Source: a virus
DNA: 30,470 nt
Reading direction: 5' to 3' (one strand)
Virus record (IMG/VR): IMGVR_UViG_3300017752_000091
Location: 1-30,470 of that record
Notes under the pieces: model-generated
Databases searched by the model: none
Seen by the model: only the letters and a program-made list of their open reading frames with translations
Told to the model about the DNA's origin: nothing
Made by a program: the position numbers and the translations under genes
Shown here: positions 1 to 30,470 of the stretch, piece by piece
How the letters are laid out: every line of letters starts with the position of its first letter
Numbering within the stretch: the first letter of the stretch is position 1

Positions 1-123
1 GAAATTTAACGTAGATCACAATAAAGCCAAACGCTAACATAAGGATCGGTCTCCAAGATCTTTGTAGCCAATTACCTTTCGCTTCTGCAATTATTATATC
101 CGTTTGCATTTTCTGGAGTTCCA
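1..123. repeat. Direct terminal repeat, left copy
   Basis: These 123 bases are identical to 30348-30470. The repeat lies inside the holin reading frame, and joining the ends restores an unbroken holin gene. The simplest reading is a circular molecule written with an overlap, or a circularly permuted phage genome assembled into a closed contig; it is not a transposon end. A true fixed terminal repeat cannot be excluded from sequence alone. Confidence 0.95.
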
Positions 124-259
124 ATTCTTTTTGACGGATCACTTCAAAGATTTTGTTCTTTGCATTTATACGTTCTTCATCAGACGTAAATAATTCATCG
201 ATTACTTCGCCTATTTTACCTATTACGTTTCCTGTAAGAAAATTAAGTATTTTTTTCAT
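1..259 (-). CDS. Holin, three-TM type (N-terminal part; gene continues at 30347-30211)
   Basis: The ATG at 259 opens a frame that leaves the window at base 1 and resumes at 30347, giving a 131-residue protein. Residues 1-50, encoded only here, are an amphipathic, charged segment beginning MKKILNFLTGNVIGKIGEVI. The membrane part and the family signature are described under 30211-30470. The start follows directly on the TAA stop of the amidase gene, so amidase and holin form one lysis unit read in that order. The protein should insert into the inner membrane and time lysis by letting the amidase reach the peptidoglycan. The Bacteroidetes-like start has no Shine-Dalgarno sequence. Confidence 0.85.
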   Translation of the reverse strand, partial: MKKILNFLTGNVIGKIGEVIDELFTSDEERINAKNKIFEVIRQKELELQKMQTDIIIAEAKGNWLQRSWRPILMLAFGFIVIYVKF

Positions 260-700
260 TTAAAACTGGTTACTTATCCATTCGTATTCTGTTTTCGCAT
301 CAAAACAGGGACAACTTTTTGTACTGAAGTTATTATGACCATAGATCACTGCACTAGAGTACAAACCTTTTAGTCGACATAACAGATCATCAAGTGCTTC
401 CTTCTGTTCTAGAGTACGTGTATCTTTGGCTATCCATTTGCCATTTTGTTTTTTACTTTCTACACCACCAACATATGCTATACCTATGCTGTCAAAATTT
501 TCTCCTTTTGTGTGCGCACCTGTTTGTTCTATTGGTCTACCTTCTTCTACTTCTCCATTTCGCTGAATTAAGAAATGATATCCAATGTCTCTCCAACCTC
601 TGTTCAAATGCCAACGACGTATTTCTTCCAGTGGTATATCTCGACCTTCTTGCGTTGCTGTACAATGTATAATTATTTTATTGATCTTTCGCACTGGCAC
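260..700 (-). CDS. N-acetylmuramoyl-L-alanine amidase (endolysin, T7 lysozyme-like)
   Basis: This 146-residue protein is a single Amidase_2/PGRP domain, the fold of T7 lysozyme, which cuts the bond between N-acetylmuramic acid and L-alanine in peptidoglycan. The zinc ligands are visible as H12 (IIIHCTAT), H122 (YGHNNF) and C130 (KSCPC), with the catalytic helpers Y41 (GYHF) and K128. These positions nearly coincide with those of T7 lysozyme, and the length is normal for the family. There is no signal peptide, so it depends on the holin encoded immediately after it. The start codon is GTG at 700; a second in-frame GTG lies at 694. The gene overlaps a small upstream ORF by 28 bases. Confidence 0.93.
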   Translation of the reverse strand: MPVRKINKIIIHCTATQEGRDIPLEEIRRWHLNRGWRDIGYHFLIQRNGEVEEGRPIEQTGAHTKGENFDSIGIAYVGGVESKKQNGKWIAKDTRTLEQKEALDDLLCRLKGLYSSAVIYGHNNFSTKSCPCFDAKTEYEWISNQF

Positions 701-798
701 TCTGTTTTTAAATTATCTAGTATTGCGTTCCACTTAAAATGTAGATCACATTTGATGTTCTGTAAAAAATCTGCTGTTGCTCTTAAAAATTTTATCAT
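673..798 (-). CDS. Small hypothetical protein (41 aa) upstream of the endolysin
   Basis: The ATG at 798 opens a 41-residue frame that begins MIKFLRATADFLQNIKCD. It contains three cysteines and fills the gap between the LamG gene (ending at 802) and the amidase, overlapping the amidase start by 28 bases in another frame. I recognise no family. It has no convincing membrane segment, so it does not look like a spanin. Its support is only position and an ATG start. Confidence 0.45.
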   Translation of the reverse strand: MIKFLRATADFLQNIKCDLHFKWNAILDNLKTECQCERSIK

Positions 799-801
799 AA
801 T

Positions 802-1755
802 CTAATTTATTATTCCGTTAACAATATCTGAACTTGTAATACTAACATCGCCTTCAGCATCACTGGCTATACCATTACTGGCGTTTGGAAACTCTAGCGT
901 TCCACTTGGAGTAACTGTATGTAAATCTCCAAATCTATACCAACCTACTATATCACTATAAAAGTTTAGATTAGCTAAATTTAGTTTTGCGTCATCATTC
1001 CTTCCGTCAAAATAATCATTACTAAACTGAATATAGTTCGTGTCGATATTATGCTCATAAATAGCGACTTCATCAATTTGTCCTATAAACTCACTACTCA
1101 CTGTTCCTTGATCGTTTGTGTTACCGAAACATAGACTTTGCGTTGTAGGAAACACTGTGCCTTTAATAGATTGAGTATTTGTACTGCCGTCTACATAACC
1201 TACACCATTCAATCCTGCGCCGTCTTGCCATATTCTCATATTCTGGATTGTTACTGTGCTTCCGTTTGGCTCTATATTAAAAGACATATTACATACAATA
1301 AGCATAGGTTTACTAAAGTCAAAATTATTCGATGCAGAATTTAAGTCAATAATAACGTCACATTGTGTTCTGCTTAGACCTACACGTTTGTAAAAGAAAT
1401 TCATTGTAAACGTGGCTGCTGTTTTTCTTAAAAATATAGAATAACCTTTTCCGTTTGCAGTGTTAAATATATCACTAGAATAATCTACTATACATTTCTG
1501 GTTATACAAACCTGTTTCTAACGTAGGATCAATTTTAACCCACGCCATAATAGTCATTCCAGATTGTTCGTTTATTTCTATTCCATTTGTACTTTTTAAA
1601 GATATACTTTCGCCTGGTGTTTGTCCGTCAAAGTTTGTAGCGAATTTATTAAATGAAGATCCACCAGTACAATTCAACGTATCAAATTGTGGAACTGTAT
1701 CTTTGTTTTTTTCGTCACCCCAGTAAGATGAACAATATATTTGTCCCCAAGCCAT
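802..1755 (-). CDS. LamG / concanavalin A-like domain protein, probable receptor-binding or fibre tip protein
   Basis: The 317-residue protein has the features of a Laminin_G_3/concanavalin A-like jelly roll over most of its length: a strand reading MTIMAWVKID near the start, a middle part with IFLRKT and FFYKR, and the typical closing strands IGQIDEVAIYEHNID and IVGWYRFGD. Such domains bind carbohydrate and occur at the tips of phage fibres, on the outside of the virion. It lies after the fibre gene and before lysis, the usual place for adsorption proteins. Its ATG overlaps the stop of the preceding 52-residue membrane protein gene as TAATG. The sugar and the receptor are unknown. Confidence 0.8.
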   Translation of the reverse strand: MAWGQIYCSSYWGDEKNKDTVPQFDTLNCTGGSSFNKFATNFDGQTPGESISLKSTNGIEINEQSGMTIMAWVKIDPTLETGLYNQKCIVDYSSDIFNTANGKGYSIFLRKTAATFTMNFFYKRVGLSRTQCDVIIDLNSASNNFDFSKPMLIVCNMSFNIEPNGSTVTIQNMRIWQDGAGLNGVGYVDGSTNTQSIKGTVFPTTQSLCFGNTNDQGTVSSEFIGQIDEVAIYEHNIDTNYIQFSNDYFDGRNDDAKLNLANLNFYSDIVGWYRFGDLHTVTPSGTLEFPNASNGIASDAEGDVSITSSDIVNGIIN

Positions 1756-1913
1756 TATTTATCCTTTTTTTTATTCATTAAATACCACTTGTTAATAGTG
1801 TACCCTATTGTTACAACTAACAACAATAATTTTAAAGCCATATCTATTTCAGTGAAACTTATAGCTAAACTGCTCATATTAATTCCATATAATTTTAACG
1901 TTGCGTGATCCAT
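1755..1913 (-). CDS. Small single-TM protein (52 aa)
   Basis: The protein begins MDHATLKLYGINMSSLAISF, has one hydrophobic helix (about residues 26-40, rich in L, V and I) and ends in a lysine-rich tail (NKKKDK). The start is one base away from the stop of the fibre gene and the stop overlaps the next start as TAATG, which supports a real gene. Similar short MDHATLKLYGI-type proteins are, to my recollection, common near fibre and lysis genes of marine phages, but I know of no assigned role. A small holin or pinholin-like accessory is one inference; a membrane anchor is another. Confidence 0.75.
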   Translation of the reverse strand: MDHATLKLYGINMSSLAISFTEIDMALKLLLLVVTIGYTINKWYLMNKKKDK

Positions 1914-1914
1914 T

Positions 1915-2832
1915 TTAAACTTCTTCAAATAAAAATGTTATAGCCAATTCTCCATTGTTAGGAGTGACTGTACCTGTTTCCTGCCCTATACAAGCAATTA
2001 TGTCTCCTGCACTGACGCTTATCGGTGTCCCTAAAGTGATCAACCCATTTGGAAACGTCCCATTATCAGCATAATCTATGTCAAACAATGATCCCAACGT
2101 TGTATAATTAGCAATTTTAGATGACGTACCTGCTGTTAATTTACGTAGTGTGAAGGCAACTTTTTCTAAAGTTTGTATACTCAATGCTACTTCTCCTAGC
2201 CAGACAAATGCAACTTTTACTAATCTTAGATCTTGCACCATTGTTATGGCAGGAACTTGAAATTCTGGAGTGGCGTTAGAAGTCCATTCCATATAATCAT
2301 ATCCACCAGATCCTTGACTAGCAAGATTATTGACCATACCATACATTGTAACGTTCTTAATGTTAGAAGGAGTAAAATTGTCTACATAATCTTTAACTGC
2401 TGCTGACGTTGGCACTGATACGTCATTGTCATTTGCACCTATACCTTCGCTTTCTGTTATAAAATCATTAATTTGATCAGTACCTAATTTTATTGCACCT
2501 GCTTCTAGTGTTCCTTGTACATTACAATTTGATTGACAAGTTAGGTCATTTTGTATTTCAACAGCACTATCAAAATTTACTAAGTTAGCATCTACGTCTA
2601 TATCTGTATTACTTGCAGTTATGCTGCTTGTAGTCACTGATCCTTTTAACGCACCAGTAATTCCACCAGATACTTCAATACCATTATTAACCCTTCCTAG
2701 TTTTAAAGCACTATCAACACCAACTCCGTCCTCAATAATAACCTTACCATTTGTTGGAAGTGTTTGGCTATTTTGTGTTTTTAATAGTCCGTCATAAGTG
2801 TCCTTAATCTTTGATCCTGTGAGTGTACTCAT
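1915..2832 (-). CDS. Tail fibre-like protein
   Basis: This 305-residue protein starts with STLTGSKIKDTYDGLL, a leader I associate with fibre-like proteins of flavobacterial phages and probably used for attachment to the virion. A beta-rich, repetitive middle region of short T/S/D/N-rich strands follows (about 30-120), then SVPTSAAVKDYVD near residue 145, a motif typical of fibre shafts. The C-terminal half (about 165-305) looks like a compact beta domain and may be the receptor-binding head. It follows the connector gene and precedes the LamG gene. Alternative: a structural spike rather than a host-range fibre. Confidence 0.7.
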   Translation of the reverse strand: MSTLTGSKIKDTYDGLLKTQNSQTLPTNGKVIIEDGVGVDSALKLGRVNNGIEVSGGITGALKGSVTTSSITASNTDIDVDANLVNFDSAVEIQNDLTCQSNCNVQGTLEAGAIKLGTDQINDFITESEGIGANDNDVSVPTSAAVKDYVDNFTPSNIKNVTMYGMVNNLASQGSGGYDYMEWTSNATPEFQVPAITMVQDLRLVKVAFVWLGEVALSIQTLEKVAFTLRKLTAGTSSKIANYTTLGSLFDIDYADNGTFPNGLITLGTPISVSAGDIIACIGQETGTVTPNNGELAITFLFEEV

Positions 2833-2911
2833 ATGGTTTCACTTTAATTTTATTTAAAAACTGTTGTAATAATTCAACATTCTTTTTTTTTGGTTTACTT
2901 TTTCGTTTCAT
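2804..2911 (-). CDS. Small lysine-rich hypothetical protein (35 aa)
   Basis: The frame starts with an ATG that overlaps the stop of the connector gene as ATGA, the coupling used by most genes here. It encodes MKRKSKPKKKNVELL followed by an amphipathic stretch, and its last 29 bases overlap the fibre gene. The strongly basic N-terminus could bind nucleic acid, but that is only inference. The start geometry is the main support; an intergenic AT-rich stretch read by chance is the alternative. Confidence 0.45.
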   Translation of the reverse strand: MKRKSKPKKKNVELLQQFLNKIKVKPYEYTHRIKD

Positions 2912-3420
2912 AATACCCACCCTGTAAAATCTGCCGTTGTGTCTGGGTACATATCCTCTTGATTGTTACTATTGTACTCTGGGAATTTAGACATATTATT
3001 TTGTATGTAATCTAAAAATCTACGAGTGAAAAATTGTGCAAAGTTTCTATGCTTGTCAATTAAAAAATCCAACTCTGCCTTTTCTGGTATTTCTGCATTC
3101 TCGCTAGTATGTTTAAACACACCTTTGTTTTGTATTTGATATGCTGCAAACGGAATGTAGTCGACCATAGCGTAATGTATTAACATATCTTTTACGTAGT
3201 CATTTACTAGATCTTTGTAATCTACATTTGCAGGATCATTTAATGTACCTGCTATGATCTTACCTTGTATTGCTTCCAGTAGTGACGTACCTAAATAGTT
3301 CTGGATATGTATTTCCTGTGCAATACGGATAAACTGAATAAATTTATTAGTATCAACGTTGCCGTCAACTATCGTATTCTTCACTAGATCTGTTCTGCTA
3401 ATCAATAATGCTGTTGCCAT
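2908..3420 (-). CDS. Putative head-tail connector (DUF6712-like)
   Basis: The 170-residue protein is mostly helical, with an N-terminal strand-turn (MATALLISRTDLVKNT) and the motif VDTNKFIQFIRIAQEIHIQN, in which helices resemble the gp6-type adaptor that docks under the portal. Its length and position directly after the portal gene, four bases away, fit a connector. Bacteroidetes phages have a family of this kind, which I recall as DUF6712. The fold assignment is inference. A tail completion role is the alternative. Confidence 0.6.
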   Translation of the reverse strand: MATALLISRTDLVKNTIVDGNVDTNKFIQFIRIAQEIHIQNYLGTSLLEAIQGKIIAGTLNDPANVDYKDLVNDYVKDMLIHYAMVDYIPFAAYQIQNKGVFKHTSENAEIPEKAELDFLIDKHRNFAQFFTRRFLDYIQNNMSKFPEYNSNNQEDMYPDTTADFTGWVL

Positions 3421-3423
3421 ATT

Positions 3424-5238
3424 TTAACTTTTACTTGGATAACGTCCTCTATCTGCTCTGTCTCGTTCTACTTGCTGTGATCGTGCTGTACCTCTTGGTT
3501 TCGCTTCATACGTTTTTGGTATACTACCTGTTTCTTCAAACTGATTTAAGTTTCCATTATCTTCATAGCGTGATCCGTCGGTTTTAGTTTTTAATCTATA
3601 CAATACTTGTTCCCAGTAGTGACCACAATTTACACCACCTTTAAATTTAAACAAATCGTATGGTTTCTGCTTGTGACCAAATCGACGATTAACTCCTGCT
3701 ATACTGGCTTGATCAATATCTTCAAGTCGATAAACTTTATCCCTACGCATCATTGCTTTACAGAATTTTCTTGTATTTGAACTATTATATTTTTCTGCAT
3801 ACCTGTAACGTATTTTATAAAAAGATTTATCCAGATAACTAAACCCACTTGGTTTTGATGTAATCACATTTGCAAACTTTTGTAGCGTAGTTTGTTTAGG
3901 AGTGATATGTTTAGATGCCCATTCCTCGTCGCTGTCGTTAGAAACGCTGTATTCACGTTTGGCAACCATTTCCCATTCATCTGTTATAACGTCTGGGTGC
4001 AACTCTGACAATATCCCTAGATACTCGTCGTCGTGCAATTCGATCTGACCTTTTTCTTCTGCTGATAGTTTAGCTAGAACAGTACTAACTTCTTCTTCTA
4101 TTTTTTGTCCTGTTTCTTCTTCCCTAGTTTCTTCATCAATTACATTTTCAAGATCTACAAATTCCAGTGGCTGTAAAGTTTTAAAATATAGGTGCAAACT
4201 AATTTGATTATATGCAAGTATTTTATCGAACGCATCGATCAATAGATTTTGCAGTGGACGTATAACTAAATTATCCATTAACGTACTGGCTGTTTTTAAT
4301 TCGTCTGCATTGTTACCTAGACCACTTTGATCTTTGATACCTAAAAGCATCGGACTAACAACCCTGTGTGCTACCATAATCTTTTTCATACTTTCGTCGC
4401 TAAGGAACTGGTATTGATTATGTGCGTCACTTAATTGAACTGGCTGTATATCGGCTGCCGTTTCTGCATTTTCATTAAACGATAAGATAAACTTACCTGC
4501 GTTACTTGTTCCACTAAATTTCTGGATAATACGTTGCTCGATGTTTGCACGTTCTTCTTCATTTGGAACACCATTGTTGAAATTGACTAGCATACTAGGT
4601 GCTAAACCATTCATTATATTGTTCAAATGATAGTTACTTATTTCTTCTTCCAGTTCTGCGTATTGTAAACCACCTTGATAATCGACTGGACTATAATAGT
4701 AATGCCCTGCTACATAAGGTCTTACGTAAAGTATTTCGATGTTTTCTTTACTTGTCCCAAATGCAGGTATACGTTGTAACTGATCATTCGGCTTTACTTT
4801 TGACCAGTCTGGTGCATAATAAAAACCTTCTATTTCTCCCTTATCATTACACTTCTCCATAGCCAAAGTTTCTACTGGCATATGTTCTATTTGTGCTACA
4901 CGTTTTCTGTCTTTGCTATATATGATCTGAATTGCACACTGTCCCATAAGTTTAAGATCGTATGCTAATTTACGTACACAATCTTTATGGAATAATGTTA
5001 CCATTTGTGCGTACTCATTCGGTTTTTTATTACTATCCGTTGCATCAAGTCCTTTACCGAATACCATTTGTGATACTCCATTGATCACAGCATTGTTAGT
5101 TGGACTACCTGTATACCTGTCTATTAAGTACTGAAAGTAGTCGTTTTTGTTTCCGTATGTAACGTAATTATCCCTTTTATCGACCTTTATGATAGGCGAA
5201 GTGTAAGAATTTAATTGTACAATTTTAATTTCACTCAT
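3424..5238 (-). CDS. Portal protein with a C-terminal Cys/His-containing extension
   Basis: This 604-residue protein is the likely portal, the dodecameric ring through which DNA enters and leaves the capsid. Residues 1-360 hold the portal core: an N-terminal strand region, GSPTNNAVINGVSQMVFGKG (about 45-64), a clip/stem region with PQSL-type helices, and MVAHRVVSPMLLGIKDQSGL, typical of HK97-type portals. An acidic linker (EEETREEETGQKIEEE region) leads to a C-terminal domain at about 480-560 with RKFCKAMM and KFKGGVNCGHYWEQ. That domain resembles one seen in Bacteroidetes phage head proteins of the MuF/minor head class, so this may be a portal-minor head fusion. It lies downstream of the capsid gene, far from the terminase, which is unusual. 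Confidence 0.8.
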   Translation of the reverse strand: MSEIKIVQLNSYTSPIIKVDKRDNYVTYGNKNDYFQYLIDRYTGSPTNNAVINGVSQMVFGKGLDATDSNKKPNEYAQMVTLFHKDCVRKLAYDLKLMGQCAIQIIYSKDRKRVAQIEHMPVETLAMEKCNDKGEIEGFYYAPDWSKVKPNDQLQRIPAFGTSKENIEILYVRPYVAGHYYYSPVDYQGGLQYAELEEEISNYHLNNIMNGLAPSMLVNFNNGVPNEEERANIEQRIIQKFSGTSNAGKFILSFNENAETAADIQPVQLSDAHNQYQFLSDESMKKIMVAHRVVSPMLLGIKDQSGLGNNADELKTASTLMDNLVIRPLQNLLIDAFDKILAYNQISLHLYFKTLQPLEFVDLENVIDEETREEETGQKIEEEVSTVLAKLSAEEKGQIELHDDEYLGILSELHPDVITDEWEMVAKREYSVSNDSDEEWASKHITPKQTTLQKFANVITSKPSGFSYLDKSFYKIRYRYAEKYNSSNTRKFCKAMMRRDKVYRLEDIDQASIAGVNRRFGHKQKPYDLFKFKGGVNCGHYWEQVLYRLKTKTDGSRYEDNGNLNQFEETGSIPKTYEAKPRGTARSQQVERDRADRGRYPSKS

Positions 5239-5241
5239 AAT

Positions 5242-5625
5242 TTAGTATATAATGAACTCGTTATCACTCTCATTTTCCTTGTATTCGCCTTGATTTACGT
5301 CATATGTTTGGTCTTTTTCTTGTATAATATCTTGATCAGTACAAAATATTCGACCTCTATATAACAAAATACCTTTTTGAAGATCTGTTTCAGCACCATA
5401 AATCTCAAAACTAGCAAACTCTCCTTCCGTTAAATTAATATCTTGTTTCTCGGTTTCTAAAAAATCAAACGCTATTATATTGTCATCAACTAGAGTGGGT
5501 GCGAAATTATCAGTTACAAAAACTTGATCAGTAGATATGTTACGATATACTACACAAATGATCTGTTCAAAACTTCTAGGAACGATTGATATTCTACTAT
5601 CGCCTGTTGTGCTAACTATTTCCAT
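5242..5625 (-). CDS. Hypothetical structural-region protein (127 aa)
   Basis: I do not recognise the family. The protein is acidic and beta-rich, with an N-terminal block (STTGDSRISIVPRSFEQIIC) and a strongly acidic, low-complexity C-terminus (about 105-124). Its place between the tail-tube-like gene and the portal, three bases before the portal start, suggests a head-tail joining or neck component. It is the first gene after the terminator at 5666-5691 and may have its own promoter. No catalytic motif is visible. Confidence 0.7.
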   Translation of the reverse strand: MEIVSTTGDSRISIVPRSFEQIICVVYRNISTDQVFVTDNFAPTLVDDNIIAFDFLETEKQDINLTEGEFASFEIYGAETDLQKGILLYRGRIFCTDQDIIQEKDQTYDVNQGEYKENESDNEFIIY

Positions 5626-5635
5626 ACTTATATAA

Positions 5636-5662
5636 CAAATAAATTATGACAAGTGGCTCAAA
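5636..5662 (-). promoter_or_regulatory. Weak candidate promoter after the terminator
   Basis: On the minus strand a TTTG (complement of 5659-5662) stands 17 bases before TATTTG (complement of 5636-5641), only ten bases before the ATG at 5625. The -7 box is one base short of TAnnTTTG. A second TTTG closes the T-tract of the terminator just upstream, at 23 bases. The call rests on spacing and position after a terminator. Confidence 0.3.
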
Positions 5663-5665
5663 GAC

Positions 5666-5691
5666 AAAAAAAAAGGGACGATATACGTCCC
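5666..5691 (-). terminator. Rho-independent terminator after the tail-tube-like gene
   Basis: A perfect 6-bp stem (5675-5680 with 5686-5691, GGGACG type) with a 5-base loop is followed on the minus strand by nine T (5666-5674). It lies 24 bases after the stop of the gene at 5715-6263. Confidence 0.88.
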
Positions 5692-5714
5692 CTTTCATCA
5701 TATTAATCAATTAT

Positions 5715-6263
5715 TTATGCGTCAATTTGCGTCGCACTAACTGTGATACCAGTAGATGTTAGATCTTGTGACAAGAAATTAGCAGGTTTTTTCTCCATAC
5801 CTTGAAGTGTCAAAGTATAACCAGACAAGTCTCCCATAGCTGCACCTGTTACAATTGTCCCACCATTCACGTCCATTCCATATTCTAGTCCTGCTGCAAA
5901 AATGTTACCATTATTGTCCTCAATGAATACGTGTGGTCTGGCTGCTACTAATAGTGCAATTTCGTCGTGCGTCTCTGCGTCCAGTTTTTTGAACGTTAGG
6001 TTTAACGCTTGATCGTAAAAGGTAGTGCCGTTTTCTCTACTCGATGTTATTGTTTGTTCAAAAGAAGAAGTGCCTTTTAAATCGTACTGAAATGCCGTTA
6101 TTGACGTACTCGCAGGTGTGATTGTATCTATACTATCACTATTGCTGACGAAATCGACATCACTAGGATCAAAGTCCTCGAAGTTCACGAAGTAAACTTT
6201 AGTAAGTCCACCTACACTATCCTTGCAAGGTTCTGTTCTTCCAGTTGTAATATTACAAGCCAT
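5715..6263 (-). CDS. Putative major tail (tube) protein
   Basis: The 182-residue protein begins MACNITTGRTEPCKDSVGGL and continues with VYFVNF, a start I associate with abundant structural proteins of Bacteroidetes siphoviruses. The body is beta-rich with a GTSSFEQTITSSRENGT block (about 64-80), a helix LDAETHDEIALLVAARP, and FIEDNNGNIFAAG, a pattern like gpV-type tail tube monomers. It is bracketed by two strong terminators (6277-6310 before, 5666-5691 after) next to the capsid gene, which fits a protein made in large amounts. A minor capsid or decoration protein is the main alternative. Confidence 0.55.
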   Translation of the reverse strand: MACNITTGRTEPCKDSVGGLTKVYFVNFEDFDPSDVDFVSNSDSIDTITPASTSITAFQYDLKGTSSFEQTITSSRENGTTFYDQALNLTFKKLDAETHDEIALLVAARPHVFIEDNNGNIFAAGLEYGMDVNGGTIVTGAAMGDLSGYTLTLQGMEKKPANFLSQDLTSTGITVSATQIDA

Positions 6264-6276
6264 ATTTTTATTTTTT

Positions 6277-6310
6277 AAAAAAAAAGGTAGGCAGGAATTA
6301 CCAACCTACC
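6277..6310 (-). terminator. Rho-independent terminator after the major capsid gene
   Basis: A 6-bp stem (6286-6291 GGTAGG with 6305-6310 CCTACC) encloses a 13-base loop and is followed on the minus strand by nine T (6277-6285). It sits 25 bases after the capsid stop. The next gene starts only 14 bases further on, with no room for a promoter, so read-through must supply it; the terminator probably sets capsid excess. Confidence 0.85.
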
Positions 6311-6335
6311 CTTTTCGGTTACTAACTAATTCTAA

Positions 6336-7271
6336 TTATGAGTACAATACGATATCAGACCCAATTCCCGTCTGCACACCTGCTGTAAATCTCATAACCA
6401 CCCTAACCTGTTGACTTCCGTCAATCTGGCTCATATCGATCACACGTACTTCATTATGATCCGATAATAGACCAGTACCAAAATACAAGTTCGATTTTTG
6501 CGCTGCTACGATTGTATTATCTGCTAGTCCGTTACCGACAGCAATTTTTACTCCGTCGAATGATAACGCACCACCATTGTACCATTGAGTACCTTTAGCA
6601 TCTGTACCATTTGATCCTACACCTGCTGCAAAGCCACCTAATGCTCTTACGTATGCTCTAGCTACGTTTTGTGATACATAGATGAATAGATCGTCTCGTC
6701 CGTATACTGGACTTGGAATTGCATCAACTACTTTTCCTAATTCTCCGATTACGTTGGCTGCATCTACTGCTGCTGCTGTGATTTTTTGTCCTGCAGGTAC
6801 TGAAGCGTCATTGTCAATCAATGATACTAGACCTTCGAACGTGTTTGTTAAACCAGTTCCAGACCAGATATTGTTCTCTACAAATTGTGCTACTTGCTGT
6901 GAAGCGTGAGCAATTAAGAAATCGCTAAACTTCGGTGGCAAATTATCAAATGCAGAATATCCCATTTGTACTGCTTCCCAGTCACTTTGGAATTGATCTT
7001 TACATAGGATCATATTTTGCTGAAATTCAGTTGGCGACAAGATTTTTTCATTCAGAGAAATGTCTGCTGTATCTTGAAAGTCGCAACTTGCATCTACAAT
7101 ACTTGATGTATCGGTAGCGAATGTTTTAAGTACTGATTTGTACTTCACGTTTGGCTTGACAGTTATCAATCCGTTTGCCAAAGTGTTACCAGACAAGAGT
7201 GCTGCCGAGATATATTCTCCTGCAAATTCTCCTGCATAAGTGGTTGTAATTGTTGGTTGTGGTTGTGCCAT
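6336..7271 (-). CDS. Major capsid protein (HK97 fold)
   Basis: This 311-residue protein is the best candidate for the major capsid protein. It follows a scaffold-like gene and an XkdF-type protease and is followed by a terminator. The region about 150-200 (QKITAAAVDAANVIGELGKV, then VDAIPSPVYGRDDLFIYVSQ) is typical of the HK97 A-domain, and FQSDWEAVQMGYSAFDNLPP with an AHASQQVAQFVENNIWSG helix (about 95-145) resembles the spine helix and P-domain of Bacteroidetes phage capsids. The C-terminus ends in beta strands (QVRVVMRFTAGVQTGIGSDI). Whether its N-terminus is removed by the protease is not visible. Confidence 0.85.
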   Translation of the reverse strand: MAQPQPTITTTYAGEFAGEYISAALLSGNTLANGLITVKPNVKYKSVLKTFATDTSSIVDASCDFQDTADISLNEKILSPTEFQQNMILCKDQFQSDWEAVQMGYSAFDNLPPKFSDFLIAHASQQVAQFVENNIWSGTGLTNTFEGLVSLIDNDASVPAGQKITAAAVDAANVIGELGKVVDAIPSPVYGRDDLFIYVSQNVARAYVRALGGFAAGVGSNGTDAKGTQWYNGGALSFDGVKIAVGNGLADNTIVAAQKSNLYFGTGLLSDHNEVRVIDMSQIDGSQQVRVVMRFTAGVQTGIGSDIVLYS

Positions 7272-7282
7272 TTTTTAACTAT

Positions 7283-7906
7283 TTAATTTATGTTACTAAT
7301 TCGTTCTAAAATTCTATCCATAGGCGAAAGTGAATTTCTGTTTTGTCCGATCTTTTTTAGACCAACAGATTTATTTGCTTCTGGATTGTGTTTTAAAGGT
7401 TGAACAGACGGCTCACTCATAGCTGCTGACAGTTCTTCTTTTTCTTCCTTTTTTTCTTCTTCTGCTTCAACTGGTTTTTCTTCTTCTTTTTCTTTTGCTT
7501 CTTCCAGTTTTGCTTTAACTTCTTCTATCATATCTTTTACTTCAGATACGGCTTCTTCAAGTTCTTCACGTGATACGTAGGACGCAGTAGTTTCTTCTAC
7601 TTTTTCTTCCTCTTTGATTTCTTCTAAGTTTTCTTTACTCATTTCTTCAGTGATTTCTTCCTCTGCACTTTCATTTCCAATACTGCCGATTATTCCTTCT
7701 TCAGCTATGATCAGTTTTGATCCACTTTCCAATTCATAATCTCCGATAGGCAGTGGTACTCGTTCATCTTCCGTAACTATAAAAATGGAATTACCTTCAA
7801 CAAATTCTTCTGCTTCTAGTATTGTTCCATTATCTAATTTCAGTTGAGCAAACTCATACCTCTTTAAAAATGCTTCGAAACGTTTTAAAATATCGGTTGC
7901 TTTCAT
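7283..7906 (-). CDS. Putative scaffold / capsid assembly protein
   Basis: This 207-residue protein has a short beta-rich N-terminus (about 15-80) with LDNGTILEAEEFVEGNSIFI, then a long, highly charged E/K coiled-coil region (about 85-165), then a basic C-terminal tail with LKKIGQNRNSLSPMDRILER. A charged helical rod with a basic capsid-binding tail between protease and capsid genes is the classic form of a scaffolding protein, which fills the prohead and is lost on maturation. The N-terminal globular part makes it longer than a minimal scaffold. Sequence family not recognised; the role comes from composition and position. Confidence 0.7.
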   Translation of the reverse strand: MKATDILKRFEAFLKRYEFAQLKLDNGTILEAEEFVEGNSIFIVTEDERVPLPIGDYELESGSKLIIAEEGIIGSIGNESAEEEITEEMSKENLEEIKEEEKVEETTASYVSREELEEAVSEVKDMIEEVKAKLEEAKEKEEEKPVEAEEEKKEEKEELSAAMSEPSVQPLKHNPEANKSVGLKKIGQNRNSLSPMDRILERISNIN

Positions 7907-7941
7907 ATAATTATAACATTTAAAATATTACTACTGGGCGT

Positions 7942-8097
7942 TTAAGAATTTCTGTTTATGTTACCAATACCTTGATTTTGTATGTAACCTTCACAACAAT
8001 CAATTCTATAAGTATCTTCATCTTCACATAGACAGGCACGATTGTGTCTTACTGGCGAAGTGTTACTTGGTGTTCTCCATTCTAATTTATTCCTCAT
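7942..8097 (-). CDS. Small cysteine-rich conserved phage protein (51 aa)
   Basis: The protein carries NRACLCEDEDTYRIDCCEGY followed by IQNQGIGNI. Four cysteines arranged CxC...CC with a closing QGIG suggest a small metal-bound or disulphide-stabilised fold. I recall the NRACLC/CC/QG(I/V)G pattern from short proteins near head genes of flavobacterial phages, with no known role. The ATG overlaps the stop of the protease gene as TAATG, which supports the start. It lies between the protease and scaffold genes, so a head accessory is the best guess. Confidence 0.75.
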   Translation of the reverse strand: MRNKLEWRTPSNTSPVRHNRACLCEDEDTYRIDCCEGYIQNQGIGNINRNS

Positions 8098-9269
8098 TAC
8101 TTACGTTTTATTGGTACGCAGTTAGGTACTTTCTTACCATTCTTATTTTTAAAACCTATTTGCTCATAACCTTTCCAACAGGGTGCTTTAAGATCGTGGC
8201 TCTCACAAGGCATATACCACGTTGTATCGTCAACTACGTGAGTGTGATATCCTTCACAACCCATTTCCTTAGCAACTGCTTCTGCTTCTTCCTTAGTATC
8301 GAAAGCATTACGTCCGTCAATAATTATACTAGCTAAATTCAGTTCTTTAAGTTTACTTTGTGACCAACGCAGTCCTGCTTTGCCACCCCAACTATCGTAC
8401 ATAAGTTTTCCACAGCCGTCTCCATATGCTGTACTGCTGTCAAGATCTTTACGATGACGTGTTAAATATGACGCCATACGTTTAATTGTAGATACACTAA
8501 TAGGTTTTCCTTTAGCTAATTGATTAGCACGTTGTTTACCTACACCTGTTCCACAAGATCCCCAACCATTTTCTTCTGCCCATTCTAACGCACGTTTTGC
8601 ATTGTTTTTTACCCCAGAAGGATAATCGCTATAACTTTCTAGTTCAACGTTGCCTGTTTCTTGAAACGTCAATATCATTTCGTGCAAGTGATCTAAAATA
8701 GCGTCTGCTTTATCTTCGGCTGACAATTGTTCTGGCAAAAGTTCTTTTGGTCTCTCGGCTTTGTCTGCGAAGTAACCCTCTATACTAAAACCTTTGACTT
8801 TACCAGTTTTTACGTATTCATTCCAGACCTCGTCATTGTCTACTTTAACTGTTCCTGCCCAAGTTCCTTTAGGTAGTGACATTCCGTATAATTTTGTTTT
8901 ATCCATTTCTGGATCTTCGACTATCCAACTCTCAACTAATGTCAATCCTTTCAACTTTTGCTCGTGTTCTAGTGTTGACTTAGATTGATTACCATTCTTT
9001 AAGAACATTTGAGACGCTTTTAAGACAGTGTTTCTACTGAAGTATATATAGTATCCCTCATCGTCGCCTTCCTGCCTAAAAATAGGTTTATTTGGAATTA
9101 ACAATGGACCTACTAATATTTTTTTGTCTTTGTCTGCTTCTGCAAATTTATATTCTTGGGTTTTTAGTGCTACAAAATCTTCTTCTATCGCAGGTTGTTC
9201 TACAATACTGATCGCTTCGACACCACTATCAAATTCCTCGTCCGAAAGTACTAACTCTATTATCTTCAT
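8097..9269 (-). CDS. Prohead protease, XkdF type (Peptidase_S78_2), with extra C-terminal domains
   Basis: Residues 1-170 match the phage serine protease family XkdF: an N-terminal VLSDEEFDSGVEAISIVEQP, H102 in TLEHEQK followed by LVESWIV, and S162 in KGFSIEGYF, the likely catalytic His and Ser. It would cleave scaffold and capsid during prohead maturation. Residues about 213-312 form a second domain (SDYPSGVKNNAKRALEW, ISVSTIKRMASYL, WGGKAGLRWSQSKL) that I know from other phage head proteins. A third segment (about 318-355) has YHTHVVDDTTWYMPCESH, and the end carries YEQIGFKNKNGKKVPNCVP, a short motif common at the ends of phage head proteins. At 390 residues it is about twice the size of a minimal protease. 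Confidence 0.85.
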   Translation of the reverse strand: MKIIELVLSDEEFDSGVEAISIVEQPAIEEDFVALKTQEYKFAEADKDKKILVGPLLIPNKPIFRQEGDDEGYYIYFSRNTVLKASQMFLKNGNQSKSTLEHEQKLKGLTLVESWIVEDPEMDKTKLYGMSLPKGTWAGTVKVDNDEVWNEYVKTGKVKGFSIEGYFADKAERPKELLPEQLSAEDKADAILDHLHEMILTFQETGNVELESYSDYPSGVKNNAKRALEWAEENGWGSCGTGVGKQRANQLAKGKPISVSTIKRMASYLTRHRKDLDSSTAYGDGCGKLMYDSWGGKAGLRWSQSKLKELNLASIIIDGRNAFDTKEEAEAVAKEMGCEGYHTHVVDDTTWYMPCESHDLKAPCWKGYEQIGFKNKNGKKVPNCVPIKRK

Positions 9270-9301
9270 AACTATATAACATTTAATTTTTTACAACTGG
9301 T

Positions 9302-11254
9302 CTAAATTGACGCTTCTTCTATTATGTTTCTATCTAAACTTTGTGCTGATGTAACGTCTCCAGATACTACATAGGATCTTATTGGTTGCTGTGACTGACC
9401 ACCTATGGCTTCTGCTAACTGGTTTGTACCACCACCCCCTATAACATTAAATGCCGGTGGGATTGATCCACCACCCCCTGTTGCCGTTGGTGCTGACACT
9501 CCACCTCCACCTCCAGATCCTGCACCTGCACCTGCACCTGCTGCTGTAACGGCTGACTTCGTTTTCGTCATTGCCTTTTTAATACTAGCAACTATACCTA
9601 TTGCCTGTGCTGCAAATATCGCTATCGGTATTAAGTTAAATGGTGGGGGTGCTGATGACGCTGCCTTACCTGCACCTTTGGCAAGATCTGTTCCACTCTC
9701 TGCTGCGTTCATTGATGCCTTACCTAAAGTAGATTTAGCATTCATAATTAGTTCCTTCAATGCTAGTGCCTGTTTGGCTACAAACAATGCTTTACCAATA
9801 CCACTTTCTGCACCTGCTGCGTTTATAACAGCATCTAGTCCTTGTTGAACAAGTGCCTTTTTAGTGTCTGCTTCTAACTTATCCAAAGTCATTTTAGTGT
9901 GAGCAAATTCTTGTTGCTTTGCCAATAGTTCTGCTTCAGCATCTGCACGTGCCTGTGTACCTTCTTGCGTGTTATCTATATTAAACTGCAATCGTTCTAA
10001 CTCTATTTCTTTTTCCAGTTCAAACGCTTCACGTTTTGCTCGTACTTTATCTAGTTCGTTGTTTTGATTATCTGCGAAGAAATTGGCTTCTGCTATTGCT
10101 AAGGCGTTGGTACTCTCAACTCTCGACTTATCCATATCGACAAGTTCCTGTTTAAGTCCAACTTCGTTTGTTAGCTGTTCAGATTTAAAACCTGCTACTT
10201 TTGCATCTATGGCAAGTAACTCTGTATTCAAGTCATATAACTGCGTTGTAAGTTCTTGGCTTTCCCCTTCTAATCTTACCTGTTCCTGTAACGCTGCTAT
10301 ACGTGTATTGATCGCTGCCTTTTCTTCATCGGATTGTCTTTGCAGTACTTTGCCTAATTCTTCATTTGCCTTAATTCGATCTGCTATACTCAAACTAACG
10401 TCATCACGTATCTGTCTTTGCTGTTCTGCTTCTAGATCAAATTGTTCAATTAAACGTCTTGACTGTGCTTCCATAAGTGCATAGTTCTTTTTGTTTTCTA
10501 CTACACGTTTCGCACTGGACACAACTGCTTCCATATCGATTTCGTTTATAGCGTCTGCTGTGGTTTCAGCAACTGCTACTGCAAGTTCTCCAACTTCCGT
10601 TACTGCTTCTACAAAATTATCAGCAATTTGCTCTCCTGCATCTTTTATACGTTGACCTGTCTCTGCTAGTTTGTCTTGCGTCTCTTGAATGTCTTGCTGT
10701 AACTTTTTAATTTTATCTGGATCTTTGCCACCCAGAAAACTATTCTCCCAAGCCAACTGTGCTTTTTGCACACCTAATACCATTCCTTGAATTGCACCAA
10801 CTATCACATTGATTGCTATTGTTAATGCACCACCTAGTACTTTTTTCAAAGCATCAAAACCACCTGTCGCTTCACTAACAGCATTAAACGTTTCTATTAA
10901 TCGATCACTGACTTGTTTGAAAACCATACCTATTGCCGTAAATGCAGTTTCTACTATATTGGCTACTGCTTGATTTTTCATCAATGCTTCTCCTAGTTTG
11001 TTTACAAGTGCTAATACTATACCAATACCTGCTGCCTTCATAGCAAGACCAACACCCTTAAAACCTTTAGCTAGTCCCTTTACTGCCTTAGTAGTTTTAC
11101 TGTTTGTTTTTTGCAAGTCCTTTACTTGCTGTTCCAAACCTTTTACCTGTTCCTCTTGTGCTTTCTTTAAATCTTCAACACTAGACGTAAGATCTTCCAC
11201 ACCCTTAGTGGCTTTGTCTAGTTTGGCTTCTATTTCGAACGTAAACTTTTCCAT
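9302..11254 (-). CDS. Tape measure protein
   Basis: This is the second longest gene in the tail block (650 residues). The N-terminus is coiled coil (about 1-55), followed by hydrophobic segments near 65-90 (MKAAGIGIVLALVNKLGEAL) and 140-165 (ALTIAINVIVGAIQGMVLGV), a long alpha-helical region to about 490, another hydrophobic stretch (PFNLIPIAIFAAQAIGIVAS) and a Gly/Ala-rich C-terminus. This is the usual composition of a tape measure, which sets tail length and passes out with the DNA. At about 1.5 angstrom per residue it predicts a tail near 100 nm. No lysozyme or peptidase domain is visible. Confidence 0.85.
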   Translation of the reverse strand: MEKFTFEIEAKLDKATKGVEDLTSSVEDLKKAQEEQVKGLEQQVKDLQKTNSKTTKAVKGLAKGFKGVGLAMKAAGIGIVLALVNKLGEALMKNQAVANIVETAFTAIGMVFKQVSDRLIETFNAVSEATGGFDALKKVLGGALTIAINVIVGAIQGMVLGVQKAQLAWENSFLGGKDPDKIKKLQQDIQETQDKLAETGQRIKDAGEQIADNFVEAVTEVGELAVAVAETTADAINEIDMEAVVSSAKRVVENKKNYALMEAQSRRLIEQFDLEAEQQRQIRDDVSLSIADRIKANEELGKVLQRQSDEEKAAINTRIAALQEQVRLEGESQELTTQLYDLNTELLAIDAKVAGFKSEQLTNEVGLKQELVDMDKSRVESTNALAIAEANFFADNQNNELDKVRAKREAFELEKEIELERLQFNIDNTQEGTQARADAEAELLAKQQEFAHTKMTLDKLEADTKKALVQQGLDAVINAAGAESGIGKALFVAKQALALKELIMNAKSTLGKASMNAAESGTDLAKGAGKAASSAPPPFNLIPIAIFAAQAIGIVASIKKAMTKTKSAVTAAGAGAGAGSGGGGGVSAPTATGGGGSIPPAFNVIGGGGTNQLAEAIGGQSQQPIRSYVVSGDVTSAQSLDRNIIEEASI

Positions 11255-11391
11255 TCTTTTTTAATTGTTTTAAGTGCGTTTAATAACTCTTTGTTTGTTT
11301 CTGGTAGTTTGTATTTGCCTTTAGCTATATCTACGTTAGATGTGCTTGTATTAAATTCTATTCCCAGTAAGTCCAATATATTCTGTAACAT
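11230..11391 (-). CDS. Small helical hypothetical protein (53 aa)
   Basis: The ATG overlaps the stop of the large tail gene as TAATG and the end overlaps the tape measure start by 25 bases. The product starts MLQNILDLLGIEFNTSTS and ends with a basic helix (LLNALKTIKKEWKSLRSK). No family recognised. Because it lies directly before the tape measure, a small tail assembly role is possible, but it lacks the length and frame arrangement of a tail chaperone pair. Confidence 0.65.
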   Translation of the reverse strand: MLQNILDLLGIEFNTSTSNVDIAKGKYKLPETNKELLNALKTIKKEWKSLRSK

Positions 11392-13541
11392 TATGCAACT
11401 GGCTGTTGAAAATTAATTAACTCAAAATCTGTTTTACCTGTCATTATGTTTGTAGTCATCGTATTGATCCTGTACTCATTCCCTGCATATATTATACGAT
11501 CATTTAACTGGATCTTTGTGAATATGTTTAATGGCAAATACGCTGTTAACTTGACAAGTCGTCTTACTGGATTGAAAACACTTTGTATATACTCTGAGTA
11601 AAACTCGCTAAATAATGTTCTATCAAACAGAGTGTTCCTAGTCCATTCGTTTACTTCTAACTGAAAGTGTATATTTCTTTGATTAACAGCAGGATTTAAC
11701 GATACGGAATTACTAGGCAGAATTGCATTTGTGACAATAGACGTATTGCCAAAATCACCACTAGCTGTAAAATCTTCTACAAACGATATGCCACCAGTAT
11801 TTTGTCTTATAGGATAAAATAATAACGGATCGCCCTTGTATGGGTTTTGACTTTCGTTCACTGAATAGCCGTACATAATATCTTTTAGATTACCATTGTT
11901 AGCGTCGTTTAATCTCTCGAACTGCATATGTGAAAACGGCAATTCTATTTTATAAAGTCCCCCTGCTAGGTTTGTTTCTCCAGTAGTGTAACTTGTTTCT
12001 CCCCAGTCAATATTTGCTAATTGTTTATACCTGTTTGCTAAGAACGTTTTGGTGTCTTTGTATTTAAACGATATACGTCTATAAGGTAGTGCTACATTCA
12101 CTACTTGTTTATTTACGTCTACAAATTCTGTTATGTCGTACGATTTGTATGTTGCGTAGTATTCGTCTAGTGGCTGTACTACAATTCTTGTGTTACTTGT
12201 AGGGTTTCCTAGATCGTCTATTTGTGGGTATGTTTCGTCAACGTATGCCGTTAAATTAAACATTTTAAACAGACCAGTTAAAAACTCTATTGTTTTGATA
12301 TCTGGTATTTGCTGTGCTGCGTTAAATTGAAATTGTGATCCTGTTGTAAAACCTGCCGTCGTCTCAATAGTGAATATCCAGAATGTAAGTGGAAACGATT
12401 GTGTATACGTTGCTACTATCCTTATGTAGTTTACACTGATCGGTGCATTGGCTTCTATTTCTGCTATGATGAATTGATTTTGACCTAGTAAATAATTTAT
12501 ATTAAAAGTTTGTGATCCGTTTACAACACCACTATCAAAAGCCACTATACTACCACTCGTTACATTGATCAACCTAATACGATAATCGTCTGTTTCTGTT
12601 GAAGGCAAGTTTATAACTAATTGCTCGGTACGTCCACCAAATATACCTGCAGGACTTGTACCGAAAAAGAAACCTATACCTGTCGTAAAGTAACCATAAT
12701 TTGAAGGACTACCAGTACTTGCTGAATTAGTCCACTGACCCCAGTTTTGAATTTGCGTTACCACTGTTGTATTTCCAGACAAGTTTTCTACGTCTCCACT
12801 TTTTCTGTGAAGCCACATAAACAAATTATTAAAAAATGGTTTGGTTGTATTCTTAAAAAGATCTGTACTAAACGACAAATTGGTTTCAAATGACGGAGTT
12901 GAATACCTGTCCTCTATTGCTTCAATTATCTTGTTGATCCTTAATGCGTATTTTAGATTATCCCACCTCACACCTCTAGCACCACCACTAGTAAAATATA
13001 AGTTACCTGTATCGCTATCCGTATCCCCACTATCATAATATAAGCGTTGCGTATGTGTTATTAATGGTGCTACAACGTGTGTAGTAGAAGTTATACTATT
13101 TTGTAAAGCCGATTTCACACTCGACGAACTATACGTTCTGTTGTATGCTGACAGATCAAGATTGTTTAATTTGTCATCGCCTAACAGGTCTTTAAGTTCA
13201 ACAGCATTACCGAAAAACGTTATACGATATGAGTATGGCTTTCTGTTCTTTATATCTACACCTTCAAGTTTTATCTTACCTTTTTTAAATGGTAGGTTAT
13301 TAATATCCAAACTAGCATCTACTTTCAATCTTGCGTCGAAGCCGTTACTAATGTCGTACCTGTAAAAGTGCTTGAAGATCTTATTGTTTTGTTCACTTGC
13401 AGGTATACTAAAAGTTTTCGAAAACGTCGTAAAGATTTTTTCAATATCCTTGATGTTTTGGATCGATTGCGTAATTGTTATTGCTTCGTCCTTAAAAAGT
13501 TCGATCCTTTGATTACCTATGTATAATTGCAACTCCCTCAT
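11391..13541 (-). CDS. Large tail structural protein, possible baseplate / distal tail component
   Basis: The 716-residue protein has an N-terminal region (about 1-130) with FTTFSKTFSIPASEQNNKIF and KGKIKLEGVDIKNRKPYSYR, the form of the beta-rich structural proteins of Bacteroidetes phages that occupy this place. The middle is beta-rich and variable (about 200-400), and the C-terminus (about 500-716) contains QVVNVALPYRRISFKYKDT and ELINFQ. No catalytic site is seen. Lying with the tape measure it most likely forms the tail tip hub or baseplate ring. The start overlaps the stop of the upstream gene by one base. Confidence 0.65.
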   Translation of the reverse strand: MRELQLYIGNQRIELFKDEAITITQSIQNIKDIEKIFTTFSKTFSIPASEQNNKIFKHFYRYDISNGFDARLKVDASLDINNLPFKKGKIKLEGVDIKNRKPYSYRITFFGNAVELKDLLGDDKLNNLDLSAYNRTYSSSSVKSALQNSITSTTHVVAPLITHTQRLYYDSGDTDSDTGNLYFTSGGARGVRWDNLKYALRINKIIEAIEDRYSTPSFETNLSFSTDLFKNTTKPFFNNLFMWLHRKSGDVENLSGNTTVVTQIQNWGQWTNSASTGSPSNYGYFTTGIGFFFGTSPAGIFGGRTEQLVINLPSTETDDYRIRLINVTSGSIVAFDSGVVNGSQTFNINYLLGQNQFIIAEIEANAPISVNYIRIVATYTQSFPLTFWIFTIETTAGFTTGSQFQFNAAQQIPDIKTIEFLTGLFKMFNLTAYVDETYPQIDDLGNPTSNTRIVVQPLDEYYATYKSYDITEFVDVNKQVVNVALPYRRISFKYKDTKTFLANRYKQLANIDWGETSYTTGETNLAGGLYKIELPFSHMQFERLNDANNGNLKDIMYGYSVNESQNPYKGDPLLFYPIRQNTGGISFVEDFTASGDFGNTSIVTNAILPSNSVSLNPAVNQRNIHFQLEVNEWTRNTLFDRTLFSEFYSEYIQSVFNPVRRLVKLTAYLPLNIFTKIQLNDRIIYAGNEYRINTMTTNIMTGKTDFELINFQQPVA

Positions 13542-14710
13542 TACCTAACGTCGTTTATCATATTGTTTGCAAAGTCAAAATCTATTGAGTACTGGATCAT
13601 TTTATCATTAACACCAGTTTTATGCGTTAGATTTGTTGTACGTATGATGACTGGATATACGTCATTCGCATTTTGTGATTTCTCTAGCCAAATTTGTTCT
13701 GCTGCTAACATTTGTTCTAGTGGCTCGTTCTGGCTGTCATCTAGTAACGCAGTGTTTGTTGATATCGATTTATTTGCATCTACTTGGAAACGCCTTTTAT
13801 TGTGCCTTGTAGTGTTATATGAGACCGTATCTAAGTTTACTAAGTTAGTATGAAATTCCTCACTCTTAACTTTAGTACTTTGTACTGATTTCTTGTTAAC
13901 CCAGAATGTTTGTAACGCACCATACTTATTGTAAAATATAGATCTGTACTGATCAAAACGTGGCTCACAGATTTCTACCAGTGTGATTGTTACTTTCTGA
14001 AGTGTACCTATTGTACTCTCGATATCTATTTTATCGCCTGTGACTGCATTGTTTGTTGTTAAATTTAGATACTGAATTTTGTCAGAACTGAAGTCACTAT
14101 CTACAATGTTTTGCGTCGTGTTCGATCCATTCCAAAAAGCGTCCTCTACTTCCCAGAAATTGTCTGCTAAATTCCATAACTCACTTGTTACGCCAGTTGT
14201 TATACTTGGCTCGGTTTCACTGAATAAAGGTATTCTTACGTCTCTACCTTTTACAAAGTATACTGTTATATTATCTTGTAATACCATAGGCGTGAAACTT
14301 GGCTGTGTGGGATCAACTGTATTTCTAGGATTGATACCTTCCTCAAAATATCCCCAACCGTCAAGTCCGAGATATATATCATTATATGCTTTCTTTTGAT
14401 CCCCTGTATTGTCAAACGTATTACCTAAGATTTCAACCCAAACAGCATCAACGGCTTGATTATAATATTCTGTTTCTAAGTAGTCACGTATTAATTCGCT
14501 TACTTCTATTGTAATGAATAACGTATCTGTTAACGCTATTTTGTTTATAGTGTATTGTGGAAGGGCAGGACGATCAATACCTTTTTCTCCGTCGTATATA
14601 TATATGTCTAGTTCAACGCTGTACAGATCCCCTGCTGCATTACCTGCACTATTAGTATTGTCATATTTTATAAAATACGGACTTCTCGAATTTATTATTG
14701 TACTACTCAT
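13541..14710 (-). CDS. Tail structural protein (389 aa)
   Basis: The protein opens with STIINSRSPYFIKYD and is beta-rich, with a strand AAGDLYSVELDIYIYDGEKG near residue 25 and acidic loops. A C-terminal basic segment around NTTRHNKRRFQVDANKSIST may be a contact surface. It is a known type of conserved tail protein in Bacteroidetes phages but lacks an assigned function. It sits between the HK97 gp10-like gene and the 716-residue tail protein, so a tail tip component is the best inference. Confidence 0.6.
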   Translation of the reverse strand: MSSTIINSRSPYFIKYDNTNSAGNAAGDLYSVELDIYIYDGEKGIDRPALPQYTINKIALTDTLFITIEVSELIRDYLETEYYNQAVDAVWVEILGNTFDNTGDQKKAYNDIYLGLDGWGYFEEGINPRNTVDPTQPSFTPMVLQDNITVYFVKGRDVRIPLFSETEPSITTGVTSELWNLADNFWEVEDAFWNGSNTTQNIVDSDFSSDKIQYLNLTTNNAVTGDKIDIESTIGTLQKVTITLVEICEPRFDQYRSIFYNKYGALQTFWVNKKSVQSTKVKSEEFHTNLVNLDTVSYNTTRHNKRRFQVDANKSISTNTALLDDSQNEPLEQMLAAEQIWLEKSQNANDVYPVIIRTTNLTHKTGVNDKMIQYSIDFDFANNMINDVR

Positions 14711-15213
14711 TGATCAAATACTGTTTTAAGTTCTACTTTAGCATCTTCTCTAAATGCTGTGATTAATTTTACTGGTAACTCCTTTCTCATTTTTGCGAAT
14801 GGTTTTGTAAGGAACAAACTGGGTTTCAGACCATTACGGAATATACCTCTAGCTATTAAAAACAAAACTGACTTACGTGGTAAAAATCTTCCTTTGTCAT
14901 CACGTGGTGCTATGTTTCTACGCACAACCCATTTGTCAAGTGATCTTGGGGGTGGCATCTTTTTTTTATACGAGTATGGCGTATTATATTTCTTCTTGAT
15001 CCCACTTACTCCTTTGTCTATAAACTCCCCATAGCTATTCATTGTTATACCTGCTTCCAGTCCACCTTCTTTGTATTCAACTGGCAGTGGCTTGATGCTA
15101 TCACTCAAACTACCAGAAGCATTTTTGCCTTGCTTGGCTAAATTACCTTTGGCTTCTTGTATAATGATATTTACGTATTGACGTAGTGCTTCTTCAGTGT
15201 TTAATAGATCCAT
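14707..15213 (-). CDS. HK97 gp10-like neck / tail completion protein
   Basis: With an ATG at 15213 the protein has 168 residues; a TTG five codons upstream is possible, but the ATG overlaps the previous stop as TAATG. The sequence has an N-terminal helix (EEALRQYVNIIIQEAKGNLA), then SGSLSDSIKPLPVEY and MNSYGEFIDKGVSG, the pattern of HK97 gp10-like proteins (a helix, then a strand pair ending in a Y-x3-(D/E)xG turn). A basic C-terminal half (about 70-130) is unusually long. These proteins join tail to head. It overlaps the next gene by four bases. Confidence 0.7.
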   Translation of the reverse strand: MDLLNTEEALRQYVNIIIQEAKGNLAKQGKNASGSLSDSIKPLPVEYKEGGLEAGITMNSYGEFIDKGVSGIKKKYNTPYSYKKKMPPPRSLDKWVVRRNIAPRDDKGRFLPRKSVLFLIARGIFRNGLKPSLFLTKPFAKMRKELPVKLITAFREDAKVELKTVFDQ

Positions 15214-15743
15214 TATATATTTTGACAAATGTTAATATCGTTTTTTACAAATGCAGAGAACGTATATGCCCAACCTGCTAACTTGTTTTCAAATCTATCA
15301 GTAAACGGCTCACAAGTGCCTTGACCTGTTAACTCAAAAAGATCGTCTCTTAAACTATTACGCATCAAAGATTGATTTAGCATATTGACTACCCCTAACA
15401 TCGTGTTTAATACGTCCTGTTCATTATCAATACCCATATACGTATTGTTCACTCCGTCTAGATCTTCTATAATACTACCAACTGGTACTCTTAGATCTTT
15501 TATGTTTGGATCTTTATTTACGTGTACTATATCCATAGCTAGTACTGTGATCGTGAAAGTCATTGTTCCAGATTGTAGCTGTACATTATCTACCATAACG
15601 TGTGCTAACGGAAAAATTGTTTGCTTAGTTAGATCTACTTCCCTTATGTCTCCATACGTAACAGTGTTTACAGAGTCCACTCCTTGCAGGTACGTTTTTA
15701 TTTTATCTGTTGCCGTATAAAATGCTCTACTTCCGTTTGTCAT
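15213..15743 (-). CDS. Putative tail terminator / neck protein (176 aa)
   Basis: The protein starts TNGSRAFYTATDKIKTYLQG, followed by VTYGDIREVDLTKQTIFPLA and strands FTITVLAMDIV, then a helix with NEQDVLNTMLGVVNMLNQSL. The alternation of helix, strands and helix and the location next to the gp10-like gene fit a gpU/tail terminator-like protein, which caps the tail tube and joins it to the neck. I recall this family from flavobacterial siphoviruses without experimental function. The start overlaps the preceding 30-residue gene by ATGA. Confidence 0.6.
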   Translation of the reverse strand: MTNGSRAFYTATDKIKTYLQGVDSVNTVTYGDIREVDLTKQTIFPLAHVMVDNVQLQSGTMTFTITVLAMDIVHVNKDPNIKDLRVPVGSIIEDLDGVNNTYMGIDNEQDVLNTMLGVVNMLNQSLMRNSLRDDLFELTGQGTCEPFTDRFENKLAGWAYTFSAFVKNDINICQNI

Positions 15744-15832
15744 TTCTTGAATTTTGATTTTATGTTTCTACTCTCTACTTCTGACTTTTCTTTTTCAAAG
15801 CATAGTGCTAAAAGACAGGTGTGCATACTCAT
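15740..15832 (-). CDS. Tiny conserved-position protein (30 aa)
   Basis: This 30-residue frame begins MSMHTCLLALCFEKEK and ends KSKFKK. It is joined to both neighbours by exact ATGA overlaps (15829-15832 and 15740-15743), strong evidence that ribosomes read through it. An N-terminal hydrophobic patch with two cysteines and a charged tail are visible; no function can be assigned. Confidence 0.65.
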   Translation of the reverse strand: MSMHTCLLALCFEKEKSEVESRNIKSKFKK

Positions 15833-16494
15833 ACTTGTGATATCTTCAAATCTTCCAATATCTCCTTTAGCGAGTGCATAAACTGATTGATACCAACCCC
15901 ACTTTTTTGCAAACCCTGCTGTAATTCCTGTGACATCTGCTGATCCTCCTGTAAATAATTCGTCATAAGTTGTGACAAGTCGTTCCCTAAACGATAAAAA
16001 AAAACTATTGAAGAAAAAACAGCGTTTAAGGGCGTCAACTCCATTGCTTCGTGATAATTGTCTCCCCTATATGCTTCGACGTTGTAAAACTTCCCTATTC
16101 GCTTTGTAATGGGACGATACAATACAGCCATTGCCTTATGCATATTATTCCAGTCACTTAACGAATTGTCAAGATCTATATACTCTCCGAAAGTCATATC
16201 GTCTAACTTTGGTATAAAGCCAAACGTTGTGTCTCCTATAACAAATTCCTGTACAAGATCTTGTTTCGCATTTAACAAACTAGCTATGTGATCAGTGGCT
16301 TTATTAATATCCTTGATACGTAATTGCATACCTGTGCTGTATGGTATGTTACAAAAAATCTCTAACATCTTTAATTGGATAAACCTTTCAGCGTTCTCTC
16401 CTTCTGCATTATTTTCGATAATCTTTAAATAACGTTTGTATTGCTGTAAAGTTATTTCCGATAGGGTACTAGGTATATTAATTTCTATTCGCAT
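15829..16494 (-). CDS. Putative tail assembly chaperone-like protein (221 aa)
   Basis: The helical protein opens with IEINIPSTLSEITLQQYKRY. Its core FIPKLDDMTFGEYIDLDNSL, then MHKAMAVLYRPITKRIGKFY and FSSIVFFYRLGNDL, is a pattern I know from a family of marine phage proteins found just before tail genes. By position, first gene of the tail block after a terminator, it may serve as a tail assembly chaperone, but no frameshift site or gpG/gpT pair is seen; the tape measure lies 4.6 kb downstream. The ATG follows a candidate promoter (16521-16551). Confidence 0.6.
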   Translation of the reverse strand: MRIEINIPSTLSEITLQQYKRYLKIIENNAEGENAERFIQLKMLEIFCNIPYSTGMQLRIKDINKATDHIASLLNAKQDLVQEFVIGDTTFGFIPKLDDMTFGEYIDLDNSLSDWNNMHKAMAVLYRPITKRIGKFYNVEAYRGDNYHEAMELTPLNAVFSSIVFFYRLGNDLSQLMTNYLQEDQQMSQELQQGLQKSGVGINQFMHSLKEILEDLKISQV

Positions 16495-16520
16495 CTTAAA
16501 TCACTTGTATATACATATAA

Positions 16521-16551
16521 CAAAATATTTACGACAATTATTTAGATCAAA
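16521..16551 (-). promoter_or_regulatory. Candidate promoter for the structural gene block
   Basis: On the minus strand TTTG (complement of 16548-16551) stands 20 bases before TATTTTG (complement of 16521-16527), close to the Bacteroidetes TTTG/TAnnTTTG pair. The TTTG is formed by the last bases of the T-tract of the terminator 16549-16577, so stop and restart signals are fused. The leader to the ATG at 16494 is about 20 bases. Confidence 0.45.
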
Positions 16552-16577
16552 AAAAAAGGGTAACATTTCTGCTACCC
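16549..16577 (-). terminator. Rho-independent terminator between accessory and structural blocks
   Basis: A 7-bp stem with one G-T pair (16558-16564 with 16571-16577, GGGTAAC/GCTACCC on the plus strand), a 6-base loop, and nine T on the minus strand (16549-16557). It closes the small-gene operon that ends at 16641. Confidence 0.85.
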
Positions 16578-16640
16578 CCTTTATGGCTGTACTAAACTGT
16601 GACTCACTGTTGGCGTACAACCTTTATAACAAACTACTTA

Positions 16641-16901
16641 TCATTTCTTCCTTCCTCGTTTTCCTTTCCAGTCGTCTGCTAATTGTCTTTTGAAATCTAC
16701 GTACTTCTTCAGTTCGTATTCCTCGCCTTGTTTTATCGCCTGTTGTGCCATTCGATATAACGAAGGTATGTCCTCTAGCAAACTACGTGCGTCCCACTCA
16801 ATGATCATCTTCTCGTCTTGATCATAACCTATGCTTTCTATATGCACTACGTCTGCTGATGTGTGTAACGATATTGTTTTTAAAATAAATGCTTCATTCA
16901 T
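16641..16901 (-). CDS. Hypothetical protein (86 aa)
   Basis: I start at the ATG at 16901 (MNEAFILKTISLHTSADVVH); an in-frame TTG at 16934 would add eleven residues. The protein has a beta-rich first half with VHIESIGYDQDEKMIIEWDA and a helical second half that ends in a basic tail (DDWKGKRGRKK), suggesting a possible nucleic acid contact. No family recognised. It is the last gene of the small-gene operon, before the terminator at 16549-16577. Confidence 0.65.
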   Translation of the reverse strand: MNEAFILKTISLHTSADVVHIESIGYDQDEKMIIEWDARSLLEDIPSLYRMAQQAIKQGEEYELKKYVDFKRQLADDWKGKRGRKK

Positions 16902-16943
16902 TGTTTCTTTTTTTATACGTGTCAACTTTGTCAAGTTTCTACC

Positions 16944-17090
16944 TTACGTAAAGTACCTGCTAACTATTTCTTTCCACCAATACTTGTGCTGTTCTTTAAG
17001 CCACTCGTTTGGAGTGTAAACGTGTACTGATTTATCGTTCAGTATCACTACGTGTACACCACTTGGCAATATTTTATGTGTATAGATCAT
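16944..17090 (-). CDS. Small hypothetical protein (48 aa)
   Basis: The ATG overlaps the stop of the upstream gene as ATGA. The product reads MIYTHKILPSGVHVVILNDK and ends in an aromatic, basic helix (NEWLKEQHKYWWKEIVSRYF). It looks like a small beta-hairpin plus helix. The overlap is the main evidence; no function can be given. Confidence 0.65.
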   Translation of the reverse strand: MIYTHKILPSGVHVVILNDKSVHVYTPNEWLKEQHKYWWKEIVSRYFT

Positions 17091-17350
17091 AACTCTAGGT
17101 TTTGTTTATTAAATTCATACTCTGCTTTAAGATCTTCCAGACCTTGTATTATTTTGTCGGTACTACCCTTTAGTCCGAAGTATTGTTTTACGTGTGATAT
17201 TTTCCACCCCCTATGTGGGCGAAGTCCTGCCTTCCATAGTTTAACGTCTCTTATGCTTACTAGTAAATTCCACGTGGCTCTAGTCATTAAGCCGTCGTTA
17301 ACCTTCATCACTTTTCTGTGATCTATTTCATACTGCGTTTCTTGTTTCAT
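17087..17350 (-). CDS. Hypothetical protein (87 aa)
   Basis: A basic, mostly helical protein with RKVMKVNDGLMTRATWNLLV, then RPHRGWKISHVKQYFGLKGS and a C-terminal helix KIIQGLEDLKAEYEFNKQ. The middle WKISHVKQYFGLKG resembles a winged-helix or helix-turn-helix recognition segment, so DNA binding is possible, although I cannot name a family. Both ends overlap neighbours by ATGA. Confidence 0.65.
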   Translation of the reverse strand: MKQETQYEIDHRKVMKVNDGLMTRATWNLLVSIRDVKLWKAGLRPHRGWKISHVKQYFGLKGSTDKIIQGLEDLKAEYEFNKQNLEL

Positions 17351-17511
17351 CGTATGTTGTTTATAGTGCTAACTATTTCGTGTCGCTTGTTAATTAGATA
17401 CGTATGCATCTTGCTACCTTGTATACCTTTGTATTCACAATACTTGATATTACCTTCGCAATCTTTAAGTTGGTCTCGCAGATCGTCTAACTGTGTTCGT
17501 GCTTTTCTCAT
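17347..17511 (-). CDS. Small helical protein (54 aa)
   Basis: The product starts MRKARTQLDDLRDQLKDCEG and continues as a likely helical hairpin with KGIQGSKMHTYLINKRHEIV. The start overlaps the preceding stop as TAATG and the stop overlaps the next start as ATGA. Unknown function; the composition fits a small coiled coil. Confidence 0.65.
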   Translation of the reverse strand: MRKARTQLDDLRDQLKDCEGNIKYCEYKGIQGSKMHTYLINKRHEIVSTINNIR

Positions 17512-17690
17512 TACTTGATCAATTTTCGGTTTAATTCTTTGGCTACGTAGTTAATATGTTTCTGCGTCGTTTGTGACCAGTACCCTAACTGATGTACTTC
17601 GTGGGGTTTGATAGTAGCTACGTGAGTGTTGTAGCTGTATACTTTGTCTCCGTCTAATCTTAAATTTTGCTTGTACTTTTCAAATTGCAT
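17511..17690 (-). CDS. Small conserved phage protein with YSYNTHVA / TTQKHINYVA motif (59 aa)
   Basis: The protein contains GDKVYSYNTHVATI and GYWSQTTQKHINYVAKEL. This combination of a SYxTxVA strand and a S-x-T-T-x-K-H-I-N helix is one I have seen in small proteins of many tailed phages of different hosts, with no established function. It is the first gene after the operator-containing promoter at 17716-17755, so it leads the small-gene operon. Its stop overlaps the next start as TAATG. Confidence 0.75.
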   Translation of the reverse strand: MQFEKYKQNLRLDGDKVYSYNTHVATIKPHEVHQLGYWSQTTQKHINYVAKELNRKLIK

Positions 17691-17715
17691 AATCTTATTT
17701 TTAATGTTTATACCC

Positions 17716-17755
17716 TAAACTTAGGCATAATAATTTAATTTTACAAATCTGTAAA
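17716..17755 (-). promoter_or_regulatory. Promoter with palindromic operator (17.7 kb)
   Basis: The -7 box (complement of 17716-17723) reads TAAGTTTA, one mismatch from TAnnTTTG. A 16-bp palindrome TTTACAAATCTGTAAA (17740-17755) covers the -33 TTTG, 20 bases before the -7 box. A TATAAAC follows the -7 box as in the sister promoters at 18466-18507 and 20834-20873. It drives the operon starting at 17690. Confidence 0.65.
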
Positions 17756-17765
17756 CTAATTTTAA

Positions 17766-18140
17766 CTAAATTCTGAAAAAATACCAGTTGTCCCATTCTT
17801 CTTCACTGCCGTCATAACTAGAGAAATGATGTCCGTAGCCGTCTGCTGATATGCAGTTGTCTGCTGTTTGCTTCCAGTCGATCTCGATCCACCATAACTT
17901 ATCCATATCTACACCATTAAGGTAGCAGTCCTGTACTATTTCTTTTATTTCTTCTTCTGCTATATCGTCTATTTCGTCCATATGGATAATACGATACTCT
18001 TGTCCGTCACATTCCCAGTACAGATCATTTTCTTCAGACATAAGATCAATTAGATCACGTATGTCGCCTTTATCTGGATCTACATCTAGATTATCTCTAG
18101 TAAATTCCCAAAGGTCTTTAATTTGCGTGTATTCACTCAT
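17766..18140 (-). CDS. Highly acidic protein (124 aa), possible DNA mimic
   Basis: By my count about 36 of 124 residues are D or E against roughly nine K/R, and they are spread over the whole chain, for example EEEIKEIVQD. The C-terminal half has WWIEIDWKQTADNC followed by DGYGHHFSSYDGSEEEW, a motif I recall from unannotated proteins of several phages. Such acidity in a small soluble phage protein suggests a DNA mimic that inhibits restriction or a host DNA-binding protein, but this is inference; no Ocr or ArdA signature is recognised. It follows the 97-residue gene by 11 bases and shares its promoter. Confidence 0.75.
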   Translation of the reverse strand: MSEYTQIKDLWEFTRDNLDVDPDKGDIRDLIDLMSEENDLYWECDGQEYRIIHMDEIDDIAEEEIKEIVQDCYLNGVDMDKLWWIEIDWKQTADNCISADGYGHHFSSYDGSEEEWDNWYFFRI

Positions 18141-18151
18141 TTTTTCTGTTT

Positions 18152-18445
18152 TTAGCGTTTATATGGAACACGATTATAAAAATCTTGCAATACATCTATG
18201 CGTTCCTTTAGTGTACTGCCTTTCATTTTACCACACAGAGGTATACATTCGTGTGTTACTTGTACCCCTGCAGGTAATGTTTTGCCGTTGTCAAGTTTTA
18301 CTGAAGTTTCTAATTGGTGTGAAATTCTACCACCATACCCCATACGTTCACGATCTGGAGTTTCTAGTCGAATTGATCCGACAAATTTGCTGTTTACCCA
18401 GTAATCTTTGTGATAACCGAATACGTCAAAAATATCTTTTGTCAT
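18152..18445 (-). CDS. Hypothetical protein (97 aa)
   Basis: The protein begins MTKDIFDVFGYHKDYWVNSK and has GSIRLETPDRERMGYGGRIS in the middle and THECIPLCGKMKG in the second half. The charged GYGGR loop and a beta-rich layout are visible but no family is recognised. It is the first gene behind the operator-bearing promoter at 18466-18507 and is followed by the acidic protein, so the two may act together. Confidence 0.7.
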   Translation of the reverse strand: MTKDIFDVFGYHKDYWVNSKFVGSIRLETPDRERMGYGGRISHQLETSVKLDNGKTLPAGVQVTHECIPLCGKMKGSTLKERIDVLQDFYNRVPYKR

Positions 18446-18465
18446 TGTTTAATTTGTTTATATAT

Positions 18466-18507
18466 CAAACTTAACTATTTTTTTGATATGTTTTACAAAG
18501 TTGTAAA
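18466..18507 (-). promoter_or_regulatory. Promoter with palindromic operator (18.5 kb)
   Basis: The -7 box is TAAGTTTG (complement of 18466-18473), a full match to TAnnTTTG. Twenty-two bases upstream lies the -33 TTTG inside the palindrome TTTACAAAGTTGTAAA (18492-18507), whose 7-base arms are perfect around AG. The site separates the terminase large subunit gene (ends at 18518) from the gene starting at 18445. Confidence 0.72.
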
Positions 18508-18517
18508 AATTTAACAT

Positions 18518-19672
18518 TTACCGAATAGCGTACTTACCATAGTTCGGTCTGCTTAGTTTGTTGATAACAGAGTAACGCAGGGCGTCACAGGCGTGATTGA
18601 ATTTATCTATTGGCTTGTTGGTTAGGTCTCCGTTTTTATCTTCAATATACTTGTAGTTTCGCATCTCCTTAATCACATTACTACTACTTTCTGTTATATG
18701 AAGTTTGTATCTACGTAACATATCGATCCCTTGATTGATTGCACCTTTACTTGTAGGTTTTACATTCCACCCCATTCGATGTATTTCCTCGATACTTTTT
18801 GGCTCGGCACTATCTGCGTATACTTCATCACGTCGATCAAGTTTTAACCTGTCAAACTCGTGTGCTATATCTTGGTTTGTCATACCAGTACGGTATATTA
18901 ATTCATTCACATATATGTTTTGATCTTGCATATACGTTGCTACCATAGCTGTTGGATCATTACTAAAACCAAAATCTAAGCCATAGCTAATTAACTTTGC
19001 AGTTTCTGGTATGTTTGGGACTGTACTAAATGAAAACACTAAACTTCTACTCTGACCTCGTTCTCCTAAACCATATATACGCCAGTAGTTTTCGTCAGTT
19101 TCTTTTAGACGTTCTATTTCCTCGACTATTGGCTGTGGCAAGAACGGATTGTCTTTGTACGTGGTTTTATAAAACGAGCAGTCGTTTCTTGTTAGTACTT
19201 TGTCATATATCCAGTGAAACTCGTCCGACGGATTGTAGTCAACTATGATCTGTTCTCCTGTTCTGAAGATCAACTGTTGCCAGTCCTCGAAATTTAATTC
19301 ATTTGCTTCATTAACAAATAGAAGATCACGCTTCCTACCTCTGATCTTTTGTGGCTGATCAAGTGATATGAACTCAACAGTGTTTGTGCCGATCTTATAT
19401 TCACTACTGGTCTTTGCGTGTACATCTTCAGTATACATATTATGATCACGAAGGATCTGAAAAAAGTCACGCATTACAGTACCCCTAACGGCAGGGAATG
19501 ATTTACGTACTATTGTAATCATTTTACCTTCGTTCTTTTGACAATAGGCAAATATGATCCACAACAAAATGTTATACGTCTTTCCAGATCGTGTCCCACC
19601 TTGTTCTACTATGATCTTATTCCTGTCCGTCTGTAAGTGACGGAACACTTTGTTCGTGTGTAATACTTTCAA
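18518..19672 (-). CDS. terL: Terminase large subunit
   Basis: This 384-residue protein is the packaging motor and nuclease (Terminase_3/6 class). Walker A GTRSGKT is at 26-32, Walker B LLFVNEAN at 117-124 with E122 as catalytic acid, and a coupling region near 145-175. The RNase H-like nuclease has its acids at D233 (GLDFGFSNDP), D287 (YADSAEP) and D363 (HACDALRY). The length is slightly short but complete. No ATG is available before Walker A; the start is TTG at 19672, inside the small subunit gene, with 56 bases of overlap. Confidence 0.95.
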   Translation of the reverse strand: MKVLHTNKVFRHLQTDRNKIIVEQGGTRSGKTYNILLWIIFAYCQKNEGKMITIVRKSFPAVRGTVMRDFFQILRDHNMYTEDVHAKTSSEYKIGTNTVEFISLDQPQKIRGRKRDLLFVNEANELNFEDWQQLIFRTGEQIIVDYNPSDEFHWIYDKVLTRNDCSFYKTTYKDNPFLPQPIVEEIERLKETDENYWRIYGLGERGQSRSLVFSFSTVPNIPETAKLISYGLDFGFSNDPTAMVATYMQDQNIYVNELIYRTGMTNQDIAHEFDRLKLDRRDEVYADSAEPKSIEEIHRMGWNVKPTSKGAINQGIDMLRRYKLHITESSSNVIKEMRNYKYIEDKNGDLTNKPIDKFNHACDALRYSVINKLSRPNYGKYAIR

Positions 19673-20006
19673 GTTGATCTGCTGTATCTATAATTCGTAC
19701 TTCAAATAATTGCTGTCCGTCTGCACCTGTTATTTCTTGGCGTTCTACATAACCTCGTTTCTTACCTTTGGTTTTTAAGTAGAATAATAACTCTGCTGTC
19801 TTTCCTTCACGTATTGCATTTAACAATTTCATTTCTGCTAGATCTAAATTACGTTCTTCAATATCCTTGCACGTTTGTTGAAAATCTGCATCTTGCTTTA
19901 ACCAATTGTAATACGTCTGACGTGATATGCCAGACGCTTCACAACTGATGCTGATATTACCTAAAGACAATTTAAAGTTTTCTAAAAATTTTTCTTTGCT
20001 TTTCAT
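19617..20006 (-). CDS. terS: Terminase small subunit
   Basis: The 129-residue protein has an N-terminal helix-turn-helix (LGNISISCEASGISRQTYYN, with WLKQDADF after it) typical of small terminases of the phBC6A51/Terminase_2 type, followed by a helical oligomerisation region (about 45-85) and a C-terminal tail (ITGADGQQLFEVRII). It recognises the packaging start on phage DNA and hands it to the large subunit encoded next. Start by ATGA overlap with the zinc ribbon gene. Confidence 0.85.
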   Translation of the reverse strand: MKSKEKFLENFKLSLGNISISCEASGISRQTYYNWLKQDADFQQTCKDIEERNLDLAEMKLLNAIREGKTAELLFYLKTKGKKRGYVERQEITGADGQQLFEVRIIDTADQLESITHEQSVPSLTDGQE

Positions 20007-20170
20007 TTTATATTTATTTCTGGAAGTCCGTTTTTGTTTTGCGTAATTTCTAGATCAAAATCAAAACCACAATTCTCACATATGAAATTATCCCTATGGT
20101 TTTCGTGCCAACATACTTGACAGCATTTTACTTGACGTGATCTCATAAACATTTTTTTTGACGCACCCAT
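20003..20170 (-). CDS. Small zinc-ribbon protein (55 aa)
   Basis: I start at the ATG at 20170, one base after the stop of the RarA-like gene; a longer frame to 20341 would lie inside that gene. The protein has two CxxC pairs, CQVC and CENC, with the text between typical of a rubredoxin-like zinc ribbon, then an acidic end (DFDLEITQNKNG). It probably binds zinc and DNA or protein. Position between the RarA-like and terminase small subunit genes, with an ATGA link to the latter, suggests a role in packaging or late transcription; this is inference. Confidence 0.75.
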   Translation of the reverse strand: MGASKKMFMRSRQVKCCQVCWHENHRDNFICENCGFDFDLEITQNKNGLPEINIK

Positions 20171-20171
20171 A

Positions 20172-20807
20172 TTACTGACTGAATAGATTAGAGTTTTCTG
20201 CCTTGTACTTGCCCATATCTTTTGTGTTTTTGTGATACACATTGTCTGGATCATAACCAGTGATAGGCACTTTCTTGTTTGCGTAATCTTGTATGTATTG
20301 AGTAAAGAAGTCGGCATACGGATCGTCAACGTCAGAAACATTGTTTAGTTTGCTACCTTCGTCAAGAAAAAATTGTAACGACCTACCCATTTTTTTGCCA
20401 CGACGTGTATTTGTGTCAAGTGCATAATCTGGGATATCTGGACGATACGAAGATTTACAAGCAACCATTTTTGCATTGTCGACAATACGTGATTTCTTGG
20501 ATCTTGACATAAGTAAAATTGCGTGAACAATTGGAATGATACCTTCCTCGTGATTTTTGGCTGATATGATTAACCAGTTTTGATATAATGCTTGTACTTG
20601 TACAGCTACATTGTTGTCGGCTAGACCGATATCTTCTGAAGCAATAATAAGCATACGTTTCCACAGATATTGAGCATAGCCACTACCTGCTAGTTCTGTG
20701 CCGAAGAATAAAGCATCTGCTTCTACACCTCGACGAATTGATTTTTGAAATGCACTACTGCACTCAAAGAAGTCATAATTTTTGCGTGTTAAAATTTGAT
20801 AAGACAT
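20172..20807 (-). CDS. RarA/MgsA C-terminal-like protein without the ATPase domain
   Basis: The 211-residue protein aligns by eye with the C-terminal part of the AAA+ recombination protein RarA (MgsA): SSAFQKSIRRGVEADALFFG, then YLWKRMLIIASEDIGLAD, match the E. coli SALHKSV...IASEDVGNAD region. The AAA+ ATPase with Walker A is absent, so it is a stand-alone form. RarA acts at stalled forks with SSB; a free C-terminal domain might tie phage DNA to SSB or to the host enzyme. It is the first gene after the promoter at 20834-20873 and is co-transcribed with the terminase genes. I recall stand-alone versions in other marine phages, without tested function. Confidence 0.75.
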   Translation of the reverse strand: MSYQILTRKNYDFFECSSAFQKSIRRGVEADALFFGTELAGSGYAQYLWKRMLIIASEDIGLADNNVAVQVQALYQNWLIISAKNHEEGIIPIVHAILLMSRSKKSRIVDNAKMVACKSSYRPDIPDYALDTNTRRGKKMGRSLQFFLDEGSKLNNVSDVDDPYADFFTQYIQDYANKKVPITGYDPDNVYHKNTKDMGKYKAENSNLFSQ

Positions 20808-20833
20808 ATAATTGTTTTTTGTGTTTATATATA

Positions 20834-20873
20834 CAAACTTAATAAAAATATATCAATTTTACAAATTTGTACA
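20834..20873 (-). promoter_or_regulatory. Promoter with palindromic operator (20.8 kb)
   Basis: The -7 box is TAAGTTTG (complement of 20834-20841). The -33 TTTG lies 20 bases upstream in TTTACAAATTTGTACA (20858-20873), with the perfect core TACAAATTTGTA (20860-20871). TATATAAAC follows the -7 box. It drives the RarA-like, zinc-ribbon, terS and terL genes. Confidence 0.72.
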
Positions 20874-20874
20874 A

Positions 20875-21459
20875 TTAGTCAAAATTACTAAATATATGAC
20901 TAGGCATCTTTGGAGGGTTTTTGACCATTACTAAAATAGTGACGTCGTATTGTTGTTTTTCAGATTTTACAATATGATACTCTGGCAAAAGGTTTATTAT
21001 ATCTTGCTTATTCAGATCTTGAAAATGATACTTATTGAAGTGCGTAGATTTTTTGTTTGGATAACTCAATACTATCAACTCTGGATAGTGCCTGTGTATA
21101 AATTCCTTATATACGTTTAGATCTTTTAAATGTTCAATCGTTTCTAAACTAACTACACAATCTATTTTATTGATCAAATTGATTTTTTCTAAACTATCTA
21201 CTAAAAAAGATGTTTTGGGTACGTTAAAATTCTTACTAGCTGATTTAATTGTTTCGGCATCTACATCTGCACCTATTACAAGATCTACATCTGGGACATT
21301 TGACATTAAGTATGTTCCATATCCTACACCACAAGCAACGTCAAGTACTGTTCCATATAGATATCTTTTGACTAACTGGTAACGTTCTATGTGATTTTGA
21401 AACCTAATTGTTTCTAGTGTTTCTTCTATTTGATCTTTGCCTAAATATATTCTCTCCAT
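20875..21459 (-). CDS. Class I SAM-dependent methyltransferase
   Basis: The 194-residue protein shows motif I as VLDVACGVGYGTYLM (39-52), the acidic residue of motif II at D65 (GADVD) and a motif IV region CVVSLETIEHLKD (101-113). The SLETIEHL form is that of Methyltransf_11/23 enzymes acting on small molecules or sugars and differs from the DPPY of DNA adenine or cytosine-N4 methylases. Next to two glycosyltransferases it may methylate a sugar added to DNA or to a virion protein. It overlaps the upstream glycosyltransferase by 19 bases. Confidence 0.82.
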   Translation of the reverse strand: MERIYLGKDQIEETLETIRFQNHIERYQLVKRYLYGTVLDVACGVGYGTYLMSNVPDVDLVIGADVDAETIKSASKNFNVPKTSFLVDSLEKINLINKIDCVVSLETIEHLKDLNVYKEFIHRHYPELIVLSYPNKKSTHFNKYHFQDLNKQDIINLLPEYHIVKSEKQQYDVTILVMVKNPPKMPSHIFSNFD

Positions 21460-22199
21460 TTCAATTTTAGTTTTTTGACGTCTACGTCTGTTTTATCACT
21501 ATCCTTATAAGTTCCAAACTGTACATTATTATCTGGAAACAATTTCTGAAGTTCTACTATTGTTTTTCTAGTCATTTCGTTCCTGTCGTAACTTTGAAGT
21601 CCACCTGCATTTTTATGAGCAACTGCATTTTCATAACCACCCATATATCGCCAACATACATATCCTTGATTTACGCAATTCAAAGTCAATACTATATCGT
21701 CTAACAACTCGACATTTTCTGGCATCGTGTGGATCTTTGGACGGAATATGTGATTGCCATATATTATTTTGTTTTTAGAAAACTTGTCATCGTGCTTCCA
21801 GTAAAGGAATGGCATAGGTTTTGAGACGCTTACTGCACCTAAGTGGGGGTTTTGTTCAAAAGCATCTTTAACGTCTTTATATATACTTAAAAACGCCTTG
21901 TGTGCGTCGATCTTCTTGCTGTGTTTCTTAGTTTTGAAAGACATATCGTCGTCAACTCTGTAAACTAGATCATAATTATTGCTGTTAGCGTAATCTATTA
22001 TACACTGCACTGTTTCTCTATATGAACTTGCTACAATAGGAACTATGTTTTTTGTCACTTGACCATAATACATTTCTTGTTCTTCACGCACAAAAATTTT
22101 CCACTCTATATCTTCTGGAAGTTTTTTAAGCCAACACAGCGTAGTTTTTTCTATATCGTATGGTCTATTATATGACGGAACAGCTATTAATGTTTTCAT
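21441..22199 (-). CDS. GT-A glycosyltransferase (TAGT-like), second copy
   Basis: The 252-residue protein opens with KTLIAVPSYNRPYDI, followed by a DDD motif at 83-85 (VYRVDDDMSF) that binds the metal and nucleotide sugar, and SKPMPFLYWKHDD and VCWRYMGGYENA in the second half. The layout matches the TET-associated glycosyltransferases (TAGT) known from phages. The ATG at 22199 follows the previous stop with a one-base overlap (TGATG); an in-frame TTG at 22202 is less likely. Its acceptor is unknown. It differs from the other copy in size and C-terminus, so they may act in sequence. Confidence 0.78.
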   Translation of the reverse strand: MKTLIAVPSYNRPYDIEKTTLCWLKKLPEDIEWKIFVREEQEMYYGQVTKNIVPIVASSYRETVQCIIDYANSNNYDLVYRVDDDMSFKTKKHSKKIDAHKAFLSIYKDVKDAFEQNPHLGAVSVSKPMPFLYWKHDDKFSKNKIIYGNHIFRPKIHTMPENVELLDDIVLTLNCVNQGYVCWRYMGGYENAVAHKNAGGLQSYDRNEMTRKTIVELQKLFPDNNVQFGTYKDSDKTDVDVKKLKLKWREYI

Positions 22200-22948
22200 C
22201 AAAAGGGGAATTTACAAGTACGTTCTCCTTCACGAATTTTGCCTTTGCCACTTGTAGGTTTTTTAATAGTAATTGCATTTCCAAAAGTTTTACGCAACTT
22301 TAATGTAGTCAACAACATATCTTCTTTTGTCCTGTCTAAGTTACAACCACCCTCTGCAGAAAAATTGCCAATAGATATAAACGAGTATCTTTGATCAATA
22401 TACATATACCTATTTTTGTATACATTCAAACAAGACATATAATGATCTTCTCCTTCAGAATAAGTTACGTCATATGCTAGATTGTGTCCTTTGAGATATC
22501 CAGTATATGAAGCGTTAAGATATCCTGTAAAACCGAATGGGGTGTGACTTATATAATGTAGTGGCTGTCTCAAATTTACAAAGCCAAACATCTTAGCGTT
22601 TAGATCTTGTGCCATATCTGCTGCCCTTTGTATTATATCACGTACCTCATCTGGATCGGTAACTAGATATTCTTCTCCTTCTTCAATCCAATTCATACGT
22701 ACACTCGTAATGTCATCGTCGATCATAAATACGTTTTCAAATTCCTCTAAGATGAATTGCCTACTACCTGTTATACCTTTAACGTGATCTGGCTCTGCAA
22801 TAACTGTACACTCTGGGTTATGTTTTTCGTATTCCTCTACCTCTTTTTTTGGCACTACTAAAATAAGATCTTCAATAAGTTTTTTAGTGATCACATTTTC
22901 TGCTCTACCTTTGCTTGGCGTTACTATCCTTACTATCTGTCTTTCCAT
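22199..22948 (-). CDS. GT-A glycosyltransferase (TAGT-like), first copy
   Basis: The 249-residue protein starts IVRIVTPSKGRAENVITKK, then LVVPKKEVEEYEKHNPECT, the N-terminal Rossmann half with the GRAE-type loop, G-SRQFIL at 61-66 and FMIDDDI at 74-80 with the DDD metal motif. This is the TAGT pattern (TET-associated glycosyltransferase), a family defined from phage operons that sugar-modify oxidised pyrimidines. The C-terminus is short and ends CKFPF. No TET/JBP oxygenase or hydroxymethylase is present in the genome, so the substrate may be a protein, a base modified by a host enzyme, or an unusual base. Confidence 0.8.
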   Translation of the reverse strand: MERQIVRIVTPSKGRAENVITKKLIEDLILVVPKKEVEEYEKHNPECTVIAEPDHVKGITGSRQFILEEFENVFMIDDDITSVRMNWIEEGEEYLVTDPDEVRDIIQRAADMAQDLNAKMFGFVNLRQPLHYISHTPFGFTGYLNASYTGYLKGHNLAYDVTYSEGEDHYMSCLNVYKNRYMYIDQRYSFISIGNFSAEGGCNLDRTKEDMLLTTLKLRKTFGNAITIKKPTSGKGKIREGERTCKFPF

Positions 22949-23547
22949 AACTTCTGAAATTCTTTAACTGTTATAACGCTTGTTTCTTTGATCCGTTCTG
23001 TTTTGTAGTCACGTGCCTTTTTTAATTTGAGTACGTTTCTTAGCCAGTTTTGATCCATTTCATTATCACAGAAGATCATAACAGCAGTGTACCCTTCACT
23101 GAATTTTGGAACGATAGGCAGTTCTGCGTTTGTATCGTCAACTTTATAAAATTCTTCTTCAAACTGATCCATAAAGAAACCTAACTCTTTTTCTTCCATA
23201 CCCATTTTCAAAAGAAACTCTTTTTCGTATTGATTAGCCAAAAGATCAACGTCCCAGTCCCCAAAAGAATTATTGTCTTTAATTATAAACTCTGACTTCT
23301 GTTCAGTATTCCAACCTTTAGCTACCACTACTGGTACTTCAGTCATTCCTAATTGCCTACACGCTTTTAGACGCATATTACCACCTAGCACCATATTGTT
23401 TTCGTCAACTACAATGGGACGTGTTTGTAACATTTCTGGAAAGTCCTTAATACTTCTAACTAATTTACTAAACCTTTGTGATTTGATTGTTCTTGGATTG
23501 AGTGGGTTGCCTTGCAACTCTGCTACATTTCTATTTTCTACTTTCAT
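22933..23547 (-). CDS. ParB-like nuclease-domain protein
   Basis: The 204-residue protein has a ParB/Srx-type N-terminal domain: LQGNPLNPRTI at 11-21, RPIVVDENNMVLGGNMRLKA at 43-62, and VPVVVAKGW at 71-79. FIIKDNNSFGDWDVDLLANQ follows, a block also seen in ParB domains attached to phage and prophage DNA methylases. These domains bind CTP or act as nucleases or DNA-modification partners; plasmid segregation is unlikely here as no ParA exists. It is encoded just before the two glycosyltransferases, with overlap of 16 bases, and is probably part of a DNA modification group. Confidence 0.85.
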   Translation of the reverse strand: MKVENRNVAELQGNPLNPRTIKSQRFSKLVRSIKDFPEMLQTRPIVVDENNMVLGGNMRLKACRQLGMTEVPVVVAKGWNTEQKSEFIIKDNNSFGDWDVDLLANQYEKEFLLKMGMEEKELGFFMDQFEEEFYKVDDTNAELPIVPKFSEGYTAVMIFCDNEMDQNWLRNVLKLKKARDYKTERIKETSVITVKEFQKLWKDR

Positions 23548-23942
23548 ATATAATTTTCATAAATAATTTCATAAACGTTTTCTACTATTTCACTATTCAT
23601 ATGTTTAATGTTCTCCCTTATAAATTCTTTACGTAAAGGATCTGTTGCTGTTGATCGATCACTAGCTAAAACTAACATTCTCATTTCCAGAAGTGACGGA
23701 TTGTATTTCTCATACATATCGTAATTTCTTACGGAGTGTAATATTGTTGCGTGGTGCATTGATTTGCCTTTACCTTGATATATTCTTTTTATTGCGTAGT
23801 ACGTTAAACCACACACTCGCCTATATATGTGATTTAACATAGCACGTGCTTCGACTACTTCACGTTTTCTGGAGTTTTCAAATACATCAACCCCAGTTAC
23901 TTTGCACACGCTTTCAGCTATTCTTTTTTGTGCTAAATTCAT
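23544..23942 (-). CDS. DnaA domain IV-like protein
   Basis: The 132-residue protein has SRKREVVEARAMLNHIYRR at 24-42 and HHATILHSVRNYD at 63-75, the two recognisable parts of the DnaA C-terminal helix-turn-helix (the basic R-x-R start and the (D/H)HxTVLH helix). The DnaA ATPase domain is missing. Domain IV binds DnaA-box-like sites, so this is a candidate origin-binding protein or a competitor for host DnaA boxes. It is linked by ATGA to the RecE-like gene and to the ParB-like gene. The intergenic iterons at 30100-30173 are one possible target, which is inference. Confidence 0.8.
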   Translation of the reverse strand: MNLAQKRIAESVCKVTGVDVFENSRKREVVEARAMLNHIYRRVCGLTYYAIKRIYQGKGKSMHHATILHSVRNYDMYEKYNPSLLEMRMLVLASDRSTATDPLRKEFIRENIKHMNSEIVENVYEIIYENYI

Positions 23943-24736
23943 AATATATCCTTGATTACGTAATTATCTAATTCCTCTGCTATTTCTGTTGTATTCCAGT
24001 CCTTACCTGCAAAGTATTCATTGTATCTTTGAACAGCATACTCGACTTTGTTTTTTCCCTGTTGGTAAAATTCTTCACTGCAGTCAAAAATACCTATATC
24101 ACAACTGCCTTTATCAATAACAAGAAATTTGAAGTCATAATACATTTTGTCAAACAACTGACAATAGATATACATTTGTACGTCATATCCATAGCGTAAA
24201 CTTGCGTACTTAAATGCGTTAAGATCGGTTGTAGTTTTTAAATCACAAATTAAATTATCTGACAATATATCTGCTTTACCTCTGAACGGAAGTCCATTGA
24301 TCATACCGATTGCAGGTACTTCAAATTCGCTGTCTTTGAATAATGAAACTGCTTGATCGTTTCTAAGTAAAACGTCAGCTAATTTTTCTGCCTGTTGTTT
24401 TTCTGTTCTGGTGTATACTGTTCCGTATTCTAACTTGGCTTCTTTATATGCTTTGGTGTTTTTACTAGCTACGTCTACAAAGTGAAATTGCTCAAATTTG
24501 TCTGGCTCTAGAATTAACGTGTGAAGCAACCTGCCGTCTCTAATTCCTTGCGTGTCTAAATTCTCTCCGTATTTTGTTACATAGTAATATTTCTTTGGAC
24601 TACTCAATAGCAACTTGATTGCTGAAGATGAAAGTGCTGATTTTGACAACTCCCCATAATAGAAATTATCGTCATACATTTTATCCAGTAGTTTTTTCTT
24701 GCTGTACTTCTTTTTGTCTAGTAATTCTATTTTCAT
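23939..24736 (-). CDS. RecE-like PD-(D/E)XK exonuclease (DUF3799 type)
   Basis: This 265-residue protein carries the hallmarks of the exonuclease VIII C-terminal domain: GRLLHTLILEP at 68-78, the acid at E139, and the catalytic pair D156 (FRGKADIL) and D165-x-K167 (LICDLKTT), with a tyrosine-rich helix VQMYIYCQLF after it. It should chew one strand of linear dsDNA from the 5' end to provide single strands for recombination. It is probably partnered by the ssDNA-binding proteins at 28753-29378, although no annealase is clearly recognised. Length is normal. Confidence 0.85.
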   Translation of the reverse strand: MKIELLDKKKYSKKKLLDKMYDDNFYYGELSKSALSSSAIKLLLSSPKKYYYVTKYGENLDTQGIRDGRLLHTLILEPDKFEQFHFVDVASKNTKAYKEAKLEYGTVYTRTEKQQAEKLADVLLRNDQAVSLFKDSEFEVPAIGMINGLPFRGKADILSDNLICDLKTTTDLNAFKYASLRYGYDVQMYIYCQLFDKMYYDFKFLVIDKGSCDIGIFDCSEEFYQQGKNKVEYAVQRYNEYFAGKDWNTTEIAEELDNYVIKDIL

Positions 24737-24843
24737 TTTATGATATGTGCTATTAATATTGATACAATGATCCCAACTACGGATATTGCTACCATAATGT
24801 AACTACCCTTTAATTGTTCTTTTGATTTTCCTTGATGTTTCAT
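24733..24843 (-). CDS. Small single-TM protein (36 aa)
   Basis: The frame starts and ends with ATGA overlaps to its neighbours, which strongly supports translation. The product has a basic N-terminus (MKHQGKSKEQLKGSY) and one transmembrane helix (MVAISVVGIIVSILIAHIIK). Role unknown; superinfection exclusion, membrane recruitment of replication proteins or a lysis accessory are guesses. Confidence 0.72.
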   Translation of the reverse strand: MKHQGKSKEQLKGSYIMVAISVVGIIVSILIAHIIK

Positions 24844-25322
24844 AATGCCAGTGTATATGCTTTGCTGAATTTCAGTTCTTTTACTACCCATTCGTCAACG
24901 TCTTTTTTTCTGCATATCCACCAATTTGCTTTTTTATTATCTAACTTTTCAGAAACTGGCTGAATAAACATATAGTGTGATACGTTTTTATCCTTATTGT
25001 GTGCGTCGTAATTTACACGTAATTCGTTCTGGTAAGACCATATACCTTTCACGTCTATTTTATACCCTAACGCTTCGATATCGTAATTTTGGATTGCCCT
25101 GCCACCTAGCATTTCATCTGCTTTGTATGGTATTCCTTTATTCCAGAAATGAAATTGAGCAATAAGTTCACATTTGCAACCTAATTGATCTACCTGTAAA
25201 TTGCCACGTTTATATTTAGGTGCTAACTCATTCATATATGCGTTTGTAATGTCTCGAAGTCCACCTACATACAATGCCTGTTCGTTTATTAAGTGTGGAT
25301 AATATACTGTTCCTGTTTTCAT
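24840..25322 (-). CDS. Predicted PD-(D/E)XK-fold nuclease (160 aa)
   Basis: The order LGCKCELIAQFHFW (E52), QNYDIEALGYKIDVKG (D81, D90-V-K92) and a following strand NELRVNYDAH fits the PD-(D/E)XK core, with the helix Glu, the strand Asp and the D-x-K. The end has HYMFIQPVSEK and WWICRKKDVDEWV. It could be a restriction-type or repair nuclease. I cannot place it in a named family; the fold assignment is inference. It lies in a nuclease-rich group next to the RecE-like gene. Confidence 0.6.
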   Translation of the reverse strand: MKTGTVYYPHLINEQALYVGGLRDITNAYMNELAPKYKRGNLQVDQLGCKCELIAQFHFWNKGIPYKADEMLGGRAIQNYDIEALGYKIDVKGIWSYQNELRVNYDAHNKDKNVSHYMFIQPVSEKLDNKKANWWICRKKDVDEWVVKELKFSKAYTLAL

Positions 25323-25465
25323 AACATATCTGCGTCAAAGCAATTCATACTACAATAGCTACCTTTTTTCTCTACTGGAGTGCCACAATGCATACATTCG
25401 TGTTCTGGATCATTCCACCCTCTAAAATCGTGTTCTTGCTGAACTAACCAATCGTCATAATTCAT
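25319..25465 (-). CDS. Small zinc-finger protein (48 aa)
   Basis: The product contains HECMHCGTPVEKKGSYCSMN followed by CFD: four cysteines in CxxC...CxxxC order, the form of a treble-clef or DUF2116-like ribbon. The start is ATG at 25465; the stop overlaps the next ATG as ATGA. It likely binds zinc. A role with the neighbouring nuclease is possible. Confidence 0.72.
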   Translation of the reverse strand: MNYDDWLVQQEHDFRGWNDPEHECMHCGTPVEKKGSYCSMNCFDADML

Positions 25466-25757
25466 ACTTACTTAGTTTTATTTTCTGTTCTAATTGTTCT
25501 ACTTTTTGTTCTGAAGATCTAGCACGTTCTATTGCACGACATTTGTCTTGACGATACATACTGATTAGTTGATCATAACTATACCTATCTAAATGCAGTT
25601 TGTTTGTATAGAACGTAATACCTACTAATGCCTTTGACATAGCAATTAATTCTTTATTATCTGGCTTCTGTTTTATCCACTTGTTTACTAGATCACAACA
25701 TAAATGTAGATCAGTGAAAAACAACAGATCGTTTTGGTTTTCGATAAACCTATTCAT
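25455..25757 (-). CDS. Hypothetical helical protein (100 aa)
   Basis: I choose the ATG at 25757 (MNRFIENQNDLLFFTDLHLC); a TTG two codons upstream is possible. The protein is all-helical with a central basic region and ends in a coiled coil (ERARSSEQKVEQLEQKIK). No family is recognised. It overlaps the upstream gene by eight bases and the zinc-finger gene by eleven. Confidence 0.65.
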   Translation of the reverse strand: MNRFIENQNDLLFFTDLHLCCDLVNKWIKQKPDNKELIAMSKALVGITFYTNKLHLDRYSYDQLISMYRQDKCRAIERARSSEQKVEQLEQKIKLSKYEL

Positions 25758-25974
25758 TCTCAAAGAATTTATACGTTTGATCCATAGGAATTTTATTATC
25801 GATAAACCTAATAAGATATGACATTTCAGAATACGTTAAATCTATATACCAATAGTTTTCGTGTAAGTATTTACAGATTAATTGATACATAAAAGGATAG
25901 TCGTTTTTTACTTCTAACTCTAAGATCTTGTGATGCTTAGTAGATAATTGCATTAACAAGGTTTTTTGTGACAT
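25750..25974 (-). CDS. Small hypothetical protein (74 aa)
   Basis: The protein begins MSQKTLLMQLSTKHHKILEL and contains aromatic helices (YLHENYWYIDLTYSEMSYLI). Unknown family. It is the first gene after the promoter-like TAAGTTTG at 26001-26008 and so probably opens the operon that runs through the nucleases, DnaA-like, ParB-like and glycosyltransferase genes to 20875. Confidence 0.65.
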   Translation of the reverse strand: MSQKTLLMQLSTKHHKILELEVKNDYPFMYQLICKYLHENYWYIDLTYSEMSYLIRFIDNKIPMDQTYKFFENE

Positions 25975-26000
25975 AATAAATGTTTTTTTCGTTTATATGT

Positions 26001-26008
26001 CAAACTTA
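26001..26008 (-). promoter_or_regulatory. Candidate promoter, -7 box only (26.0 kb)
   Basis: The complement of 26001-26008 is TAAGTTTG, identical to the -7 boxes at 18.5 and 20.8 kb and followed by the same TATAAAC. No TTTG is found at the usual distance upstream, and no TTTACA/TGTAAA palindrome, so this promoter lacks the shared operator and may belong to a different time class. Confidence 0.55.
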
Positions 26009-26048
26009 ATAAAAAATAATGTTATAAACTAATTATCAACCTATTATT

Positions 26049-26471
26049 TTAATCTGTACTTGCCCTAGTGATGTAACTAGCAAGATCTTCACTCAATAAG
26101 TATACTTCCTTTTTCTGTTTTTTAGATCCCCATAACGTAGTTTTAGGACAGAATTTTTTAACTGATTTTAGTTTGTCTATTCCGTCTAACCAAAAAAAAT
26201 AACTTCCTTTTGGATCTGCTACAAAATATATCTTAACTACATCATCTGGAAGTGACATTAAACGTTTGTACTTGGCTACTTCTAGCATTTTAGTGTCATA
26301 ATACGTTTTACGAAACTTCATTTCGATTACGCATTTTCTACCCTTTGGCGTTATACCTTTAGCATCATACGGATCAAAGTCAGATCCTGTATGTTCTAAC
26401 TGCCAGTCGTCGAATGTATTTAAAAAAAGTATTACTGCCTTTTCTAATCTATGTATACTTTCAATTTTCAT
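26049..26471 (-). CDS. Predicted PD-(D/E)XK nuclease (140 aa)
   Basis: The catalytic core is clear: D36 in DPYDAKGI, then E50-x-K52 in VIEMKFR, separated by the normal 13 residues, followed by YYDTKMLEVAKYKRLM. The family resembles archaeal Holliday junction resolvase-like nucleases, but the sequence is closer to a phage group I recall by its IEMKFR motif. It may resolve recombination or replication intermediates before packaging. The start overlaps the upstream gene by 11 bases. Confidence 0.75.
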   Translation of the reverse strand: MKIESIHRLEKAVILFLNTFDDWQLEHTGSDFDPYDAKGITPKGRKCVIEMKFRKTYYDTKMLEVAKYKRLMSLPDDVVKIYFVADPKGSYFFWLDGIDKLKSVKKFCPKTTLWGSKKQKKEVYLLSEDLASYITRASTD

Positions 26472-26655
26472 ACACCTTGTTTAGATCGTCGATATATCCC
26501 TGTACCTGTCTGGGACTGCAACTGCAAGGTATTTTTAATTTATGATTAAAGTACTTAGCGTGAAATTCAGCAATCATACGTACTTCTTGTTTACTTACTC
26601 GGCTTGATGTCTGGGATCTAAATTTACTCCACTTCTTCTTGTCTGCTTCTTCCAT
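26461..26655 (-). CDS. Small conserved phage protein with CSCSP motif (64 aa)
   Basis: A charged N-terminus (EEADKKKWSKFRSQTSSRVS) and a C-terminal CSCSPRQVQGYIDDLNKVY are visible. The Cys-x-Cys-Ser-Pro followed by a helix ending in LN-x-VY is a recurring pattern in small phage proteins; I know of no function. It directly precedes the PD-(D/E)XK gene and may be a partner. Confidence 0.68.
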   Translation of the reverse strand: MEEADKKKWSKFRSQTSSRVSKQEVRMIAEFHAKYFNHKLKIPCSCSPRQVQGYIDDLNKVYEN

Positions 26656-26797
26656 TTCTATTGAATGTTATGTTATTCCAATCCTCTCTGCGTTGATCAC
26701 AACCACAATCAAAACCAAATATTTTACTTAGTGTTTTTACTACCCAACGTATACCTGTGTACTTAGTAATTGTATATACAAGATCCCCTAACTTCAT
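26624..26797 (-). CDS. Small conserved phage protein with DCGCDQRRE motif (57 aa)
   Basis: The product starts MKLGDLVYTITKYTGIRWVV and has FDCGCDQRREDWNN, the GDLV..IT..TGI and DCGCxxRRExxN pattern of a small protein found widely in tailed phages of several hosts. The Cys-Gly-Cys may bind metal. Function unknown. ATGA overlap upstream; the end overlaps the CSCSP gene by 32 bases. Confidence 0.75.
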   Translation of the reverse strand: MKLGDLVYTITKYTGIRWVVKTLSKIFGFDCGCDQRREDWNNITFNRNGRSRQEEVE

Positions 26798-26880
26798 TTC
26801 TTTTTTCTTTTATAGATTATGTAAGTGATCACTGCTATACTTATGCAAACAGGACAGGGGTGTAAAACAGCTATATTCAT
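26794..26880 (-). CDS. Tiny membrane protein (28 aa)
   Basis: ATGA overlaps at both ends. The product reads MNIAVLHPCPVCISIAVITY and ends YKRKKK, giving a single hydrophobic helix with a CPVC motif and a positive tail, which predicts an N-out or hairpin membrane peptide. No function assigned. Confidence 0.6.
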   Translation of the reverse strand: MNIAVLHPCPVCISIAVITYIIYKRKKK

Positions 26881-27005
26881 TTCTTTGGCTTTTTATATAT
26901 CACGTACTCGTTTTGTTTTAGTAGTTTAATTGCTTTGTTTATTTTCACTTCTCGTTTTCTGAAGGCGTGAAAAATTGGACTTTCTATTGCATTGTGTTTT
27001 TTCAT
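26877..27005 (-). CDS. Small basic protein (42 aa)
   Basis: The product reads MKKHNAIESPIFHAFRKREV, followed by KINKAIKLLKQNEYVIYKK. It is strongly basic and helical, joined by ATGA overlaps to the sigma-like gene and the tiny membrane protein. It could bind nucleic acid or the sigma factor; no family is recognised. Confidence 0.65.
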   Translation of the reverse strand: MKKHNAIESPIFHAFRKREVKINKAIKLLKQNEYVIYKKPKK

Positions 27006-27478
27006 TTCAATATTTTTTTAACTTTTCTAATTGTTCTTTTTATACTACAATAATCGATACCAGTTTTGTTACTAATTTGTAACATACTGATGCCGTCTTT
27101 ATATACCAGTTCAAAGATCTTACGATCATACCAGTATAAACTACTTAACTTGTGTTCAATAAGATCTGCTAATTCCTTAGCGTTTATTTCTTCCTTTGTA
27201 GTTTTTTCGTGTTTCGATATATCACTATCGACATACTTATTTTTTTCAGTTAGTGTATTAAGCCAAATTGACCTTAGCACTTTATACACAAAATAATAAT
27301 TTACTTCTTGATCATTATATAAAATTGAATTATCGTTTTTCTGCGAATACTCGTGTATTCTTATATACATATCTTGGACTAAATCTTCACTTGACATTAA
27401 GTCGCAACCAAAACTCTGGACTATTCGTACCCAGTCATTGTGTTTCTTCGCTAACTTCTCCAATATGTTTACCACCAA
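27002..27478 (-). CDS. Sigma-70-like factor (ECF type)
   Basis: Residues 22-45 hold the region 2 signature (FGCDLMSSEDLVQDMYIRI) and residues about 108-155 hold region 4 (LYWYDRKIFELVYKDGISML, then a helix-turn-helix with QISNKTGIDYCSIKRTIRKV). At 158 residues it is a minimal ECF-like factor with a shortened region 2. It could redirect host RNA polymerase to phage promoters such as those with TAAGTTTG. No ATG precedes region 2; the start is TTG at 27478 or GTG at 27475. It is not near the structural genes and may be an early-middle switch. Confidence 0.8.
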   Translation of the reverse strand: MVVNILEKLAKKHNDWVRIVQSFGCDLMSSEDLVQDMYIRIHEYSQKNDNSILYNDQEVNYYFVYKVLRSIWLNTLTEKNKYVDSDISKHEKTTKEEINAKELADLIEHKLSSLYWYDRKIFELVYKDGISMLQISNKTGIDYCSIKRTIRKVKKILK

Positions 27479-27627
27479 GTTATTTTTATACCTACTATAT
27501 ATACACAGAATAATAATTCGTGTTTAATGATCATTTCATACGGATCATCCTCTGCATAATTACTATACAGGAAACCTAATAGTATTCCTCTGATCCAAAC
27601 TATTTCAATATGTAAGCCGTTAGGCAT
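27469..27627 (-). CDS. Small hydrophobic protein (52 aa)
   Basis: The product starts MPNGLHIEIVWIRGILLGFL and ends KHELLFCVYIVGIKITWW, with two hydrophobic stretches around an acidic centre. I recall short MxxGxHxxxxWxxGxxxG proteins in other phages. Overlap of eight bases upstream and about ten with the sigma gene supports translation. It may be a membrane protein. Confidence 0.65.
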   Translation of the reverse strand: MPNGLHIEIVWIRGILLGFLYSNYAEDDPYEMIIKHELLFCVYIVGIKITWW

Positions 27628-27784
27628 CTTCTTCCGTTGTTTTATTATCTACCTGTCTTTGTATTTTATCCTGCTCTAGAACTTCGATTTTCTTTGCCAG
27701 AATTTGAAATACAGCGTACAATTCTCCTATTGCTTTTTCAATTCTTTTGATCTGTGCTGCTTGTGCTGTTCTTTTAGTTTTCAA
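27620..27784 (-). CDS. Small coiled-coil protein (54 aa)
   Basis: The frame starts with TTG that overlaps the TGA of the helicase gene by three bases (TTGA). It encodes a basic N-terminus (KTKRTAQAAQIKRIEK) and a heptad-type helix (GELYAVFQILAKKIEVLEQD), ending acidic. The close coupling suggests a helicase partner, which is inference. The non-ATG start lowers confidence. Confidence 0.55.
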   Translation of the reverse strand: MKTKRTAQAAQIKRIEKAIGELYAVFQILAKKIEVLEQDKIQRQVDNKTTEEDA

Positions 27785-28695
27785 AATGGAACGTTTTTAG
27801 GGTTTGTTAAGTCAGTTTTTAATATAGAAGTATTGCCAACAGTAAAACCGACGTTATTTACTATTGATTTCAAGCGTATGGGTGCATCAATCGGAGTTGG
27901 TCGCCCACCTGTCTCTACTTCCTTTACTTTTCTTACGTGAATATGTGAAAACATCCACTCGTTTGGGTGCTGTACGTATCTATGGATCACTATAAAGTCA
28001 TCTGCCCTGTTAACAAACTTTCCACCACCTTCTACGTCTGACGCTAGTGGAGGTATTGGGTGTCCTACGTATTCGTGACCTATTGGGTGCTTAAACCTTA
28101 ACGCCTGTGTGTTTGCGTGGGTGTTTAGCCAGATACTAATTCCGTATTTTTTAGCAAACATTCTCATTTCCGTAGTCGCTTGATAGTCGTATTCGTGTCC
28201 CCCTAATTTCTTCAGCATTTCGTCGTCTTTTGTTAAACTATTATAAGGATCAATTAAGAGTCCTTGATAGTCAAAATCTTTTTTAAATGACCTAGCAAAC
28301 TCCAAAAGAGTACGATAGGTATGAAGGGTATCATTACTAACCACCTTAAAATGGCTAACAACGTAATTAAAATGTTTCTTAAATGTTTCATTGTCTATTT
28401 TATTAATTGGCTTTTGCTCTAAAAATTCTATTAACTTTCTTATTATACTATGTGCTTCGTTCTCACTACTGAACACTAGCCACTTTAAATTATGTTTCTG
28501 CGTATAGCATAACATTAAGTAAAGGATCACTGTTGTTTTACCAACATTTGCGTGACCTAGTATAACATTAAAGTTACTTGGCTTGTACCTTAGATACTGA
28601 TCTATTTCTGGTACTTCAAGTTTTATTCCTTCTTTTACTTTGCCGTTTCTAACGTCAGTTAAATAGCTGAACGTCTTATCTGTGTTTATGATCAT
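27781..28695 (-). CDS. DnaB/RepA-like hexameric helicase (RecA-fold ATPase)
   Basis: This 304-residue protein has a RecA/DnaB-type core: Walker A GHANVGKTT at 47-55 after the strand FNVIL, an acidic strand LLIDPYNSL that carries Walker B, and IWLNTHAN, the sensor motif. Basic DNA-binding loops follow. An N-terminal primase-interaction domain, as in full DnaB, is absent. It is the probable replicative helicase or its loader-like partner. It ends with NPKNVPF, similar to the C-terminus of an SSB. The ATG at 28695 lies 26 bases beyond the T-tract of a terminator. Confidence 0.85.
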   Translation of the reverse strand: MIINTDKTFSYLTDVRNGKVKEGIKLEVPEIDQYLRYKPSNFNVILGHANVGKTTVILYLMLCYTQKHNLKWLVFSSENEAHSIIRKLIEFLEQKPINKIDNETFKKHFNYVVSHFKVVSNDTLHTYRTLLEFARSFKKDFDYQGLLIDPYNSLTKDDEMLKKLGGHEYDYQATTEMRMFAKKYGISIWLNTHANTQALRFKHPIGHEYVGHPIPPLASDVEGGGKFVNRADDFIVIHRYVQHPNEWMFSHIHVRKVKEVETGGRPTPIDAPIRLKSIVNNVGFTVGNTSILKTDLTNPKNVPF

Positions 28696-28720
28696 CGTTT
28701 ATTTTTTTGTTTAAAGGTAT

Positions 28721-28746
28721 AAAAAAAGGGGGTAAAAAACCCCCCC
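28721..28746 (-). terminator. Rho-independent terminator before the helicase gene
   Basis: A GC stem of five G (28728-28732) pairing with five of the seven C at 28740-28746, with an A/T-rich loop (on the minus strand GGGGG...CCCCC), followed by seven T (28721-28727). It lies just after the stop at 28753, so the helicase needs read-through or a new promoter; a TAnnTTTA-like sequence lies at 28712-28719. Confidence 0.82.
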
Positions 28747-28752
28747 TTTCGG

Positions 28753-29037
28753 TTAGAATGGAACATCTGCAGTGTCTCGGTCTGGCATATGCTCTTGTGA
28801 AGTCACTTGTTTCTGTGGCTTCCACTCACTGAACTTGCAATAGATCTTATTACGATCTTTTTTTGCACGAAGAACGTCAATAGTTATAAAACCATTATTG
28901 TCTTTTGCAAAATCTTCCTTGCTTCTAAGAAACTCCTGTAATTCAGCAACTTTTATATTCATTTGACATACTACAAAATCTAACTGACTAGATTTTACAT
29001 TTATACTATTTACGAAATTGTTTTTTTGATCTTTCAT
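28753..29037 (-). CDS. Small protein with SSB-like C-terminal tip (94 aa)
   Basis: The protein has NSINVKSSQLDFVVCQMNIK, then FITIDVLRAKKDRNKIYCKF and WKP, and ends with an acidic tail DRDTADVPF. A compact fold followed by an acidic tail ending in D-x-P-F is the mark of single-strand binding proteins, whose tip recruits partners. The domain itself is too short to be sure it is an OB-fold. It lies between an OB-like protein and the helicase, linked upstream by ATGA. Confidence 0.6.
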   Translation of the reverse strand: MKDQKNNFVNSINVKSSQLDFVVCQMNIKVAELQEFLRSKEDFAKDNNGFITIDVLRAKKDRNKIYCKFSEWKPQKQVTSQEHMPDRDTADVPF

Positions 29038-29378
29038 TTTACTGGTGCGTTTAATAATTTATGGAATTGGTTTGTGTAATGCTCAATGTCGTCTACTTCT
29101 AAAATATCTTTTTCTGCTAATTGAATAGCACCTTTAAAAGCAACTTGACGTAATATTGATTGTGCCGTATCGTACTTAAACGTATCGGACACTACCTGCA
29201 GTAATTTAGCAGTTTTGTACTTTTCATTGTTCACATTGAACTCAATAGTATCTCCTTGTTTTGCATCGAAATGCGTAAAAAAAGTATACTCCCCATTTTT
29301 CTGGGTTTGTACCTTCCATTTGGGACGTCCGTTGTATTCTCCGTCTTCTTTGATTTTAATTACTTTGTCTTTAATCAT
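29034..29378 (-). CDS. Putative OB-fold ssDNA-binding protein (114 aa)
   Basis: The first half (about 1-60) reads like five short strands: MIKDKVIKIKEDGEYNGRPK, then VQTQKNGEYTFFTHFDA and GDTIEFNV. The second half is helical with AQSILRQVAFKGAIQLA, a pattern I know from phage replication/recombination proteins next to OB-folds. It could bind single strands for the RecE-like nuclease or the helicase. OB assignment is inference. It follows the small coiled-coil gene by TAATG. Confidence 0.6.
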   Translation of the reverse strand: MIKDKVIKIKEDGEYNGRPKWKVQTQKNGEYTFFTHFDAKQGDTIEFNVNNEKYKTAKLLQVVSDTFKYDTAQSILRQVAFKGAIQLAEKDILEVDDIEHYTNQFHKLLNAPVK

Positions 29379-29512
29379 TAGAATTGTTTTTGTTTGTTAA
29401 ACATTACTTCCCTTGCCACCTCTAATTGTGCTTCCAGAAATTCTACTTTACCTGTGAGTTTGTCAACTTCTTGTTGCAGTGCATCAACTCTAGCACGTAA
29501 ATAATCATTCAT
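29378..29512 (-). CDS. Small coiled-coil protein (44 aa)
   Basis: The product starts MNDYLRARVDALQQEVDKL and keeps a perfect heptad pattern through EFLEAQLEVAREV. It is the first gene after the terminator at 29558-29588. A TATCTTTA box (complement of 29534-29541, one mismatch from TAnnTTTG) stands about 20 bases before the ATG and may be its promoter. It overlaps the next start as TAATG. Function unknown. Confidence 0.6.
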   Translation of the reverse strand: MNDYLRARVDALQQEVDKLTGKVEFLEAQLEVAREVMFNKQKQF

Positions 29513-29557
29513 ACTTATTTCTTTTTATACGGATAAAGATAATAAAAAAATGTTAAT

Positions 29558-29588
29558 AAAAAAAGCCACCCTGTAAAAGAATGGCTTT
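29558..29588 (-). terminator. Rho-independent terminator after the NinG-like gene
   Basis: The 7-bp stem 29562-29568 / 29582-29588 (AAAGCCA on the plus strand, pairing TGGCTTT) has a 13-base loop and is followed on the minus strand by T-rich sequence. It separates the single-gene transcript of the NinG-like gene from the replication operon. Confidence 0.8.
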
Positions 29589-29635
29589 CGTATAAACAAA
29601 AAAAACAAGTGCTGTGAATGATCAACACAACAAAG

Positions 29636-30037
29636 TTAACGTAAAGATACACCTTTTTTTAGTTCTGCAACCTTTTCCTTGTAAATTTCGATCATATCCT
29701 GTATGTCATAGTCAAACAATTTTAATGTCTGCTTAGATAGTTTATATAAATGATCCGATTTTTTCGCACCTAACCACAAACTATATTTGTATTGTTCTCC
29801 GTAGCGAAATACGTTGCAACTTTTACACTGCACTTGGCAATTATCTTCGTGCCACCTAGTACTCATAAATTTTCTGGATATAAAGTGACCACAATCCATA
29901 GATCGCCAGTAATCTTGTTTTCCACACGTCACACATTCTACAAAACCATTAGCGTTTGCAGTTCTTAGACGTATATACTCGCTGAATATAGCATCTAGTT
30001 TCTTAATTAGACCTTTTCTACTGGCTTTTCTCGGCAT
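29636..30037 (-). CDS. NinG/Rap-like HNH-type recombination protein
   Basis: The 133-residue protein has the NinG pattern: basic N-terminus (MPRKASRKGLIKKLDA), then CVTCGK (C35, C38), DCGHFISRKF (C49, H51), and CQVQCKSCN (C67, C71, C74), followed by YGEQYKYSLWLGAK. NinG (Rap) of lambda-like phages helps resolve branched DNA and has a zinc-bound HNH-type core. Length is a little shorter than lambda NinG. It is the only gene of its transcript, after the iteron region and before a strong terminator. The promoter is unclear; a TACTTTG-type box lies at 30066-30072. Confidence 0.82.
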   Translation of the reverse strand: MPRKASRKGLIKKLDAIFSEYIRLRTANANGFVECVTCGKQDYWRSMDCGHFISRKFMSTRWHEDNCQVQCKSCNVFRYGEQYKYSLWLGAKKSDHLYKLSKQTLKLFDYDIQDMIEIYKEKVAELKKGVSLR

Positions 30038-30099
30038 ATGTAGTGTATTGTGTTATGTAAATATACAAAGTACTCTTAAATCGCTTTAAAATACGTCTA

Positions 30100-30173
30100 G
30101 TATAATAGTTATACGTATAATAGTACTTACGTACAATAGTACTATCGTACCATAGTTACTATTATACCATAGT
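30100..30173. repeat. Iterated ~16-bp motif array, five copies (candidate origin or operator)
   Basis: A nine-base core TA(T/C)(A/C)ATAGT begins at 30101, 30116, 30132, 30148 and 30165, so the spacing is 15, 16, 16 and 17 bases. The units read as GTAYMATAGT plus a variable AT-rich half ending in TAC or ATC. Several are near palindromes, for example ATAGTACTAT at 30136-30145 and ATAGTTACTAT at 30152-30162. It lies between the end of the lysis operon and the NinG-like gene. Confidence 0.85.
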
Positions 30174-30193
30174 AAAAAATAAGATTATTTATT

Positions 30194-30212
30194 AAAAAAG
30201 CAAATTTCTGCT
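30194..30212 (-). terminator. Weak candidate terminator overlapping the holin stop
   Basis: A short hairpin (30199-30202 with 30209-30212, AGCA/TGCT) overlaps the last codon of the holin and is followed on the minus strand by six T. The stem is only four base pairs, so this may be a weak end of the late transcript. Confidence 0.4.
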
Positions 30213-30470
30213 AAGATTTTTTTTGCGTATAAGATTGCATCATTTTTTCTCCTGTTCTTCCTATCACATATCCACCTATACCTAACTGAAGTAAATTCCA
30301 AAACTCGTTTTCTAACTCTGGTATTTTCAAGTCAAATAATGGTGCTAGAAATTTAACGTAGATCACAATAAAGCCAAACGCTAACATAAGGATCGGTCTC
30401 CAAGATCTTTGTAGCCAATTACCTTTCGCTTCTGCAATTATTATATCCGTTTGCATTTTCTGGAGTTCCA
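30211..30470 (-). CDS. Holin, three-TM type (C-terminal part; gene joins 259-1)
   Basis: This is the C-terminal part of the 131-residue holin that starts at 259. The family is the GTA_holin_3TM type (PF11351): a hydrophobic helix RPILMLAFGFIVIYVKFL (about residues 69-87) followed by a second helix with LLQLGIGGYVIGRTGEKMM, whose GGYxxGRxxEK is the family signature. It permeabilises the inner membrane to release the amidase. The bases 30348-30470 repeat 1-123, so part of the gene appears twice in the window. Confidence 0.85.
   Translation of the reverse strand, partial: ELQKMQTDIIIAEAKGNWLQRSWRPILMLAFGFIVIYVKFLAPLFDLKIPELENEFWNLLQLGIGGYVIGRTGEKMMQSYTQKKS
30348..30470. repeat. Direct terminal repeat, right copy
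   Basis: This is the second copy of the 123 bases at 1-123, identical throughout by eye. See the left copy. Confidence 0.95.

Follow-up and report, generated by a model that had tools for sequence, protein, structure and literature searches.

A conserved ParB-TAGT cassette in a small tailed phage genome and its predicted role in DNA glycosylation

The viral record IMGVR_UViG_3300017752_000091, which we analysed over its whole length of 30,470 nucleotides (hereafter, the window), carries a gene cassette built around a ParB-like protein and a TAGT-family glycosyltransferase (GT1). This cassette is real, conserved and horizontally spread, and we judge it quite probable, on comparative sequence grounds, that it carries out ParB-coupled glycosylation of DNA. 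From these comparisons we infer the DNA acceptor, the docking of the enzyme, the accessory roles and the protective function alike. Our main argument that the glycosyltransferase acts on DNA is that the gene slot beside ParB is elsewhere occupied by DNA-modifying enzymes.

The source of the sequence is a tailed phage with a small genome. Its first 123 bp are identical to its last 123 bp (1-123 versus 30348-30470), and on the basis of this exact terminal direct repeat we regard the record as a complete genome of approximately 30.35 kb, which makes the absence of a gene meaningful. The database labels the record linear despite these identical ends. The nearest annotated terminases found by tblastn belong to Bacteroides phages, and prophage loci with a GT1-like gene occur in Bacteroidales MAGs, suggesting that the host group is probably Bacteroidota.

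An initial annotation had described a run of four overlapping genes, encoding a ParB-like protein, two TAGT-like glycosyltransferases and a SAM methyltransferase (MT). The open reading frame coordinates confirm this run, with all four genes on the minus strand and with overlaps of 16 bp (ParB/GT1), 4 bp (GT1/GT2) and 19 bp (GT2/MT). The arrangement is kept in related contigs and thus is not a chance reading. The four genes are part of a larger cassette, located immediately upstream of the terminase genes, whose probable fifth member directly follows MT and encodes a stand-alone C-terminal domain of MgsA/RarA (MgsA_C). The features of the window are as follows.

1..123, plus strand: terminal direct repeat, with an exact copy at 30348-30470
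18518..19672, minus strand: TerL, large terminase subunit, marking the position of the slot (tblastn to annotated phage TerL, 37-39% identity)
19617..20006, minus strand: TerS, small terminase subunit, marking the position of the slot (phrog_4044, 4e-10)
20172..20807, minus strand: MgsA_C, stand-alone MgsA/RarA C-terminal domain, 211 aa (PF12002, 2e-11)
20875..21459, minus strand: MT, class I SAM-dependent methyltransferase (Methyltransf_25/11, above cut-off)
21441..22202, minus strand: GT2, divergent TAGT relative with a TTG start (phrog_842, 3e-11; profile-profile comparison with the GT1 family)
22199..22948, minus strand: GT1, TAGT-family GT-A glycosyltransferase (PF20691, above cut-off; DDD motif at 77-79; ED and GGC motifs conserved)
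22933..23547, minus strand: ParB-like protein, stand-alone, 204 aa (PF02195, 3e-5; phrog_17622, 3e-37; solved ParB/Spo0J/Noc chains, to 6e-12)
23544..23942, minus strand: Bac_DnaA_C-like protein overlapping the ParB start (PF08299, 4e-6, below cut-off)

The last of these is the upstream neighbour that is kept among close relatives (11 loci).

Profile searches upheld the four family assignments of the initial annotation, at differing strengths. GT1 is a true member of the TAGT family, scoring 50.6 bits against a cut-off of 27.5 (PF20691; E 3e-13) and matching phrog_842 at 4e-22, with residues D77-D79, D168 and G200-G201 invariant in 44 homologs. It has the GT-A fold and a DXD-type metal motif. 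The AF2 model (pLDDT 89, pTM 0.88) finds TAGTs as its nearest viral models in Foldseek (TM 0.77-0.78), together with a beta-glucosyl-HMC-alpha-glucosyltransferase. This similarity of a predicted structure to relatives of phage DNA glucosyltransferases was counted in favour of DNA glycosylation. A sequence search of GT1 against solved structures gave nothing useful; the nearest solved structures of the model are GT-A enzymes with non-DNA acceptors (teichoic-acid, collagen and O-antigen glycosyltransferases). The TAGT fold does not fix the acceptor, because PDB enzymes that share it have teichoic acid, proteins or glycans as acceptors. GT2 has no match in Pfam, and is instead tied to the TAGTs by its PHROG match and by profile-profile comparison with the GT1 family (99%, E 4e-18). 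No match to the alpha/beta-GT families appeared among the scanned cassette genes in Pfam or PHROG.

The ParB-like protein falls slightly below the cut-off of PF02195 (24.4 versus 26.3 bits, E 3e-5), but it matches phrog_17622 (3e-37) and many ParB PHROGs, and its sequence profile retrieves solved ParB/Spo0J/Noc chains from the PDB down to 6e-12. The quality of its structural model is moderate (pLDDT 79, pTM 0.55, with a low-scoring linker); the top Foldseek matches of the N-terminal domain are the CTPases ParB, Noc and KorB, in agreement with the sequence profile. By both domain and fold the protein belongs to the ParB/Srx superfamily, and it comprises a ParB/Noc-type N-domain (approximately residues 1-118) and a C-terminal tail (119-204). 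The cassette and its neighbours, the subset of open reading frames that we scanned, yielded no ParA-type match and no ParB HTH match.

When IMG/VR was searched with profiles of GT1 and of ParB, approximately 160 loci were returned. ParB lies immediately upstream of the glycosyltransferase in 65/69, and at most two genes upstream in 67/69, of those GT loci (69 of 81) that have at least 700 nt of upstream sequence, in a locus set that was first ranked by GT1 similarity and so favours the same context. Wherever the related loci can be read, the terminase genes come next. The pairing spans two deep clades of the glycosyltransferase tree and phages of Bacteroidota, Streptococcus and Microbacterium. 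In this tree the branches that lead to the TET- and HMase-linked TAGTs are long, and for that reason we draw no conclusion on the ancestral state.

Whether related phages keep all four genes together had been posed as a check, and the answer is divided. ParB and GT1 stay together as above; GT2 is confined to closer relatives of the window and diverges fast (24-48% identity to the GT2 of relatives, with a near-identical exception in L003), with no tblastn match in named phages, and MT is sporadic, its homologs occurring only within GT loci and at varying positions (L003, L019, L020 and L079). From this distribution we take ParB and GT1 as the constant core, and the remainder looks like sugar tailoring. 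A second type of methyltransferase is present in loci such as L039, and a third group of GT loci has PIG-L and WbqC genes ahead of ParB. The recurrence of such sugar-tailoring genes beside the core (PIG-L, WbqC, UDP-glucose dehydrogenase) was counted in favour of DNA glycosylation.

MT is a generic class I enzyme that reaches no equivalog in NCBIfam. We rejected the idea that it is a CmoA-type Cx-SAM synthase, since it matches no CmoA equivalog there and has no CmoX-type partner, and we propose that it is a sporadic accessory for sugar tailoring. MgsA_C, which the initial annotation had missed, is a steadier partner than MT: it follows the glycosyltransferase in 37/81 GT loci versus 0/74 ParB loci without one, and of the two main ParB-GT clades only one has it. 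PF12002 covers its residues 7-122, and its NCBIfam match corresponds to approximately residues 255-381 of the full-length protein; the AAA+ ATPase domain of MgsA/RarA is missing, and hence this is not a full MgsA/RarA. The domain is not exclusive to the cassette, because Arthrobacter phage KellEzio has a stand-alone MgsA_C with neither ParB nor a glycosyltransferase nearby. Bacillus phage SP-15 had been considered as a modified-DNA phage with MgsA_C and was dropped, as the matched gene of 1290 bp is apparently a full-length RarA-type gene. Its annotation names a clamp loader resembling a recombination protein, and it lies far from the SP-15 sugar cluster.

Related cassettes are also found in named phages. 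In Microbacterium cluster EC phages, which are cultured and lytic, adjacent genes (84-87 in Metamorphoo) encode ParB, a glycosyltransferase, UDP-glucose dehydrogenase and MgsA_C. The Metamorphoo glycosyltransferase is a relative of GT1 (hhalign 99.3%, E 2e-20), and the gene annotated there as ‘AAA-ATPase’ is MgsA_C (hhalign 99.8%, E 1e-27). This glycosyltransferase is present in 56 Microbacterium records, and the part of PMC7302621 consulted makes no link between these phage genes and ParB or DNA. The recurrence of the ParB-TAGT-MgsA_C triad in these unrelated phages was also counted for DNA glycosylation. Streptococcus prophage Javan291 has a minimal form, with ParB and TAGT before the terminase and no other recognised modification gene.

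To survey the slot itself, we took ParB-profile loci that lack a GT1-type gene and classed the gene after ParB or the C-terminal part fused to it. ParB is fused to a DNA methyltransferase-like part in 34 clustered loci, as classed by sequence. A TET_JBP gene occupies the slot in L095, L146, L015 (HTVC112P), L115, L116 and L160, and TET_JBP together with a glycosyltransferase does so in L121. The slot of L146 also holds an amino acid:DNA transferase (ADDT), and that of L116 a P-loop kinase adjoining TET. Elsewhere, Mom (2e-47) fills the slot in L162 and an ABC-ATPase-GNAT protein fills it in L014 (Leptospira phage LE3), and L090 and L096 have a canonical TAGT of PF20691 there. The partners of this ParB family thus are recognised or predicted DNA-modifying enzymes of varied chemistries.

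The two parts of ParB behave differently with respect to these partners. Among 37 ParBs compared by partner class, the N-domain (residues 1-118) has a mean identity of 0.40 within a class and 0.43 between classes, whereas the tail has 0.33 within and 0.12 between, a class effect reached by 0/2000 label permutations; the loci are not independent, near-identical contigs being among them. The effect persists when the comparison is restricted to ParBs whose N-domain is at least 0.5 identical to that of the window. The N-domain of the window ParB shares 50-57% identity with ParBs of TET and Mom cassettes and 25-36% with most of the distant ParBs of GT cassettes, whereas its tail shares 38-53% with the ParBs of that distant set and 9-17% with the TET and Mom tails. 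Across 21 GT loci, glycosyltransferase identity follows the tail once the N-domain is removed (partial r 0.85, Mantel 0/1000), versus a partial r of -0.17 with the N-domain once the tail is removed. We read the tail as a putative docking part for the partner enzyme. Since tail and glycosyltransferase adjoin on the DNA, physical linkage in recombination can yield part of this covariation.

The initial annotation had seen no oxygenase, hydroxymethylase or thymidylate synthase-like gene, and HMM searches bear this out across the complete genome, which has no match to TET_JBP (PF12851), to thymidylate synthase-type enzymes (PF00303, a family that takes in the known hydroxymethylases and 5-hodCMP synthase) or to C5-cytosine methyltransferases (PF00145). 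On these searches we rejected the presence of a hidden gene of any of the three kinds. PF12851 and PF00303 are also absent from 17 other GT-bearing IMG/VR records, Javan291 and Metamorphoo, and PF00145 from most of the other GT-bearing records examined. The fact that no known handle (TS-type hydroxylation, TET or the C5-methyltransferase/CmoX type) is encoded was counted against DNA glycosylation.

The acceptor of the sugars had been left open between DNA and a virion protein. That caution was justified, and the comparative data now favour DNA, because DNA-modifying enzymes elsewhere use the same slot and the tail of ParB varies with its partner enzyme. It is improbable, in our assessment, that the glycosyltransferases instead modify a protein of the virion or a polymer of the host surface, with ParB beside them in a moron slot by the terminase but unrelated to them. 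The non-DNA acceptors of the nearest solved structures speak for such a role, as does the placement of a canonical TAGT among head genes in some phages (Vibrio 1.076.O); the breadth of the ParB-GT pairing over two deep clades and three phage groups, the company of DNA-modifying enzymes in the slot and the partner-specific tail all speak against it. Still more doubtful is a role of ParB in phage partition or transcription, with DNA-modification genes recruited to its locus but not functionally coupled to it. The N-domain of ParB does resemble ParB, Noc and KorB, but the domain stands alone with a tail that is exchanged along with the partner enzyme, the one-chain fusions to DNA methyltransferases recur in 34 clustered loci, and no ParA-type match is found among the scanned neighbours.

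If DNA is the acceptor, the ParB N-domain would load onto or slide along phage DNA, and the tail would dock GT1 and bring it to an acceptor there. GT2 would probably extend or vary the glycan and MT would probably methylate the sugar, and MgsA_C may link the complex to DNA that is gapped or being replicated. Virion DNA marked with sugar in this way would withstand the nucleases of the host. Two routes to such a product can be considered. In the conventional one, a sub-case of DNA glycosylation that differs on the route and not on the acceptor, an unrecognised enzyme of phage or host hydroxylates the base, and GT1 and GT2 then glycosylate it as in T-even and TET phages. We entertain this route tentatively: TAGT relatives use 5hmC-derived bases in T-even phages (PMC13216743), P12024L pairs TET with a TAGT, and several open reading frames of the window have no family, but the absence of PF12851 and PF00303 across all the genomes listed above, the absence of PF00145 in the window and most others, and the minimal pair in Javan291 count against it. 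Alternatively, and rather unlikely on present sequence comparisons, a ParB-loaded TAGT would transfer its sugar straight to a canonical base, or to a handle supplied by a partner (MgsA_C or MT, for example), and none of the known hydroxylation routes would be needed. The sugar-on-DNA systems in the literature that we surveyed all begin from a hydroxylated pyrimidine.

We file the cassette as a variant of phage DNA hypermodification outside the TET-TAGT and T-even systems, because the handle-making enzymes of those systems were searched for and not found. Nonlabens phage P12024L, a marine flavophage in which TET is paired with a TAGT and a DNA methyltransferase, exemplifies the TET/JBP-TAGT operons; the window likewise has a TAGT in a small tailed phage with a methyltransferase nearby, but it lacks TET/JBP, has ParB and MgsA_C as partners and uses a slot upstream of the terminase. 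GT1 and the enzyme that adds the second sugar in T-even glucosylation (alpha-GT, beta-GT and TAGT) are members of one GT-A family, the TAGTs. Unlike that system, the window has no TS-type dCMP hydroxymethylase and no alpha/beta-GT match in the scanned cassette genes, and the cassette is a minimal one of two to five genes. TAGTs without alpha/beta-GT occur in 288/753 phage genomes and have been called potentially novel transferases (PMC13216743). GT1 resembles these solitary enzymes, and a ParB partner, a slot and tail covariation are described for it here.

ParBc proteins also lie beside the DNA carboxymethyltransferase CmoX or are fused to DNA methyltransferases, with the function of ParB given as unknown (PMC12783734). 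The window shares this juxtaposition of ParB and a DNA-modifying enzyme, but the partner is a sugar transferase and the genome has no C5-methyltransferase. In the Dpd system, DpdB is a ParB-like ATPase that assists base insertion by DpdA (PMC12839542), and so a ParB-superfamily protein again partners a base-modifying enzyme; ours, however, is a phage cassette with another enzyme, and no DpdA or DpdC homolog is found among its scanned genes. The TAGT study (PMC13216743) contains 0 occurrences of ParB. We found no ParB-TAGT link in the literature surveyed, whose scope excluded two papers that may note one: the founding TAGT paper of 2013, reportedly on TET/JBP-TAGT systems, and a 2024 study said to concern virus-encoded DNA glycosyltransferases.

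A TAGT cassette that is widespread and occurs in complete genomes without the known handle makers implies either new chemistry or a handle-making enzyme of a new kind. That these ParBs combine a common N-domain with partner-specific tails offers a concrete explanation for why ParBc domains adjoin phage DNA-modifying enzymes. If the direct route were true, ParB-like domains would be general, exchangeable DNA-targeting subunits that are plugged into modifying enzymes through a partner-specific tail. Microbacterium cluster EC phages, which are lytic and in culture, have the same triad, and so the question is directly testable.

The IMG/VR record, labelled 'linear', is a complete genome, because it carries an exact 123-bp terminal direct repeat (window 1-123 = 30348-30470). 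Related phage loci (L-numbers; coordinates are within each locus) hold the following gene arrangements.

L039:3209-5087 (relatives L038-L045), two ParB-domain genes side by side before the glycosyltransferase (GT)
L146:3905-6872, ParB, TET/JBP oxygenase, amino acid:DNA transferase (ADDT) and a 262-aa gene, in the same slot
L116:319-2164 and L115:132-3019, ParB, then a P-loop/dNK-like kinase and TET/JBP
L014:3962-5583 (Leptospira phage LE3), L097 and L105, ParB, then an ABC-ATPase-GNAT fusion, adjoining terminase in cultured Leptospira phages
L036:3286-4586, L027:8622-9359, L029:7989-9364 and L025:6787-7485, ParB-GT1 preceded by genes for a PIG-L-type deacetylase, WbqC or both
L010:11508-12161 (also L011, L022), third GT-A-like gene after GT2 within the cassette (weak Glycos_transf_2)

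In the L039 group, the longer ParB-domain gene is the first of the pair and usually encodes ~409 aa. The L146 set is a possible hypermodification cassette, and the very small phages of L116 and L115 possibly use a hydroxymethyl-DNA kinase route. Another TET/JBP oxygenase (PF12851, 1e-29), flanked by ParB and an FkbM methyltransferase, is Pelagibacter phage HTVC112P gp18 (L015:4627-5535), annotated as 'DnaJ chaperone / SNF2'.

Microbacterium phage Metamorphoo gene 87 (L173:4684-5304), annotated as 'AAA-ATPase', matches solely the MgsA/RarA C-terminal domain and has no ATPase part. In the window, an ORF (20003-20341, minus strand) overlaps the MgsA_C gene, and its C-terminal part is a zinc ribbon of small size, with a CxxC..CxxC pattern and a weak match to PF12773; the true gene is probably short, starting further inside the ORF.

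ParB with the ABC-ATPase-GNAT fusion in the Leptospira phages is a candidate for a DNA modification that is not known to have been described. The PIG-L-type and WbqC genes are probable sugar-tailoring genes, and their presence suggests an amino sugar in the phages that carry them.
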